In this document: in pieces, positions 1-64,000 of the stretch
How the letters are laid out: each line of letters begins with the position of its first letter
Position numbering within the stretch: position 1 is the first letter of the stretch
DNA from: Solimicrobium silvestre
GTDB lineage: Bacteria > Pseudomonadota > Gammaproteobacteria > Burkholderiales > Burkholderiaceae_D
Reading direction: 5' to 3'
DNA: 64,000 nucleotides
Assembly: GCF_002976435.1 (NCBI RefSeq)
Contig: NZ_PUGF01000010.1
Location: forward strand, 62,001-126,000
Notes under the pieces: generated by a model
Database searches by the model: none
Seen by the model: only the letters and a program-made list of their open reading frames with translations
Told to the model about the DNA's origin: nothing
Position numbers and translations under genes: made by a program

Positions 1-13
1 AATTAATCCAACA

Positions 14-192
14 TCAGGCTGCATCGGATAAGTAATTTTCGTCAAAAGCTGGTTTGTGTCGATTTTCGCCACTCATAAATTGCTGCGCTTTTGCATCGTT
101 AACAGAGCCAATCGAGCGGTAAGTTGCTAAATTAAAACTTTCTGTAAAGATTACAGCAGTATTTAAATATTGGCTATGCCCATGTTAGTCAA
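14..192 (-). pseudogene. possible C-terminal remnant of an unknown gene
   Basis: The minus strand is open from about 192 down to a TGA at 14-16 and translates to a coding-looking tail (it includes FTESFNLATYRSIGSVND and later ENRHKPAFDENYLSDAA). There is no start codon with a ribosome site and a stop closes it upstream, so at most this is the 3' end of a broken gene. I do not recognise the family. It overlaps on the opposite strand with another possible remnant, so one of the two may be chance. Confidence 0.2.
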
Positions 193-492
193 TTCAATAA
201 TGTTGAGGAGTTCGACGAGCTGCTTTTGTTATCTGGTAGTAGGGTAGTTCTAGACGGCGCAGTATTGATTAATATTCATACTGCCTTCCACGACGTTAAA
301 AAGTAGTGTTGATGCCTTTAACGACCTGAATAATGTAGGGTTGGGTAAGTGGCTATTGGTATTTTTTGTCAGGATGAGAATCTGGACGGTGTTTACGCAA
401 AAAACGTTATGGATTTTATGCATTGGCATAAAGAGGAGGGGAGGCAATGTGTCCAGGTAGGACTCCCATATCCGATGTCGCGAATAGTGTGA
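149..492 (+). pseudogene. possible frameshifted gene remnant
   Basis: Three overlapping plus-strand frames read consecutively as protein-like sequence. The first, from about 149 to a TAG near 308, contains NNVEEFDELLLLSGSRVVLD and INIHTAFHDVKK. The second, from about 311, contains VDAFNDLNNVGLGKWL. The third, from about 357, contains ENLDGVYAKNVMDFMHWHKE and ends at a TGA near 490. Read together they suggest one gene broken by two frameshifts. The family is not recognised and no start site is visible. The rest of the first 597 bases shows nothing else I can support apart from the promoter at 511-539. Confidence 0.3.
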
Positions 493-510
493 ACAAAATG
501 AAACATCTTG

Positions 511-539
511 TTACTTCTTTGGTAAAAGTGACATAGAAT
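511..539 (+). promoter_or_regulatory. candidate promoter of precursor gene copy A
   Basis: A TAGAAT -10-like hexamer (534-539) lies 17 bases after TTACTT (511-516). The surrounding stretch (about 497-560) is recognisably the same as the sequence upstream of the second precursor gene (about 2940-2998), including GTGAnnAAATGAAAC and TAAAAGTGnnATAGAAT. Conservation between the two copies, where flanking sequence has diverged, supports a shared promoter. The -35 match is poor. Confidence 0.45.
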
Positions 540-597
540 GCTTGCTTTGAACCAATATTGACAACCTGATTAACTCAACCTGAGACGCAAGAATATT

Positions 598-816
598 ATG
601 CCTAAACTGCTAGACTATCTGAATCATCTTGATCAAAACGCGGATGCCCGTACAACGCATGAACAAAATCCTCAACAGGCGATGACTGAGTTTGGTTTGT
701 CAACTGAAGAGCAACAAGTGGTGCAATCCGGTGATAAAGAACAGGTTGCAAAAGTGCTTGGCATTAGTAGCGCTCAATTACCATCAATAGAAGTATCAAT
801 GTTTTCCGCCATGTGA
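598..816 (+). CDS. putative split-borosin precursor peptide, copy A
   Basis: This 72-residue protein has a compact, mostly helical leader (about residues 1-58, starting PKLLDYLNHLDQ, with AMTEFGLSTEEQQVV and SGDKEQVAKVLG) followed by a short C-terminal tail, PSIEVSMFSAM. Small proteins of this shape, sometimes auto-annotated as LigA-like, are the substrates of split borosin N-methyltransferases such as SonM, whose precursor SonA carries its core at the C terminus. Copy B at 3015 shares the leader (PKLLDYLN, AMS/TDFGLS, SGDKAQVA) and an alignable core, and the candidate methyltransferase is at 3360. The ribosome site before ATG 598 is weak. The family call rests on the methyltransferase and the duplicated pairing. 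Methylation and final product are inferred. Confidence 0.72.
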   Translation: MPKLLDYLNHLDQNADARTTHEQNPQQAMTEFGLSTEEQQVVQSGDKEQVAKVLGISSAQLPSIEVSMFSAM

Positions 817-853
817 TTACTGTGGAGAATTGCACGCAGTTAAGTGAGGTGAT

Positions 854-2653
854 ATGAGATTCTTGATCGCATTAACGCTGCTGATCAGCTTATTGGGCTG
901 CCATTTTAGTGCATATGCAACCAGCGATATAGATATTGAACAAGAACTCACGCGAGTCGGAGAATTATTAAAAAGCGACCCTCAACAAGCGCGTGCTGCA
1001 TTGGCGGTGTTGGAATCGGCTCAAGCCCATTTCAGCCCGCCACAAGTAATACATCTTCTAATATTAAAATCCTCGGTGCTAGGTTTTTTTAACCAACATC
1101 ATGAGCGTGTCGCCTACCTCAACGGGTTTATCGATAGGGTGCAAGACCCCAATATTAAATCTAAATTTCTGTATCACTTGTCGACTTCCTACGCAGCCCT
1201 AGGTGAGTATGAGCGGGCATTGGATGCCATGAATACCAGTATTGCCCTACTCCCGCGTGTCACTGATACGATAGCGAAAATAACTTCTTTGCAGGCGGCG
1301 GTCACCCTGCTCAATTCCCTGTATGCATATAGCGAAGCATTAAGTTACGCCAACCGAATGTATGATTTACCGCTGCTAAATCAGGATTTATCGGCGAAAT
1401 GTATTGCCAGCGCTGATCGTGTAGAAATTTATATGATGCTAAAGCAGCGTTCTTTGGCGCGTGAGCAAATGCGGGAAGCCGTAGATTTGTGCGATAAAAA
1501 TGGCCGAACCTATGTTTCTCAGATTGTTCACTCCTTTGCAGCGATAGATTTAATTGACAATCAGGAGTACCAGAGCGGCATTAATGCTGGTCTGACGGCG
1601 TTACGTGCATTTCCTTCATCCATGCACACCGATTATGTTTCTCGTTTAGAAGACGGATTGGCGCGCGCTTATCTGCTTACTGGGCGGCTAGTCGCGGCTG
1701 AACAATATGGGCACTTAGCCTATCAGCACGCCACAGAACAAAAACTGGCTCAGGAGACAGAAAAGTCTTTAGAGACGCTAGCACAGATCAAGCGAGCTCA
1801 AGCCCAGTACTCGGCTGCGCTCGGTTACGCGGAGAAGGCGCTGGCTCAAAAAAATGCTTTGCTGGATGAACAGTTTCAAAAAAATGTCGCCTACCAGCGC
1901 GTTAAATTCAGTATGCAGGATCAGTCGAATCAAGTGGCTTTGCTTGAGAAGCAAAATAAAATTCTGGCGATAGAAAAACAGTTGGAGAAAAAAAATAGTC
2001 AGAATCTATGGCTCATCATCGCGCTGGTAATGGTTGTTGCAACGGCGCTTGGCCTGTATTTGTGGAAAGTCATACTGCAAAAGAATTTTTTTCGGCGCAC
2101 GACGCAAATTGATGGTCTTACCCGTATCAGCACTCGCGGCCATTTTATGACGTCCGCCGAGGAGGTTGTCAGTGTGCGTAACAAGGTTGTCAGCCTTATT
2201 TTATTTGATATGGATTTCTTTAAACGAATCAATGACAGTTTTGGTCATCCTGTCGGTGACTGGGTTTTGATCAAAGTCTGTCAAACCGTCAGCGCCGAAT
2301 TGCGCGACGGTGATTTATTCGGACGTCTCGGCGGCGAGGAGTTTGCGATTTGCCTGCCCAACACCGACGTCGAAATGGCTTGGCAACTGGCGCAACGTTG
2401 TCGTGCCGCGATCGCCGCGATTGATGCCGAGCCATGTGGCTTTCAATTTCCGTTGAGCGCGAGTTTTGGTATTGCGTGCATCGATCAGAATGATAATCGT
2501 CAATTTTCGACTTTGTTGGAAGCGGCGGATAAAGCGCTCTACCAAGCGAAATCGGAAGGGCGTAATTGCGTTGTAGTCTCTAATTTAATGGGAACGGCGG
2601 ATATAGCTCACTATCAAGCGAAATCTGACGAGCGTAATTGCGTTTCCGCGTAA
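854..2653 (+). CDS. signal peptide / TPR / transmembrane / GGDEF diguanylate cyclase
   Basis: The 599-residue protein starts with a signal peptide (a possible lipobox-like LLGC at 13-16), followed by a helical TPR-like sensor region (about 25-370), a coiled stretch, one membrane segment (about 383-405) and a GGDEF domain. GGEEF at 493-497 is the intact cyclase signature, and RDGD at 484-487 sits at the inhibitory-site position five residues before it. It should therefore make cyclic di-GMP at the inner membrane and be product-inhibited. AGGTGAT before ATG 854 is a good ribosome site. The gene follows precursor copy A by 37 bases. The C terminus is odd: the final ADKALYQAKSEGRNCV is repeated as ADIAHYQAKSDERNCV. 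A further copy is fused to precursor B. Confidence 0.88.
   Translation: MRFLIALTLLISLLGCHFSAYATSDIDIEQELTRVGELLKSDPQQARAALAVLESAQAHFSPPQVIHLLILKSSVLGFFNQHHERVAYLNGFIDRVQDPNIKSKFLYHLSTSYAALGEYERALDAMNTSIALLPRVTDTIAKITSLQAAVTLLNSLYAYSEALSYANRMYDLPLLNQDLSAKCIASADRVEIYMMLKQRSLAREQMREAVDLCDKNGRTYVSQIVHSFAAIDLIDNQEYQSGINAGLTALRAFPSSMHTDYVSRLEDGLARAYLLTGRLVAAEQYGHLAYQHATEQKLAQETEKSLETLAQIKRAQAQYSAALGYAEKALAQKNALLDEQFQKNVAYQRVKFSMQDQSNQVALLEKQNKILAIEKQLEKKNSQNLWLIIALVMVVATALGLYLWKVILQKNFFRRTTQIDGLTRISTRGHFMTSAEEVVSVRNKVVSLILFDMDFFKRINDSFGHPVGDWVLIKVCQTVSAELRDGDLFGRLGGEEFAICLPNTDVEMAWQLAQRCRAAIAAIDAEPCGFQFPLSASFGIACIDQNDNRQFSTLLEAADKALYQAKSEGRNCVVVSNLMGTADIAHYQAKSDERNCVSA
2524..2653 (+). repeat. duplicated GGDEF C-terminal tail, two tandem copies
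   Basis: About 48 bases encoding ADKALYQAKSxGRN occur at 2524-2571 and again, diverged, at 2599-2650. A third copy is at 3283-3335 inside precursor copy B. Copies two and three are followed by the same stop and downstream sequence (TAAATTTTAT). This marks where duplication endpoints fall in the locus. Confidence 0.7.
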
Positions 2654-2663
2654 ATTTTATCTT

Positions 2664-2795
2664 CTAGGACTTGCGAAGCTGGGATAGGTTTGCGTAGGGG
2701 TGCCCCTTGTGGGTACCCTTGGTTGATTGACGAGGGCACCCACAAGGGATGCCCCTACAAGACGCCAGCATCATACGCCACCTGCGTAAGTCCTA
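2664..2795. mobile_element. MITE-like palindromic insertion with terminal inverted repeats
   Basis: About 130 non-coding bases are bounded by imperfect inverted repeats TAGGACTTGCG (2665-2675) and CGTAAGTCCTA (2785-2795). Inside is a second long inverted repeat, GTAGGGGTGCCCCTTGTGGG (2694-2713) against CCCACAAGGGATGCCCCTAC (2739-2758). TCTT flanks both sides (2660-2663 and 2796-2799), as expected for a 4-base target duplication. The paralogous sequence after the copy B tail (3334-3350) reads straight through as ATTTTATTTTATAAAGATG without the insert, giving a natural empty site. No transposase is encoded, so any transposition would need one supplied from elsewhere. Confidence 0.7.
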
Positions 2796-2813
2796 TCTTA
2801 TAAAGATGTTGTG

Positions 2814-2894
2814 ATAATCCCAAAACAGGCGGGTAAATTAGTGCATGTAGGAATCGGCATGTGCATAACGCGGCTGGCAAAAACTTTATCGTGA
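2814..2894 (+). pseudogene. 5' remnant of a second borosin methyltransferase gene
   Basis: Reading from 2814 gives IIPKQAGKLVHVGIGM and then TRLAKTLS before TGA (2892-2894). This matches the first 26 residues of the intact methyltransferase at 3360 (MIQKQAGKLVCVGTGM, then QLTPLS). The ATG has become ATA and nothing after the glycine-rich first strand survives. The upstream bases (AAAGATGTTGT) are also shared. It is the methyltransferase scrap of duplication copy A. Confidence 0.75.
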
Positions 2895-2951
2895 ACCTGT
2901 GTGGTTGTCAGATTTGGTGTTGCAAAATAAGTGAAAAAATGAAACTTCTCG

Positions 2952-2980
2952 TTCGATCTTTAATAAAAGTGCTATAGAAT
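2952..2980 (+). promoter_or_regulatory. candidate promoter of precursor gene copy B
   Basis: TAGAAT (2975-2980) lies 17 bases after TTCGAT (2952-2957), inside a stretch that repeats the region upstream of precursor copy A. The -10 element and the TAAAAGTG before it are conserved in both copies. The -35 hexamer is weak in both. Confidence 0.45.
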
Positions 2981-3014
2981 ACTTTCTTTCAATCAATATC
3001 ATGGAGTGCCGGAA

Positions 3015-3335
3015 ATGATACCTAAACTACTAGATTATCTGAATTACCTTGATCAAGATGCCAATGCCTGTGACGCACATGAACAAGCCCCCGTAGAGGC
3101 GATGAGCGATTTTGGTTTATCACATATCGAGCAGCAAGCGATGCTTTCCGGCGATAAAGCGCAAGTCGCACAATTGCTTGGTATGGATCCCCGTGATGAG
3201 TCCCCAGTGATAGTAATATCACAATTTATTGATAAAGACGTTCAAAATATTAGCGCCCATTACGCAAATTTGTTGGTAGCAGATAAAGCGCTCTATCAAG
3301 CGAAATCTGGCGGACGTAATAGCGCTTCAGCGTAA
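3015..3335 (+). CDS. putative split-borosin precursor, copy B, with GGDEF-derived C-terminal extension
   Basis: ATG 3015 is preferred over GTG 3006 because GGAG (3003-3006) lies eight bases upstream and overlaps the GTG. The 106-residue product has the same helical leader as copy A (PKLLDYLNYLDQ, AMSDFGLS, SGDKAQVAQLLG). Then comes a hydrophobic, beta-branched core-like stretch, SPVIVISQF (about 59-67), aligning with PSIEVSMF of copy A. It does not stop there: it runs on into about 37 residues ending VADKALYQAKSGGRNSASA, the tail of the GGDEF protein. So it is a chimera made when the GGDEF gene of this copy was deleted. It ends 24 bases before the methyltransferase. Whether the extension is a tolerated follower or blocks processing is unknown. 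Confidence 0.7.
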   Translation: MIPKLLDYLNYLDQDANACDAHEQAPVEAMSDFGLSHIEQQAMLSGDKAQVAQLLGMDPRDESPVIVISQFIDKDVQNISAHYANLLVADKALYQAKSGGRNSASA

Positions 3336-3359
3336 ATTTTATTTTATAAAGATGTTGTA

Positions 3360-4172
3360 ATGATCCAGAAACAAGCAGGTAAATTAGTGTGTGTCGGTAC
3401 TGGCATGCGCATGGCGGGGCAATTAACGCCATTGTCCAAAAGCTATATAGAATCGTTTGATATCGTGTTTGCTGCGGTGCCAAATATTTTTACGCGGGAG
3501 TGGTTAAAAGGCGTAGCCAAGGAATTCGTCTGTATTCTGGATCATTACGAAGACACTAAAATCGATGGTAAAACCCGGCGCGATACTTATCGCCGCATGG
3601 CGGACACCATTTTGCACGAAGTGCGTGCCGGTAAGCGCGTATGCGCGGCGTTTTATGGTCATCCTGGAATTTTTGCTTGTATCTCACACATGGCAATCGC
3701 TGATGCGCGAGCTGAAGGTTTTGCGGCGCATATGGAGCCCGGCATTTCTGCACTGGATTGTCTGGTCGCTGACCTCGGGATTGATCCCGGCAGTACCGGC
3801 ATGCAATCCATGGAAGCCACCCAGTTCATGATCTTTCAGCGGGTCGTCGACCCTACTGCGTTATTCGTGATCTGGCAAATCGGGATCTGCGGTGACCTGA
3901 CCTTGAAGCGTTTCGACACTGAACCTGCGCATTTGCAGATCATCGTCGACAAACTCGCCCGCAGCTATTCGCTTGATCACGAGGTGATACTGTATGAAGC
4001 AGCCACCCATGCGCTTGAACAGACGCGTGCTGAAAAGATTCGCCTCGGTGATCTGCCGCAAGCCAGTTTGAAACAACATACAACGCTAGTGATTCCCGCT
4101 GCAGAGAAGCTGCAATACGATGCGAACGTGATTGCCCAATTGCAGGACTTGGAACGATTGCGGGTTGCATAG
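3360..4172 (+). CDS. borosin-type peptide backbone alpha-N-methyltransferase (TP-methylase fold)
   Basis: This 270-residue SAM-dependent enzyme has the tetrapyrrole-methylase fold and the motif pattern of borosin methyltransferases. It has a glycine-rich first strand VGTGM (12-16), Tyr63, Arg73 and Tyr77 in HYED and TRRDTYRRM at the positions of OphMA Tyr66/Arg72/Tyr76, FYGHPGIF (98-105), PGISALDCLVADLGIDP (127-143) and EATQFM. The fungal OphMA has FYGHPGVF and a nearly identical SAEDCLYADLGIDP block. The fungal enzyme is fused to its own substrate. This one lacks a C-terminal core, so it should act in trans on the precursor beside it, as SonM does on SonA. Expected reaction: iterative methylation of backbone amides in the core, in the cytoplasm. 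No strong ribosome site is visible, so coupling to the precursor 24 bases upstream is likely. Confidence 0.88.
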   Translation: MIQKQAGKLVCVGTGMRMAGQLTPLSKSYIESFDIVFAAVPNIFTREWLKGVAKEFVCILDHYEDTKIDGKTRRDTYRRMADTILHEVRAGKRVCAAFYGHPGIFACISHMAIADARAEGFAAHMEPGISALDCLVADLGIDPGSTGMQSMEATQFMIFQRVVDPTALFVIWQIGICGDLTLKRFDTEPAHLQIIVDKLARSYSLDHEVILYEAATHALEQTRAEKIRLGDLPQASLKQHTTLVIPAAEKLQYDANVIAQLQDLERLRVA

Positions 4173-4216
4173 TATTCGTAGTCAGCGCGGGAGGTGATGG
4201 GATGAACGAATTATTT

Positions 4217-4750
4217 CTATTTGTGCTCAGCATTCCGCTTCAAATTGGCTAACCCAGCTTCAAAATCCGGCCCAACCATTTTGTCCATCACAGCGCCAAA
4301 TAAACGCATTTTTAAATTGCCGTCAGCGTTGCCATGCATGGTCCAGGTGACTTTTGTGCCATTACCTTCTGGCGTGAGCAGTAACTTGCCGCTGGAGGGT
4401 TTGCCCATACCTTCAAAGCTGAGTTCATAGACAATTTTTTGATCTTGTACTACATCCAAAAACTTCATGCTGCCGTTGCCCTGGCTTTTGCTCTCCCAGC
4501 GCCATTCGGCTCCTACGCCACTGGCTGGACCGCTATACGTCATTAGCATGGCCGGGTCGCGTTGATTCCAGACCGACCAGTTTTTCCATTCTTTGGTGAT
4601 GGCAATCATGGGGTAGATTTTTGCTGCGGGAGCATTGATGACAACGCTGCGTGACACGTTGTATTCATTCGGCAAACTCCATACCAGCACAACCACAGCT
4701 AAAACTACCAGAACCAAAATACCGAACAACCATTTAATGATATTCATCAT
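4217..4750 (-). CDS. membrane-anchored SRPBCC (START-like) domain protein
   Basis: The 177-residue protein has one N-terminal membrane segment (about 5-27, very rich in Val and Leu) followed by an SRPBCC lipid-binding or polyketide-cyclase-like domain (SRSVVINAPAAKIYPMI, then KVTWTMHGN). This domain binds hydrophobic ligands, but its substrate is unknown here. GGAG precedes two adjacent ATG codons (4750 and 4747) and is better spaced for the second. The gene converges on the borosin methyltransferase with a 44-base gap and is probably unrelated to it. Confidence 0.8.
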   Translation of the reverse strand: MMNIIKWLFGILVLVVLAVVVLVWSLPNEYNVSRSVVINAPAAKIYPMIAITKEWKNWSVWNQRDPAMLMTYSGPASGVGAEWRWESKSQGNGSMKFLDVVQDQKIVYELSFEGMGKPSSGKLLLTPEGNGTKVTWTMHGNADGNLKMRLFGAVMDKMVGPDFEAGLANLKRNAEHK

Positions 4751-4868
4751 GATCTCCAGAGTGTTGATGTTTTTAATCTAGGGAAGTTTGCTTTGCGTTG
4801 AATCTAGTACGTGTTACTGGTGATGCCTGTCCAATTTTAACCAGGCATCACAGAAACTAATTGAATGC

Positions 4869-5990
4869 TTACAGCTTCTTCACCACCACACAACCGATTG
4901 AATAGCCCGCGCCGAATGAACAAATGACGCCATGTGCGCCAGCCGGTAAATCATCTTGATGTGTATGGAATGCGATGATAGACCCGGCGGAAGAGGTATT
5001 GGCGTAAGTATCCAGAATGGTCGGTGATTCTTCTGGTGCTGCATCGCGACCCAACATCATGCGGGTAATCAGTAAATTCATATTCAGATTGGCTTGATGC
5101 AGCCAGAACCGATTAATTTGCTCTATCGTTAAATCAGCTTTTTGCACTGTGTCAGTAATGGTGGCAGCAGCCATTGGGCAGACTTCTTTAAATACTTTGC
5201 GGCCTTGCTGCTTAAATAATTTATCTGGCTTGCCAATGCCGGACTCATCGGCGCGATTCAAGAAGCCAAAGTTGTTGCGGATATTGTTGGAGAATTGTGT
5301 TTTGAGTTTGAGTCCGACGATCTCAAAGCGATGTTTGGATGTCGCTGAATCAGCACGTTCCAGCAAAATAGCGGTGCAGGCATCGCCAAAAATAAAGTGG
5401 CTGTCGCGGTCGCGCCAATTTAAATGGCCGCTGGTAATTTCAGGGTTAATCACTAACACGGCGCGCGCCTGTCCGCTTTGAATCGCACTGACTGCCGCTT
5501 GAATTCCGAAAGTGGCCGATGAACAGGCCACATTCATATCATAGCCATAGCCATCAATACCTAAGGCGGTTTGTACTTCAACGGCAATCGCTGGGTAAGC
5601 GCGTTGCATATTGCTGCAAGCGACAATGACGGCGTCAACATCACTTGCTGTTCGTCCGGCACGTGCCAAGGCTTGTTGTGCAGCGGCGACGGCCATGTCA
5701 CACATGATGGAAGGCTCGTCGTCGGAGCGTTCCGGGATATGCGGCACCATGCGGTTTGGGTCAAGTACACCGGTTTTTTCAACCACGTAACGCGATTTAA
5801 TGCCGGAAGCTTTTTCAATAAATCCAACGCTGGATTCTTCTAAGGCGACGACTTCGCCAGCGACAATAGCGGCGGCATGCTCAGTATTAAATTGCTGAAC
5901 GTAGCTATTAAAGCAAACAATTAATTCTTCGTTAGAGATGGAAAACGGCGGCGTATATAGCCCAGTACCGCTAATAACGACATTATTCAT
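4869..5990 (-). CDS. beta-ketoacyl-ACP synthase III family protein
   Basis: This is a 373-residue thiolase-fold condensing enzyme with the KAS III catalytic triad: Cys156 in NVACSSATFG, His298 in WLHQAN and Asn331 in YANTSSAGS. FabH-type enzymes run to about 320 residues. The extra length and the insertion after residue 30 place this in the longer FabH-like group that condenses medium-chain acyl-CoA or makes special acyl products, not in the housekeeping FabH. No acyl carrier or other fatty acid gene is adjacent. The substrate cannot be read from the sequence. Confidence 0.88.
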   Translation of the reverse strand: MNNVVISGTGLYTPPFSISNEELIVCFNSYVQQFNTEHAAAIVAGEVVALEESSVGFIEKASGIKSRYVVEKTGVLDPNRMVPHIPERSDDEPSIMCDMAVAAAQQALARAGRTASDVDAVIVACSNMQRAYPAIAVEVQTALGIDGYGYDMNVACSSATFGIQAAVSAIQSGQARAVLVINPEITSGHLNWRDRDSHFIFGDACTAILLERADSATSKHRFEIVGLKLKTQFSNNIRNNFGFLNRADESGIGKPDKLFKQQGRKVFKEVCPMAAATITDTVQKADLTIEQINRFWLHQANLNMNLLITRMMLGRDAAPEESPTILDTYANTSSAGSIIAFHTHQDDLPAGAHGVICSFGAGYSIGCVVVKKL

Positions 5991-6171
5991 GCATAACTTT
6001 CAAAAGAGTTGAGCAGAGCGCTCACAAAGCGGGTGATTCTACCGCTTAGCTTTGTGAGTTATGCGAGAAAAATAGCTGGGTTGGAGTGTTTATTCTAATT
6101 TAGTTTTTTGAAAATTTCTATAAATTGTGCGCGCTCTATAGGAGGATCGCAGGAAGTTAGCAGGAAAATAG

Positions 6172-7458
6172 TTATCGCAAACGCAACCGATAACGCGCTG
6201 CCAACGTAGCAATAATACTGATTACTGCGCCGACAATGACATAGAAAGAGATCGCCAGATTGTTTTTGGTCGCGGCAATCAGCCAGGTAATCACCATTCC
6301 AGCAAAACCGCCAAAAATCATTACCCCGATGTTATAGCTGAGTGACATCCCAGTGCCGCGAGTTTGTACGGGGAAGATATCGGACAGTAGGGCCGGCATT
6401 GCGGCGAAATACATCGTCATTAATAATCCCAGCATCGCTTGCACCATTAGTAAATTGGCAAAGCTAGGATTAAGGGTTAAAAAGTGAAACAAGGGGTAAG
6501 TTAGCAATGCAAATAAAACGCTACTCGCGAGCATAAACGGGGTTCGGCCATATTTATCGCTGAAGTGACCAATGAAAGGGGAGAGCAGCATCATGATTAC
6601 GCCAGCTAACATCGTCGCGCTAAATGCTTCAGTTGATGTCATTTTTAATTGTTTAACCGCATAAGTCGGCATGTAGAGAATGGTATAGACAGACACGGTG
6701 GCCATTACGACGCAGCCGGAGCCGATTAAGAGCCGCTCTTTTTGCTGTGCCAGAATGTCGCGCAGCGGGGTACTTGTTGCGTCAGCCTCGGTAAACTCTG
6801 GCGATTCTTCCAAATGCTGGCGGATATATAAACCGGCTGGGCCAATTAACAGGCCAAAAATAAAGGGTAAGCGCCAGCCCCAACTTTCTAACTGCTCTAC
6901 TGTTAGCTGTGACGACAATACTGCACCGGCCAGGGCTGCTAATAACATGCTTAAACCTTGACTGGCAACTTGCCAGCTAGAGAAAAAACCACGCCGATGC
7001 GGAGCGTGTTCCACCAAAAAAGCGGTTGAACTACCGAATTCACCGCCTGCAGAAAAACCTTGAATCAGACGCGCTAATACAATGCCGGCGGGTGCCCACA
7101 GGCCGATGGAATTGTAGGTCGGCATGACAGCGATGAGGAATGTTCCGACCATCATCAATAAAATGGACAGCGTTAATGCGGCTTTGCGTCCAACTCGGTC
7201 AGAGTACGTACCAAGAATAATGGCGCCGAGCGGGCGCATAAAAAAAGAAACGCCAAAAGTCGCAAAGGTGATCATCAGCGAAACGGTGGGGTCTGCGGTG
7301 GGAAAAAATAATTTGGCAATCGTAACGGCGAAGGCTCCGTAAATGAGAATATCAAACCATTCCAGCGCATTGCCTATTGACGATGAAATCACGGCACGCC
7401 AAGTCTGAGGGTGTTGATCTGGCGGACTGGATGTGGCCTTGGTATTGATATTCGTCAT
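6172..7458 (-). CDS. MFS transporter, metabolite:H+ symporter (MHS) family
   Basis: The 428-residue protein has about twelve membrane segments and MHS-family hallmarks: SSIGNALEWFDILIYGAFAV near the N terminus, the loop motif YSDRVGRKAAL after helix 2 with its half-repeat FSDKYGRTPFM, and AGGEFGSSTAFLVEHAP. Relatives import citrate, proline/betaine, shikimate or alpha-ketoglutarate with protons. The substrate here is undetermined. It is divergent from the LytS-like kinase gene at 7697, with an AT-rich 238-base shared control region. Confidence 0.9.
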   Translation of the reverse strand: MTNINTKATSSPPDQHPQTWRAVISSSIGNALEWFDILIYGAFAVTIAKLFFPTADPTVSLMITFATFGVSFFMRPLGAIILGTYSDRVGRKAALTLSILLMMVGTFLIAVMPTYNSIGLWAPAGIVLARLIQGFSAGGEFGSSTAFLVEHAPHRRGFFSSWQVASQGLSMLLAALAGAVLSSQLTVEQLESWGWRLPFIFGLLIGPAGLYIRQHLEESPEFTEADATSTPLRDILAQQKERLLIGSGCVVMATVSVYTILYMPTYAVKQLKMTSTEAFSATMLAGVIMMLLSPFIGHFSDKYGRTPFMLASSVLFALLTYPLFHFLTLNPSFANLLMVQAMLGLLMTMYFAAMPALLSDIFPVQTRGTGMSLSYNIGVMIFGGFAGMVITWLIAATKNNLAISFYVIVGAVISIIATLAARYRLRLR

Positions 7459-7696
7459 AAAATCCTTTTTGTTTGAATTGCAGGGGCCATGAATAATAAA
7501 CTAATTTTTTTAATATATTGTGTTTTTATATATGCTGCATTGTTTATTTCGAACCAGAATAATCTCTGATTTTGCTATTTCAATGCCAAAAGAAAGGCAT
7601 TCGTCGCAAATTGAAAATAATTAAAGTAATTCCTTTAGACTTCATCACTTAAGAATTTGGAATTAATAAAAAGTTTGATGATAGATAGAAAGCGAC

Positions 7697-8977
7697 ATGG
7701 ACCAACAATCAACATCAATTATCTCTGCGGATAACCCACTGCCTAGTAAAATTTTAGGCAAATACGGTGGTTGGGGAGCGCGTGCGCAGCAGTACCCTAT
7801 ATTTAGTCAAACGTGGTTTAAATATCGCGCAATGTCGTACCTTTTGCCGATGTTTTTACTCGCATTACTGCTGACCTTTGTTTGTATATTGATGCCGATA
7901 GAGGATGTTACTTTTTCCTTTACGTTGTCAATGGCACTCGTCTGGGGATCGGTAGCCGTAGCGTTATTGCTGGGACGTTGGTTGGCCGTGCTAATTTCTA
8001 AACGGGATTGGCCTGAAAAAAGAATTGGAATGGGAATTGTTGCAGCTGTAATTTTGGGGATAGTCATCGCAGTGACATTAAATCGAATTGGCAATTTTTA
8101 TGAGAAAAAATATTTTGCAGAACATCAGCAGGACTTGAATTTAAAAAGGAAAACGGATGTTTCTGTCGGTATTCAAATTGATACGCATAATAATTTAAAG
8201 AAAAATCCTACTCTGGCTATCTTAAATTATCTCTTAGTTATATTGTTTTTTTCATGGTTAGGTGGAGGTCTGGATGTGGTTGCCTATTTTCGACAACGCC
8301 GCGCAATGAAAGACGCGCTAGTCGAACAGCGTTTAACACTCTACAAAAAAGAACGCAATGAAGCGGAACTACGTTTGTCCGTATTAGCCAGTCAGATCGA
8401 ACCGCATTTTTTATTCAATACCTTATCCGGCGTCAGGTCAGCGATACTTAGCGACCCGCAAATGGGTGTTGCCATTATCGACAATTTGGTGGAATATCTG
8501 CGCGCTACTATTCCTCAATTACGTAATGACGGTTCTTGCGCGCAGGTTAAATTAGGTGCGCAATTGCAAGCTATTCGCGCCTATTTAGGCGTCATTAAAT
8601 TCCGAATTCCCCGGCTTAGCTTTGACGTGTACTGCGATCCGGTATTAGCTGAGCAATTTATTCCACCATTAATGCTTATTTCATTGGTAGAAAATGCGGT
8701 AAAGCACGGGATTGAACTTAAAAAAGGTCCGGTGTATATTTCAGTTCTTGCTCAAAAGATAGGCCTTAAAGGCAAAGAAAGGCTTGTGCTGACGGTTAGC
8801 GATAACGGTTTGGGTTTTTCGGGAATTACTTCTGGAACTGGCATAGGTCTTGCCAATATTCGCGAACGTTTAAAGCAGCTTTATGATGACCATGCGTCAT
8901 TAAGTCTGGAAGAAAATGATGGGGGTGGGGTTTGTGCCTGTATTACCATTCCAGCCAATACCGATTTAATTCAATAA
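7697..8977 (+). CDS. LytS-family sensor histidine kinase
   Basis: The 426-residue protein has four or so membrane segments (about residues 48-70, 75-95, 110-130, 178-200), then a coiled segment and a His_kinase domain of the LytS/YehU type. The phospho-accepting His237 lies in SQIEPHFLFNTLSG, and the ATPase part has VENAVKHGIE and GTGIGLANIRERL. It should autophosphorylate and pass phosphate to the LytTR regulator that starts 18 bases downstream. No extracellular sensing domain is evident apart from a periplasmic loop at about 133-175. Confidence 0.92.
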   Translation: MDQQSTSIISADNPLPSKILGKYGGWGARAQQYPIFSQTWFKYRAMSYLLPMFLLALLLTFVCILMPIEDVTFSFTLSMALVWGSVAVALLLGRWLAVLISKRDWPEKRIGMGIVAAVILGIVIAVTLNRIGNFYEKKYFAEHQQDLNLKRKTDVSVGIQIDTHNNLKKNPTLAILNYLLVILFFSWLGGGLDVVAYFRQRRAMKDALVEQRLTLYKKERNEAELRLSVLASQIEPHFLFNTLSGVRSAILSDPQMGVAIIDNLVEYLRATIPQLRNDGSCAQVKLGAQLQAIRAYLGVIKFRIPRLSFDVYCDPVLAEQFIPPLMLISLVENAVKHGIELKKGPVYISVLAQKIGLKGKERLVLTVSDNGLGFSGITSGTGIGLANIRERLKQLYDDHASLSLEENDGGGVCACITIPANTDLIQ

Positions 8978-8995
8978 TTAAAATGAGGGGACAAC

Positions 8996-9754
8996 ATGCC
9001 GACAGCGGTTATTGCCGATGATGAGTATTTACAACGTGATGAACTGCGCCGCATGCTCAGCGAAGCTTGGCCACAGTTGGTGATTGTCGCGGAATGTGAA
9101 GATGGTAGTGAGGCGCTGGATGCAATTGTTAAACATCAGCCAGATATCGCATTTTTAGATATTCGTATGCCGGGCTTAAGCGGTTTGGATGTCGCGCGCG
9201 CTACCGACGGTAAGTGCAACATCGTCTTTGTTACTGCCTATGACGTGCATGCGATTGATGCATTTAATCTGGCCGCCTGTGATTATTTGTTAAAACCTAT
9301 TCAAGGCCAGCGCTTGGCTCAGACCATAGAACGAGTACAGAACAAACTCGCAACCGGTGAAAAATCGTTAGGCTTACTTCAAATGATGGAAACATTTGAA
9401 AAACGGTTAAGCGAAAATGCGAGCAAGGAACGCATACGCTGGATAAGCGCTAATGCCGGTAAATCTATCCAGATTTTTCCCGTAGAAGATATTTTGTTTT
9501 TTGAATCAGATACCCGCTATACCCGCGTAGTCAGTGCCACCGATGAAGGCTTGATACGTACCGCCATTAAAGATTTGCAGAAAGGGTTAGACGCAGAACA
9601 GTTCTGGCAAATCAATCGTGGCATTTTGGTGAATATGCATGCGATTGCACGCGCGCACCGTGATGAATTCGGTGGTATTAAAGTTGAGATAAAAGGGTGT
9701 AAGGAACAGTTGAAAGTTAGCCAGACTTACGCTTGGCGCTTTAAGGGGAACTAA
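8996..9754 (+). CDS. LytTR-type response regulator
   Basis: The 252-residue protein has a receiver domain (1-120; acidic pair D8/D9, phospho-acceptor D55 in FLDIRMPG, Lys in LLKPI) and a C-terminal LytTR DNA-binding domain (about 145-250, IRWISANAGKSIQIFPVEDI to ISQTYAWRF-like end). It is transcribed with the kinase at 7697 from a GAGGGG ribosome site before ATG 8996. Family members bind tandem imperfect 9-base sites. The targets are not identifiable here. Confidence 0.93.
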   Translation: MPTAVIADDEYLQRDELRRMLSEAWPQLVIVAECEDGSEALDAIVKHQPDIAFLDIRMPGLSGLDVARATDGKCNIVFVTAYDVHAIDAFNLAACDYLLKPIQGQRLAQTIERVQNKLATGEKSLGLLQMMETFEKRLSENASKERIRWISANAGKSIQIFPVEDILFFESDTRYTRVVSATDEGLIRTAIKDLQKGLDAEQFWQINRGILVNMHAIARAHRDEFGGIKVEIKGCKEQLKVSQTYAWRFKGN

Positions 9755-10034
9755 TTATTTGTTCTAGTCGTGGCTTCATTAAACAGAAACTACCAGATGA
9801 CATAGCAATTATTGACTTGTTAGTAAAGAATTTTGTTAACTATTCAAACGACTGAAATGTAAACGTCGGGAGCAAGATAGTGGATTTTAGCGAAAGCTCG
9901 GAATCGGCGTGAACCAGCCGTTCGGACATCCTGTTAAATATTTCACATATAAATGATAAATGCCCTATTTAGGGCATAGCCAAAACCCAAACTGTTATAT
10001 ATCCTCGCCTGAATAATAAATTAATATACCCAAT
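9755..10034. other. 280-base intergenic stretch before the S9 peptidase
   Basis: No gene is seen. It contains a GGAATCGGCGTGAACCAGCC segment resembling the one at 12788-12812 (GCAATCGGCGCAAACCAGTC), so a short dispersed repeat may be present. A hairpin with arms ATGCCCTA and TAGGGCAT (about 9960-9980) could end lytTR transcription, though no T run follows. Confidence 0.4.
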
Positions 10035-12011
10035 ATGGCCTTTCTCCCGCTTCTGAAAAAATTCGTTCACTTCATTATTTTGTTTAGCTTGGCCTGCGCA
10101 CCGGTCTGCGTAGCCGCATTGACGTTCGATGATGCGCTCAGTCCAGCAGGAATACAGGCAGCCACCTTATCGCCGGATGGAAAGCATATTGCGGCGATCG
10201 CATTCACCGGGATGAATCACGGCATCATTCTAATTGATGTCGATACGAACAAAGCGAAACTAATTAATTCCGGAAAATGGACTACAAGAGGAAATATTCG
10301 ATACAGCAAAGAAGCACGCAAAGTTTTTTGGATAGGCAATGACTTGCTCGCTGTTGATTTTGGCGCATACTCAGAAACGATTACGCTAGAAGGAAAGTCG
10401 GTTACTGATATTGGTGATATTGTTATTGGCAAGCTCAATACAGGTCAACCAGACTCGCCGATGTTGCTGGTTCACGACGATTTCCGTGACGATGATATTT
10501 CGATAGTGAATGCGAAAACAGGGAAAATGACTGGATTTTCATTGCCAGGTTTCGGCACTCCTGATCACTGGACATTTGATAAGCATGGTCAGTTAAGAGC
10601 AATCACCATGTTCAACTCAGCTTTTTGGAAAGACGTAACTACAGTAACAAACTGGTATAGACCCGATACCACCAAGCCATGGGTGAAATTGGACGAATTT
10701 AAAGTCACCGACAATTACTGGTTTCCCGTAGCCGTTTCCGATAAAGAAAACACCTTGATCATTTCTTCCAACATGGGCAGAGATACCAGAGCCATATTCA
10801 GTTACGACACGGTCAAACATGAAATTGGTGAAATGATGGCAGGCCACCCAACTCAGGACATTCTTGATGTCGAGGGCATTAACCTCGATTCATTTACAAG
10901 CGTGTTAACGAATGGCATGATGCCGCAACGGTTCTGGTTTGATCCGGATTGGGATCAAATTCAAAAAACAGTTGATGCGGCACTACCAAAGCGCATTAAC
11001 ATCATATCTGGAGATACAGCTAACCGAATTCTGGTTTTTTCTTATAGCGATATTGACCCAGGAAGATGGTTTATTCTCGATATTCCCACTATGAAGATGC
11101 ACCTGGTAGCCGAAGCTAAACCGAAAATTGATCCGGACAAAATGCTGCCGATGGAAATTATTTCCTACCCATCCAAAGACGGCTTTGTGATTCCTGCGTA
11201 TCTCACCAGGCCAGCTAACGCCAAGGGCATGCAGCCAACCATCGTTTTGATCCACGGAGGGCCATGGGTGCGAGACACTTGGGATTGGAACATGGAAGTT
11301 CAATTGTTGGCGGATCGTGGCTATGCAATATTCCAACCACAATTCCGAGGTTCCTATGGATTCGGGCTAAAGTTTCAGGAAGCAGGATACCAGCAATGGG
11401 GTAAATCAATGCAGGATGACATTACTGCCGGCGTTGATTATTTAATTAAAGAAGGCATCGCTGATCCAAAACGGATATGTATCTATGGCGCCAGTTATGG
11501 TGGTTATGCCGCTTTATGGGGGCTTGTGAAAACACCAGATCTGTATCAGTGTGGAATCAGTTTTGCCGGCGTATCAGACATTGGCGACATGCTGGAAGAT
11601 TCTTCAGACAGAAATCACAATAAGATAACGCGTGAAGTTCAGCGTAGTCGAATCGGTGATATCGCCATGAGCAAGGAACAGTTTGCACAGGTTTCACCTC
11701 TCAAACATGCCGATCAGATCAAAGCGCCACTTTTATTGCTGCACGGGGAAGATGACCGACGCGTACCGATTTCGCATAGCAAAAATATGATGCAAGCACT
11801 TGATGCAAATCACAAAGTGTATGAATGGGTTGAATTCGCCGATGAAGGACATGGGCTAACTTATGTCAAGGATTCCTATCGGTTCTATGAAGCTTTATTT
11901 AAATTCTTAGACAAATATAATCCACCTGATCCGAAACCGATCATTGAACATGCAAGTGAAGTTAAATCACCGCAACCTGAAACTGACGAATCAAGTAAGC
12001 CGACTCCTTAA
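10035..12011 (+). CDS. secreted S9 family prolyl oligopeptidase-type peptidase
   Basis: The 658-residue protein has a signal peptide (cleaved near VCVAA, about residue 28), a beta-propeller-like N-terminal half and a C-terminal alpha/beta hydrolase domain. The catalytic residues are Ser487 (GASYGGYA), Asp574 (HGEDDRRVP) and His606 (DEGHGL). IHGGP near residue 410 is the oxyanion-side motif of the family. It likely cleaves oligopeptides in the periplasm. The C terminus is a charged, proline-rich tail. The ribosome site is weak. It begins the loosely packed accessory stretch that runs to about 17.4 kb. Confidence 0.92.
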   Translation: MAFLPLLKKFVHFIILFSLACAPVCVAALTFDDALSPAGIQAATLSPDGKHIAAIAFTGMNHGIILIDVDTNKAKLINSGKWTTRGNIRYSKEARKVFWIGNDLLAVDFGAYSETITLEGKSVTDIGDIVIGKLNTGQPDSPMLLVHDDFRDDDISIVNAKTGKMTGFSLPGFGTPDHWTFDKHGQLRAITMFNSAFWKDVTTVTNWYRPDTTKPWVKLDEFKVTDNYWFPVAVSDKENTLIISSNMGRDTRAIFSYDTVKHEIGEMMAGHPTQDILDVEGINLDSFTSVLTNGMMPQRFWFDPDWDQIQKTVDAALPKRINIISGDTANRILVFSYSDIDPGRWFILDIPTMKMHLVAEAKPKIDPDKMLPMEIISYPSKDGFVIPAYLTRPANAKGMQPTIVLIHGGPWVRDTWDWNMEVQLLADRGYAIFQPQFRGSYGFGLKFQEAGYQQWGKSMQDDITAGVDYLIKEGIADPKRICIYGASYGGYAALWGLVKTPDLYQCGISFAGVSDIGDMLEDSSDRNHNKITREVQRSRIGDIAMSKEQFAQVSPLKHADQIKAPLLLLHGEDDRRVPISHSKNMMQALDANHKVYEWVEFADEGHGLTYVKDSYRFYEALFKFLDKYNPPDPKPIIEHASEVKSPQPETDESSKPTP

Positions 12012-12220
12012 TAGGTAATGATTGTTTAAATGGTTTTGAAACGTAATGTCTGCTTTTATATTGTGGACATTGGGTGGACGCGATTAATGAGTACTATCGG
12101 TACGTTGCGGTCACTGGCCGATGATTTAGAAATGAAAAAACAGATGGTCGAAAAGTGACTCGACTTATTTAGCTCGCGAAGCATTCAGCGAAACAATAGT
12201 TCAATAAAATAGCTTAGATC

Positions 12221-12763
12221 ATGAAAAAAAACGAAGCGAAAAAAATAGCTCTGGAAATGTTGGGAACTGGGGAAAGTAAAAAGTCTGTCTTCGAGAAGCT
12301 AACTGGCGAAGGTATGAGCGGCCGATTTATCGCAAATATTATTGCATCTTATGCTAACCCGGGGCTATGCGAGAAGTACAAAGGCCTGATAAAGGCCGTA
12401 ATCGTTATCGCATATGTCCAGGTGCTGGTTGGATTAGTCGCTGGCTTTGTCTATGGTGGACAGTACGGTGCAATTGGCGGATTAGTCGGAGCAATATTGG
12501 GTGCTGCCTGGACATTATTGTTTGCATGGGGGTTTACCCAAAATAAAGCATGGGCATACAACGTCACAATCTTACTTTCTGTAATACAGGTTCCTAAGCA
12601 AATTAGTAACTTCGAAAAGGCACCAATATATATTGGAACAATGATTTCAATTTCATGCGCGCTGATATTTTTTTACTTTTATGTGCGCACAAAAATTTTC
12701 CCTGATTATGCAGGCCTCTTTTCAATCAAAAAATTGAATGGGGCGTACGAATTTAAAGAATGA
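12221..12763 (+). CDS. unknown four-helix membrane protein
   Basis: The 180-residue protein has a charged soluble N terminus (about 1-45, KKNEAKKIALEMLGTGESK) followed by about four membrane segments (60-80, 85-105, 115-130, 140-160), with a Gly-rich second pair (GGLVGAILGAAW). The family is not recognised. There is no clear ribosome site. Neighbours are unrelated plus-strand genes separated by 100-200 bases. Confidence 0.6.
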   Translation: MKKNEAKKIALEMLGTGESKKSVFEKLTGEGMSGRFIANIIASYANPGLCEKYKGLIKAVIVIAYVQVLVGLVAGFVYGGQYGAIGGLVGAILGAAWTLLFAWGFTQNKAWAYNVTILLSVIQVPKQISNFEKAPIYIGTMISISCALIFFYFYVRTKIFPDYAGLFSIKKLNGAYEFKE

Positions 12764-12862
12764 CTAATGAAGCGAACAGGGCGCAATCGGCGCAAACCAG
12801 TCGCCCGATAGACGTTCAATTTAATAAGAATTTGATTGGTCAAAACTTAGGGAAGACAGTTC

Positions 12863-13786
12863 GTGACTACGCAACCTAACAACGAAGCAACGTACAGGAA
12901 GCCAAAACCACTGATCACTATTGTGATTGCGGGTGCGTTCTTAGCGGCTGTAATCCTATGGGTTTTGTCTTATTGGCTACGGGAATCAGTCCTTCCACCA
13001 GCATCGCCACAGATCACCAATCAAGCTAAAGATTTGCCACAGTCAGGAAGGAAATGGTTTTCCGATTTCAAGAATTCTCCCTCAATCAGCGATGGGTCTA
13101 AAAAGTTTAGGGATATTGCGGGCTATTTTAATTTGAATGGCCTTACTGTGAGTCAATTCGTAAAAACACAATATGCCGCTGCAAACAAAGGCGACAAGGA
13201 TGCGGCCTTCAACATCTATCGTGCCGAGTCGATTTGCTCGCGCAGCACCGATGCACAACGAACGTTAAATTTGTTGCCGATTGAAACGGAAAAACTTATT
13301 CTCGACTCTACGAAATCTTACATAAAAGATGCTCAACCCGTATGCGCAGATTTAAATATCAGCCCGAAAGAGCGTTTGGATTATTTGCGGATTGCCGCTA
13401 AAGCTGGTCTCGCAGAAGCAGCAATTGGATTCGCCATCGAAAACCCTGAAGGTTTAAATTTCTCGCCAGAGATTCAAATAGATTATTCCGATCCGAATGT
13501 AATCCAATGGCAAAAGGACGTGGTTGATTATTTGACTCAACCCGCTACACAAGGAAATACTAAAGCACTGGGGTGGCTTGCCACAATGTATGAAGGTGGC
13601 AGGCTTATTCCAAGAAACTTACAGATGGCGTTGACCTACAATCTTGCACGTGCCCAAATTCTCAATGAAAATCCTAACGATAACCCTGTCACCGCAAGTA
13701 TGTTGCAGAACTTGCCACCGGATCAGGTCAACGCGGCGGAGGCTGCCGCCACGGCTCTCGTAAATGCTTGCTGCAAGCAGAATTAA
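12863..13786 (+). CDS. unknown membrane-anchored protein with Sel1-like C terminus
   Basis: This 307-residue protein starts at GTG 12863 behind AGGGAAG. It has one N-terminal membrane segment (about 19-40) and a soluble, probably periplasmic, helical region. GNTKALGWLATMYEGGRLI (about 231-249), followed by NLQMALTYNLARA, looks like a Sel1/TPR-like repeat, a fold used for protein contacts. The specific role is unknown. Confidence 0.6.
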   Translation: MTTQPNNEATYRKPKPLITIVIAGAFLAAVILWVLSYWLRESVLPPASPQITNQAKDLPQSGRKWFSDFKNSPSISDGSKKFRDIAGYFNLNGLTVSQFVKTQYAAANKGDKDAAFNIYRAESICSRSTDAQRTLNLLPIETEKLILDSTKSYIKDAQPVCADLNISPKERLDYLRIAAKAGLAEAAIGFAIENPEGLNFSPEIQIDYSDPNVIQWQKDVVDYLTQPATQGNTKALGWLATMYEGGRLIPRNLQMALTYNLARAQILNENPNDNPVTASMLQNLPPDQVNAAEAAATALVNACCKQN

Positions 13787-14330
13787 CGACATCAATTAAA
13801 CAACCATTGTTGTATTCGGCCGCCTTGAATGATGGGCTGTGGAATTGTTTCACTGGTTGAAAGAGAGGTTCTGAGAAATCTGGGCATTGGGTATGAATGG
13901 CGGTTATCGAGGAACCCATCCGGCAGTGCGGGAGGCGTCCATTACATTAACCTATGCGCTGCGGGCGGCATAATTGGGAAAAAAAGTTTCCCGGGTGGCC
14001 TCTGAACATCCGATTTTTGTTAAATCCACACAGAGTCAGGTTTAATTATTGATCATTAGTTCGTTGGAAATAGATGAATGTTAGGCCTGATTCTGTTGAG
14101 TATTCGTGGCACGAATTTGAAAGGTTATGCGCAAATATTCAAAAGAAGCTAAATAATTACGAATAAGATTAATGTCGAAAACGTTTTTGCCAGATGGGTG
14201 GTTTCGGTATAGTTCGTGTCAAAACGTATGCATGGTGATGAATCTGAGGCTGTCATTGACTGGGTGTCGACCTATAGTCACAATCGGCACATAGCCGACT
14301 TCTGCTACAAGCACCAATTTTGGGGGATAT
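13787..14330. other. 544-base intergenic stretch with repeat-like sequence
   Basis: No convincing gene. The last part (14216-14289) is the left member of a diverged direct repeat whose partner lies beyond the GNAT gene. GTTAGGC at about 14081 recalls an integron attC end, but no paired arm was found. Confidence 0.4.
14216..14289 (+). repeat. left copy of a diverged direct repeat flanking the GNAT gene
   Basis: It begins GTGTCAAAACGTATGCATGG and ends CAATCGGCA. It aligns over about 74 bases, at roughly two-thirds identity by eye, with 14821-14893. The repeats bracket a single gene and its ribosome site. Confidence 0.5.
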
Positions 14331-14795
14331 ATGTTGATACGAAAGGCTAATCGAGCCGATTCATCGATTGTGTGGGAAATACGGAATCTTGCGATTACGG
14401 CGCAATGTTCCAAACATTATCCATTCGATTTAATTATGAAGTGGACTTCGGGTGAACCACCTGAATATTTTAGTGATGTTGTTGACGATGGTTTTTGGGT
14501 TGCCGAAATTGACCATGAAATCGTTGGAACTGGAAAGGTGAACCTCCAAACTGGCAAAGTGGATGCGGTATTTGTTCACCCACAAAGAGTACGGTTTGGT
14601 ATTGGTGCAAAAATCATCAAGCACCTTGAACACATCGCAATTGATGTTGGTCTCATTGAATTGAATCTCGAATCCACCCTAAACGCCGCCCCATTTTATC
14701 GTTCATGCGGGTTTCAGGGGATAGAAATCGCGAAATACAATTCGCCAAGGGGAATTGAACTGGATTGCATCTTGATGTCGAAGAAATTACTATGA
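14331..14795 (+). CDS. GNAT family N-acetyltransferase
   Basis: The 154-residue single-domain acetyltransferase has the acetyl-CoA-binding strand-loop-helix VDAVFVHPQRVRFGIGAKII (about 84-103; the R/QxxGxG/A element is RFGIGA) and the late ALNAAPFYRSCGF-type element. GGGGGAT precedes ATG 14331. The substrate is unknown. The gene is flanked by diverged direct repeats, so it may have been acquired as a unit. Confidence 0.85.
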   Translation: MLIRKANRADSSIVWEIRNLAITAQCSKHYPFDLIMKWTSGEPPEYFSDVVDDGFWVAEIDHEIVGTGKVNLQTGKVDAVFVHPQRVRFGIGAKIIKHLEHIAIDVGLIELNLESTLNAAPFYRSCGFQGIEIAKYNSPRGIELDCILMSKKLL

Positions 14796-14810
14796 TCGGC
14801 TGTTCGCAGC

Positions 14811-14913
14811 AGCAGAGGTTGTGTCATAACGCATGCCCGGTGATAATTCTGAAGCGGACGTTGGCCATATGTCGGCATCTGCTCACTGTCGGCAGAGGCT
14901 GTGTCAAAACGCA
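14811..14913 (+). repeat. right copy of the direct repeat, with its own terminal duplication
   Basis: 14821-14893 is the partner of 14216-14289. In addition GCAGAGGTTGTGTCATAACG (14811-14830) recurs as GCAGAGGCTGTGTCAAAACG (14892-14911), a period of 81 bases. The shared core GTGTCAAAACGCA thus occurs three times around the GNAT gene. Confidence 0.5.
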
Positions 14914-15018
14914 GTCTTGTTCGCCATCAAAAATAATCCTAAAAAATTACTCAACGATGTAAACAGAAATCCCTCTCAAGCGTTATATAAAAAGTCGAAT
15001 CCACGTTAAGGAGCGTTG

Positions 15019-16406
15019 ATGAAGCGATTTATCCAAGGAGAGCACCGCACCCAAAGCACGCTGCTGCAGGAGGTGCTGGATGATTATGTGACCGAAGAGA
15101 ATCCGGTGCGGGTGGTCGATGTGTTTGTCGACAATCTAAATCTGCAAGCACTCGGATTTGAAGGCGTAACTCCCGCTGTAACAGGACGCCCGTCCTACCA
15201 TCCCGCCGTCCTACTTAAACTTTACGTGTATGGCTACCTTAACCGCATCCAATCCAGTCTCCGCTTGGAGCGCGAAGCGCAACGTAATATCGAATTGATG
15301 TGGCTCACTGGCCGCTTAACGCCCGACTTTAAAACCATCGCTAACTTCCGCAAAGACAACGGCACAGCCATTCGCAATGTCTGCCGTCAGTTCGTCGCGG
15401 TGTGCCAGAAACTCGATCTCTTTGCAGAATCACTGGTAACAATCGACGGCAGTAAATTCAAAGCGGTGAATAACCGCGATAAGAATTTTACCAAGGGCAA
15501 AGTCGAGTACCGGATGAAGGAAATTGAATCCAGCATCAACCAATACTTAACCGAATTAGACACCGCAGATCGCCACGAACCGGAGATCAAACAAGCACGT
15601 ACCGAGCGACTACACCAAAAGATTGCCAAGCTCCAAACGCAAATGAAACAGCTTGCCCATATCAAAGAGCAGCTCGACGACGCACCCGATAATCAACTGT
15701 CCCAAACCGATCCCGATGCACGCTCGATGCGCACGCGCGGCAGCGGTATCGTCGGCTACAACGTGCAAACCGCCGTCGATACTAAGCACCATTTAATCGT
15801 CGCACACGAAGTGAGCAACGACGGCAACGACCGCGATCAATTATTCAATATGGCGACCCAAGCACGGGACGCAATGGGAGTCAAAGAACTCACCGCCATC
15901 GGTGATCGAGGCTATTACAAGAACACAGAAATACTGGCCTGCGACCAAGCCAACATCAAAGCGATTGTCGCCAAGAGCGTGACATCGAATGCCACCTCCG
16001 ATGGACGCTTCGGCAAAGATGATTTCATCTACGATGCGAGCAACGATGTGTATCGCTGTCCAGCGGGTCAACAGCTAATTAAACGTATGACCGTTGTTGA
16101 ACGCGGAATAACTTCACATAAATACTGGGCATCTGGCTGCAAAACGTGTCCGTTAAAAAGCCAATGCACACCAAGTCCCCAACGCCGCGCCGCTTGGATC
16201 ATTTCCCGCAAGCGATGCGCATCCGCCGCGAAACAGTTGAGCACACCTTCGGCACGATCAAATTCTGGATGGGCGCGCAGCACTTCCTAATGCGAACGCT
16301 AAAACACGTGGACACCGAAATGAGTTTGCATGTGCTGGCGTACAACATGAAGCGCATGATAAAAATTATCGGGATCGCACCATTAATGCAGGCGATGCAG
16401 GGATGA
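15019..16406 (+). pseudogene. IS1182-type transposase, inactivated by internal deletion and frameshift
   Basis: ATG 15019 follows AAGGAG. The first frame carries the N-terminal DUF772-like domain (RPSYHPAVLLKLYVYGYL), the catalytic domain (TIDGSKFKAVN, DRGYYKN) and a Cys-rich element ending KTCPLKSQCTPSPQRR. It then runs into an unrelated frame and stops at 16290. The true C terminus continues in another frame from about 16190 (RLDHFPQAMRIRRETVEHTF, MSLHVLAYNMKRM) to 16406. Family members normally have some 15-20 residues between these blocks, so a short deletion causing a frameshift is likely and the protein should be inactive. I could not define the element ends. Confidence 0.82.
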
Positions 16407-16647
16407 GGTGGGCTTTTTAGGTCGAATCAGAGCTAATTTAAACGCGAATTAGGCCGTTTTATGAATCGCGCTCAAAAAAATGGGATGTTCAAAAGGAATA
16501 TTTCCGATTAAACTGACGCGTCGTAAGTTGCTTCCTAAGCCGGATTGAGCGCTAATAATTTAATTGCAGCGCGAATTCTTGTTTTTACACGGCCTCGGCA
16601 CTTTGCTGACAGTTTTTAGGAATTTCAATTAACCATTATTTATATAT

Positions 16648-17382
16648 ATGACTAAATTAAACGCTTGTAAAATCTTGTTGAAGTTTTCGTGGATTCTATT
16701 ATTCGCTGCATGTTCATCAACATCAATGCCCAATAAAAACGCTAGTCCTCCAGCAACAAGAATTCTTGACTTGGAAAGCGCGCAAACATTAGTCAAATCT
16801 GAAAGGTTTGATTCGGCATCGCAGTTAGGAGCAATGAGACCAACAGCTAATCAAGAAATTGAATCAATCAAATTTGAACTTCTTGATCCGACTGGCGAGC
16901 ATCTTAATAATTCAGTCATGCATTTTGCAAAATTACCTAATAATCTTGAATTTGCATACCACTCATTTCCAGCAACTAAAGACATGGCTGAACTCAACCA
17001 GTCCTTTATCCATGTATTTGGGCTTGCTTCGGTACTAAATTGGAGTAGTCGTTTTCCTGAACATGAGCTTCCCTCTCCTGATCAAGTCCAACTTATTAGT
17101 GGCAAACTTTTTTCGATTAGTTCCAAATTTACGATTGAACAACGATTATCTGAAAAAGATATTTTCACCACTGAATGTGTTCCACAAGATCTATTTCCCG
17201 CATCAAAAATTAACGCATTACTTACAGGTAACGCTACAGTTTTTGTTTGCAAAACTCCGATAATAAATAATGTGACTTCGTATTGGTATATTGAAAATTC
17301 AGCCCGGTACGTTATTTCAGAAATTTGGGACGATGGCGAACTTCAATCTAAATTTAAAATCGTAGATTTAACATTGCGTTGA
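16648..17382 (+). CDS. unknown lipoprotein
   Basis: The 244-residue protein has a lipoprotein signal peptide (lipobox LFAAC near residues 18-22, then SSTSMPNKN). The rest is a soluble domain rich in Asn, Ser and Lys with no motif I recognise. The base composition is more AT-rich than its neighbours, in keeping with acquired DNA. There is no obvious ribosome site before ATG 16648. Confidence 0.6.
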   Translation: MTKLNACKILLKFSWILLFAACSSTSMPNKNASPPATRILDLESAQTLVKSERFDSASQLGAMRPTANQEIESIKFELLDPTGEHLNNSVMHFAKLPNNLEFAYHSFPATKDMAELNQSFIHVFGLASVLNWSSRFPEHELPSPDQVQLISGKLFSISSKFTIEQRLSEKDIFTTECVPQDLFPASKINALLTGNATVFVCKTPIINNVTSYWYIENSARYVISEIWDDGELQSKFKIVDLTLR

Positions 17383-17769
17383 TTTAAATACGCAGTTATT
17401 TCAAGCGCCGTAATCATAACGCGGTATAAGGTGTACAAGGTAAGGTGCAATGGGCTTCATCTATTGCGCCGCATGTTAGATGGGAAAGATCGGTGAAATG
17501 CGTTACGCTTATTGACCCCTACTTCATATTTATATTTATCGTAAATTGGTTATCGAACGGCGGCAATGGAGAGCCTTGACCGACCGTTTAGGGCACAACA
17601 GGGACAGTCGCCACATAAAATTCAATGTCAACTGGCAGAGGTGACCTTTCAGTCAATTAAGTTTAAATTTAAAAGGTAGTAACTAAAAAATTTAATGGAG
17701 TGGTTTTAAGTTTCGATTCGGTCAGACATTTTATGTACGTTCAAGTTTGAGCTAGTACAAATTATCTCG
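17383..17769. other. 387-base intergenic stretch
   Basis: No gene is seen. A hairpin with arms GGTGCAAT (about 17442) and ATTGCGCC (about 17464) is followed by GCATGTTAGATG. This resembles one end of an integron attC site, but the partner end is missing. It marks the end of the accessory stretch. The next genes are on the minus strand. Confidence 0.35.
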
Positions 17770-18939
17770 CTATTTACTTAGTAACTGCATCCCACGTTCC
17801 AACCCTTCTATCGTCACCGGAAACATGTGGTTGCTCACCAACTGACGAATCACTGCTATCGATTGGCGATATTCCCACAAGCCTTCAGGTTCTGGATTGA
17901 GCCAGATATGTTTTGGGAATGTGTTAGTCAGCCGTTGCAGCCAGGTGGCGCCAGCTTCTTCGTTGTTGTATTCCACTGAGCCGCCAGGTTGCAGAACTTC
18001 ATAGGGACTCATGGTTGCGTCGCCGACCAGAATTAATTTAGTGTCGGCGGGATACTTACGCAAAATATCCCAGGTCGGTATTTTTTCGGCATGGCGGCGC
18101 TGGTTGTTTTTCCATAAATAATCATAGACGCAATTATGGAAGTAAAAGAATTCCATATTTTTGAATTCGGTTTTTGCGGCGGAAAACAATTCTTCAGTAC
18201 GCGCGATATGGTCGTCCATGCTGCCGCCGACGTCTAACAACATGAGAACTTTAATGTTGTTTTTACGCTCAGGCTGCATTTTAATATCAAGGTAACCCGC
18301 GTTGTGGGCGGTTGCTTGGATGGTGGCATCCAAGGCTAATTCTTCGGCTACACCGTGCCTGGCAAATTTACGTAGGCGGCGTAGCGCGACTTTAATATTG
18401 CGCGTGCCTAATTCACGTTCGGTATCATAGTCACGATAAGCTCTGGCTTCCCACACTTTGACCGCCGAGCGCTTACCGCCTTTGCCGCCAATGCGAATAC
18501 CTTCCGGATTGGTTCCACCGTGACCAAATGGCGAAGTGCCTCCAGTACCTATCCATTTATTGCCACCTTCGTGGCGTTCTTTTTGCTCTTTGAGTAATTC
18601 GGATAAACGATCCATTAATTTGTCGTAACCAAATTTTTCAATCGCCGCTTTTTGTTCGTCGGTTAATTCGCGCTCTAAGCGCTTTTTTAGCCAATCAAGC
18701 GGGATTTCCGGATGCTTTTCAAAGATTGCGTCTATCCCTTTGAAATACAGGCCGAACGCTTTATCAAATTTGTCAAAATGAGCTTCATCTTTGACCATGA
18801 TGATGCGTGCCAAAAAATAAAAATCATCTAGCGAAGTGCTGGCTATATTTTTTTGCAACGCTTCTAGCAGCATCAAAAATTCTTTGATAGAAACCGGAAT
18901 TTTGGCGTCTTTGAGGGTAAAGAAAAATCCAATTAACAT
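17770..18939 (-). CDS. VWA domain protein, CoxE-like, partner of MoxR ATPase
   Basis: The 389-residue protein ends in a von Willebrand A domain with the variant metal site DVGGSMDD (DxGxS instead of DxSxS) typical of CoxE/YehP-like proteins. The central region is charged and Gly-rich (GGTSPFGHGGTNPEGIRIGG). Such proteins work with MoxR AAA+ ATPases as chaperone-like assembly factors. Here the MoxR gene (19545) lies upstream on the same strand, with one acetyltransferase gene between, whose end overlaps this start by seven bases. The client protein is not evident. Confidence 0.85.
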   Translation of the reverse strand: MLIGFFFTLKDAKIPVSIKEFLMLLEALQKNIASTSLDDFYFLARIIMVKDEAHFDKFDKAFGLYFKGIDAIFEKHPEIPLDWLKKRLERELTDEQKAAIEKFGYDKLMDRLSELLKEQKERHEGGNKWIGTGGTSPFGHGGTNPEGIRIGGKGGKRSAVKVWEARAYRDYDTERELGTRNIKVALRRLRKFARHGVAEELALDATIQATAHNAGYLDIKMQPERKNNIKVLMLLDVGGSMDDHIARTEELFSAAKTEFKNMEFFYFHNCVYDYLWKNNQRRHAEKIPTWDILRKYPADTKLILVGDATMSPYEVLQPGGSVEYNNEEAGATWLQRLTNTFPKHIWLNPEPEGLWEYRQSIAVIRQLVSNHMFPVTIEGLERGMQLLSK

Positions 18940-19526
18940 GACGCAGAATGTCTTTCAAGTTTGAAGCGTAAGTGTTCCTGAATGCCGTTCCATTCATTAT
19001 TTAAAATGCTGTAAACAACGGTGTCCTTAACTCGCCCATTCGGAGCAATCACGTGATTACGCAATACACCGTCGCGCTTGGCACCCAAGCGTTCAATAGC
19101 GCGTTGGGAGGTCTGGTTGAACCAGTCAGTTCGAAATTCCACTACGTTGCACTCGAGTTGTTCAAAAGCGTGGCGCAACAACAGTAATTTGCATTCGGTA
19201 TTGACAGCACCGCGCTGCACCCGTTTGGCATACCAGGTAAAACCAATTTCTAAGCGCTTATGGTTCATCTCAATATTGCAATAGCGAGTAGTTCCTACAA
19301 TTTCGCCGCTGCTATTTTCACGTACCACAAATGGCAGGGCTTTTTTATCAGCCTGTAATGCTAGTGCAGTATCTAGCCATTGCTGGGTAGTTTCCTTTGT
19401 CGGTACGCCGGTAAAAAACAGGTTCCAGAGTTGTCCATCCGCTGCTGCTGCCTGCAGGCCAGTTAAATGTTCCTGGGCTAGCGGTTCCAACGTGACATAG
19501 CGACCGGTGAGAGTAATTGCTTGCAT
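18933..19526 (-). CDS. GNAT acetyltransferase, RimJ/RimL-like
   Basis: The 197-residue acetyltransferase of the ribosomal-protein-modifying type starts LTGRYVTLEPLAQEHLTGL and has the family blocks RLEIGFTWYAKRVQRGAVNTE (acetyl-CoA loop) and RTDWFNQTSQRAIERLGAKR. It acetylates N-terminal amines or related groups; the substrate is unknown. It overlaps the VWA gene by seven bases and lies 18 bases after the MoxR gene, so the three are one transcript. Confidence 0.87.
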   Translation of the reverse strand: MQAITLTGRYVTLEPLAQEHLTGLQAAAADGQLWNLFFTGVPTKETTQQWLDTALALQADKKALPFVVRENSSGEIVGTTRYCNIEMNHKRLEIGFTWYAKRVQRGAVNTECKLLLLRHAFEQLECNVVEFRTDWFNQTSQRAIERLGAKRDGVLRNHVIAPNGRVKDTVVYSILNNEWNGIQEHLRFKLERHSASC

Positions 19527-19544
19527 GCTTATCCTTATAGCTGT

Positions 19545-20402
19545 TTAGCGATTGTGACGCGTCATCATGACGATGCGCTCAAACAAATGTACGTCCTGCT
19601 CATTTTTAAGCAAGGCGCCGTGCAGCGGCGGGACGATGGCTTTATTATCTTTGCTGCGTAATGCTTCGGCAGGAATGTCTTCCGCTAACAGTAATTTTAA
19701 CCAGTCCAATAATTCAGAGGTAGATGGTTTTTTCTTGATGCCGGCGACTTCGCGTACTTCATAAAAACTGGTTAAGGCTTGTGCCAATAAATCATTTTTT
19801 AAAGTCGGGAAATGTACCCGAACAATCTCTTGCATGGTTTCTGCATCGGGGAATTTGATGTAATGGAAAAAGCAGCGGCGCAAAAACGCATCGGGCAATT
19901 CTTTTTCATTATTGGACGTGATGATGACTAATGGGCGATGTACAGCGCGTACCATTTCGCGGGTTTCATAGACATAAAATTCCATACGATCGAGTTCACG
20001 TAACAAATCGTTAGGGAATTCAATATCGGCTTTATCAATTTCATCAATCAATAAAACGACGGGCTGGTCGGCAGTAAACGCTTGCCACAATACGCCCTTG
20101 ACGATGTAGTTGTGAATGTCTTTAACGCGCTCGTCACCGAGTTGCGAGTCACGCAAACGCGACACCGCATCATACTCATACAAACCTTGTTGCGCTTTGG
20201 TGGTGGATTTAATGTGCCATTGCATGAGCGGCATATTTAACGCTGCAGCGACTTCTTCCGCCAGCATGGTTTTGCCGGTGCCGGGTTCGCCTTTGATTAA
20301 CAAAGGGCGTTGCAGAGTGAGCGCTGCATTGACCGCGAGCTTTAAATCATCGGTGGCGACATAGCTCTCTGAGCCTTCAAAACGGGTTTGGGGTGTTTGC
20401 AT
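19545..20402 (-). CDS. MoxR-family AAA+ ATPase
   Basis: The 285-residue protein has Walker A GEPGTGKTM (about 38-46), Walker B VVLLIDEIDKAD (about 116-127), sensor ITSNNEKELPDAFLRRC and a C-terminal lid. MoxR ATPases act with VWA proteins to remodel or activate metal enzymes and other complexes. It is the first gene of the three-gene minus-strand unit. Confidence 0.92.
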   Translation of the reverse strand: MQTPQTRFEGSESYVATDDLKLAVNAALTLQRPLLIKGEPGTGKTMLAEEVAAALNMPLMQWHIKSTTKAQQGLYEYDAVSRLRDSQLGDERVKDIHNYIVKGVLWQAFTADQPVVLLIDEIDKADIEFPNDLLRELDRMEFYVYETREMVRAVHRPLVIITSNNEKELPDAFLRRCFFHYIKFPDAETMQEIVRVHFPTLKNDLLAQALTSFYEVREVAGIKKKPSTSELLDWLKLLLAEDIPAEALRSKDNKAIVPPLHGALLKNEQDVHLFERIVMMTRHNR

Positions 20403-20509
20403 GGTGAGGATATTTAGTAAGTAAAAGAATGGGAAATAGTATAAACGTTAGCGCGCTTGAGCGTGATATTGGTCGTTAATACTAAATATCAACAAGTACG
20501 CGAAGATAT

Positions 20510-20896
20510 TCAAACCTTGCGCACGGGGCCAGGGTATTGCGCCACAACAGAATCGGAAGTAAGCAGGGCAATACCTTCTACCATCGCTTGAGCAACTAGC
20601 ATGCGGTCAAAAGGGTCTTTATGGATGGGCGGTAAGCTGCAAATGGCTACCGCATGTTCACTGCCAATCGGAAGCTCGCTATAGCCGTTATCGAGCAAGC
20701 CACGGCGCAGTAAGCGTGCGTCTACCTGAAAATCATCGCGTCCCAGACTTTGTTTGATGGCAATTTCCCACAGACTGGCGGCACTGAAAAACAACTCATT
20801 TTCTGTAATTTCGATCAAGCTACGAGCTTCCATCGATAAGCGTTCGGGTTCTCCGGCAGCCCATAATAATAGCTGTGTGTCTAACAGTAGTTTCAT
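20510..20896 (-). CDS. PIN-domain toxin, VapC-like
   Basis: The 128-residue PIN-domain ribonuclease has conserved acidic residues in LLLDTQLLLW (D6), the SAASLWEIAIK block (Glu), DPFDRMLVAQA and LLTSDS. The start overlaps the end of the antitoxin gene by four bases, the usual type II toxin-antitoxin coupling. It would cleave RNA when free of antitoxin. The target is unknown. Confidence 0.9.
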   Translation of the reverse strand: MKLLLDTQLLLWAAGEPERLSMEARSLIEITENELFFSAASLWEIAIKQSLGRDDFQVDARLLRRGLLDNGYSELPIGSEHAVAICSLPPIHKDPFDRMLVAQAMVEGIALLTSDSVVAQYPGPVRKV

Positions 20897-21138
20897 GCGC
20901 CACTACCGAAAAGCTGTTCAATTTCAGTGCTACCCATTTGGTTAAAATCGTCTGGAATTCGCAGTTGTCCACTCATAAAGCCTAGCCGTTTCACTTGCCC
21001 GGATTCTGGTGAGGTTAATGACATCACTTTAACTAACGGTTTGCCTGCTTTTGCGATAATGAATGACTCACCTTTGGCGGCTTGTTCAATTAGCCGTGAT
21101 AGATGGGTTTTAGCTTCGTGAATGTTGACAGTTTGCAT
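20893..21138 (-). CDS. Phd/YefM-type antitoxin
   Basis: The 81-residue protein has the Phd fold N terminus (VNIHEAKTHLSRLIEQAAKG, then FIIAKAGKPLVKV), which binds DNA, and a C-terminal region that should cover the toxin. It precedes the PIN toxin with a four-base overlap. GGGG lies upstream of ATG 21138. It is expected to repress the operon at the palindrome at 21154-21173. Confidence 0.9.
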   Translation of the reverse strand: MQTVNIHEAKTHLSRLIEQAAKGESFIIAKAGKPLVKVMSLTSPESGQVKRLGFMSGQLRIPDDFNQMGSTEIEQLFGSGA

Positions 21139-21153
21139 AAATATCCCCCAGTT

Positions 21154-21173
21154 AAACTAAGTTCGATTAGTTT
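21154..21173. promoter_or_regulatory. palindromic operator candidate of the toxin-antitoxin operon
   Basis: AAACTAA (21154-21160), a 6-base spacer and TTAGTTT (21167-21173) form a perfect inverted repeat 16 bases upstream of the antitoxin start. This is the position expected for autorepression by a Phd-type antitoxin. Confidence 0.6.
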
Positions 21174-21382
21174 AGTTTGTTGATGAATCGATTGCAAGGT
21201 GGATTGTATAAGACACAAATCAAAATCTTGGCATTGATTCATGTCATGAACATGGACTGAAAGATAGTGTTCGGTTAGAATAAATCGTTTTTGGGCGCAA
21301 GCTTTGAATTACGGCAACATTTGTCGTATTCCTTCGGATTGCATTCAACTTTTGCACAATTATTGCCAACTTATCTCTTATT

Positions 21383-21703
21383 ATGAAAAAAATTTTTGCA
21401 CTCGTTGCACTATTAAGCATGGTTAATGTTGCCTTGGCAGCGGACGTCGTTGGTAATGCCAAAGCCGCTGAAAATAAAGTGGCAATGTGCATCGGCTGTC
21501 ACGGCATTCCAGGTTACAAAGCGACTTTCCCGGAAGTTTATCAAGTGCCTATGTTGGGTGGACAATCCGCTAAATATTTGGAAAGCGCCTTAAACGCTTA
21601 CAAAAAAGGCGACCGCAAACATCCAACCATGCACGGTATCGCTGCAAGTTTGTCTGATCAAGACATCGCTGATTTGGCCGCTTATTACGCACAACAAAAA
21701 TAA
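21383..21703 (+). CDS. small periplasmic cytochrome c (class I)
   Basis: The 106-residue protein has a signal peptide (cleaved after ALA, about residue 20), the haem site CIGCH (about 37-41) and a distal Met candidate in PTMHGIA. It is a mono-haem c4/c553-like electron carrier in the periplasm. It is followed 18 bases later by a second cytochrome gene and a terminator. Confidence 0.9.
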   Translation: MKKIFALVALLSMVNVALAADVVGNAKAAENKVAMCIGCHGIPGYKATFPEVYQVPMLGGQSAKYLESALNAYKKGDRKHPTMHGIAASLSDQDIADLAAYYAQQK

Positions 21704-21721
21704 CGTATCTGAAAGATTTCG

Positions 21722-22075
21722 ATGAAAAAATTATTGTTATTAGCAGGAGTCGCAATGTCAATGACCGTCGCAGCTAATTCTTGGGCGGGTGGTGATATTG
21801 ATGCTGGTAAAGCCGCAGTAGAAAAATTTGGTTGCGCTGCATGTCATGGTGTAGATTTCAAGACGCCAATTGACCCTACTTATCCTAAACTGGCTGGTCA
21901 ACATCAAGATTACTTAACGCATGCTTTAGTTGCGTATCAACGCGGTTCTGAAGTCGCTAATGGACGTGTAAATGCGATCATGAACGGTCAGGCAAAAGCA
22001 CTGTCTGCGAAAGATATTGAAAATATCACCGCTTATATTCACAGCCTGCCTGGTAGCTTGGTTTTACGCAAATAA
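21722..22075 (+). CDS. small periplasmic cytochrome c (class I), second gene
   Basis: The 117-residue protein has a signal peptide ending near SWA, the haem site CAACH and a distal Met candidate in NAIMNGQ. It resembles its upstream neighbour and together the two mimic the two halves of a c4-type di-haem cytochrome. The pair forms one operon closed by the terminator at 22102-22131. The oxidase or reductase partner is not in the window. Confidence 0.9.
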   Translation: MKKLLLLAGVAMSMTVAANSWAGGDIDAGKAAVEKFGCAACHGVDFKTPIDPTYPKLAGQHQDYLTHALVAYQRGSEVANGRVNAIMNGQAKALSAKDIENITAYIHSLPGSLVLRK

Positions 22076-22101
22076 GTAGTTAAGTCGGCACCTGTTTCAA
22101 T

Positions 22102-22131
22102 AAAAAACCACGCTTTATGCGTGGTTTTTTT
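22102..22131 (+). terminator. rho-independent terminator after the cytochrome pair
   Basis: Arms AACCACGC and GCGTGGTT around loop TTTAT, with an A run before and seven T after. It may work in both directions and would also serve the minus-strand gene at 22186. Confidence 0.85.
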
Positions 22132-22185
22132 GCTTCTTGACGCCATTTTTTTGTTGCAATCCCAAAGGCCAATAATCCGCTGTGG

Positions 22186-22623
22186 TCAGGCCGTTGTCGA
22201 AATCGAGGACAGAATGCCTTGTATCGTGGAATCGGCTGCAACCGTACCCGCCGTGGCTGGCTCAGATTTCAGGATCGTGGCCCAGTTTGCATTGAGATTG
22301 GTTGAGGTACCTTGCACCGTGCCACTTGCAGTATAAATACCGGAAGTGGATGCCGGCGGAGTCGCACCTGCAGAGCCTGTCGAGGTCGCGCTGGATGGTG
22401 CTGCGGGCTGGCCAGCTGTAATAATTGAATTCAGCAATCCGACCGCATTATACAAAGGCGTGCCAGAAGAGCTGCTGCCCAGATTGGCGACAATGCTTGA
22501 TTCAAGACCCAGCTTCGTCGCTGTAGTGCTTAACCCGGCGTAGGTTGACGAAGAAGCAACGGGGTTAACATAAGCTGGCGGAGTGAAGGGACTGGCTGGT
22601 GCTGAACTTGTAATAGTTGACAT
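22186..22623 (-). CDS. unknown Ser/Thr/Ala-rich low-complexity protein
   Basis: ATG 22623 is preferred to TTG 22629 because GGA lies seven bases before it. The product, about 145 residues, is dominated by Ser, Thr, Ala, Pro and Gly (for example SATSTGSAGATPPASTSG) with no charged core, no cysteine and no classical signal peptide. Such composition suggests an extracellular or surface protein, or a type I-like secreted one, but nothing proves it. It lies between convergent and divergent neighbours with its own promoter region. Confidence 0.55.
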   Translation of the reverse strand: MSTITSSAPASPFTPPAYVNPVASSSTYAGLSTTATKLGLESSIVANLGSSSSGTPLYNAVGLLNSIITAGQPAAPSSATSTGSAGATPPASTSGIYTASGTVQGTSTNLNANWATILKSEPATAGTVAADSTIQGILSSISTTA

Positions 22624-22822
22624 AAACAATTCCGGTTATCTTGCTCTGTTATCGGTCAGTTTTCAGAAAACTTAAATGAAAACCTGATTTGATATTTTTA
22701 TCATGGTTTGGAATTATCTTTTAAAATTGCAATGGCTTTTGTCTTCATGCGTCGATTCTTAAGCGTCTTCACGTTATGTGGCTCCAGTTAATCTCTTTTT
22801 TATGGCGGTATCTTTGTACTAG

Positions 22823-22844
22823 TGTCCGGTCAACTGTCCGGACA
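22823..22844 (+). promoter_or_regulatory. candidate upstream activator site (tandem TGTCCGG)
   Basis: TGTCCGG (22823-22829) and the palindrome TGTCCGGACA (22835-22844) lie about 50 bases upstream of a near-consensus sigma-54 promoter, where an enhancer-binding protein would sit. The cognate activator is not in the window. Confidence 0.5.
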
Positions 22845-22893
22845 ATTCACTCAGATAATTTTTGCAACTCATTGATTTATATAGATATCAAGC

Positions 22894-22909
22894 TGGCACG
22901 GGGATTGCT
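22894..22909 (+). promoter_or_regulatory. sigma-54 promoter (-24/-12)
   Basis: TGGCACGGGGATTGCT matches the TGGCACG-N4-TTGCW consensus almost perfectly, with GG (22895-22896) and GC (22907-22908) starting 12 bases apart. Transcription would start near 22920 and give a leader of about 95 bases before ATG 23015. Confidence 0.85.
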
Positions 22910-22923
22910 AATCTAATATTGTT

Positions 22924-22991
22924 GGGTAAACGATTACCCATAAACATTCAGCCAGTTCCCTTCGGTAGGTGCTGGCTGCAAGGGGTTTTTT
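22924..22991 (+). promoter_or_regulatory. structured leader with possible attenuator
   Basis: The leader holds hairpin GGGTAA/TTACCC (22924-22939) and hairpin CAGCCAG/CTGGCTG (22949-22955 with 22972-22978). A CCCTT (22958-22962) could instead pair with AAGGG (22980-22984) directly before six T (22986-22991). The last two pairings are mutually exclusive in a simple fold, as in attenuators. Confidence 0.4.
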
Positions 22992-23014
22992 CCTATTTCC
23001 AAGGTGTTAATTAC

Positions 23015-24661
23015 ATGAGTAAATCACACAGATACGTGGCGTTACTGGGCAGTTTTTGCGTAATCATTGGGACTGCAGTGCAGGCCGCCGAAGTAAAGGT
23101 GGAAATCAATCTCGCTGCGCCGGATGGCGTGGAGGTAAGCTATACGTTGCCAGACCAGTGCAAGGAGTTGCCGTTCGAGAATAAAAGCAGGAGTGACGAA
23201 CCTATCCGCGCGACATGGCAAGCACTCGATGACTGCGGCAGCGTGACCGGCGACGTGCTGAGCCGCACAAAGAATACTTGTTCTGTCATGCGCTTTCGCG
23301 TGCCAGCCACTTCAAACACTCCACCGGGTTATTATCCGAGCGCATTTCCGCTGATTGGCGGCGTCTACGTTCACACCTCGAATTATGCCGTCAGCGAGAG
23401 TTGCGGCAAACTCAGTTACCGCTTTGTTGCGCCGGGCATTGCTGCGGCAGGCCATGCCTACAAGGGCAGTGTCATTGCAGATACACAAGCGACCGGTGAT
23501 GCATCGGCGCTGCTGATGCAAGAACCTGTTGAGTCGACCGGTGGAACGATCGCGTATTTCGATCCGCGCCTGTCGCCAGTTGCTGTGGAGCAGATCAAAG
23601 AAGTGGCTGACGGCACGGTCTCGTACTTGAAAACGGTGTTGCCGGATGCGGTATTTAAAGCACCAATTTTGGCCGCAGTCGCTGCGAGTGAGCCAGGTGG
23701 GCCGAACATACGGGGCAATGCCGGTGACGTTCTGCTTGCTTCGTTTTATAACTGGCCGCAACAACCTGGACCCAAGGAAAGAGAAAAATTGACCTTACTG
23801 GTAGCACACGAATTCAGTCATCGTTTCCAGTTACGTGATGCAGTTGATGTTTATACCGATTCTCGCTTGATACACGAAGGCGGCGCGGAATTTTTACGTT
23901 GGCTGACGTCAATACAAAAAGGCTGGCTCTCTCGCGAAGAAGCCGCCGCGCAAGTCGACGACGCATTGACACAATGCATTCTGTACACCAACCGGCAGGA
24001 CTGGCATGGACTGACGCCGAAAGCGATTGCTGGCAACCGCCTCGAATATGTATGCGGGCTGCCGGTCTATGTATATGGGCTTGCTGCACGTCAGGGGCAG
24101 GGCAGCGCCTTTGCTCGCTTCAATGATTTTTACAAGGAATTAAGAGCGGGGAAAACCCCCGACTTTGCACACACACTTGAATGCGGTGCAAACGCACAAT
24201 GCCAGGCACGCTGGTTTCCTTCATTGCTCGGCGCTGGTGTCCCGATGGAAACACAATGGGGAAAACTGGCTCAGGAAACCGGGTTCGCAAAAGCACATGC
24301 GCCGAACCAAAGCCAGCGTGATCGGATGGTGCTGCAATCTATTGTCAAGTTGATGCGTGATGATTGTGGCGGCCGTCGCAGCACGACGGAGACACCGAAC
24401 GGAGTTTTGATTGACGGATTGAGTATGTGTAAGACCTTGCGCGCCGATATTGATGTGAGGCAGATTGAAGATCAACCGGTATTCGGAGGTGAATCGACCT
24501 TGGCTGCAATGGTTGCTGCCTGTACCGATCGCCACGAAGTGAAACTCGGCGCAAAGAATGGCGGCTCGCTGACGGTTCCTTGCGGTGAGCCTTATTCGGT
24601 GCGCTCTGAATTTTATGGCATCGACATCGATAAAGTGCTAAAAAGTCTGTTGCAGGGGTAG
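23015..24661 (+). CDS. secreted M1-type (gluzincin-like) metalloprotease-like protein
   Basis: ATG 23015 is chosen because it begins a clear signal peptide (MSKSHRYVALLGSFCVII, cleavage near VQAAE). The longer open frame has no such start. The 548-residue protein carries HEFSH (265-269), and Glu288 follows after 18 residues, giving the HExxH-x18-E zinc signature of gluzincins. Several Cys residues suggest disulphides. It should be a periplasmic or extracellular zinc protein, perhaps a peptidase. The N-terminal 200 residues are not recognised. It is driven by the sigma-54 promoter at 22894. Confidence 0.75.
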   Translation: MSKSHRYVALLGSFCVIIGTAVQAAEVKVEINLAAPDGVEVSYTLPDQCKELPFENKSRSDEPIRATWQALDDCGSVTGDVLSRTKNTCSVMRFRVPATSNTPPGYYPSAFPLIGGVYVHTSNYAVSESCGKLSYRFVAPGIAAAGHAYKGSVIADTQATGDASALLMQEPVESTGGTIAYFDPRLSPVAVEQIKEVADGTVSYLKTVLPDAVFKAPILAAVAASEPGGPNIRGNAGDVLLASFYNWPQQPGPKEREKLTLLVAHEFSHRFQLRDAVDVYTDSRLIHEGGAEFLRWLTSIQKGWLSREEAAAQVDDALTQCILYTNRQDWHGLTPKAIAGNRLEYVCGLPVYVYGLAARQGQGSAFARFNDFYKELRAGKTPDFAHTLECGANAQCQARWFPSLLGAGVPMETQWGKLAQETGFAKAHAPNQSQRDRMVLQSIVKLMRDDCGGRRSTTETPNGVLIDGLSMCKTLRADIDVRQIEDQPVFGGESTLAAMVAACTDRHEVKLGAKNGGSLTVPCGEPYSVRSEFYGIDIDKVLKSLLQG

Positions 24662-24869
24662 CGCATTGCTGGTACCGAAGTCTTCGACTTTATAAGGTCA
24701 TGTGAAGTGAGCGGGACTCAGTTGCTGATAGTGAGAGCGAAGTCATTCGTGTCTCAGTCCGCCACCATCGATTCAGGGTGGCGGCGGGCCGGCAATTAGA
24801 TGATGAATTAGTTGAAGAAATACTCGATGTTTGCAGAAATTAATAATCTTGGATTCACATATCTAACTA

Positions 24870-25298
24870 TTACTTTAATTTTTGCTGCACCGCTTCAACG
24901 TAAGCAGCGCCATCAAACGGCATGCCATTACGCTGAGATTCCCAGATCATGGCACCAAGACATTCCATCATTACGTGGTGCGCTTCATGCTCGGACTGAA
25001 GACGGTGCGCTAGATTGAGGTAAGCCGCTTTAATTCCCACAGGTTGATTGATGGAAATTTGTTCAGCAATAGATAAATGCATAGACAAATGTAAAAACGG
25101 ATTGGGTTTCCCTTGGTCGACTGAATAATCCGCTTCCAGCGCGGCATTTAAATCAGCCAGCTCGGATTCATATTCGGGATGCTGCATAATCCAGTCCGAG
25201 GCGATAGATTCCAGCGGTGTTAAGATTTCACGCGCCAGACTTTTTCGATAAGTTTCGCAAAAAAAACGGCGCACATCGTCTTGAGTAGGATTAAACAT
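24870..25298 (-). CDS. DUF1841 family protein
   Basis: The 142-residue cytoplasmic helical protein has the family's ends: FNPTQDDVRRFFCETYRK at the start, and the histidine-rich middle HLSMHLSIAEQISINQP. The family is widespread in beta- and gammaproteobacteria with no established role. It is divergent from the nitroreductase gene at 25415. Confidence 0.85.
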   Translation of the reverse strand: MFNPTQDDVRRFFCETYRKSLAREILTPLESIASDWIMQHPEYESELADLNAALEADYSVDQGKPNPFLHLSMHLSIAEQISINQPVGIKAAYLNLAHRLQSEHEAHHVMMECLGAMIWESQRNGMPFDGAAYVEAVQQKLK

Positions 25299-25414
25299 AA
25301 TTAAAATCTAATAGTAATTTTTTCGTAAACCGCTATTGTACTTGGACAAGCTTCGTTTTATGACATAGCGCTCTCTGCTATGATGCTGTTTTCTGCCACT
25401 CACAAGGAATAATC

Positions 25415-25996
25415 ATGTTAGATAAAGCCGCTCTCGCTACTCTTTTTACTGAAGCCCGTACTCATAATGTCTGGCTAAATAAGCCAGTTAGTGATGAATT
25501 GTGTCAACAAATTTATGATTTAGCAAAATGGGGTGCAACGTCCGCCAATTGTTCACCTGCCCGTATCGTTTTTGTGAAAAGCGCCGCAGAAAAAGAAAAA
25601 TTAGTGGCTTGCTTATCACCGGGTAATCAAGAAAAAACCAAAGCCGCGCCAGTGACTGCGATTATTGCGATGGATATGGAATTTTATGAAAAATTACCGC
25701 AGTTATTTCCTCATGCCGATGCACGATCATGGTTTGTCGGCAATCAACCGAATATTGATGCCACAGCCTTCCGTAATGGCACATTGCAAGGTGGTTATTT
25801 GATGCTGGCTGCGCGTGCGCTTGGTTTGGATTGTGGACCAATGTCTGGCTTTGATGCAGATAAAGTAAATGCTGCTTTTTTTGCCGGTAGCAGTTTAAAA
25901 GTGAATTTTATTTGTAATTTTGGCTATGGCGACGCGGCTCAGTTATTCCCGCGTTCACCACGTTTAACATTTGAAGAAGCCTGCCGGATCGTTTAA
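25415..25996 (+). CDS. nitroreductase family protein, RutE-like
   Basis: The 193-residue FMN-dependent reductase of the RutE/HadB type (malonic semialdehyde reductase group) has the N-terminal pattern [18 protein letters not shown], a [17 protein letters not shown] block for FMN binding and the C-terminal [12 protein letters not shown] motif. In pyrimidine degradation RutE reduces malonic semialdehyde. No other rut genes are here, so the substrate is open. The ribosome site is AAGGAA before ATG 25415. Confidence 0.85.
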
Positions 25997-26037
25997 TTTA
26001 GTTCTTGTCAGCAGCTTAAGCAGCTACACCCTTGCAG

Positions 26038-26688
26038 CTAAACCCCTTTGCCCGGCATAGGGGTTTTTTGTTGGTAGTCGCATAAGTCAGTCAACATGCA
26101 ATTCCAGCATAATGGCTGACGCGCCTTGCAGGTATAACGACCATGCAAAATCAGCCAATGATGGGCGTTGAGTTTAAATTCTTCCGGCACATTTTTTAGT
26201 AGTTGCTGCTCCACTTTTTCTACGGTTTCGCCAACCGCTAAACCAGTACGATTGCCAACCCGGAAAATATGCGTGTCGACGGCAATAGTCGGTTCACCAA
26301 AGGCACTGTTTAAAACCACGTTAGCAGTTTTACGACCAACGCCGGGTAAGGCTTCCAAAGCACTGCGTTCACGCGGGACTTGACCGTTATGTTGGTTTAA
26401 TAAAATCTGGCAAGTGGCGATGATGTGTTTGGCCTTGGTTTTATACAGGCCAATACTGGCAATGAAGGGGATGAGTTCCGCTTCACCGAGTGCCAGTATT
26501 TTAGCCGGAGTATTAGCCACTAAATACAGACGGCGTGTAGCTAAATTAACCGACACATCGGTGGCTTGAGCAGACAATAAAACGGCAATTAGTAATTCAA
26601 ACGGCGTGGTGTATTCCAGCTCGGTACTGGGATGTGGATTGGTTGTTTGCAGACGTTGGAAAAAGCTGATTCGTTGAGATGCGTTCAT
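26038..26688 (-). CDS. nth: endonuclease III
   Basis: The 216-residue base-excision glycosylase/AP lyase has the helix-hairpin-helix LPGVGRKTANVVLN with catalytic Lys, catalytic Asp in AVDTHIFRVGNR, and the C-terminal [4Fe-4S] cysteines in CKARQPLCWNCMLTDLC (C-x6-C-x2-C-x5-C). It removes oxidised pyrimidines. It is followed upstream on the same strand by an rnfB-like gene, a common pairing in betaproteobacteria. Confidence 0.97.
   Translation of the reverse strand: MNASQRISFFQRLQTTNPHPSTELEYTTPFELLIAVLLSAQATDVSVNLATRRLYLVANTPAKILALGEAELIPFIASIGLYKTKAKHIIATCQILLNQHNGQVPRERSALEALPGVGRKTANVVLNSAFGEPTIAVDTHIFRVGNRTGLAVGETVEKVEQQLLKNVPEEFKLNAHHWLILHGRYTCKARQPLCWNCMLTDLCDYQQKTPMPGKGV
26040..26069 (+). 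terminator. terminator of the nitroreductase gene, at the 3' end of nth
   Basis: AAACCCCT and AGGGGTTT (26040-26047 with 26059-26066), loop of 11, then a T run to 26069. It falls in the last codons of the convergent nth gene, so the two 3' ends share this DNA. Confidence 0.7.
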
Positions 26689-26716
26689 GCTGAATTTTTA
26701 GTGATCTTTGTGTGAT

Positions 26717-27400
26717 TTATTTTGGTTTATTTGCCATAGCACGCGCAATTGCTGCGTTGATGATGGCTTTCTTACGCGCCTGCTCAATAGCTTGTTCTGG
26801 AGTAGTCGCTATTTCTGCTTGGGTTATACGTAGTTTTTCACTCGCTTTGGCTAATAAGCGTGCGTCGTTTTCTTGTTTTTCACGTTCTAAACGCGTGATT
26901 CTAAAATCATGCCGAGCACGCGCCGCATTGGCCTGTTCCGCACTCCAAGCATTCCAGCCGGTTTGTTCACCTGTCACATTCACCATGCTGATGCAATCAA
27001 CCGGGCAAGGCGGCAGGCATAAATCGCAGCCCGTGCATTTATCGATGATAACGCTATGCATTTGTTTAGCGGCGCCAACAATCGCATCGACCGGGCAAGC
27101 TTGTATGCACAGCGTGCAGCCTATGCAAATGGCTTCATCGATGACGGCAACAGCACGCGGATGTTCTACGCCGTGAGTTACGTTGAGTGGCAATATCGGT
27201 TGCTGCAACAGTTGCGCTAAACGCGCTATACCTTGATCCCCACCGGGCGGGCATTGATTATATAAAGCGGCACCAGACGCAATGGCTTCTGCATAGGGGC
27301 GACAAGCTGGGAACCCGCATTTAGTACATTGGGTTTGTGGCAGCAGATCTTCGATTTGATCTGCCAGCGTTGCGCTTGTTGAGGGAGTTAAAGAGGGCAC
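26717..27400 (-). CDS. RnfB-like iron-sulfur electron transfer protein
   Basis: The 227-residue protein has an N-terminal Fe-S domain ([19 protein letters not shown]) like RnfB, then two [4Fe-4S] ferredoxin motifs ([12 protein letters not shown] and [12 protein letters not shown]) and a charged helical tail. It lacks the N-terminal membrane anchor of full RnfB and no other rnf genes are nearby. It is therefore likely a stand-alone ferredoxin-type protein that may serve Fe-S enzymes such as its neighbour Nth. That link is inferred from position only. Confidence 0.88.
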
Positions 27401-27502
27401 GGTATTTCATTAAAGCTCAAAACCGTATTATCGCTTGAATAGGACGTTGCTGCCGTGTACTTATACATAAAATGCACACGACAGCAAAGGATAGTTGATG
27501 GT

Positions 27503-28738
27503 TTAACCGTGCTTCTGGATAAATTCAGTGATTTTCGGACAAACCACTTCGCGCCAGCGGCGGCCTGAGAAAATTCCGTAGTGACCGCAATTCGGTGCTA
27601 CAAAATCTTGCTGACGATTGGCTGGAATACCGGTGCAAATGTCATGCGCTGCCTGGGTTTGACCTGGGCCGGAAATATCATCTAGTTCGCCTTCAACGGT
27701 AAATAACGCTACGGTTTTAATGTCTTGCGGGCGGACTAATTTACCTTCCACTTCCCAAGTGCCTTTTGGCAAGCTAAATTCTTGGAATACGGTTTTAATC
27801 GTGTCCAGATAGTAGCCGGCAGGCATATCCAATACCGCATTGTATTCATCGTAAAACTGGCGATGCGCTTCAGCCGGATCATCATCACCTTTAATTAAGT
27901 GCTGATAAAAATCCCAATGACTTTGGGCATGGCGTCTTGGATTCATAGCGACGAAGCCGGTGTGCTGTAAGAAGCCGGGATAAACTTTGCGGCCATTGCC
28001 GGGGAAATTCGGAGGAACGCTGTAAATCACATTGTTTTCAAACCAGGAATAAGGCTTTTCAACTGCCAGATTATTGACTTGCGTTGGTGATTTTCTTGGG
28101 TCGATTGGGCCACCCATCATCGTCATGGTTTTTGGCAGCTTAGGATCTTTAGCGGTCGCCATCAGTGAAATGGCGGCCAATACTGGCACTGTCGGCTGAC
28201 ACACTGAAATCACATGTAAATTAGGCGCTAAATGACGAATAAAATCTTGCACGTAGTAGATGTAATCATGCAGATGAAATTCACCTTCTGCCAATGGCAC
28301 CATGCGGGCATCGGTCCAGTCGGTAATGTAGACATCATGGTGGGTCAACAAGGCGCGCACGGTATCGCGTAGCAGCGTTGAGTGGTGGCCGGATAAGGGC
28401 GCTACCAATAAGACTTTAGGTTGATCGAGTTGTTTGATTTCTTTACTGCTGAGAACTTTTTTGAAGTGGATCAGCGTACAAAAACTTTTCTGCAATTCAA
28501 CTTCTTCTACAATCGCTACCGTTTGACCATTAACGATGGTGGAGTCAATGTTAAACGCCGGTTTTTCGTAACTTTTCCCTAGACGAAACATTAGTTCATA
28601 GCCCGCAGCAATCCGTTGTGAAAACGGCGTGTGTGCCAGCGGTGAGATGGGGTTGCTAAATAACTTGGAAGACGCTTCAGCCCAATGAGTTAATGGGGTT
28701 ATGAGGGCGCGGTTCATCTCGTGTAGGTGGTAAAGCAT
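27503..28738 (-). CDS. phaZ: intracellular polyhydroxyalkanoate depolymerase
   Basis: The 411-residue PhaZ1-type depolymerase has no signal peptide. The nucleophile is a cysteine in VISVCQPTVPVLAA, as in the Cupriavidus necator enzyme, instead of the lipase-box serine. GELDDISGPGQT supplies the Asp region and CGHYGIFSG the His region. It mobilises stored polyhydroxybutyrate granules in the cytoplasm. A phasin gene lies at 31961, so the strain very likely makes PHA. The synthase genes are not in the window. Confidence 0.93.
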   Translation of the reverse strand: MLYHLHEMNRALITPLTHWAEASSKLFSNPISPLAHTPFSQRIAAGYELMFRLGKSYEKPAFNIDSTIVNGQTVAIVEEVELQKSFCTLIHFKKVLSSKEIKQLDQPKVLLVAPLSGHHSTLLRDTVRALLTHHDVYITDWTDARMVPLAEGEFHLHDYIYYVQDFIRHLAPNLHVISVCQPTVPVLAAISLMATAKDPKLPKTMTMMGGPIDPRKSPTQVNNLAVEKPYSWFENNVIYSVPPNFPGNGRKVYPGFLQHTGFVAMNPRRHAQSHWDFYQHLIKGDDDPAEAHRQFYDEYNAVLDMPAGYYLDTIKTVFQEFSLPKGTWEVEGKLVRPQDIKTVALFTVEGELDDISGPGQTQAAHDICTGIPANRQQDFVAPNCGHYGIFSGRRWREVVCPKITEFIQKHG

Positions 28739-29014
28739 AGTTTTCTTTCAAAGGGTGCTGCTAAGCTAAATCAGTTTGTTGCGGTGCACTATTTACTTTA
28801 TTCTTTTTCGGCGTGTCTGCCAAGTTTGTCGCGAAACTTTCCATTGGAAAATAGGGGATTTAACATTGTTTTGCGATTAAAACTGGAATAAATATTTAAA
28901 CGACATTAATTCACGGACATACTCATTATTTATTGCCAACAATCACTAGTTGTTAAAAATTATTTGGATGATTGTAATGGAAATGGCGGCCTTAGGTTAA
29001 TCAATTTTGTAAAT

Positions 29015-29054
29015 AAAAAAGGCACCTGATCTTGGAAGAAAAGGCGCCTTTCTA
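29015..29054 (-). terminator. terminator after the ferredoxin-NADP reductase gene
   Basis: On the minus strand AAAGGCGCC pairs with GGTGCCTTT (one G-U pair), followed by a T run. It sits 25 bases after the stop of the reductase gene. The remaining 270 or so bases up to the phaZ start at 28738 hold its AT-rich promoter region and no gene that I can see. Confidence 0.8.
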
Positions 29055-29075
29055 ATTATTTAGTGTAGCAACGGT

Positions 29076-30146
29076 TTAATCAAAAACCGGTGTTTCCACT
29101 CCCAAAATTTTATGCAATTTTGGTGATGTCGTGGTGTACTGCATGTGAATTTTCTTGTCAGGGAAAATATACGGTGCGGCACCAAAGGCGGCCAATGCAG
29201 CCTCATGGAAACCAGACAAAATCAATTTCTTTTTACCTGGATAGGTGTTGATATCACCCACTGCAAAAATGCCGGGAATATTGGTTTCAAACTTCTCGGT
29301 ATTCATTACTTTTAACTGTTTGCGTTCAATTTCTAAGCTCCAATCAGCGATTGGGCCGAGCTTTGGCGACAAACCGTAAAACACTAATAAATCATCCAGC
29401 GGCAAGCGGCGGGTTACACCGTCTTGGCCGGTTACTTTGATTTCAGACAGTAAATCGTCTTTAGTTTCAATGCCGGTGATTTGACCAATAATCAATTGCA
29501 TTTCAAGCTGTTCGCACAAATCACGCATTTTTGTGACCGATGCAGGAGCAGCGCGGAAATCATCGCGACGATGCAACAGTACGACAGATTCAGCTTTACC
29601 GACTAGATCCAAAGCCCAGTCCAGAGCGGAATCACCGCCACCGCAGATTACGATATTTCTACCGTGGAAGCGCAGCGGATCTTTAACCCGATAGAACAAT
29701 TGGGAACCGTCAAAGGCTTCAATGCCATCTACTTTTAACGTACGTGGTTGGAATGAGCCAACGCCAGCCGCTATAAAAATAGTTTTGGTAATAAAGCGTG
29801 TGCCAGTCGACGTTTCCAGATCAAAGCGACCATCTTCGCGACGCGCTACCAAGGTAACTTCCTGACCTAAATGAAAGGTCGGGGAAAATGGTTCGATTTG
29901 CTTTAGCAAATTGTCGACCAGTTCTTGGCCTGTGCAGACTGGCACGGCAGGAATATCGTAAATCGGTTTGTCGGGATATAACTCGACGCACTGGCCGCCA
30001 ACCATAGGCAGGGAATCAATGACATGCGCTTTGATTTCTAACAGGCCTAATTCAAAAACCTGAAACAGTCCAACCGGGCCGGCACCAACGATAACTGCGT
30101 CGGCGATGATGGGGGCCAATGATTCATTGGCGAGCTTGGTTTCCAT
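29076..30146 (-). CDS. ferredoxin-NADP reductase, thioredoxin-reductase type
   Basis: The 356-residue FAD enzyme has the FAD site [16 protein letters not shown] near the N terminus, an NADP site [14 protein letters not shown] in the middle and a second FAD contact [21 protein letters not shown]. The dimeric TrxR-like ferredoxin-NADP reductases of betaproteobacteria have this length and lack the CxxC redox pair, which is absent here too. The 7Fe ferredoxin gene directly upstream on the same strand is its probable partner. Confidence 0.92.
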
Positions 30147-30232
30147 ATGATGGATGCATTCCTATAGAGATAACTAATCTACCAATAGTAAGCAGACTAG
30201 CTTTTAACGAATATAGCTTTAAATACGAGGCT

Positions 30233-30559
30233 TTAAATACGTTTTAAATATTGAATCTTGTCTTTTACATCTTTCCAGTCATCCGCGTCCGGCAAAGGAG
30301 CGATGGTTTTGGTGATGGAAGGCCAGGTACGCGACAAGTCAGCGTTGAGTTTGAGATAATCTTGTTGGTCAGCAGGAACGTCTTCTTCAGCATAAATCGC
30401 ATTCACCGGGCATTCAGCTACGCAAACTGCGCAGTCGATACATTCATCGGGATCAATCGCTAAAAAATTGGGTCCAACGCGAAAACAATCTACCGGGCAG
30501 ACATCAACGCAGTCCGTGTAGCGGCAGCGGATGCAGGATTCGGTGACAACGTGGGTCAT
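30233..30559 (-). CDS. fdxA: 7Fe ferredoxin
   Basis: The 108-residue FdxA-type ferredoxin has cysteines in CIRCRYTDCVDVCPVDC (3Fe-4S plus shared ligands) and CIDCAVCVAECPVNAI (4Fe-4S). The long C-terminal tail is typical of FdxA. It carries low-potential electrons in the cytoplasm and precedes the reductase gene by 86 bases. Confidence 0.95.
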   Translation of the reverse strand: MTHVVTESCIRCRYTDCVDVCPVDCFRVGPNFLAIDPDECIDCAVCVAECPVNAIYAEEDVPADQQDYLKLNADLSRTWPSITKTIAPLPDADDWKDVKDKIQYLKRI

Positions 30560-30852
30560 AACTAGCCTATCTGGAAAAAACGGGGATTGGAGGTGACTGC
30601 AGCAGTTAAAATTCGTTGCAAGTCACAAAGCACTGTATTTTAAGGTAATTCTGGAGTTCCTACAAATCAACCTTAGATAAAATACGCATAAGCAAATTCA
30701 TGTTTTGGCTGCGAGCAAGTCGTTTTAGTGCCTTTTTCACAGAATAAAATTCAAAATAAATTGATTTAAATCAACTAAACTTGGACTAAATCTGTACTGG
30801 CGTTGCCATTTTGGCGCAACATTTGTGGTGTTTAAATGAATGGATTATTTTC

Positions 30853-31827
30853 ATGAGCAAACCTGCTGTATTACTTACCTGCATTGCCTTCCCTGAAATC
30901 ATTGAGCAATTATCAGTCCATTTTGAACTGGAAACCAATCAGCAGGATGCGACGTTTACTGAGCAGGAGTTAATAGCGCAACTGCAAAATAAGCAGGCCG
31001 TTTTTACCGCCGGTAATGCACGCTTTACCGAGCATGTTTTGCAGCATGCGCCCCAACTCAAATTAATTTGTGCGATGACCGTCGGCTACGACAACATCGA
31101 TGTCGCGGCTTGCGCAAAAAGAGGCATCGTCGTGACTAATGCGCCCGATGTGTTAAATCAAACCACCGCAGATTTTGCGTGGGCGCTGTTGCTGGCAACG
31201 GCGCGTCGCGTTACTGAATCTGAGCATTGGTTGCGTGCCGGGCATTGGCAGAAGTGGAGCCTGGATGGTTTTTTAGGTGCCGATGTGCACGGTAAAACTT
31301 TGGGCATTTTAGGCATGGGGCGGATCGGGCAAGCAATTGCGCGGCGTTCTATGGGGTTTGATATGCAGGTGCTGTATCACAACCGGTCACGTTTAACGCC
31401 AGCGCAAGAAGCGCACTCAAATAACGCAAGTTATGTCAGCAAGCAAGAGCTATTGAAAAGCGTAGATCATTTGATACTGATGTTGCCGTATTCAGCCGCA
31501 ACCCATCATTGCATGGGGGCTGAAGAATTTAGCCAAATGCGTAGTAGTGCTACCTTGATTAATGTTGCACGTGGTGGCGTAGTAGACGATGCGGCATTGA
31601 TTTTAGCTTTGCGTAATCAACAAATTGCTGCCGCCGGATTAGATGTCTATGAAAATGAACCGCGTTTGAATCCGGAATTTTTAGGCTTACCTAACGTCGT
31701 CCTCACGCCGCATATCGCTAGCGCAACCGAGCCTACGCGACGTGCGATGCAGCAGTGTGCGGTGAATAATTTGATTGCGTATTTTGAGCGTGGCGAGGTA
31801 ATTAATTTAGTGGCTAGCGTGAGTTAA
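30853..31827 (+). CDS. D-2-hydroxyacid dehydrogenase, glyoxylate/hydroxypyruvate reductase type
   Basis: ATG 30853 (MSKPAVLLTCIAFPE) fits the family start better than the upstream in-frame codons. The 324-residue enzyme has the NAD(P) loop GMGRIGQAIA and catalytic Arg, Glu and His in INVARGGVVDD, ENEPRL and LTPHIASAT. Close families reduce glyoxylate, hydroxypyruvate or 2-ketogluconate. The substrate is not resolvable here. Confidence 0.9.
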   Translation: MSKPAVLLTCIAFPEIIEQLSVHFELETNQQDATFTEQELIAQLQNKQAVFTAGNARFTEHVLQHAPQLKLICAMTVGYDNIDVAACAKRGIVVTNAPDVLNQTTADFAWALLLATARRVTESEHWLRAGHWQKWSLDGFLGADVHGKTLGILGMGRIGQAIARRSMGFDMQVLYHNRSRLTPAQEAHSNNASYVSKQELLKSVDHLILMLPYSAATHHCMGAEEFSQMRSSATLINVARGGVVDDAALILALRNQQIAAAGLDVYENEPRLNPEFLGLPNVVLTPHIASATEPTRRAMQQCAVNNLIAYFERGEVINLVASVS

Positions 31828-31960
31828 GGTTTAACTATTCACATATTCAGCTAAGGTGGTTATGATGATGTTGATGTCTGTCGCAGGGTTGGACTGTTAT
31901 TAATTTAAAGTTGCTGTTAGTCACTAGTTTTTTTTCGGTAATTAAAACCAGGAGATAATT

Positions 31961-32521
31961 ATGTCTGCATCTACTCAAGAAAAAATGATCGGTACAATAC
32001 AGGAGCAGCAAGCGCAATGGCTGGCTTTTGTAGCCAAAGCGTTGGAAAGTTCGATGAAACTGGTTGAGCTAAACGCGCGGATGACCAAGCAATCGTTAGA
32101 CGATTCCTCACAATCACTTCGCTATTTACTTGAAGTCAAAGCACCAGGACAAATCTTTGCGCTGGATGCTGAAAGAATACAGGACAAGCTAAATCGCATG
32201 CTGTCTTATGCCAACGAATTCAGCGCAATTACTTCCGCTTTCGGCACTGAATTCAGTCAAATTGCACAAGCCCAAATTAGCGGCTCCTGTAACAATGCAA
32301 ACAAATTGTTTGAAGGCGCGCAGCAAGTTACGCCAGACACGCTTCAAAAGCCGTTCGATGTCATGTTTTCGGCCTTGGGTAATCCGCAAAATGGCTACGA
32401 ACAATGGATGGGCGCGGGTAAGAAATTCGCCGAAGTCATCGGGCAGAATTTAATGATGACACCATCCGAGTCGGCTCCGGCCAAAAGAAAGAGTGCAAAA
32501 TCGACGAGCAATGGCTCTTGA
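31961..32521 (+). CDS. phasin family protein
   Basis: The 186-residue, mostly helical amphipathic protein matches phasins: a repeated pattern of hydrophobic heptads (QWLAFVAKALESSMKLVEL), a QIFALDAERIQDKL middle and a Lys/Ser-rich tail (AKRKSAKS). Phasins coat polyhydroxyalkanoate granules. AGGAGAT precedes ATG 31961. It lies 3.2 kb from the depolymerase gene. Confidence 0.85.
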   Translation: MSASTQEKMIGTIQEQQAQWLAFVAKALESSMKLVELNARMTKQSLDDSSQSLRYLLEVKAPGQIFALDAERIQDKLNRMLSYANEFSAITSAFGTEFSQIAQAQISGSCNNANKLFEGAQQVTPDTLQKPFDVMFSALGNPQNGYEQWMGAGKKFAEVIGQNLMMTPSESAPAKRKSAKSTSNGS

Positions 32522-32575
32522 AACGTGTCGCCGTTTTGATTTTCTTTGGTGGCGTAACCCTCTGAAGGAGTACTT

Positions 32576-32929
32576 ATGTCGCTTCGATGGCAAGATTGGG
32601 TAAGTGCGTTGCTCGGTTGCTGGCTGTTGGTTTCCCCTTGGGAGATGGGCTATTTGCTTAATTTGGACGCCAAGGGAAATGCGTGTGGAGTCGGCGCAGC
32701 GCTGATTATATTTAATCTTATTTCTGCCTGCAGAAAAGTGGATGATGGTCAGGAAATCGTCAATATCGTATTGGGAATCTGGCTCATTCTTTCACCTTAC
32801 GCACTCAGTTTTTCTACTGAAAAAAACCTCACATTGAATGTGATTGCTGTTGGTTCAGCGGTTATTATTCTTGCCGCCTGGCAGATGTTTGATGCCATCA
32901 GAATGTTTAAAAGCAATAAGCTAGATTAA
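32576..32929 (+). CDS. SPW repeat membrane protein
   Basis: The 117-residue protein has four membrane segments and two SPW-type repeats, LGCWLLVSPWEMGY and LGIWLILSPYALSF, each spanning two helices. The function of the family is unknown. GAAGGAG precedes the start. It follows the phasin gene by 54 bases and may share its transcript. Confidence 0.85.
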   Translation: MSLRWQDWVSALLGCWLLVSPWEMGYLLNLDAKGNACGVGAALIIFNLISACRKVDDGQEIVNIVLGIWLILSPYALSFSTEKNLTLNVIAVGSAVIILAAWQMFDAIRMFKSNKLD

Positions 32930-33190
32930 TTAATACGTTAATTTTCTTTGGTAGTGTCGGATATTAAATTTATTTTTTTATTAATATTGGCAAGTAAATT
33001 TATTGACAATAAATAGTACCGTCTAAAAACGCGATTTTCATCGATGGAAAGCCCATCAGATGCGTTAAATATTTAAAAAATAGGTGGGGGTGTAGGGCAG
33101 TTGTTGAATTTAACGACAATCTCCATCAAATTGAGCTGGAGATGTCGTTATTTGATACAAGGTAAGCGTTGCTTGTCTTGTCTATTTGGC

Positions 33191-33442
33191 TTACTTCAAA
33201 TCATTAATTAAATCGATGTATTGCTGTTGTGCTTCTTCTTGTGCCGTACCGGCCAAGCTATTCCATGCATCCCATTTAGCGCGGCCGATCATGTCAGTAA
33301 AGCCTGGACGTTCACCACTTGCATCGCCATTGCTGGTTTGCTTAAATAAAGCATAAATTTTGAGCAGCGTCATGTTGTCTGGACGCTCTGGTAAATTCTT
33401 GGAATCTAATTGTGCCTGGGCGAATTGCTCGGATAAACTCAT
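33191..33442 (-). CDS. acyl-CoA-binding protein
   Basis: The 83-residue four-helix ACBP has the signature KIYALFKQTSNGD and the acyl-CoA contacts KWDAWNSL. It binds long-chain acyl-CoA esters in the cytoplasm. The length and motifs are standard. It sits next to phasin and SPW genes, consistent with a lipid and storage context. Confidence 0.93.
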   Translation of the reverse strand: MSLSEQFAQAQLDSKNLPERPDNMTLLKIYALFKQTSNGDASGERPGFTDMIGRAKWDAWNSLAGTAQEEAQQQYIDLINDLK

Positions 33443-33582
33443 GGTGGTTCCTCAGTTAATGGGTAGTGATGCTTGGTAGTGAAATAATACTTAATTCAGG
33501 CTCTGTTTGAGCTGCAAAACGAACCGTAAATTACCACGGAAGGCGCACTCAAATTTAGAGTAATTCCTCAGATCTGAGCGTA

Positions 33583-34467
33583 CTACGCCATTTGACGCCG
33601 GGCCAAGGCAAATTGAGCAGAAATCGCTTCTAAAACAATGGCAACTTTGGGCAAGTGGCGATGGCGCTTGTGGCAGACAACAAATAGTTCCGCTTCACTG
33701 CTGAACCCGTGCGCAATATTTAGTTCATGTAATTGGTTTAGATGGGGAAAAATAGGCGGCACTTTTGCAAGTAGCATCACACCAAGTCCGGCACGACAGG
33801 CCGCCATTTGAATATTGAAATCATTCGAGGTGAACACCGGATTAAACTGCTTCACTTGTTTTTTTAATTCCTGAACCATTTGTAATTCTTGATGTGAGTC
33901 AGACCAGCATATCCAATCCAGATCATCCAGAGTATAAGAATCAGGTAATTGCTTGATATAAGCGCTTGAAGCTAATATGCGCATTGGTGCCTTGATCTGG
34001 TCGAGGCAAATTAAATCGTCATCTGTCGGTGCTCGGGTGCGCAGCGAAATATCTGCTTCGCCCCGGCTTAAATTCAATGTCTCAATGCCAGCCAAAACTT
34101 CTATGCGCAGTTGCGGATGGTGCTGCTGTAAGGTTTGCGCCAAGGGCACAACAAAGTCGAGAGCTACTCCTGGCGGTGCGGCAATTTTTATTTTTCCGCT
34201 CAATTGCTGCTTTTGTTTACTTAAACTTTGCGTTGCTTCATTCGCCCACTCAGCCATTCGTTGCGCTGCCGGTAGCAGTTTTTCGCCCGCGCTGGTGAGC
34301 GTAACGCCCTGTGTTTGTCGGATGAACAAAGCTTCACCGATCAGGCTTTCTAATTCGCCGATCCTTCGGCTTAAGGTTGGTTGTCCAAGCTTCAATTCGC
34401 GTGCCGCAGCACTCAAACTGCCTTGCTCAACCACGGCTAAAAATAATTTAATATCATCCCACTTCAT
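33583..34467 (-). CDS. LysR-family transcriptional regulator
   Basis: The 294-residue protein has an N-terminal winged helix-turn-helix (LFLAVVEQGSLSAAARELKLGQPTLSRRIGELE) and a periplasmic-binding-like effector domain. It is divergent from the metallo-beta-lactamase-fold gene at 34571 with about 100 bases between, the usual arrangement of a LysR regulator and its target. Confidence 0.93.
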   Translation of the reverse strand: MKWDDIKLFLAVVEQGSLSAAARELKLGQPTLSRRIGELESLIGEALFIRQTQGVTLTSAGEKLLPAAQRMAEWANEATQSLSKQKQQLSGKIKIAAPPGVALDFVVPLAQTLQQHHPQLRIEVLAGIETLNLSRGEADISLRTRAPTDDDLICLDQIKAPMRILASSAYIKQLPDSYTLDDLDWICWSDSHQELQMVQELKKQVKQFNPVFTSNDFNIQMAACRAGLGVMLLAKVPPIFPHLNQLHELNIAHGFSSEAELFVVCHKRHRHLPKVAIVLEAISAQFALARRQMA

Positions 34468-34570
34468 TTGTTTATCCTATCCATTTATGGATATGTTCAT
34501 CTGAATTTAGTCAATTGATCAATTATATTTGGATATGGCATTATTCGATTACTTTAATTGCGGAGGAACA

Positions 34571-35521
34571 ATGAAAACACAATTTAGCCTTAATTGGACG
34601 TGCGGTTTGGCGATGATGCTGACGCTGGCAAGCCTATCTGGATGCGGTATTACCTCGCATGCTGTTGTTCCATCAACTCTGGGTAAGGTTTCCAGCAGTA
34701 CGGAAATGGAAAGCATGCTTGCTCAGCCCGGCCCAGTTGAGCTGACGGCGATTAATAGCGTAAATTGGACGGTGCCTTTATCTGGCATGGTTAATTTGAA
34801 TAACCCGATTGCGCAACAGGCGCAATTAAAAGATCGGGACGAACCGATCCATGTTTATGTGCACGTACTCAAACATCCCAAGTACGGTAATTTTTTGGTA
34901 GATACCGGTGTGGCGCAACAGTTGATTGATGATCCCGATAAAGCTGGAGTATCGTGGATCGTGGCTAAAGTTATGCACCTTGAAAAAATGAAACTTCAAA
35001 CCAGTACTGATGATGTTTTACGGACTATGCCGGGACAATTATCGGGCGTGTTTTTCACGCATCTGCATATCGATCATATTTCCGGTATGCCAGCCATTCC
35101 TAATGACGTGCCGCTGTATATCGGCAAGTCGGAAACGACAGGAAAAAATTGGATAAATATGTTTGTTTTCAGTAGCACGAATAATTTACTCGCACATAAA
35201 CAGAATTTGCAGGAATGGAATTTTGAGCCTGATCCGCAACATCAATTTGATGCTGTGGTTGACGTGTTTGGCGATGGTTCGGTGTTTGCGATCAGCGTAC
35301 CGGGACATACGCCGGGCAGCGTGGCTTATCTGGTGCGAAGTACGAAAGGGCCGGTGTTATTAACGGGGGATACATCACATACCCGTTGGGGCTGGGATCA
35401 TGGCGTCGAACCTGGGGATTTTACGAATGAGCAGGCTGAAAACCTGGTGAATTTGATGCGATTAAAAGCGCTGGTGGCACGTCATCCTGAGATCGTTGTG
35501 CGGCTGGGTCATCAAGACTAA
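34571..35521 (+). CDS. metallo-beta-lactamase-fold lipoprotein, lactonase-like
   Basis: ATG 34571 has GGAGGA just upstream and begins a lipoprotein signal (lipobox LSGC). The earlier in-frame start lacks both. The 316-residue protein has the zinc motif HLHIDH, a further His in GHTPGS and Asp in LTGDTSHTRWGWDH. This arrangement is shared with N-acyl homoserine lactonases of the AiiA type and related hydrolases. As a lipoprotein it would act at the outer membrane or in the periplasm. The substrate is inferred only at family level. The likely regulator is the divergent LysR gene. Confidence 0.85.
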   Translation: MKTQFSLNWTCGLAMMLTLASLSGCGITSHAVVPSTLGKVSSSTEMESMLAQPGPVELTAINSVNWTVPLSGMVNLNNPIAQQAQLKDRDEPIHVYVHVLKHPKYGNFLVDTGVAQQLIDDPDKAGVSWIVAKVMHLEKMKLQTSTDDVLRTMPGQLSGVFFTHLHIDHISGMPAIPNDVPLYIGKSETTGKNWINMFVFSSTNNLLAHKQNLQEWNFEPDPQHQFDAVVDVFGDGSVFAISVPGHTPGSVAYLVRSTKGPVLLTGDTSHTRWGWDHGVEPGDFTNEQAENLVNLMRLKALVARHPEIVVRLGHQD

Positions 35522-35543
35522 AAGTGAAGTGTCGTTTCGAATA

Positions 35544-35585
35544 AAAAACGCCTCGCTGGTATGCAAATACCAGCGAGGCGTTTTT
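35544..35585. terminator. strong bidirectional terminator
   Basis: A perfect 19-base inverted repeat (35544-35562 with 35567-35585) around loop GCAA, with A and T runs at the ends and the core CGCCTCGCTGGTAT. It separates the convergent lactonase-like and FKBP genes. Confidence 0.95.
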
Positions 35586-35620
35586 ATTTGGTGAAGCGCG
35601 GTAAAAATGGAAAATCCGGC

Positions 35621-35977
35621 TTAAACGCCCAACAATTCCACTTCAAAAATCAAGGTTGCATTTGGTGGAATAACACCGCCAGCGCCGCGTGCGCCATAGC
35701 CTAATGCGGATGGAATAATCAATGTACGCGCGCCGCCTACTTTCATGCCCTGCACGCCTTCATCCCAACCCTTGATCACATGGCCAGCACCTAATGGAAA
35801 CGCAAACGCTTCGTTGCGGTCTTTGCTGGAATCAAATTTGGCACCTTTGCTACCATCTGAATTTTGCAACCAGCCAGTGTAGTGCACGCTAACGTGGTTA
35901 CCAGCTTCAGCAATTGCGCCTTCGCCGATGATGGAATCTTCAAATTGCAGGCCAGAGGCAGTCATCGTAGTTGTCAT
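35621..35977 (-). CDS. FKBP-type peptidyl-prolyl cis-trans isomerase
   Basis: The 118-residue single FKBP domain without signal peptide has [41 protein letters not shown] and a C-terminal IFEVELLGV. It catalyses proline isomerisation in the cytoplasm. Confidence 0.95.
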
Positions 35978-36179
35978 GTTGTTCTTTCAAAACTTTCAAA
36001 AATTAAAAATAAGTGGCGAGATTGTAGACTAATTTAGCGCGGAATTCTTGAACCAGTCCTGAGTTTTGCGGTGGTTACGCGCTGAAAGGATGGGAATTGA
36101 TACTTTAGGTTATTATTCTCGCCACAGGATTTATGGCAAATTCAGAAAAACATAAAATAAACACAAAAATGGAACAAGG

Positions 36180-36974
36180 ATGAAGAAAGTTTTAATATCG
36201 TATGGACGGGCATTTTTATTGCAATTCAACATCAAAATGTTGCTGCTGTCTTTGCTGCCTAGTGTGCTGGCATTGGGTTTGTGGGCAGTTGTACTGTATT
36301 TTAGTCTCCAGCCATTAATTGATTTTTTACAGCAGTATTTTATTGATAATAATGGTTTTCAACTGGCAGGTAATATCCTGGGATTTTTAGGGCTATTAAC
36401 CTTAAAAGCCGTGATTGTGCCTTTAATCGCGATGTGGTTGCTACTGCCGTTGATGTTGCTCACCGCCTTGTTATTTGTCGCCTGCATTGCCATGCCGCTA
36501 ATTAATCGCAAAGTGAGCCAGCAATATTATCCGCAGTTGGAAAAAAAGCACGGCGGTGGTTGGTGGAGCAGTCTGGGTTATGCCTTGGTTTGCGTTGTTA
36601 TCTTTGTCTTTGCCTGGTTAATCAGCTTGCCGCTCACTTTATTCATGCATCTTGGCTTGATAATTCAGCCGGTTCTTTTAGGATGGGTCACGTACCGCGT
36701 CATGGCGCACGATGCTTTGGCTGTGCATGCCAGCGCAGAAGAGCGTAAAATTATTTTGAAGCAACATCGTTGGCAGCTTTGGACCGTGGGCATTATTGCC
36801 GGTTTACTGGGTGCTTTACCGGGCATGGTTTGGCTGGGTGGCGTGTTGTCGGTTGTATTTTTACCGCTGTTAGCCGCTGTCGCAATTTGGTTATATGTGC
36901 TGGTGTTTATGTTTTCCGGTTTGTGGTTTCAGTTATTTTGTTTGGATGCATTGCAACAGTTGCGGCAAGCTTAA
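36180..36974 (+). CDS. EI24 / CysZ-like membrane protein
   Basis: The 264-residue protein has about six membrane segments and the EI24-domain pattern (FLLQFNIKMLLLSLLPSVLA at the start and the long central helices). CysZ of this superfamily mediates sulfate uptake in enterobacteria, but many betaproteobacterial members have no assigned substrate. It is followed 27 bases later by the CinA-like gene. Confidence 0.8.
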   Translation: MKKVLISYGRAFLLQFNIKMLLLSLLPSVLALGLWAVVLYFSLQPLIDFLQQYFIDNNGFQLAGNILGFLGLLTLKAVIVPLIAMWLLLPLMLLTALLFVACIAMPLINRKVSQQYYPQLEKKHGGGWWSSLGYALVCVVIFVFAWLISLPLTLFMHLGLIIQPVLLGWVTYRVMAHDALAVHASAEERKIILKQHRWQLWTVGIIAGLLGALPGMVWLGGVLSVVFLPLLAAVAIWLYVLVFMFSGLWFQLFCLDALQQLRQA

Positions 36975-37001
36975 TTTTAATAAATTTTGAAAGTTTCCAT
37001 C

Positions 37002-37787
37002 ATGGCGATTGGTTTAATCATTATCGGTGACGAAATTTTATCCGGCAAACGTGCCGATAAACATTTTTCAAAAGTAGTGGAATTATTGTCTGCCCGTGGC
37101 TTGCAATTAGGCTGGACAGAAATTATAGGCGACGACCCTGAGCGCATCACCGCGACTTTACAACGCACGATGGCAACGAGCGATATCGTATTTTGTTGCG
37201 GCGGTATCGGCGCCACACCAGACGACCATACACGCCAGTGTGCCGCTGCTGCTTTAGGGGTTGATCTGGAGTTACACCCTGAAGCCAAAACGTTGATTCA
37301 GCAGCGCATTACGCAAACCTTACAGGAAGCTGGCAAGCCGGTTGACTTGAATACACCAGATCTTTTACATCGTTTAAAGATGGGCGAATTCCCCAAAGGC
37401 AGCAGCATTATTCCTAATTCGTATAATTTGATTCCCGGGTTTTTTAAAGCCAGCCATTATTTTGTGCCGGGTTTTCCTGTCATGGCCGAGCCGATGCTGA
37501 CTTGGGTGCTTGATACGCATTATTCGCATTTATTTCATCAACATGAGCGAGCAGAAAAATCCGTATTGATATTTGAAATTGCCGAGTCAACGCTCACGCC
37601 TTTGATGGAACAATTGGAAATTGATTTTCCGTTGATTAAAGTGTTTAGCTTGCCTAGTGTTGGTAACCATCAAATCAGGCGGCATATTGAATTAGGCGTT
37701 AAAGGCCAGCCAACGCAAGTGGAGCAAGCCTTCGCCGTTTTAGAGCAGGAGTTAGAGCTGCGGAATGCCGAATACGTCCCGGCTTAA
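37002..37787 (+). CDS. molybdopterin-binding (CinA N-terminal-like) protein
   Basis: ATG 37002 is preferred over TTG 36987. The 261-residue protein has the MoaB/Mog-like fold (IGLIIIGDEILSGKRADKH, CCGGIGATPDDHTRQ) found at the N terminus of CinA. The C-terminal nicotinamide-nucleotide amidase domain of full CinA is missing, so it is the short form. Function uncertain: nucleotide pyrophosphatase or competence-related in the full-length family. Confidence 0.85.
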   Translation: MAIGLIIIGDEILSGKRADKHFSKVVELLSARGLQLGWTEIIGDDPERITATLQRTMATSDIVFCCGGIGATPDDHTRQCAAAALGVDLELHPEAKTLIQQRITQTLQEAGKPVDLNTPDLLHRLKMGEFPKGSSIIPNSYNLIPGFFKASHYFVPGFPVMAEPMLTWVLDTHYSHLFHQHERAEKSVLIFEIAESTLTPLMEQLEIDFPLIKVFSLPSVGNHQIRRHIELGVKGQPTQVEQAFAVLEQELELRNAEYVPA

Positions 37788-37801
37788 TTTCAATTTTTAA
37801 G

Positions 37802-38254
37802 TTAAGCACCGCGCCAAGGTAAGCCGGCATGACACCAGCCAGCGATTGCTTTGCGGTGCCCGTGCTGATCTTTGTCGCCTTCAAAACCTTCCAAAATGTC
37901 GTAACACTGCGTGTAACCATGTTCGGTAGCCAGTTGCGCTGCGCTGCGCGAGCGCACTCCGGAACGGCATAAAAACAGCAAAACCGTTTCTTTGTCAGCG
38001 ACTTGTGCGGCTAATTCGCTTAAAAAATCGGCGTTATGTTTGGTTGGATATAAATTCCATTGCACCGCGTGTAATTGAGCTGGGTTAATTTGCACCTGCC
38101 CAACCCAGTCGCGTTCGGCATTGGTGCGGACATCGATTAACTGTACCGCCGTATCGCTTTCCAGTAACTGAAATGCTTCCTGCGGAGTCACCGCGCCAGC
38201 GTAGGGCAGGGACATTCCGCGTTGCTGGGCTTGATCGAGTATTGCTTTTGTCAT
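37802..38254 (-). CDS. rhodanese-domain protein
   Basis: ATG 38254 is taken instead of TTG 38266, since GGGA lies before it. The roughly 150-residue single rhodanese domain has the active-site loop CRSGVRSRSAA with catalytic Cys and the family block LIDVRTNAERDWVG. It would transfer sulfane sulfur from an unknown donor. It converges with the CinA-like gene, 14 bases apart. Confidence 0.9.
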   Translation of the reverse strand: MTKAILDQAQQRGMSLPYAGAVTPQEAFQLLESDTAVQLIDVRTNAERDWVGQVQINPAQLHAVQWNLYPTKHNADFLSELAAQVADKETVLLFLCRSGVRSRSAAQLATEHGYTQCYDILEGFEGDKDQHGHRKAIAGWCHAGLPWRGA

Positions 38255-38377
38255 GTCGTATCCCAAATGAAATTAAGATAATAAAAACCACATTATGCGA
38301 GGTTTTTTCAGGATTAAATCGAAGTTAAGCAGGATTTTCTTTAAAATATTGCCTAGAATAATGCCTGAATTCGTCGT

Positions 38378-38461
38378 GCTCCATTTTGATGCGACTTTCA
38401 ACGTAAGGTTATATTTCGCACCAAATTGGAATTTTATTTAGCTAAAGCACCATTTTGGTGC
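38378..38461 (+). promoter_or_regulatory. three NtrC-like sites upstream of glnA
   Basis: GCACC-ATTTT-GGTGC (38447-38461) is a perfect palindrome of the NtrC type. GCACC-AAATT-GGAAT (38418-38432) and GCTCC-ATTTT-GATGC (38378-38392) are degraded versions. Centres lie 29 and 40 bases apart, upstream of the sigma-54 promoter at 38546, as at other glnA genes. Confidence 0.75.
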
Positions 38462-38545
38462 AATAATTTTATGTGGGTTAATGTTATTTACCTTCGTAAA
38501 GCTAAAATAAGTCGATTTTGCTTAAATATTAATCAGAATGTAACT

Positions 38546-38561
38546 TGGCATAGAACCTGCT
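38546..38561 (+). promoter_or_regulatory. sigma-54 promoter of glnA
   Basis: TTGGCATAGAACCTGCTT contains GG (38547-38548) and GC (38559-38560) exactly 12 bases apart, as needed for -24/-12 recognition. The NtrC-like sites lie about 85-170 bases upstream. Transcription would start near 38572, leaving an 80-base leader. The 384-base gap between the rhodanese gene and glnA is thus a control region. Confidence 0.75.
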
Positions 38562-38651
38562 TATAGTTGGTGCGCGTAATGGATCAAGGTGGGCAGTTTT
38601 AGCATCGTTGATTTTCAACAAATCTATTTAGTTTTCTTTAAGGAGTTTCGC

Positions 38652-40067
38652 ATGGCGATGACAGTGGCAGAAGTATTGAAAATGGCGAAAGACAATGAAG
38701 TTAAATTCGTTGATTTTCGTTTTACAGACACACGCGGTAAAGAGCAACATGTAACCGTGCCAGTATCTCAATTCGATATCGATAAATTTGAATCCGGCCA
38801 CGCTTTTGATGGTTCTTCCATCGCGGGTTGGAAAGGAATTGAATCTTCTGACATGTTGTTGATGCCAGATCCGAATACCGCCAATATCGATCCGTTCATG
38901 GAAGAAACCACATTGTTCATGCAATGCGACGTGATCGAGCCTTCCGATGGAAAAGGTTATGACCGTGATCCACGTTCGATCGCTAAACGTGCAGAAGCCT
39001 ATTTGAAATCAACAGGTTTAGGCGACACAGCCTACTTTGGTCCAGAACCAGAATTTTTCATTTTTGACGGCGTGCGCTGGAAAATCGACATGTCCGGTTG
39101 CTTCGTAAAAATTGACTCCGGTGAAGCGTCCTGGTCAACCGATGCAAAAATCGAAGGCGGCAATACTGGCCATCGTCCGACTGTAAAAGGCGGTTATTTC
39201 CCAGTTCCACCGGTTGATAGTTTCCAAGATATGCGTTCAGAAATGTGTTTGATTCTGGAAAGCCTGGGCATTCCGGTTGAAGTGCATCACCACGAAGTGG
39301 CTGGCGCGGGTCAAAATGAAATCGGCACTAAATTTTCTACTTTAGTAGAACGCGCTGATTGGACTCAAAACTTGAAATACGTGGTTTGGAACGTAGCGCA
39401 CACCTACGGCAAAACAGCGACTTTCATGCCTAAACCTATCGTTGGTGACAATGGTTCCGGTATGCACGTACATCAATCCGTTTGGAAAGATGGTAAGAAC
39501 TTGTTTGCTGGCGACGGCTATGCAGGTTTGTCTGAATTCGCTTTGTATTACATCGGCGGTATCATCAAACATGCGCGCGCATTGAATGCGATTACTAACC
39601 CAGGTACTAACTCCTACAAGCGCTTAGTACCAGGTTACGAAGCGCCGGTTAAGTTGGCTTACTCTGCACGTAACCGTTCAGCTTCTATCCGTATTCCTTA
39701 CGTAGCGAATCCAAAAGGCCGTCGCGTTGAAGCACGTTTCCCAGATCCTTTGGCTAACCCGTATTTGTGTTTTGCTGCGTTGTTGATGGCTGGTTTAGAT
39801 GGCGTTCAAAACAAGATACATCCGGGCGAAGCAGCATCGAAAGATCTGTACCATTTGCCACCAGAAGAAGATGCATTGATCCCAACAGTATGCGAATCGT
39901 TGGAACAAGCATTAGGTTATCTGGACAAAGATCGTGAATTCTTGACACGCGGTGGTGTGTTCAGCGACACGATGATCGATGCTTACATCGAATTGAAGAA
40001 AAAAGAAGTAGAACGTTTAAACATGACAACTCACCCAGTTGAGTTCGATATGTACTACTCACTTTGA
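38652..40067 (+). CDS. glnA: glutamine synthetase type I
   Basis: ATG 38652 follows AAGGAG with six bases spacing. The longer frame from 38589 lacks this. The 471-residue dodecameric GSI makes glutamine from glutamate, ammonia and ATP. It shows [38 protein letters not shown] and the adenylylation loop around LYHLPPEE, so GlnE-type covalent control is likely. It is regulated at the sigma-54/NtrC region upstream, and ntrB/ntrC follow it. Confidence 0.98.
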
Positions 40068-40118
40068 TTTTGTCGGATTTTGTCTAACTAATCACAAAGA
40101 TAAGTGTAAGTGAAGTGT

Positions 40119-40146
40119 AAAAAAGCGAGGCATGCCTCGCTTTTTT
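40119..40146. terminator. terminator after glnA
   Basis: The perfect palindrome GCGAGGCATGCCTCGC is flanked by six A and six T, about 50 bases after the glnA stop. Confidence 0.93.
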
Positions 40147-40216
40147 CATGTTTTCTATTGGTAATGTAGTTGTTCTTGTTTTACACTAACATATCAATAT
40201 GAAATAGAATCATTCC

Positions 40217-40678
40217 ATGAAACAACTTTTAATATCAGCTTTAATTCTTATTAGTGTCAATTGGGCTCATGCAGATTCCGATATCTTTGTTTGCGTTGAT
40301 GCAAACGGCGTAAAAACCTTTGGCAATGTCGGTGAGGGTAAGGGCTGTAAAAAAGTTGATTTACCTGGACTCAACACATTCCCTGCTCCCACGGCTAAAA
40401 AAGTTGGAAAAGCGCCTGGCGACTTTCCAAAAATAGATGACTCCACACAAAAGAAACGTGATGCGGAACGCCGGCAAATCTTATCTGATGAATTAAAAGC
40501 AGAGCAAAAGAAACTGGCCGATTTGAACGCCCAATATAATAACGGTGAGCCAGAACGCCAAGGTGGTGAACGTAATTACGCCAAATACCAAGAGCGTACC
40601 GAAAATTTGAAAGAAGATGTCAATCGCGCGCAACAAAACGTCGATGCGTTGCAACGTGAAATTAATGGTTTGAATTAA
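40217..40678 (+). CDS. DUF4124-domain periplasmic protein
   Basis: The 153-residue protein has a signal peptide (cleaved near AHADS) and a DUF4124 segment (IFVCVDANGVKTFGNVGEGKGC), then a long charged helix with coiled-coil character (RQILSDELKAEQKKLADLN). It lies between glnA and ntrB. The role is unknown. Confidence 0.85.
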   Translation: MKQLLISALILISVNWAHADSDIFVCVDANGVKTFGNVGEGKGCKKVDLPGLNTFPAPTAKKVGKAPGDFPKIDDSTQKKRDAERRQILSDELKAEQKKLADLNAQYNNGEPERQGGERNYAKYQERTENLKEDVNRAQQNVDALQREINGLN

Positions 40679-40703
40679 TCGCGCATAGCGCTTCAGGAAG
40701 TAC

Positions 40704-40726
40704 GGCTGCTTAGGCGGCCTTTTTTT
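40704..40726 (+). terminator. terminator-like hairpin 10 bases before ntrB
   Basis: GGCTGC pairs with GCGGCC (one G-U) around loop TTAG and is followed by seven T. It ends just before ATG 40737. It would end the DUF4124 transcript or attenuate read-through into ntrBC. Confidence 0.6.
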
Positions 40727-40736
40727 ATGGTGAATC

Positions 40737-41807
40737 ATGGAAAGAACAGCTTCATTCGCCGGGCTGGATTTATTAGCGTCCAGCGTGCTGGTATTGGACG
40801 GGCAGGGCTGCATTCGCTATGCAAATGCGGCGGCAGAAGATTTACTCAAGACCTCGCTTAAGTCGCTCTCCAATCAAAAAATGGCCGATCTTTTTATGAA
40901 CGGGCAAGAGTTGCAGCATCTTTTTGAGCAAGCCCTGGAATACCAGTTTGCCGACAAGCGCCAGGATCTAATATTAGAACGCGCCGGCCACGAACCGCTG
41001 CAAGTGCATAGTATTTTCACTGTCTTGGATAATTCAGATACGCCGGTGTTGATTGAGCTGCGTGAGAATGTGCAGCAAATCAAGCAAGACCGTGAAGATC
41101 GCATGCTCGATCATAGTCAGGCAAATAAAGAACTGATACGCAACCTGGCGCATGAAATTAAAAACCCCTTGGGCGGTATTCGCGGTGCAGCGCAATTGCT
41201 TGAGATGGAATTACCCGAGCGCCATGCTAAAGAATTGCGCGAATATACCCAAGTCATTATCAAAGAAGCCGATCGCCTGCAAACGCTGGTGGATAGATTA
41301 TTGGCCCCGCATCGTTTGCCGCACATCGTCGGTGATGTGAATATTCATGAAGTCTGTGAGCGGGTACGCAGTTTGATTATGGCGGAGTTCCCGCTGGGCT
41401 TAACCATTCAACGTGATTACGATTTATCGATTCCCGATTTTCGTGGCGACGTAGAACAGCTGATTCAAAGTGTTTTAAACATCGCCCACAATGCAGCGCA
41501 AGCCTTGGCGGAACGGATAGAACTGGGCGATGCCGAGCTGATTTTTAAAACGCGGGTAGTGCGCCAAGTGACCATTGCCAAGATACGTTACAGGCTGGCA
41601 TTAGACTTGCATATCATTGACAATGGACCGGGAATTTCGGCCGATATTGTTGATCGCATTTTCTTTCCTTTAGTGTCTGGCCGCGACGGCGGCAGTGGTT
41701 TGGGCTTAACGTTGGCGCAAACTTTTGTACAGCAGCATTTAGGCGTGATTGAATGTGAGAGTCGGCCGGGCGTCACGGATTTTAGAGTGCTAATTCCGCT
41801 TCCTTAA
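40737..41807 (+). CDS. glnL: nitrogen regulation sensor kinase NtrB
   Basis: The 356-residue soluble kinase has an N-terminal PAS domain (about 10-110), phospho-accepting His139 in NLAHEIKNPLGGIRGAAQLL, and ATP-binding boxes HNAAQALAERI, DNGPGISADI and GGSGLGLTLAQ. It phosphorylates NtrC under nitrogen limitation, under control of a PII protein not in the window. It is transcribed with ntrC 15 bases downstream. Confidence 0.96.
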   Translation: MERTASFAGLDLLASSVLVLDGQGCIRYANAAAEDLLKTSLKSLSNQKMADLFMNGQELQHLFEQALEYQFADKRQDLILERAGHEPLQVHSIFTVLDNSDTPVLIELRENVQQIKQDREDRMLDHSQANKELIRNLAHEIKNPLGGIRGAAQLLEMELPERHAKELREYTQVIIKEADRLQTLVDRLLAPHRLPHIVGDVNIHEVCERVRSLIMAEFPLGLTIQRDYDLSIPDFRGDVEQLIQSVLNIAHNAAQALAERIELGDAELIFKTRVVRQVTIAKIRYRLALDLHIIDNGPGISADIVDRIFFPLVSGRDGGSGLGLTLAQTFVQQHLGVIECESRPGVTDFRVLIPLP

Positions 41808-41822
41808 GCGAGAAAAATAAAT

Positions 41823-43295
41823 ATGAAACCAATCTGGTTAGTGGATGATGACGAGTCGATACGCTGGGTGCTAGAAAAAGCCCTGGCACGACAAAATTTG
41901 GTGACGCGCAGTTTTAGTAATGCACGTGATGCACTCGCCGCCCTGGAGCACGAAGCTCCGCAAGTGTTGGTATCTGACATCCGTATGCACGGAATTTCCG
42001 GTTTAACCTTATTGCAAAAAGTAAAAGAAGTGCATCCCGGTTTGCCGGTGATAGTCATGACGGCTTTTTCCGACCTGGATTCCGCAGTAGCCGCGTTCCA
42101 AGGTGGTGCATTCGATTACTTAGCCAAGCCGTTTGATCTGGATAAAGCCGTTGAGTTAATTCGACGTGCTCTGGAAGAAAGCCTGCGCGAAATAAGTGTT
42201 GAGCAATTGTCGTCCGAAACACCGGAAATACTCGGTCAGGCCGCTGCGATGCAAGATGTTTTCAGGGCGATTGGCCGCTTGGCGCAATCGAATGTTACGG
42301 TGTTAATCACCGGTGAATCGGGTACGGGTAAAGAGCTGGTTGCGCGCGCATTACACAAACATAGCCCGCGTTCGCAGCAGCCGATGATCTCGTTAAATAC
42401 CGCTGCCATTCCTAAAGATTTACTTGAGTCAGAATTGTTTGGGCACGAACGTGGTGCATTTACTGGTGCACAAACGGCGCGTCGTGGACGGTTTGAACAG
42501 GCCGAAGGTGGCACGCTGTTTTTGGACGAAATCGGCGATATGCCATTTGATCTGCAAACGCGTTTGTTGCGGGTACTTTCAGACGGTCATTTTTATCGGG
42601 TTGGTGGACATCAGCCAATTAAATCTAACGTGCGCGTGATCGCGGCGACCCATCAAAATTTAGAACATCGGGTACAACAAGGTTTATTTCGGGAAGACTT
42701 GTACCATCGCTTAAATGTGATCCGGCTGCGGATTCCTAGTTTGCGTGAGCGACGCGAAGACATCCCGATTTTAACTCGCCATTTCCTCATGCAAAGTGCT
42801 TTGCAACTGGGTGTTGAAAGCAAGCGCCTGAGCGAATCGGCGATGCAGTTTTTAAGTCAGTTAACGTTGCCGGGAAATGTCCGTCAGCTGGAAAATTTAT
42901 GCAACTGGATCGTCGTGATGGCACCCGGTCAGACTGTCGAAATTAAAGATCTGCCGCCTGAGTTGTTGGAGCGTGCTGGAGTTTCAGTGCCTCATCAACA
43001 ATCGCCGGATATACAAGCGGCCGTTAATGCAATAGCGCCATTGGTTGATGCTACTGATCACACAAATCTACCTGCCAATTGGCAGTCTTTGCTGGAGAGT
43101 GAAGCGGCGGCCATGTTGGAAGTAAATCAGCCTGATGTGATGGGAAACTTGTCCAGGCAATTTGAAACGATTTTAATTAAATCTGCGCTGAAATTTACCC
43201 ACGGCCGAAAAAATGAAGCAGCGATCAGGCTAGGCATCGGTCGCAATACAATCACCCGAAAATTGGCTGAGTTAGATATCGATAGCAAGGAATAA
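41823..43295 (+). CDS. glnG: nitrogen regulation response regulator NtrC
   Basis: The 490-residue sigma-54 activator has a receiver domain (phospho-acceptor Asp52 in VSDIRMHG), an AAA+ domain with Walker A GESGTGKE and the sigma-54 contact loop GAFTGA, and a C-terminal Fis-type helix-turn-helix (EAAIRLGIGRNTITRKLAEL). It is the likely activator of glnA at the upstream sites. The acetyltransferase gene starts two bases after its stop. Confidence 0.97.
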   Translation: MKPIWLVDDDESIRWVLEKALARQNLVTRSFSNARDALAALEHEAPQVLVSDIRMHGISGLTLLQKVKEVHPGLPVIVMTAFSDLDSAVAAFQGGAFDYLAKPFDLDKAVELIRRALEESLREISVEQLSSETPEILGQAAAMQDVFRAIGRLAQSNVTVLITGESGTGKELVARALHKHSPRSQQPMISLNTAAIPKDLLESELFGHERGAFTGAQTARRGRFEQAEGGTLFLDEIGDMPFDLQTRLLRVLSDGHFYRVGGHQPIKSNVRVIAATHQNLEHRVQQGLFREDLYHRLNVIRLRIPSLRERREDIPILTRHFLMQSALQLGVESKRLSESAMQFLSQLTLPGNVRQLENLCNWIVVMAPGQTVEIKDLPPELLERAGVSVPHQQSPDIQAAVNAIAPLVDATDHTNLPANWQSLLESEAAAMLEVNQPDVMGNLSRQFETILIKSALKFTHGRKNEAAIRLGIGRNTITRKLAELDIDSKE

Positions 43296-43296
43296 C

Positions 43297-43806
43297 ATGA
43301 GTCCAAATGCTAGCGATATCTTGGTGCGCAGCGTGACGATTGCTGACGCTGGCGCACTCTGCGTTATTTACAATCACTACGTTTTGCATAGCACCATTTC
43401 ATTCGAAGAAGAGCCGATTAGCGAAGATGAAATGGCGCAGCGGATTGTGGGCGTGACGGTAAGTTTCCCGTGGCTGGTGGCGGAATTGAATGGGCGGATT
43501 TTGGGCTATGCCTACGCAAGTAAATGGCGGGTTCGGCATGCGTATCGTTTTGCGGTGGAGAGTTCTATTTACCTTGGTTCTGATGTAGCGGCTAAGGGTA
43601 TAGGAAGCTTGCTCTATCTTGAATTGATCAATGCATTAAAAGAGCAAAACGTTCACACCGTAATTGCCGGGATTGCCCTGCCTAATTTAGCTAGTATTTC
43701 CTTGCACAAAAAATTTGGTTTCGAGCCGGTGGCGCAATTTAAGGAAGTTGGTTTTAAAAAGAACGCATGGATTGACGTTATGTATTGGCAATTACTGTTG
43801 AAATAG
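43297..43806 (+). CDS. GNAT acetyltransferase, phosphinothricin-acetyltransferase-like
   Basis: The 169-residue protein of the Pat/MnaT type starts VRSVTIADAGALCVIYNHYVLHSTISFEE-like and has a GYAYASKWRVRHAYRFAVESSIY block and the acetyl-CoA loop AAKGIGSLLY. Members acetylate phosphinothricin or methionine sulfoximine and related amino acids, both glutamine synthetase inhibitors. The location directly after ntrC in a glutamine synthetase cluster is therefore suggestive. Confidence 0.88.
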   Translation: MSPNASDILVRSVTIADAGALCVIYNHYVLHSTISFEEEPISEDEMAQRIVGVTVSFPWLVAELNGRILGYAYASKWRVRHAYRFAVESSIYLGSDVAAKGIGSLLYLELINALKEQNVHTVIAGIALPNLASISLHKKFGFEPVAQFKEVGFKKNAWIDVMYWQLLLK

Positions 43807-43864
43807 TGCTGGAAATGTTCTAAAACTAAGGTAGATCTCAGGATTCTAACCAAAGGGGAAAGCG

Positions 43865-44692
43865 ATGAACTTCGATGCATTATTTTTACAACAACATGCA
43901 CTGCCAACGATTCCTAAAGTTGTTCAAGAGGTTATTGATAGTTTTAATAATGATCGCGTTTCCGTTGAAGATATTGCGCAAAAATTAGCTGCTGATCAAG
44001 TATTAAGTGCCAAAATTCTCAGATTGGCCAACTCTTCTTATTACCATGTCTCGCGCAGTATCGGCACTGTTGATGATGCCGTGTTGATGCTGGGATTTAT
44101 GACGGTGCGTACTTTAGTGGTCTCCACCGGGCTGACCAATGGTTTTAAAAACGTCTCCGGTTTCGATTTGAAGAAATTTTGGCGCTACAGCATGCACACC
44201 GCAGTTATTGCTAAATGGTTATCCAAACAGAAAAAAACTAATTCGGATTTTGCTTTTACGGTCGGCATGATGCACGCCATTGGGCAACTGGTGATGCATG
44301 CCGCCATGCCGGAAGAAATGATGGAAGTGGATAAAATAGCGGGTGCTTTAGATGCACGCCGGTTTGACATTGAAAGCAAATCGTTTGGTTATAATTTTGC
44401 CGATGTGGGTGCGGAATTGGCGGTGCGCTGGAAATTCCCTGATGAATTCGGTACCGCAATTCGTTGTTTCCCGCATCCACTGGAACATGACAACTTTGAT
44501 CCAATGGCCGGGATTATTCACTTGGCCGCATGGCGTTCCCGAGCGTTTGAACATGACCTTACTGCCGAGGAGATGCAGGCTACTTTCCCTACTGAGGTGG
44601 CAGCTAAATTAAATATCCGAATCGACATGATACTGACCGATATGCCGGGTATAAGTGAGTTGAGCGAAGGGTTGGAGAGTTTGGTTGGCTAG
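43865..44692 (+). CDS. HDOD-domain signalling protein
   Basis: The 275-residue protein is almost entirely one HDOD domain (LPTIPKVVQEVIDSFNND, LAADQVLSAKILRLANSSYY, GMMHAIGQLVMH). HDOD proteins lack the HD-GYP catalytic residues and act as signalling adaptors. AGGGGAAAG precedes ATG 43865. Confidence 0.9.
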   Translation: MNFDALFLQQHALPTIPKVVQEVIDSFNNDRVSVEDIAQKLAADQVLSAKILRLANSSYYHVSRSIGTVDDAVLMLGFMTVRTLVVSTGLTNGFKNVSGFDLKKFWRYSMHTAVIAKWLSKQKKTNSDFAFTVGMMHAIGQLVMHAAMPEEMMEVDKIAGALDARRFDIESKSFGYNFADVGAELAVRWKFPDEFGTAIRCFPHPLEHDNFDPMAGIIHLAAWRSRAFEHDLTAEEMQATFPTEVAAKLNIRIDMILTDMPGISELSEGLESLVG

Positions 44693-44908
44693 GTAAGTTG
44701 GTGTGCGTGTGGGATAAAGATGGTCGCTAAGGAATTTCGCCCGCGGGGGCGAAATCGTTACGCAGGCGTGATGCATGCTTAACGAAACCCCTGCGTCACC
44801 ATCACGCAACCCTTGCGCTGCTTTATGTATGTTAAAAAATATAATAATTCGTTTATTTCCCCCATTCTGGCCGGTGCTAAACCGTCTTTTTAGGTTAGAA
44901 TCACGGCC
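44693..44908. other. 216-base intergenic stretch before dnaX with inverted repeats
   Basis: ATTTCGCCC and GGGCGAAAT (about 44733-44755) form a hairpin without a clear T run. GCGTGATG (about 44765) and CATCACGC (about 44800) form a wider one. The 4.5S RNA that sits before dnaX in many proteobacteria was looked for and its conserved GGTCAGGTCCGGAAGGAAGC was not found. Confidence 0.4.
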
Positions 44909-46882
44909 ATGTCATATCAAGTCCTCGCCCGCAAATATCGCCCCAAAAGTTTTCAGACTTTGGTGGGGCAAGAGCATGTCGTACGTGCTTTAACGCATGC
45001 TTTAGAACAGCAGCGTTTGCATCACGCCTATTTATTTACCGGAACACGCGGGGTGGGCAAAACCACCTTGTCGCGGATTTTAGCCAAGTCACTCAATTGC
45101 GAAACTGGAATTACCGCTAATCCATGCGGCGTTTGCGACGCCTGCGTAGCGATAGATGCCGGCCGCTTTGTTGACTACATTGAAATGGATGCCGCCTCAA
45201 ATCGCGGTGTCGATGAAATGGCGCAATTGCTGGAGCAAGCGGTGTACGCGCCCAGCAATGCGCGCTTTAAAGTGTATATGATTGATGAGGTGCACATGCT
45301 CACCAATCATGCGTTTAACTCGATGTTAAAGACATTGGAAGAGCCGCCAGCGCACGTTAAATTTATTTTAGCCACCACAGATCCGCAAAAGATTCCCGTC
45401 ACCGTGCTGTCGCGCTGCTTGCAGTTTAATCTCAAGCAAATGCCGCTGACTGCCATCGTTGGGCATCTGGAAAATATTCTCGGACAAGAAACGATTCAAT
45501 TTGAATTGCCCGCGCTACGTTTGTTGGCGCAAGGCGCGCAAGGCTCGATGCGTGACGCGTTATCGCTGACCGATCAGGCGATTGCGTATGCTGCCGGTAC
45601 AGTTAGTTTAGAAGCGGTGCAAGGCATGTTGGGCGCACTTGATCAAACCTATTTGATTAAAATTTGCGACGCGTTGGCAGAACAAGATGGCGCTGGATTA
45701 TTAGCGGTGGCAGATCAAATGGCGACCCGTAGCTTGTCATATAAAGCGGCGTTGCAAGATCTGGCTAGCTTGTTGCATCAATTAAGTATTGCGCAATTAG
45801 TGCCGGCAGCGATACCGAATGATTTACCGGAACGCGCTGAAATTTTGCGTCTGGCAAGCTTGTTTGATGCTGAGCAAATTCAACTTTTTTATCAAATTGC
45901 AGTACATGGCCGGAATGAATTAAGTCTGGCACCCGATGAATATGCCGGCTTTAGCATGACCTTATTGCGCATGTTGGCTTTCCGTCCGGTGACGGGCGAA
46001 GCGGCGGCAATGTTGTCTGCGCCTGCGGCCAAATCATCTTCAAACGTGACCTCAAATCCGGCATCCGCTGCGATGCGATCAGCTGTTGCTACACCTGCCG
46101 CTAATCCCTCACGCCCAGCACCGGCACCGGTTGCGATGCCAGCTCAAGTTCAGGCGCAAGCCCGCACCAGTACTGGTGTTGAAGGTGTAGCTCCGGCTAA
46201 AATCAATCCGGCCATGGCCGCTTTAGCCGCACTCAATAGTCGGCGCGGCGCAGGGCGTAATGTGGAGCCCGCTTCTGCAACACCGCCCGCTCCCTTGCCT
46301 TGGGAAGAATTAGATTCCGCTGCACCTGTAACGGTGTTGGCTGAAAAAAAAACTGAATTAAATGCGGAAGCTGAATTTAATTCCGAGATTAAAACTGAAC
46401 CAGTACGTGCAGTAGCACCAGCAACATCATTACCAGCAGCGCCAATTCTGCCGCCAGCCCCAGTAATACAAGGCGTATCATTATTGTCCGGTGGCGAGTG
46501 GGATGGTAATTGGCCGCGACTTTCCGCTGGCCTGTCATTGCGTGGCGTGGCTCAGCAGTTGGCACAACAAAGTGAGTTGCTTAGTTGTGAGGTAACGCCG
46601 CATGTCATCACATTCGGTCTGCGTGTGCCGTTAGAAACCTTATTAACTGCGGGTAGTGCGGATAAATTAGCCAGTGTCTTGAGCGAACATTTTACTGTGC
46701 CAGTTAAGCTGACAACAGAAATTGGTCAGGTGCAGCGCACCGCGCACGCTGAAGCAATCGTTGAACGTGCAGTGCGCCAAGATGCGGCTGAAGGCGCGAT
46801 AAAAAATGATCTGTTAGTGCAAGGTTTGATGCGTGAATTTGGGGCGACGATAGTGCCAAATACCATTAAGCCAATTAATTAA
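44909..46882 (+). CDS. dnaX: DNA polymerase III subunits gamma/tau
   Basis: The 657-residue clamp loader ATPase has Walker A GTRGVGKTT (45-53), zinc cysteines C64, C73, C76 and C79, DEVH in YMIDEVHML and SRC sensor (LSRCLQF). A Pro/Ala-rich linker (about 370-520) joins a C-terminal tau domain that contacts helicase and polymerase. An A9 run at 46344-46352 followed at once by stops in both other frames suggests that a shorter gamma form of about 482 residues is also made. ybaB and recR follow, the classic dnaX-ybaB-recR order. Confidence 0.97.
   Translation: MSYQVLARKYRPKSFQTLVGQEHVVRALTHALEQQRLHHAYLFTGTRGVGKTTLSRILAKSLNCETGITANPCGVCDACVAIDAGRFVDYIEMDAASNRGVDEMAQLLEQAVYAPSNARFKVYMIDEVHMLTNHAFNSMLKTLEEPPAHVKFILATTDPQKIPVTVLSRCLQFNLKQMPLTAIVGHLENILGQETIQFELPALRLLAQGAQGSMRDALSLTDQAIAYAAGTVSLEAVQGMLGALDQTYLIKICDALAEQDGAGLLAVADQMATRSLSYKAALQDLASLLHQLSIAQLVPAAIPNDLPERAEILRLASLFDAEQIQLFYQIAVHGRNELSLAPDEYAGFSMTLLRMLAFRPVTGEAAAMLSAPAAKSSSNVTSNPASAAMRSAVATPAANPSRPAPAPVAMPAQVQAQARTSTGVEGVAPAKINPAMAALAALNSRRGAGRNVEPASATPPAPLPWEELDSAAPVTVLAEKKTELNAEAEFNSEIKTEPVRAVAPATSLPAAPILPPAPVIQGVSLLSGGEWDGNWPRLSAGLSLRGVAQQLAQQSELLSCEVTPHVITFGLRVPLETLLTAGSADKLASVLSEHFTVPVKLTTEIGQVQRTAHAEAIVERAVRQDAAEGAIKNDLLVQGLMREFGATIVPNTIKPIN
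46344..46383 (+). other. A9 slippage site with adjacent stops and hairpin in dnaX
   Basis: Codons 479-482 read GAA AAA AAA ACT. One extra A, or a -1 ribosomal shift, gives AAC TGA. One A fewer gives CTG AAT TAA. An inverted repeat GAATTAAAT (46355-46363) and ATTTAATTC (46375-46383) follows two bases after the run. Thermus dnaX makes gamma by slippage at an A9 tract, and E. coli by a -1 shift at A6G. Confidence 0.6.
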
Positions 46883-46909
46883 TTTAACGTTGTAATTCGG
46901 AGGAGTGAA

Positions 46910-47236
46910 ATGATGAAGGGTCAATTAGCCGGTTTGATGAAGCAAGCTCAAGCCATGCAAGACAATATGAAAAAAGCGCAAGATCAATTAGCGTTGGTTG
47001 AAGTTGAAGGTCAGTCTGGCGCGGGTTTGGTTAAAGTTGTGATGACGTGCAAAAACGATGTGAAGCGTATTACGATCGATCCATCCTTGTTAAGTGACGA
47101 CAAAGACATGCTGGAAGATTTAGTAGCAGCTGCCGTCAATGATGCGATCCGTAAAGCAGAAGCAACTTCGCAAGAAAAAATGTCAGGATTAACCGCCGGT
47201 TTGCCATTGCCGCCTGGTTTTAAACTGCCGTTCTAA
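46910..47236 (+). CDS. YbaB/EbfC nucleoid-associated protein
   Basis: The 108-residue homodimeric DNA-binding protein has [20 protein letters not shown] and the conserved C terminus [12 protein letters not shown]. It lies between dnaX and recR, as usual. GGAGGAGTG precedes ATG 46910; a second ATG follows immediately. Confidence 0.96.
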
Positions 47237-47246
47237 TTATACATAA

Positions 47247-47843
47247 ATGAAAAAACACGCCAGCTTAGATGGTTTGGTTGAAGCGTTAAGACGCTTACCT
47301 GGAGTAGGACCAAAATCAGCACAACGCATGGCATTTCATTTGTTGCAGCATGACCGGGACGGTTTGTCCATGCTCGGCCATGCCTGCACGGAAGCACTCA
47401 CCAAAATTCAACATTGCGAGCTGTGCAATACCTTCACCGAGCTGAGCGTGTGTGAAACCTGTTTGGATGCCGAGCGCGATACGAGCTTGCTGTGCATTGT
47501 TGAAACCCCCGCCGACCTGCTGATGATAGAACAAACCATGACTTTTAAAGGTCTGTATTTTGTTTTAATGGGACGCTTGTCACCCTTAGATGGCGTGGGT
47601 CCGAAAGACATCCATTTAACTAAACTGGTCCAGCGTGCTTCCAATGGCGTGGTGCGGGAAGTGGTACTTGCCACCAATTTCACCAATGAAGGTGAAGCGA
47701 CCGCGCATTATCTGGGCGAAACCTTAAAAGCCCGCGGCTTAACCGTCACGCGCTTAGCCCGAGGTGTGCCTGTTGGTGGTGAACTTGAATACGTGGATGC
47801 CGGAACGTTGGCGCGTGCGATGCTAGACCGACGCGCCACCTGA
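47247..47843 (+). CDS. recR: recombination mediator RecR
   Basis: The 198-residue protein has a helix-hairpin-helix ([21 protein letters not shown]), zinc finger cysteines in [16 protein letters not shown] and a Toprim domain ([17 protein letters not shown]). It acts with RecF and RecO to load RecA at gaps. It starts 11 bases after ybaB. Confidence 0.97.
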
Positions 47844-47879
47844 ATTGCGTAAATCCTAAAGAAAAAATTGAAAGAACGT

Positions 47880-48578
47880 ATGCGTCAAGTAGTCTTAGAT
47901 ACCGAAACAACCGGTTTGAATCCGCGTACCGGTGACCGGGTAATTGAGGTCGGTTGCGTCGAACTGATCGACCGTAAATTAACAGGTAATAATTTTCACG
48001 TGTATATCAATCCAGAGCGCGATTCTGATCCGCGTGCGTTAGAAATACATGGACTAACGACTGAGTTTTTATCGGACAAACCTAAATTCGCCGATATCGC
48101 CGCCAGCTTGAGTGAATATGTACAAGGCGCAGAACTGATTATTCACAATGCCTCATTTGATATGGGTTTTCTGGATGCGGAATACGCAAAACTGAAACTG
48201 AGCAGCTTCACCAGCCAAGTGTTGAATGTCGTCGATACCTTGGCAACTGCCAAGGAAATGCATCCCGGCAAGCGTAACTCGCTCGATGCCTTATGCGACC
48301 GTTACGGCATTTCCAACGCGCACCGCCAATTACACGGCGCGTTACTTGATTCTGAATTGCTGGCAGACGTGTATTTGGCGATGTCACGCGGGCAAAATAG
48401 TTTTGTGATTGATGAGGAAGATCACTCTTCCAATGCTAATAACAGCGATGCGGCGCATGAACAGCCCTTAGCAACCATTTTGGTGCAAGCTGCCAATGAA
48501 GAAGAATTAGCCGCACACCAGCAGTCACTCGTGGGTTTGGATAAAGCTGTACGTGGTACTTGTGTCTGGAATAGCTAG
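47880..48578 (+). CDS. dnaQ: DNA polymerase III epsilon subunit (3'-5' exonuclease)
   Basis: ATG 47880 (MRQVVLDTETTG) is preferred over TTG 47868. The 232-residue proofreading exonuclease has the DEDDh motifs DTETTG, HNASFDMGFLD and HGALLDSELLADVY, and a C-terminal part that binds the alpha subunit. It lies 36 bases after recR. Confidence 0.96.
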   Translation: MRQVVLDTETTGLNPRTGDRVIEVGCVELIDRKLTGNNFHVYINPERDSDPRALEIHGLTTEFLSDKPKFADIAASLSEYVQGAELIIHNASFDMGFLDAEYAKLKLSSFTSQVLNVVDTLATAKEMHPGKRNSLDALCDRYGISNAHRQLHGALLDSELLADVYLAMSRGQNSFVIDEEDHSSNANNSDAAHEQPLATILVQAANEEELAAHQQSLVGLDKAVRGTCVWNS

Positions 48579-49271
48579 TTTGTCGTTTTTCCGCTAAATA
48601 GTTGGGGGAAATAAGTCAATATCACAGCAAATTAGTCAGTTTATATACTCCCTACGTTGCCGCTATTTTTTTAACGTATTTAACGGCTCTCTAGCCGACT
48701 AAAAACAAAAAAATGTATGGTATATATACTTTCCTAAGTAAATCCTGCTTAATCGGTGTATTTTAAATAAAAATACACCGGTATCTAATTTATTAAAATC
48801 TTATTTTGCATCTCAAAAAACGCCACGTTAATTGCTAAAGTGGCGTTATTTTGTGTCGTTAATTAAGAAATGCTGATAAATATTCGCTGGCAGAATAGGC
48901 CAGGAAAAAATAGTTTAAGTATTTTTCAAAATTTCCTAAAGTCGGCATAGTCGTGTGCCGTTAATAGTTTGTAGTAACAAGGTTTCGTCGTTTGTGTAGC
49001 TAATTATTTGATTTCATTGTGTTTTTTTTGGACATGCTGAATGCATTAAATTTTTAAATCTTGTTTCATCATCACTTGTTTGCATTGATTTCAATCGCAA
49101 ACGCCTTCAGTCTTGCTGCATGTAGGAAGAAGTCCTATGTGCGGCCATCTGTTGTTTCCTACCGTAAATACCGCGTAGAACCTATTCTCAGTAAATTTAC
49201 AAAGTTCCACAATGGTCTCACTGGCTTTGGAGCAACTAATTGCCAGTTGTAAATTATCCTGGAGAATCAAC
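48579..49271. other. 690-base intergenic leader region before flhD, with two hairpins
   Basis: No gene is seen. Hairpin one has 11-base perfect arms CGGTGTATTTT (48754-48764) and AAAATACACCG (48770-48780). Hairpin two has arms AACGCCAC (48819-48826) and GTGGCGTT (48840-48847) with an A run before it and T-rich sequence after, a good terminator candidate for dnaQ. The remaining 400 bases are AT-rich, as expected for a heavily regulated flhDC promoter. I could not place a -35/-10 pair with confidence. Confidence 0.55.
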
Positions 49272-49589
49272 ATGACCCCGAACGATATGATGGCAGAAAT
49301 CCGTGACTCAAATTTGAGCTACCTGATGTTGGCACAGCAAATGATACGTTCTGACAAGGCTACGGCGATTTTCCGATTAGGGATAGGCAAAGAAATTGCC
49401 GATTTGATTGAAGGCCTGAACAATGCTCAGATTCTGAAATTGGCTGGCTCAAATATGATGCTGGCACGTTTTAGATTTGAAGATAGTTCGATTCTTAGCA
49501 TGCTAACCAATTACAACAAAGACCGTGCTTTGGCACAATCGCATGCGGCCATATTGATGGCCGGGCAATCGGTAGAAGAAATTCACTGA
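49272..49589 (+). CDS. flhD: flagellar master regulator subunit FlhD
   Basis: ATG 49272 follows TGGAG with seven bases spacing. The upstream in-frame start lacks support. The 105-residue helical protein (IRDSNLSYLMLAQQMIRSDKA, FRLGIGKEIADLI) forms FlhD4C2, the class I activator of flagellar and chemotaxis genes. It is co-transcribed with flhC. Confidence 0.96.
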   Translation: MTPNDMMAEIRDSNLSYLMLAQQMIRSDKATAIFRLGIGKEIADLIEGLNNAQILKLAGSNMMLARFRFEDSSILSMLTNYNKDRALAQSHAAILMAGQSVEEIH

Positions 49590-49649
49590 GTAGCCGTATT
49601 AGTCGATGCTCCTTTTTTTGTAAAAACTTGTTAATAATGGGTGGTTATT

Positions 49650-50207
49650 ATGGGCAAGAAAAGTGTGATAACTGAAGCGCATGAAATTCAACTGGCGATT
49701 GAATTGGTCAATCTAGGCGCACGTTTGCAATTGTTGGAATCAGAAACCTCCCTTTCAAGGGAACGGCTGCTGAAACTATACAAAGAATTAAAAGGTGTTT
49801 CTCCACCGAAAGGCATGTTGCCTTTTTCAACCGACTGGTTCTTAACCTGGCAGCCAAATATCCATGCGTCGTTATTTATGAATATCCATAAATATCTGAT
49901 TGAGCATGCGGATGTCAAAGGGATCGAGGCCATTGTTAAAGCCTATAAACTCTATTTAGAACAAATGCCCGGCAATCCGAATCAAGAGCAGGTGCTTTCT
50001 TTGACAAGGGCATGGACTTTAGTAAGATTCTTTGAAAGTAAGATGTTGTCACTCGCCTGCTGCTGCAAATGCGGCGGTCATTTTGTTTCGTATAAATATG
50101 ATTTACATAAAAATTACGCTTGCGGACTATGCCATATGCCTTCCCGCGCCGGTAAATTGAAAAAGGTCAAAGAAGTGGAAAAAGCTGCCTATGAGTTGGT
50201 AGCCTGA
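49650..50207 (+). CDS. flhC: flagellar master regulator subunit FlhC
   Basis: ATG 49650 is preferred over GTG 49641 (GGGTGG upstream). The roughly 185-residue zinc-binding partner of FlhD has cysteines in ACCCKCGGHFV and YACGLC. It contacts DNA and RNA polymerase in FlhD4C2. It lies about 60 bases after flhD. Confidence 0.96.
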   Translation: MGKKSVITEAHEIQLAIELVNLGARLQLLESETSLSRERLLKLYKELKGVSPPKGMLPFSTDWFLTWQPNIHASLFMNIHKYLIEHADVKGIEAIVKAYKLYLEQMPGNPNQEQVLSLTRAWTLVRFFESKMLSLACCCKCGGHFVSYKYDLHKNYACGLCHMPSRAGKLKKVKEVEKAAYELVA

Positions 50208-50274
50208 AACAATTTTGCGCAAGTACTAGAGGTAAGACTATTCTGTGATGGAGTAACTTTATTCAGGGTGCATT

Positions 50275-51066
50275 TTGGCTAAAACTCACTTGCTGCGCCA
50301 ATTTAATAAAACTCCACCCGCTATTGTTGCGTTACTCATTCAAATTGCCTCACTTAGTTTTATTGCGCTGGTTTTAACTGTTCTTTGGCAAGTTTTTAAA
50401 GTTAAATTAAGCCTGCCCGTCACGCTGTTGTTCCACGCTGCATTAACCTTGCTGCTTACCCGCTGCTTTAATCTGGCGTGGTGGTGGTGTGTGATGCAAC
50501 CGTTACTGCCTTTGGCAATCGTCGCTATGCTGGCACTCGCATTACCTCCCTTTCTCTATTTCCTCATTTTTTCTTTCCTGCTGTTTTTCTACTGGTCAAC
50601 TTTCCGCACCCAAGTTCCGTATTTTCCATCGACTCCCAAAGTGTGGGCGACAGTTGAAAAGTTGTTGCCACAGAAACGTCCAATTTCATTCGTTGATATT
50701 GGAAGTGGCTTGGGTGGTCTGGTGCTCTATCTAGCCAAAAGAAATCCGGAAAGTCAGTTTGCCGGCGTTGAAATTGCGCCCTTGCCCTGGCTGTTGAGTT
50801 ATTTGAGAACGTTGGGTAAAAGAAAGTCGCCGCAATTTTTACGGGCCAACTACGAAGCGTTGAATTTTTCTGACTTCGATGTGATTTTTGCCTACTTATC
50901 ACCGGCCGCTATGCCGGGTTTGTGGGCTAAAGCTAAACAAGAAATGCAAGCCGGTTCATTGCTGATTAGTTATGAATTTCCCATTGTAGGCGTCGATGCC
51001 GATCAAATTATTTGTCCGGAAAATAGCCGGATAAACGGCGTCAAAGTGTATTTATGGATTCTATAA
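50275..51066 (+). CDS. membrane-anchored class I SAM-dependent methyltransferase-like protein
   Basis: The start is TTG 50275 behind AGGGTG; no ATG fits. The 263-residue protein has three to four N-terminal membrane segments (about 15-40, 45-65, 75-105) and a Rossmann methyltransferase domain with the SAM loop FVDIGSGLGGLVLYLA and VIFAYLSPAAMPGLW. It lies between flhC and motA on the same strand. The substrate is unknown, and a link to flagellar function is by position only. Confidence 0.8.
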   Translation: MAKTHLLRQFNKTPPAIVALLIQIASLSFIALVLTVLWQVFKVKLSLPVTLLFHAALTLLLTRCFNLAWWWCVMQPLLPLAIVAMLALALPPFLYFLIFSFLLFFYWSTFRTQVPYFPSTPKVWATVEKLLPQKRPISFVDIGSGLGGLVLYLAKRNPESQFAGVEIAPLPWLLSYLRTLGKRKSPQFLRANYEALNFSDFDVIFAYLSPAAMPGLWAKAKQEMQAGSLLISYEFPIVGVDADQIICPENSRINGVKVYLWIL

Positions 51067-51155
51067 TGAATTTAAATAGAATTTTTTTATGGAAACAGTG
51101 CGATTTTTAGTCTAACTTAAGTTGGTGAACTATAACCTTTTCAGGGAGCCTGCTC

Positions 51156-52016
51156 GTGTTAGTAATCGTTGGATACATCTTGGTAGTAGGCTCGGTGTTT
51201 GGCGGTTTTGCCATGGCAGGCGGGCATTTAGCTGCTTTATTTCAGCCTTTAGAGCTATTAATGATCGGTGGCGCAGCAGTTGGTGCGTCCATGGTCGGTA
51301 ATAACGTCAAAACACTTAAAGCATCGCTTAAAGCCTTACCCGGCGTATTAAAAGGTTCTAAATATAACAAGACCATGTACCTGGAACTGATGACGATGCT
51401 GTTTGATGTACTCAGTAAAGTACGTAAAGAAGGCTTGATGTCGATTGAGGGCGATATTGAAAAACCGGAGGAAAGCCCGCTGTTCAGCAAATACGAGAAA
51501 GTGGTGCACGATCATCATTTAATGGAATTTATTTGCGATTACCTTCGTTTAATGGTTTCTGGAAACATGGATGCCTTTCAGATTGAAAATCTGATGGATA
51601 ACGAAATTGAAACCCACCATATTGAAGCGCATGCCCCAGTGCATTTTGTTGCCAAACTGGGCGATGGGTTACCCGCTTTTGGGATTGTAGCGGCGGTAAT
51701 GGGCGTGGTGCACACCATGGAATCAGTCGGTATTCCTCCGTCGGAGTTAGGCGAACTCATTGCACATGCCTTGGTAGGTACCTTCCTGGGTATTTTATTG
51801 GCCTACGGTTTTGTAGGACCATTATCCGGATTGTTGGAACAGCAGCTGGACGAATCTTCAAAAACTTTCCAATGCGTTAAGGTCACTTTATTGGCGAGCT
51901 TAAATGGTTTTGCACCGGCGTTAGCCATCGAATTTGGACGAAAAGTGCTGTATTCAACGGAGCGTCCATCGTTTATCGAGTTGGAAGATCACATCAAACA
52001 GAACAAATCAAAATAA
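51156..52016 (+). CDS. motA: flagellar motor stator protein MotA
   Basis: The start is GTG 51156 behind CAGGGAG. The 286-residue inner membrane protein has four membrane segments, the cytoplasmic charged loop (KVRKEGLMSIEGDIEKPEES) that drives the rotor and the helix 3-4 region GLPAFGIVAAVMGVVHTM and LVGTFLGILLAYGFVGPL. It pairs with MotB to form the proton-driven stator. Confidence 0.97.
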   Translation: MLVIVGYILVVGSVFGGFAMAGGHLAALFQPLELLMIGGAAVGASMVGNNVKTLKASLKALPGVLKGSKYNKTMYLELMTMLFDVLSKVRKEGLMSIEGDIEKPEESPLFSKYEKVVHDHHLMEFICDYLRLMVSGNMDAFQIENLMDNEIETHHIEAHAPVHFVAKLGDGLPAFGIVAAVMGVVHTMESVGIPPSELGELIAHALVGTFLGILLAYGFVGPLSGLLEQQLDESSKTFQCVKVTLLASLNGFAPALAIEFGRKVLYSTERPSFIELEDHIKQNKSK

Positions 52017-52033
52017 ATCAGTAGGCGGAATTC

Positions 52034-52990
52034 ATGGCAAATGAAGAACTGAGACCGATTATTGTCAAACGTATCAAAAAAGTAGCTGGCGGCCACCACG
52101 GTGGCGCCTGGAAAATTGCTTACGCAGATTTTGTGACGGCAATGATGGCGTTTTTTCTATTGATGTGGCTATTAGGCTCAACCACCAAAGGTACTTTGCA
52201 GGGGATTGCTGAATATTTTCAAACGCCGCTGAAAATTGCCATGTCCGGCGGCGAAGGCTCAGGCGATAGCTCTAGTGTAATTAAAGGCGGAGGGAGAGAT
52301 TTATCGGCGTCAGAAGGGCAGGTTAAGAAAAGCGATGCGGCAAAAAATAAGAAAAATTACAATTTAAAAGACGCTGAAGCGGCACTGGCTCTAGCCGATG
52401 CGGCACACTTAAAGGCGTTAAAAGAGAAAATAGAAGCTGTTATTGATGCGAATCCCGTCTTGAAACAATACAAAAAACAGCTACAGCTAGATATGACAAC
52501 CGATGGTTTACGGATTCAAATACTAGATGACCAGAATCGCCCGATGTTTGCTTCGGCAAAAGCTGAATTGGAACCCTATACTAAAGAAATACTGGACGAA
52601 ATCGGCGTTGCTTTAAATGAGGTGCCGAATCGTATCAGTTTGTCAGGACATACCGATGCCACACCTTATTCCAGTGGCGGGCGTGGTTACAGCAACTGGG
52701 AGTTGTCAGCTGATCGCGCCAATGCGTCACGCAAAGAGTTGATTGCGGGCGGTATGGATGAAAGCAAAGTATTGCGAGTGGTTGGCTTATCTTCTGCTGT
52801 TCTATTTAATAAAGAAAATCCTTTAGATCCAATTAACAGACGGATAAGTATTCTTGTGATGAATAAACAAGCTGAGCTTTCAGCTTCACAAGATGGTGGT
52901 GCAATTGATGTAGGACCCCCTGCTGCAGCGGCGACAGAAAGTCCGCCAGAAAAGACCGACGACGTAAAGCCCGAGCCAGCAAGTAAGTAG
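52034..52990 (+). CDS. motB: flagellar motor stator protein MotB
   Basis: The 318-residue protein has one N-terminal membrane helix carrying the proton-accepting Asp32 (YADFVTAMMAFFLLMWLLG) and a C-terminal OmpA-like peptidoglycan-binding domain (SLSGHTDATPY, NWELSADRANASRKEL, NRRISILVM). It starts 18 bases after motA. Confidence 0.97.
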   Translation: MANEELRPIIVKRIKKVAGGHHGGAWKIAYADFVTAMMAFFLLMWLLGSTTKGTLQGIAEYFQTPLKIAMSGGEGSGDSSSVIKGGGRDLSASEGQVKKSDAAKNKKNYNLKDAEAALALADAAHLKALKEKIEAVIDANPVLKQYKKQLQLDMTTDGLRIQILDDQNRPMFASAKAELEPYTKEILDEIGVALNEVPNRISLSGHTDATPYSSGGRGYSNWELSADRANASRKELIAGGMDESKVLRVVGLSSAVLFNKENPLDPINRRISILVMNKQAELSASQDGGAIDVGPPAAAATESPPEKTDDVKPEPASK

Positions 52991-53075
52991 TAAATGAGTA
53001 AAAAATAAGTAGCAAATGAGTAAAAAATGAATAGCTTAGTGCATTGTGCATTTTAGAGACTAAGACAGGTACATC

Positions 53076-53624
53076 ATGACAAGTAAGAAAATGTTGGGGT
53101 CTCAAGTAAAACGCTTGCTATCGGGTGTGTCAGATCATGGCCGGCAACATCTGCTGGAAGTTGAAACTGATCTGGTTCAGACCGCATTTTTGCTGGGCGA
53201 AGCCGTGGAAAAATTAGGTGCCAGCTTTTTTGCTTTGCATGCCGCAGTCAGCGCGCAGCAGCAAGAAGTAGATATCTTATTAGCCGACTTTGACGCAACA
53301 AATCCTAAAATTGAACGTTTGAAATTACTTCAGGAAGAAATTGCGCAACATACCAATGGCGCCGTAACAGGTTTGCAATTTCAAGATTTAACCAGTCAGT
53401 TATTAGCCAGAACAGTGCAACGAATTATTGGCCTACGTAATGTGTTAAGTGAGTTGGAAGTAGAGGGAAGCGTATTGCCCAATGAAGGTGAAGAAGATGA
53501 AATAGTGGATATGCTCAATCAAATAAATAAAAATTTAAACGTACAGAGTTCAGAGTTAAAAGATTTATTACGCAAAGCAGTGCATCAAAAAGATATGGAT
53601 TGTGGCGATATTGAAGTGTTCTAG
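53076..53624 (+). CDS. CheZ-like chemotaxis protein with DxxxQ phosphatase motif
   Basis: The 182-residue helical protein contains QFQDLTSQLL, in which Asp104 and Gln108 match the DxxxQ catalytic pair of CheZ (DFQDLTGQ in the CheZ at 60015). It is shorter than CheZ and lacks the DDLLDSLGF CheY-binding tail, ending instead in CGDIEVF. It is encoded directly before a cheY gene. It is likely a second CheY-P phosphatase or a related adaptor; catalytic activity is inferred from the motif. Confidence 0.7.
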   Translation: MTSKKMLGSQVKRLLSGVSDHGRQHLLEVETDLVQTAFLLGEAVEKLGASFFALHAAVSAQQQEVDILLADFDATNPKIERLKLLQEEIAQHTNGAVTGLQFQDLTSQLLARTVQRIIGLRNVLSELEVEGSVLPNEGEEDEIVDMLNQINKNLNVQSSELKDLLRKAVHQKDMDCGDIEVF

Positions 53625-53671
53625 AGTGTTGTCTGGGTGTTTTACCCACAAACATGAATGTTGGAGTCGTG

Positions 53672-54037
53672 ATGGAAAAAACTATATTAGCCGTTGATGA
53701 TTCAGGCTCGCTTAGACAGATGCTGTCATTCAGTTTAAAAGCCGCCGGATATCAAGTTATTGAAGCCGTTGATGGTCAAGACGGATTGGATAAAGCACGT
53801 CTGCAAGTAGTTGACCTGGTGCTGACTGACCAAAACATGCCGCGTATGGATGGGTTAACCCTCATCAAAGCACTGCGCGCCATGCCCAGTTATCAGCAAG
53901 TACCTATTCTGATGCTCACCACGGAATCGGGTGATGATATGAAAGCTAAAGGTCGTGCTGCCGGCGCGAATGGCTGGCTGGTAAAGCCCTTCGATCCGCA
54001 AAAACTGACTGACGTAGTAAAAAAAGTGATTGGTTAA
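53672..54037 (+). CDS. cheY: CheY-type response regulator (first copy)
   Basis: ATG 53672 has GGAG five bases upstream and begins MEKTILAVDD, the usual CheY start. The open frame from 53654 adds six residues without a ribosome site. The 121-residue single receiver domain has the acidic pair VDDS, a phospho-acceptor Asp in VLTDQNMPRMDG, Thr in LTTES and Lys in VKPFD. It lies 54 bases before cheA. Confidence 0.95.
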   Translation: MEKTILAVDDSGSLRQMLSFSLKAAGYQVIEAVDGQDGLDKARLQVVDLVLTDQNMPRMDGLTLIKALRAMPSYQQVPILMLTTESGDDMKAKGRAAGANGWLVKPFDPQKLTDVVKKVIG

Positions 54038-54090
54038 TTGAAATGATTGCGTAGACATTCTGAAGATTAACAAAATCAGGGAGTTGGGTA

Positions 54091-56211
54091 ATGTCGATTG
54101 ATATGAGTCAGTTCTATCAGGTTTTTTTTGATGAGGCTGAAGAACTGCTGGCTGAAATGGAAAAGCTGCTTTTAGCGGTCAATATTGCTGAGCCAGACAG
54201 TGAAGATTTAAATGCGATTTTTAGAACTGCCCACTCCATCAAGGGCGGTGCTTCGACCTTTGGCATAACGGATATGTCCGATGTGACGCATTTTTTAGAA
54301 TCCTTATTAGACAATATCCGCAAAGGTGAGATGGCGATTACTTCAGAACATGTTGATGCATTTCTGGTCGCTAAAGATATTCTGAAAATGCAATTGAATG
54401 GACATAAATTTGGTGCTGAAGTAGATCAGGAAGCTGTAGCAGATGTGCGGATGATGTTGCAATCGCTGGCACAACATTCAGTAACGAAGATTGCACCTCC
54501 ACCGAAGGTGGAAAAGGCCGTACCGAAAAACTCAAAAGAACAATATAAAAAATGTTATCGGGTGGAATTTCCTAAAGTTTCCGAAACAGATCTGGAAACC
54601 CTGGGCGAAGAGCTCAGTTTGTTAGGTGACATCAGCAAAGAAGCATTGGATGACCATCGGTTTGCCTTCGTCTTAAATACCAATGCGGTGCCGGACGATA
54701 TTATCGCTATTTGCTCGTTCATTTTGGACCCGGAAGATTTGTTTATCACTGAAATTGCAATAGCGAATATACCTCCCAGAGAGGCCAATGAGGATGAGTT
54801 AGGTTATGGATTTTTTGATCCAATAGAGAAGCCGGGTGATGAACAGCCGGATGAAGAAAAACTCGGTTATGGATTTTTTGAACCTATTGATCCGGCATTT
54901 GCTCTCGATCGAACTCCGGGTGAATTAATGAAGGGTCTTCCTGCTAAGTCGGAAAATAAGTCGGACAAAGCAGAGCATGCGCAATTAAATGGCTCCGCCG
55001 AGCATCACACTGCAACCAAAAAAGACGGAGACAAAGCAGCGGGAAATCAAGAGTCCACCACTATTCGGGTTGGTATAGAAAAGGTCGATCAGTTAATAAA
55101 TCTGATCGGCGAATTAGTGATTACGCAAGCCATGTTAGAGCAGCGTACCGCCACCTTAGACCCGCTAGAGCATGAACGCTTGTTAAGCAGCATCGGCCAG
55201 CTCACTAGAAATACCCGTGACCTTCAAGAGGCGGTCATGTCGATTCGGATGATGCCGATGGATTATGTCTTCTCCCGCTTTCCACGCATGGTGCGTGACT
55301 TGGCTTCCAAGCTGGGGAAAAAGGTTGAATTTGTGACGTATGGTGCCTCGACTGAGCTGGATAAAGGATTGATCGAACGTATCGTTGATCCATTAACCCA
55401 TTTGGTTAGAAATAGTATTGATCACGGCATAGAAATGCCCCAAGTACGGTTAGCTGAGGGTAAATATGAGGCAGGGAAGTTATCTTTATCGGCATCCCAT
55501 CAAGGTGGGAACATTGTCATTGAAGTGAGCGACGACGGCGGTGGTTTAAACCGCGACAGAATTATTGCTAAAGCGCGGGAACAGGGCTTGGTTGCGCCAG
55601 ATAACATGCCCGACGCTGATGTTTGGCAGCTCATTTTTGCACCGGGGTTTTCAACTGCAGAAGTGGTAACGGATGTGTCTGGGCGCGGTGTCGGGATGGA
55701 TGTGGTGAAACGTAATATCACCAATATGGGTGGCGTCGTTGATATTCGTTCCGCTAAAGGCTTTGGCACTACCATCGTTATTTCTTTACCGCTTACCCTG
55801 GCAATTCTCGACGGCATGTCAATTCGGGTTGGTGAGGAAGTCTATATTTTGCCGTTGGGTTATGTCGTTGAGTCACTTCAACCTGTGGCGGATGATATTA
55901 AAGTTATTAGCGGTAAAGGTACGGTTGTGAAGGTGAGAAATGAATATTTGCCTCTGATCGCCTTGCATCAGCTGTTTGAAATTAAAGCAAAATATACGGA
56001 TCCGTGTCAGGGAATTTTGGTGATTTTAGAGGTTGATGGTAAACAGGCTGCTCTGTTTATTGATGAGCTGGTCGGGCAGCAGCAAGTGGTTGTTAAAAAT
56101 ATCGAGTCCAATTATAAAAAAATTCCTAGCGTTTCAGGAGCCACTATTTTAGGTGATGGTTGCGTTGCTTTAATTTTGGATGTTTCCGCATTATTGAGAA
56201 CGACTCGATAA
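54091..56211 (+). CDS. cheA: chemotaxis histidine kinase CheA
   Basis: The 706-residue kinase has an Hpt domain with phospho-accepting His48 in FRTAHSIKGG, a response-regulator-binding-like segment (about 155-235), and an acidic linker with the motif LGYGFF(D/E)PI twice (237-245, 258-266). Then come dimerisation (VDQLINLIGELVITQAML), ATPase (LVRNSIDHGIE, DDGGGLNRD, GRGVGMDVV) and CheW-like regulatory domains. It phosphorylates CheY and CheB in response to receptors. Confidence 0.97.
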   Translation: MSIDMSQFYQVFFDEAEELLAEMEKLLLAVNIAEPDSEDLNAIFRTAHSIKGGASTFGITDMSDVTHFLESLLDNIRKGEMAITSEHVDAFLVAKDILKMQLNGHKFGAEVDQEAVADVRMMLQSLAQHSVTKIAPPPKVEKAVPKNSKEQYKKCYRVEFPKVSETDLETLGEELSLLGDISKEALDDHRFAFVLNTNAVPDDIIAICSFILDPEDLFITEIAIANIPPREANEDELGYGFFDPIEKPGDEQPDEEKLGYGFFEPIDPAFALDRTPGELMKGLPAKSENKSDKAEHAQLNGSAEHHTATKKDGDKAAGNQESTTIRVGIEKVDQLINLIGELVITQAMLEQRTATLDPLEHERLLSSIGQLTRNTRDLQEAVMSIRMMPMDYVFSRFPRMVRDLASKLGKKVEFVTYGASTELDKGLIERIVDPLTHLVRNSIDHGIEMPQVRLAEGKYEAGKLSLSASHQGGNIVIEVSDDGGGLNRDRIIAKAREQGLVAPDNMPDADVWQLIFAPGFSTAEVVTDVSGRGVGMDVVKRNITNMGGVVDIRSAKGFGTTIVISLPLTLAILDGMSIRVGEEVYILPLGYVVESLQPVADDIKVISGKGTVVKVRNEYLPLIALHQLFEIKAKYTDPCQGILVILEVDGKQAALFIDELVGQQQVVVKNIESNYKKIPSVSGATILGDGCVALILDVSALLRTTR

Positions 56212-56238
56212 ATTAATTGTTAGATTGAGGAGCAAATC

Positions 56239-56757
56239 ATGTTGCCATCTTCGCAGGCAGAGAACCATTCTGCAAACCATTCAACCAAGTTGTCCCATGA
56301 CGTGGCAGGGAGTGAATTTTTAGCGTTCACCCTGGGAAAAGAAGAATACGGGATAGACATTTTGAAGGTGCAAGAAATTCGCGGCTATGAGGCAGTCACT
56401 CGGATAGCGAATGCGCCAGTGTTTGTAAAAGGGGTCATTAATTTACGGGGGATTATTGTGCCGGTCGTGGATATGCGGATCAAGTTTGATCTAGGTACGC
56501 CAACCTACGATCAATTTACCGTCGTCATTATTTTAAACATCAACAGCAGAATTGTCGGCATGGTGGTAGACAGCGTGTCCGATGTGACGACATTGACGAC
56601 AGAGCAAATTAAACCACCGCCAGAAATGGACACAACGTTTAACTCGGATTATTTAATCGGCCTGGGCACGATTGAAGAACGGATGCTGATTTTGGTTGAT
56701 ATTGATAAATTGATGACCAGTCCAGACATGGGCTTGGTTGATCATCAAATCAATTAG
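56239..56757 (+). CDS. cheW: chemotaxis coupling protein CheW
   Basis: The 172-residue CheW has the fold blocks [43 protein letters not shown] and VVDSVSDV. It links receptors to CheA. It starts 28 bases after cheA behind GGAG. Confidence 0.97.
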
Positions 56758-56824
56758 CGTGTGACGGGCTTGTAACGATTCTTCCACGACTTCTGTTGTA
56801 AAACACGCTACAAGGATTATCCCC

Positions 56825-57670
56825 ATGCTCAAGGTTGGTAGTAATGGAAAATCAGAATCAGTAAAAGAGTTTGATTTTACTCATAAAGATTTTGAACGCG
56901 TGCGTGGATTAATTTATCAGCGTGCCGGAATTTCACTGACTGAAAGCAAGCAGGAAATGGTTTATAGCCGCTTGGCGCGCCGCTTAAGAGCCTCGCATAT
57001 GTCAAGCTTTGGCGAGTATTTAGATGCACTAGAGCGCGGTCATGATCCGGCAGAATGGGAGGCATTTACCAATGCTTTAACCACTAATTTGACGTCATTT
57101 TTTAGGGAAGAACATCATTTCCCCTTGTTGGCTGAGTATGCGGCAAGCTTAAAAGAACCCATTACAGTGTGGTGCTCGGCCAGCTCTACCGGCGAAGAAC
57201 CCTACTCAATTGCCATTACCTTGTGTGAAGCTTTTAAAAGTTTGAATCCGCCGGCAACTGTGATTGCGACCGATATTGATACCAACGTTCTGTCCACGGC
57301 TTCTAAGGGCGTTTATAACATAGACCGCTTGGATAAAATGTCGAATGAACGGGTTAAAAAATACTTTTTACGCGGTAAAGGCGAGCAGGATGGTTTAGTT
57401 AGGGTGCGGCCGGAGCTGCGCAATATGATTGAATTTAAACAGTTAAATTTGTTATCGGACAGTTGGCCGATAAGCGGTGCTTTTGATGTGATTTTTTGTC
57501 GCAATGTGATGATCTATTTTGATAAGCCGACACAAAAGAAAATTTTGCATCGCTTTGCCCCTTTGCTAAAGCCACATGGACTTTTGTTTGTAGGGCATTC
57601 AGAAAATTTCTCCTATCTTACTGACTTATTTCATTTGCGAGGAAAAACGGTGTATGAACTATCTCGCTAA
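56825..57670 (+). CDS. cheR: chemotaxis methyltransferase CheR
   Basis: The 281-residue SAM-dependent glutamate methyltransferase has an N-terminal helical domain (YSRLARRLRASHMSSFGEYLD), the catalytic domain motif CSASSTGEEPYSIAI and a conserved FCRNVMIYFDKPTQ block. It methylates chemoreceptors during adaptation. Confidence 0.97.
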   Translation: MLKVGSNGKSESVKEFDFTHKDFERVRGLIYQRAGISLTESKQEMVYSRLARRLRASHMSSFGEYLDALERGHDPAEWEAFTNALTTNLTSFFREEHHFPLLAEYAASLKEPITVWCSASSTGEEPYSIAITLCEAFKSLNPPATVIATDIDTNVLSTASKGVYNIDRLDKMSNERVKKYFLRGKGEQDGLVRVRPELRNMIEFKQLNLLSDSWPISGAFDVIFCRNVMIYFDKPTQKKILHRFAPLLKPHGLLFVGHSENFSYLTDLFHLRGKTVYELSR

Positions 57671-57721
57671 AAATCCGCCATTTCATATTGTTATAACCGC
57701 GCTGATAAAAAAGGTTAAATC

Positions 57722-58333
57722 ATGAGCGTGATGAGCATAGAGCACTTGGCCAGCAATTTTTATTTTGATCGCACTTTTGATTGCGAAGCGGCTAAAATTT
57801 TGCCGGGCGAATATTATTTTTCCGGGAAAGACATGGTCATTGTGACCGTCCTCGGTTCTTGCGTGTCGGCGTGTATACGTGACAGAGTTACCGGTGTGGG
57901 AGGCATGAATCATTTTATGCTGCCAGACGGTGGGGGCGATGCAGATAGCCCCGTTTCTGCTTCTATGCGCTATGGCACTTATGCAATGGAAATTTTGATT
58001 AATGAGTTATTGAAGGCCGGAGCCAGACGCGAAAATTTTGAGGCAAAAGTTTTTGGCGGAGGTAACGTATTACGCGGTTTTACCTCGATTAATGTGGGTG
58101 AGCGTAATGCGAAATTTGTGCGTGAATATTTGAAGACGGAAAATATTAAAATTACTGCTGAAGACTTAATCGATATTCATCCAAGAAAAGTTTACTTTTT
58201 CCCCCGCACTGGAAAAGTACTGGTTAAAAAACTCAAAGTAGTCCACAACGACACATTGAAACAGCGCGAATTAGAATATGCCGGCAAGCTCAAAAAAGAT
58301 TCGTTGGGTGGCGGTGAAATTGATTTATTTTAG
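57722..58333 (+). CDS. cheD: chemoreceptor glutamine deamidase CheD
   Basis: The 203-residue CheD has the catalytic Cys in [13 protein letters not shown] and His in GGMNHFMLP. It deamidates chemoreceptor glutamines. Its C terminus ends GGGEIDLF, resembling CGDIEVF at the end of the CheZ-like protein at 53076. It lies 51 bases after cheR. Confidence 0.96.
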
Positions 58334-58396
58334 TGGGAATGTGTCGATCGTGACCTGACTGAAGTGGCTGAATCTAACTTAGCGGAGGGCTTGAAA

Positions 58397-59473
58397 ATGG
58401 CAATCAAAGTCTTGATAGTGGATGACTCCGCTTTAATTCGCAGCGTCCTGACCGAAATTATTTCATCGCAACCGGATATGGAAGTCGTTGGTGTTGCGCC
58501 CGACCCTCTGGTTGCGCGTGAGATGATTAAAAAAACCAATCCAGATGTTCTTACCTTAGATGTTGAAATGCCCAAAATGGATGGGTTGGAATTTTTAGAA
58601 AAACTAATGCGCCTGCGTCCCATGCCCGTGTTAATGGTTTCTTCGTTGACGGAACGCGGCTCCGAAATCACCATGCGCGCTTTAGAGTTGGGCGCGGTTG
58701 ATTTTGTCACCAAGCCAAAAATTTCGATTCAAAGCGGGATGATGGACTATGCCGAAATAATTGCCGATAAAATCCGCATTGTCGCTAAAGCCAGAGTCAG
58801 AACCAGAGCGCAATTTTTAGCGGATGTAAGTCAAAGAACGAGCGGTAGTTTACCGGCTTTGCGAAGCCCACTGATTAGTAGTGAAAAATTAATTATTGTT
58901 GGTGCTTCAACTGGAGGCACAGAGGCGATTAAATCATTTCTATTAAAAATGCCAGCGGATTGCCCGGGTATTTTAATCACCCAGCATATGCCGGAAGGCT
59001 TTACCAAATCGTTTGCCAAACGGCTCGATACCTTGTGCCAAATTTCAGTGAATGAAGCCGAAGGGGGAGAGCGTATTTTGCCTGGACATGCTTACATTGC
59101 ACCGGGACATTCTCATTTGCTATTAGCCCGCAGTGGCGCTAACTACATCACTCAGCTCAGTAGTGATGAACCCGTTAACCGGCATCGCCCTTCCGTTGAT
59201 GTGCTATTCCGCTCTGCCGCAAAAAATGCCGGTAAAAATGCGGTCGGGGTTATATTGACCGGCATGGGTAAAGACGGCGCTGCCGGTATGTTAGAGATGC
59301 GTGAAGCAGGGTCTTATAATTTTGCGCAAGATGAAGCGAGTTGTGTTGTTTTTGGCATGCCACGCGAGGCAATTGCGGTTGGAGCAACCCATGAAGTTGC
59401 GCCTTTAAATGATTTGTCCAAGCTGGTGCTGAACTATTTGGCAACCCAAGGAGGCCGTTCATTACGTGTTTAG
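58397..59473 (+). CDS. cheB: chemotaxis methylesterase/deamidase CheB
   Basis: ATG 58397 behind GGAGGG is chosen over GTG 58364. The 358-residue protein has a receiver domain ([11 protein letters not shown]; phospho-acceptor Asp in [11 protein letters not shown]) and a methylesterase domain with Ser in GASTGGTEA, His in TQHMPEGF and Asp in GMGKDGAAG. It demethylates receptors once phosphorylated by CheA. Confidence 0.97.
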
Positions 59474-59527
59474 CGAATAAATTCAAATAAAAGCAAATTG
59501 CACTAGAAAAAATTAGCTAATCTTTTA

Positions 59528-59565
59528 AATTAGAACTAAATTTATAGATGAGCACAGTTCTAATT
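59528..59565. repeat. 10-base inverted repeat between cheB and the second cheY
   Basis: AATTAGAACT (59528-59537) and AGTTCTAATT (59556-59565) are exact inverted copies 18 bases apart. It could be a weak terminator, an mRNA-processing hairpin or an operator. No T run follows directly. Confidence 0.4.
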
Positions 59566-59606
59566 AAATTTTATTTAAATTGGTTTTATGAAAACACGGA
59601 GTATTT

Positions 59607-59996
59607 ATGGCTGACCCAAACATGAAATTTCTTGTGGTTGACGATTTTTCTACTATGCGTCGAATTGTGAGAAATTTATTAAAAGAACTAGGCTATACCA
59701 ATGTTGATGAGGCCGAAGACGGTGCAATGGGTTTGGCTAAATTACGCAATGGTCAATTTGATTTTGTGATCTCAGACTGGAATATGCCGAATATGGATGG
59801 GTTAACCATGTTGCAGCAGATTCGTGCTGATCCGGCATTATCTAAATTGCCGGTACTCATGGTGACAGCGGAAGCCAAAAAGGAAAACATTATTGCTGCT
59901 GCTCAGGCTGGTGCAAATGGCTATGTTGTTAAGCCATTTACGGCGGCGACTCTGGATGAAAAACTGGGGAAAATTTTTGAGAAGTTAGGTAAGTAG
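59607..59996 (+). CDS. cheY: CheY-type response regulator (second copy)
   Basis: The 129-residue receiver is close to enterobacterial Che[17 protein letters not shown], phospho-acceptor Asp in [12 protein letters not shown], Thr in VTAEA and Lys in VVKPFT. It lies 18 bases before cheZ, so it is the likely motor-binding CheY. The first copy at 53672 is more divergent. Confidence 0.97.
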
Positions 59997-60014
59997 GTCA
60001 AACAGGAGCTTGAT

Positions 60015-60689
60015 ATGAGCGGCTTATCTAATCAGGGAGCTGATCAAGACGCACCACCAAATGAAGGCGCGGGTGAGGGCGTGAAGCAAGATGATGTGTT
60101 GCTTCGCATTGGTCATATGACGCGGACTTTGCATGACAGTTTGCGCGGCTTGGGTCTGGATAAACTGTTGAAGAATGCGGCGGAAGATATCCCCAATGCG
60201 CGAGACAGGTTGGATTATGTCGCTAAAAAATCTGAAGAGGCGGCTCAGAAAGTATTAAATGCCACTGACGCAGCAATACCACTACAAGAAAAAATTGATA
60301 CAGGAGCCAAAGGATTAAGCGGTGAATGGAAAGCGCTAATGGAAGCGGAGTTTACTGAAGCCGCTTACCGCGCTTTAGCGCAACAAACGCTACTTTACTT
60401 GAGTAGCACAAACCAAGATACATCGAGCACCAAAAGCCATTTAATGGACATTATGATGGCGCAGGATTTTCAGGATTTAACCGGGCAGGTAATTAAAAAA
60501 ATTACGGAATTAGCGCAAAATATGGAGCAGCAACTGATCCAGATTCTGATCGATTATTCTCCCGCCGACGTTAAACGCAGTAGCGGCGAAGGTTTGTTAA
60601 ATGGCCCGCAAATGAACCCGCATAATAAAGTGGATGTGGTAGCAGGCCAAGAGCAAGTAGATGATTTATTGGACAGCTTGGGCTTTTAA
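60015..60689 (+). CDS. cheZ: CheY-P phosphatase CheZ
   Basis: The 224-residue helical protein has the catalytic Asp154/Gln158 pair in AQDFQDLTGQVI and the C-terminal CheY-binding tail EQVDDLLDSLGF. It removes phosphate from CheY-P to end tumble signals. Confidence 0.97.
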   Translation: MSGLSNQGADQDAPPNEGAGEGVKQDDVLLRIGHMTRTLHDSLRGLGLDKLLKNAAEDIPNARDRLDYVAKKSEEAAQKVLNATDAAIPLQEKIDTGAKGLSGEWKALMEAEFTEAAYRALAQQTLLYLSSTNQDTSSTKSHLMDIMMAQDFQDLTGQVIKKITELAQNMEQQLIQILIDYSPADVKRSSGEGLLNGPQMNPHNKVDVVAGQEQVDDLLDSLGF

Positions 60690-60728
60690 ATTAAATGCAT
60701 TCTTTCACAACCTTTGGTAAGAGCTATC

Positions 60729-61955
60729 ATGGAAGATGTAAACTTCATACTGAGAGAACCTCTGCTTAATTCTAAACAACAAGTGATTGGTTATGAATTA
60801 AGCTGGCAGCAAAAAAATACTGAACCACTCAACGTGGAAGAGTTAAATTCCTTGCTGGTGTTTGTGGTAGAGCAGTTTCATGACAATGACACAGGTTGGT
60901 TACTGGCAGACAGTTTATTGTTTCTAGAAACTGTGCCCGCTTTGTTTCATCTCCCTGCACTGAAATTACTGCCACCAGCTAACACCGTTCTCACCATCAG
61001 AAGATCGTATCTGGCTGATGAAGCAACGCTGGAAGCTGTAAAAGAATTACGTGCTCAAGGTTATGGAATCTGCTTGCGTGGTGCCGACATTAACCGCCTT
61101 GATAAAACAGTTCTTGGGCTAATTTCCCATATCGAAGTACGCTTAAGCGCGACTGATTTTGCGGCGCAAGCCAAAATGTACGCCGCTTTAAAACAATCAT
61201 CGATCCGCATGGTAGCGCGCCAATTAGTCACATGGCAGGACTTCGACGCCTGTGCTGCATTAGGGTTGGATGCCTTTGTCGGTAAGCTGCATCTTACGCC
61301 AAGGCCAGAGCAAGATAGTCAGCCTAAAGGCATTAATGCCGCGCAAACCGTGATTTTGCAATTGATGGAATTGGTCAGAAAAAATGCGGATATTGCGTCG
61401 CTGGAAGCCGTGTTGCGCCGTGACGCTGGCTTGTCGTATAAATTGCTGCAATATATAAATTCGGCGGGCTTTGGTTTGCGTACCCCGATTCAATCCTTAA
61501 AGCATGCGGTGCAATTGCTGGGTTATAGCCCTTTATATCGTTGGCTATCGGTGTTGCTGGCAACCGCTAGCAGTAGCGGCTATTCACCGGTGTTGATGGA
61601 AACAGCGATCGTTCGTGGGCGTTTTGCCGAGTTATTAGGGATCGCTAATTTGCCAAAAGGCGATGCTGAAAACTTATTTGTAGCCGGTATGTTTTCGTTG
61701 TTGGACCGATTGTTGAACGTGCCGATGGAGCGCGTTTTGGCAACCGTGCAATTGCCGGAAATGGTCTCGCAGGCATTGCTGACCCGCGAAGGACTCTACG
61801 GCCCCTATTTATCTCTGGCTGAAGCGTGTGAATTAAATAGCGCCTTGGCTGGTTCATTGGCAGAGTCGCTGCATATCGCAACGGCAGACGTGAACCAAGC
61901 CCACTTAAGTGCGTTGGTCTGGGCTAAAAATGTTGCTGCCGCAGCGAAGGGCTAA
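60729..61955 (+). CDS. EAL-like/HDOD (YuxH-type) signalling protein
   Basis: ATG 60729 is preferred over TTG 60714. The 408-residue protein has a degenerate EAL-like N terminus (LREPLLNSKQQVIGYELSW, without the catalytic EAL motif) and an HDOD domain (LEAVLRRDAGLSYKLLQYINSAGFG). It is probably a non-catalytic c-di-GMP-related adaptor. It closes the chemotaxis operon. Confidence 0.85.
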   Translation: MEDVNFILREPLLNSKQQVIGYELSWQQKNTEPLNVEELNSLLVFVVEQFHDNDTGWLLADSLLFLETVPALFHLPALKLLPPANTVLTIRRSYLADEATLEAVKELRAQGYGICLRGADINRLDKTVLGLISHIEVRLSATDFAAQAKMYAALKQSSIRMVARQLVTWQDFDACAALGLDAFVGKLHLTPRPEQDSQPKGINAAQTVILQLMELVRKNADIASLEAVLRRDAGLSYKLLQYINSAGFGLRTPIQSLKHAVQLLGYSPLYRWLSVLLATASSSGYSPVLMETAIVRGRFAELLGIANLPKGDAENLFVAGMFSLLDRLLNVPMERVLATVQLPEMVSQALLTREGLYGPYLSLAEACELNSALAGSLAESLHIATADVNQAHLSALVWAKNVAAAAKG

Positions 61956-61999
61956 AGGGCTAGCAAGACTTCCCCAATTTGATCACGCCAACTGATATA

Positions 62000-62035
62000 A
62001 AAAACCCTGCCGGACATTTGCCCGGCAGGGTTTTT
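62000..62035. terminator. terminator closing the chemotaxis operon
   Basis: Arms AACCCTGCCGG and CCGGCAGGGTT around an 8-base loop, with A and T runs outside. It is shared with the convergent gene at 62054. Confidence 0.93.
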
Positions 62036-62053
62036 ATTTGGCTGGATTGATTA

Positions 62054-62653
62054 TTAATCCCGTGAAGGATAAATTCCTTGTAGTGCTATAGCGCAGGTCA
62101 CTGCCAGATAAGGCTGCATATTATTTATCGGAACACCGCTACCAGTTGCGCTGGTGACACCGCTTGCCATTGTTACGATACCGCTGGGGCTGGTATAGAG
62201 AGTCGTACGCGCTTTGGAAGAGGCTACCTGCCCAGCTGGGGAAACGGATGAGGCATCATTAGTACTACCCAATGGTGCGAACGTATGCGTATGTGGTGGT
62301 AAATTAGCAATGGTTAGTCCAGTCGTTTCATTACCGGCACTTTCGCCAACAACGTGGGAACTGAGCCCGGCACCGTTACCAACTTCAATGAGGGTGCGCC
62401 CTTGCATATCGGGCAGCGCAAATGTTTGTATACCGTCGCCGCCAAATTGGGTGCCGAGCAAGGAAAACAGCGCCGTATTCTGAGCAATTGACATTAATTG
62501 CCCGTTTAATGCCGCCCAGCCTTGTGGCACGAAGTTATATCCAAAACATTTGATTTCACCGAGATAGGGTGTTTGCGCGGAGGCTGGTAAAGCAGATAAA
62601 CCTAGCAGCGCTGACAATGAGGCTACAGCAAGAGCGCGAGTTGAACTGAACAT
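62054..62653 (-). CDS. secreted phage tail-collar domain protein
   Basis: The 199-residue protein has a signal peptide (cleaved near ASAQT) and the tail-collar (microcystin-dependent-protein-like) fold: LGEIKCFGYNFVPQGWAALNGQ, SLLGTQFGGDGIQTFALPDMQGR. AAGGAGAG precedes ATG 62653. Such proteins occur outside phages as secreted or surface proteins of unknown role. The adjacent PEP-CTERM gene supports a surface role here. Confidence 0.87.
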   Translation of the reverse strand: MFSSTRALAVASLSALLGLSALPASAQTPYLGEIKCFGYNFVPQGWAALNGQLMSIAQNTALFSLLGTQFGGDGIQTFALPDMQGRTLIEVGNGAGLSSHVVGESAGNETTGLTIANLPPHTHTFAPLGSTNDASSVSPAGQVASSKARTTLYTSPSGIVTMASGVTSATGSGVPINNMQPYLAVTCAIALQGIYPSRD

Positions 62654-62686
62654 GATTACTCTCCTTAATGAGGTGAATGTGTGGGG

Positions 62687-63469
62687 TTAATTTAAACGGG
62701 TGGTGCTGGGTTTCAAGCGGCGTTGACGATAAATTGCCAAAGACAGCAATACTGCACCAGTGAGGAAAAGTGCCAGAGAACTTGGTTCAGGTACTGTCGG
62801 TCCACCTGATCCACCTTGCCCGCTCTGATTCGAGGCGAGGGTGACGTCATCCATGTCGATGGGCAGCAGACGATCACTCAAGCCGTTAAGGTCGCTGATG
62901 GTGACGCTGCTAAACGTACTTAAATCGTTGGTTGCCAAGCCGATATAGTAAGCATAGTCGCCATTCCCGTCAGTGATATCGGCGACTGCCCCATTAGAGA
63001 CGGTCGTTGCGCCTGAAGTTAAGCTGATGTCACCCGGCCCGACGTCGCTTGAACCGATTACAAACAAGCCAAAGCCACTGACTGGCGACGAGAAGTTGAA
63101 CGTCATTGAATCACCAACTTCGAGCGCTGAATCTGGATTGTTCAGACCCAGGTAATTTACCCCTGAAGTGGTCCAGAACTGATTCGATACAGTCGGTGCA
63201 TATTGCGGCGCATCGGGACCAGTAAGCACCAGGGTAAAGCCAGATCCGGCGGGGCCGGTATTGGGGGCATACATTGTTCCCGCAGTAATCGATTCAAAAT
63301 CGGTGGTGTTGGTTGACATGCCTGTAATCGCCGCATTGAACGCCGTTTGTCCTTGGTAACCGATCAGGCCAGCATGGGCTTGCGCGCAGACGAATAGCAA
63401 AGGTAACAGGCAAGTTGACGCCGTCGATTGAAGTGTTTTTTTAAGGTTGAGGTGAGTGTTGCTAGTCAT
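62687..63469 (-). CDS. PEP-CTERM sorting-domain surface protein
   Basis: The 260-residue protein has a signal peptide (near AHAGL), a beta-rich body with a carbohydrate-binding or adhesin-like look, and the C-terminal PEP-CTERM signal VPEPSSLALFLTGAVLLSLA followed by a basic stop (RQRRLK). It would be sorted by an exosortase encoded elsewhere and exported with exopolysaccharide. It lies 33 bases upstream of the tail-collar gene on the same strand. Confidence 0.9.
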   Translation of the reverse strand: MTSNTHLNLKKTLQSTASTCLLPLLFVCAQAHAGLIGYQGQTAFNAAITGMSTNTTDFESITAGTMYAPNTGPAGSGFTLVLTGPDAPQYAPTVSNQFWTTSGVNYLGLNNPDSALEVGDSMTFNFSSPVSGFGLFVIGSSDVGPGDISLTSGATTVSNGAVADITDGNGDYAYYIGLATNDLSTFSSVTISDLNGLSDRLLPIDMDDVTLASNQSGQGGSGGPTVPEPSSLALFLTGAVLLSLAIYRQRRLKPSTTRLN

Positions 63470-63531
63470 TTTGTGCTCCCGAGTTTAGGTAAACCATAAA
63501 ACTAAAACGGTGTAGCTTGAGTAAGTCGGCG

Positions 63532-64000
63532 TTATTTTCTTTCGAAGATGCATTTCACTGTCTTCGTTGTACTGCCCTGAGTACGCAGGTAGATCATCTG
63601 CGGCAACGCAGGAGTGCCGGTACCAATGCGTAAAATCAGCACCTCGGTCATCGGTATCGGTGCGTTGGTAAATCGTGTCAATTGAACGCCTGGCTGACCT
63701 GGCGCGCTGGAATCTTCCAGATTATGAATAACAGCCCCGTTCGCCGCATAGGCTAACGGTTCCCAGTGGATGCCTATTTTTTCGCGCTCAACCTGAAACT
63801 GAAATCCGGGGTGATCTTCATCCACCATCAATGAGCAGAGCCGGCCGTCGCTCGTCTCGCCCTGATAAGTTCCTGCCACGCTATGCAAGCCAACTGACGT
63901 TGTGTTCGGTTGTTTTCTGAGTGCGGTACTAAGTTGATCCACGCGACGGATCAATGCCGGTATTTCGCTGGTTGAAACAACATGCTGTGAAAGCGTATTT
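63532..64000 (-). CDS. unknown protein, 5' end cut by the window edge
   Basis: The frame stays open from a stop at 63532 to the end of the window without a convincing start; TTG 63954 is internal. Visible are about 155 residues: a short helical stretch (VSTSEIPALIRRVDQLSTALRK) and a beta-rich domain (GTYQGETSDGRLC, then GIHWEPLAYAANGAVIHNLE). The family is not recognised. Confidence 0.7.
   Translation of the reverse strand, partial: NTLSQHVVSTSEIPALIRRVDQLSTALRKQPNTTSVGLHSVAGTYQGETSDGRLCSLMVDEDHPGFQFQVEREKIGIHWEPLAYAANGAVIHNLEDSSAPGQPGVQLTRFTNAPIPMTEVLILRIGTGTPALPQMIYLRTQGSTTKTVKCIFERK

Follow-up and report, generated by a model that had tools for sequence, protein, structure and literature searches.

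The closest described counterpart of the locus reported here is the dnaX gene of Thermus thermophilus, in which slippage occurs on a run of nine A residues and stop codons lie in both alternative frames (Larsen et al. 2000; as treated in PMC1088944, PMC3711429 and PMC5009743). In this type of system the mRNAs vary in their number of A residues, and short and long DnaX proteins are made at about 1:1. Thermus has two lysine tRNAs, which is the basis of the two-tRNA argument outlined in PMC5009743. The dnaX gene of Escherichia coli carries the slip site A_AAA_AAG with an upstream Shine-Dalgarno sequence and a downstream stem-loop (PMC5009743, PMC3711429). In addition, GeneTack collected 17 two-ORF dnaX genes from 12 genera, nine of them with ten A's, and the same account describes poly-A reporter cassettes, one of which, with nine A's, gave 40% frameshifting in E. 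coli (PMC3711429).

According to a 2012 review, most bacteria beyond the enterics and Thermus keep no dnaX frameshift signatures and might make no gamma (PMC3290774). Two published surveys are designed in such a way that shorter slipped products escape them: one retained a gene only if slippage would lengthen its product (PMC1088944), and disrupted-ORF searches such as GeneTack are stated to miss shorter products (PMC4066793). Open-access titles and abstracts included none reporting the dnaX site described below; earlier notice in subscription papers or supplements is possible.

The A9 run in the dnaX gene of Solimicrobium silvestre

The window analysed in this study, a stretch of 64,000 nucleotides, contains a dnaX gene on its forward strand (44909..46882) that was defined by an ORF call and Pfam and that encodes full-length tau (657 residues) in a single open frame. 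It is the only dnaX match above the family cut-off in the genome. The clamp-loader domains lie above cut-off at residues 20-178, 183-230 and 232-357, and a match to tau domain V (PF12170), which is below its cut-off, covers residues 534-651 (46508..46861, forward strand). The preliminary description had located an A9 run in the linker at residue 479 of 657, and this is where it is found: after domain III, nine A's occupy 46344..46352 of the forward strand, the first being the second base of codon 479. The letters at the run are GCTG AAAAAAAAA CTGAATTAA, read in frame as GCT GAA AAA AAA ACT GAA TTA. Exact A9 runs number 38 in the whole genome (21 forward and 17 reverse), and A9 alone is not rare; the rare feature is the 17-base motif GCTGAAAAAAAAACTGA at 46340..46356 (forward strand), whose family form is GCT[C/G]A9CTGA and which is distinguished by its recurrence in the family, its in-frame position and its synonymous invariance.

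Computed slips on this run lead to one of two stop codons on the forward strand. A TGA at 46354..46356 would be met with ten A's or after a -1 ribosomal shift, and also with seven A's, and a TAA at 46359..46361 would be met with eight or eleven. The predicted products have 482 residues and the C-terminus EKKN (10A), 483 residues and the C-terminus EKKLN (8A), 484 residues (11A) or 481 residues (7A), with masses of 51.3-51.6 kDa, and all would lack the region matching domain V. Nine A's give 657 residues and twelve would give 658, both about 70 kDa by computation. The earlier expectation that any one-base slip would soon meet a stop is thus borne out, the stop being reached after one or two further codons in either direction.

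This arrangement is like that of Thermus in having nine A's in a single-ORF dnaX gene with nearby stops in both other frames. It is unlike it in belonging to a distant phylum, in having only a UUU tRNA-Lys by pattern where Thermus has two lysine tRNAs, and in placing the run within a fixed 17-base motif. Furthermore, slippage has been demonstrated experimentally in Thermus, whereas for the window's dnaX gene it is predicted from sequence. As in E. coli, the short DnaX would terminate just past an A-rich stretch of the linker, with an immediate stop in the -1 frame. However, the site reads AAA-AAA-ACT rather than A_AAA_AAG, with AAA at both lysine codons in 62/62 family genes, no conserved Shine-Dalgarno sequence or stem-loop accompanies it, and there is closure of the second frame as well. 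The two-ORF genes found by GeneTack share a poly-A slip site with this locus, but they need a slip to make tau, whereas here tau is in frame and it is the short form that would need one.

Motif distribution and frame closure in the family

Our search of the family, which we take to be Oxalobacteraceae judging by the names of the listed genera, covered 145 genomes. A DnaX match was present in 138 of these, and the loci of 111 were read, of which 110 had an ORF (105 under the first motif); the other 27 were not fetched. We also examined named loci, the best 80 of at least 566 confirmed, of which 73 held a complete gene and 28 of those the site. Once identical genes had been collapsed and incomplete ones removed, 245 distinct dnaX genes were available, of which 151 are at the family level (109 from the family genomes and 42 from the named loci) and 94 belong to other families of the order. 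One family genome (G120) has two dnaX matches (C21 and C34), and the open frame of one of them is just 398 residues long, which points to duplication, a contig end or contamination.

The motif GCT(C/G)-A9-CTGA occurs exactly once per genome in 50/145 family genomes and in 18/44 genera, and its letters in reversed order, used as a control, occur in 0/145. It lies in frame inside the dnaX ORF in 47 of the 50 carrier genomes, that is, in 47/47 of the loci read that hold it, and in the other three (G061, G084 and G088) it is on a different contig from the N-terminal dnaX match. The looser form A9[C/G]TGA is present in 54/110 readable family loci. Across the 39 genus codes read, the site is present in all genomes read of 13, six are mixed and 20 are without it. 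Named carriers among the matches listed include Noviherbaspirillum, Herminiimonas, Collimonas, Glaciimonas, Oxalicibacterium, Keguizhuia and some Herbaspirillum, and the named genera among the matches listed whose loci, as read, lack the site include Undibacterium, Massilia, Duganella, Janthinobacterium and Rugamonas. The site is missing from a large part of the family, and therefore a slippage-made gamma would be dispensable in many lineages. Among the Herbaspirillum loci (L153, L155, L163, L164, L166, L173, L177 and L187), some carry the A9 run, L177 has an A8 version in which CCTGA is retained, and L163 and L166 have no run; this genus offers a natural comparison of dnaX with and without the run.

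The two alternative frames were then considered separately, with distances to stops counted from the run for the TGA, L005 and f49 figures and from later codons for the medians and the tests within a set number of codons. The frame entered by one added A, equivalent to a -1 shift, stops one codon after the run in 61/61 family genes. Of the two stop contexts named in the preliminary description, AAC TGA is therefore fixed across the family, whereas CTG-AAT-TAA, which would be read with eight A's, stands only in four of the five genomes of the genus; outside the genus, different codons end the second frame, and they do so at varying distance. The second frame (8A/11A) closes a median of 4 codons past ACT-GAx, compared with 27 under synonymous resampling, and 0/1000 replicates were as low. 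The fraction closed within 8 codons is 0.69 versus 0.27 under synonymous resampling.

Control windows in the same genes, placed 90, 60 and 30 codons upstream and 30 codons downstream, have no excess of closure, and the observed fraction was reached there by 54, 56, 184 and 152 of 200 replicates, respectively. The early closure persists for 54 sequences that are less than 50% alike downstream (0/1000 replicates) and for 19 genes chosen as one per genus code (0/1000 replicates). It is not universal: in 4/54 of the divergent carriers the first 40 codons of the second frame contain no stop. The sequence, its conservation at the nucleotide level and the closure of both off-frames beyond what codon usage gives are direct observations, and they support the view that both off-frames have been closed by selection in this family. 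A -1 ribosomal shift would require a stop in only one of the frames, whereas slippage in two directions calls for the closure of both, and thus slippage by RNA polymerase of the Thermus type is favoured. Selection of this kind also provides a way to separate transcriptional from ribosomal recoding by reading genomes.

Probable slippage by RNA polymerase and competing explanations

We consider it quite probable that the A9 run of this dnaX gene is a programmed slippage site that yields two proteins, mainly through RNA polymerase as in Thermus. The polymerase would slip on the run such that some dnaX mRNAs acquire eight, ten or eleven A's, and ribosomes on these mRNAs would stop one or two codons on to give a gamma form of 481-484 residues (51 kDa). 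This product would keep the ATPase and clamp-loading domains I-III and would be without the C-terminal domain V, and mRNAs with nine or twelve A's would yield full-length tau. Some ribosomal -1 shifting on A_AAA_AAA, which would end at the same TGA, may contribute. We infer that slippage occurs, that it takes place chiefly during transcription and not on the ribosome, and that the short form is functional. The preliminary description had likewise favoured a gamma/tau switch of the Thermus type, and its case is strengthened by the synonymous invariance of the A run and by the closure of both off-frames.

The main competing explanation is programmed -1 ribosomal frameshifting on A_AAA_AAA in the manner of E. 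coli, without transcriptional slippage. This explanation, which we judge to be unlikely but the best of the alternatives, draws on the fact that A_AAA_AAA is in the right phase and that the -1 frame meets its TGA at once in 61/61 genes, and also on a tRNA-Lys complement that is UUU only by pattern, as in E. coli (the E. coli tRNA as given in PMC5009743). It leaves unexplained the early closure of the other frame and the presence of nine A's where seven would suffice, and the family genes have neither of the stimulatory elements that it would be expected to use. The 9-bp A+T-rich inverted repeat that was noted directly after the run does exist in the window (46355..46383, forward strand, stem GAATTAAAT/ATTTAATTC), but it is not conserved, and the helper role that might be imagined for it is unsupported; we judge it not to be part of the site. 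Its folding is no better than that of shuffled sequences (z of -0.67, with 45/200 shuffles folding as well), and the stem is missing in all three congeners examined (L003, L004 and L006). Folding downstream of the site in the 62 family genes gives no hairpin signal either, the mean z being -0.37 compared with -0.25 to -0.66 in controls, and on these three grounds the hairpin was rejected as a stimulator.

A Shine-Dalgarno stimulator was also ruled out, since SD-like cores are present upstream in 6/62 family genes compared with 6.3% of control windows, which agrees with the earlier remark that such an element is lacking. One gene of the order and class comparison set (L303), which is presumably Neisseria-like, has AAGGAGG ahead of A_AAA_AAG, and thus the method detects the E. 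coli type where it is present. Neisseria is listed among the E. coli-type dnaX frameshifters in PMC3711429. Rfam gave nothing relevant in the window's dnaX gene and no dnaX match in 10 loci, and the L303 control was likewise without a match, which leaves the Rfam result with little weight.

The tRNA-Lys genes of the genome that contains the window are, by pattern, UUU only (two TTT hits), and therefore the argument from two lysine tRNAs put forward for Thermus cannot be carried over to it. A tRNA-Lys(CUU) was also considered as the cause of transcriptional slippage and was set aside, given that carriers occur both with and without CTT hits and that there is no simple link. Among the matches listed, and with a pattern that may miss genes, G029, G037, G067 and G107 are motif carriers with TTT hits only, and G016, G056, G118 and G130 are motif carriers with both TTT and CTT hits.

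The conserved nucleotides bear on a second explanation, in which the peptide A-Q/E-K-K-T-E is maintained for a protein reason, such as a binding patch in the linker, and no recoding takes place. The sequence A9CTGA is present in the same phase in 61/151 distinct complete family-level genes (62 when one A9GTGA gene, L024, is counted), at a codon that ranges from 433 to 646 in these 62 genes, whose linkers vary greatly. Both lysine codons are AAA in 62/62, where the codon usage of these genes would predict 27.9 for each. Similarly, the threonine codon is ACT in 61/62 (7.0 expected), the Gln/Glu codon ends in AA in 62/62 (27.3 expected), and the preceding alanine codon (46340-46342 in the window) is GCT in 56/58 of the genes that have alanine there (6.7 expected). 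The codon preceding the site has CT as its last two bases in 60/62 genes. The conserved GCT is accounted for neither by slippage, as it is understood, nor by the stops.

Although conservation extends to the residues in addition to the codons, a protein reason seems very unlikely to us: all synonymous positions tested favour one codon, closure is seen in frames that play no part in encoding the protein, and the sites of other families differ in residues and phases while having the same layout. To judge from these codons, the protein could persist without the run, and what is kept is the run itself. Runs of at least nine A's occur in the linker or tail of 63/151 family-level genes, compared with a mean of 7.4 and a maximum of 15 in 100 synonymous shuffles, and in the dnaX core of 0/151. 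The length of nine is partly forced by the reading frame, and therefore the exact length alone is no argument.

It is highly improbable that the run is instead a contingency locus whose length changes in the DNA and toggles long and short DnaX among cells. Homopolymers can mutate by slippage, and a C7 homopolymer in dnaX is listed among the repeat-bearing genes of Neisseria gonorrhoeae in PMC1097732. Against this, the length is nine in all 62 genes at the common place and ten in no family locus read there, with one genome per species, and in the two A8 cases that keep CTGA (L087 and L177) one base has been substituted, with the frame unbroken. Nine A's arising by chance in a low-complexity linker, which could be imagined from the variability of the linkers and the 38 exact runs in this genome, are ruled out for the family by the recurrence of the motif relative to its reversed control and by the codon-usage bias, and are contradicted as well by the frame closure and by the excess of runs over shuffles; by these measures the conservation of the A9 site is not due to chance.

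Turnover of the site in congeners, order and class

The preliminary description had proposed the conservation of the A run in relatives as a check, and the outcome is divided: the motif recurs across the family as described above, but the run is interrupted in one of five congeners. In this congener (G003, locus L005) the common place, at dnaX codon 484, reads A7G. Another A9 run, which differs in phase, is located 11 codons downstream, at codon 495, with both of its alternative frames closed (after 3 and 2 codons), and it looks like a replacement of the lost site within the genus. Plain absence of the site is common in other genera (20/39 genus codes read).

Beyond the family, we sampled 104 loci representing 49 family codes of the order, from 148 genomes with matches (L281 was without an ORF and two were incomplete), and read 40 loci of the class from 109 genomes with matches. 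In the rest of the order, 17/103 readable dnaX genes have at least eight A's in the linker or tail, compared with 6.1 expected, and one has such a run in the core. The corresponding values for the rest of the class are 6/40 and 2.9 expected, a weak excess given that some shuffles reach six, with none in the core. Runs of at least nine A's number 14 in the order sample, where 3.5 are expected and no shuffle exceeds 8, and five in the class sample, where 1.1 are expected and no shuffle exceeds 4.

The positions and phases of these 19 sites outside the family vary. Nevertheless, both frames close within 15 codons in 17/19 of them, compared with a null mean of 7.7 and a maximum of 13 in 1000 replicates, although each frame by itself stands out less, the median being reached in 158 and 38 of 1000 replicates. 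The two exceptions are genes of family code f49 that carry the same 17-base motif as the window and in which the second frame is open for 78 and 110 codons. Across the genes compared, putative slip sites are gained, lost and shifted while the layout recurs across families. On a FastTree tree of the N-terminal part, the state of the site must change 17 times among the family-level genes and 25 times across the full 245, a count judged without branch support or shuffled labels that we take to indicate only that the site state has changed repeatedly.

The window's site is a well-supported candidate example of a known slippage type, with unusual conservation and unexpected breadth. Slippage of this kind has so far been shown in few bacteria, and its spread appears to be wider than the cited papers suggest. 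A larger proposal, on which we are almost evenly divided while leaning slightly against it, is that slippage-made gamma is ancestral and common in the family and has repeatedly arisen, moved or been lost across the order and class, such that it would be a standing feature of the replisome rather than a Thermus oddity, and that the fixed 17-base motif is a nucleic-acid element whose upstream CT is part of the signal. Given that codon choice carries the signal in dozens of species, how widely gamma occurs and how it is used can be tested directly, and related genera with and without the site should provide natural comparisons.

Two further features were encountered among the loci of the order. 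In one order-mate, dnaX has a gene for a small signal recognition particle RNA nearby (L223:2678-2776, minus strand). In addition, two high-GC genes of family code f11 (L290 and L296) have, at about codons 427-449, an A10 run in the context GAA AAA AAA AAG CTGA, in which losing one A, rather than gaining one, meets the TGA at once.
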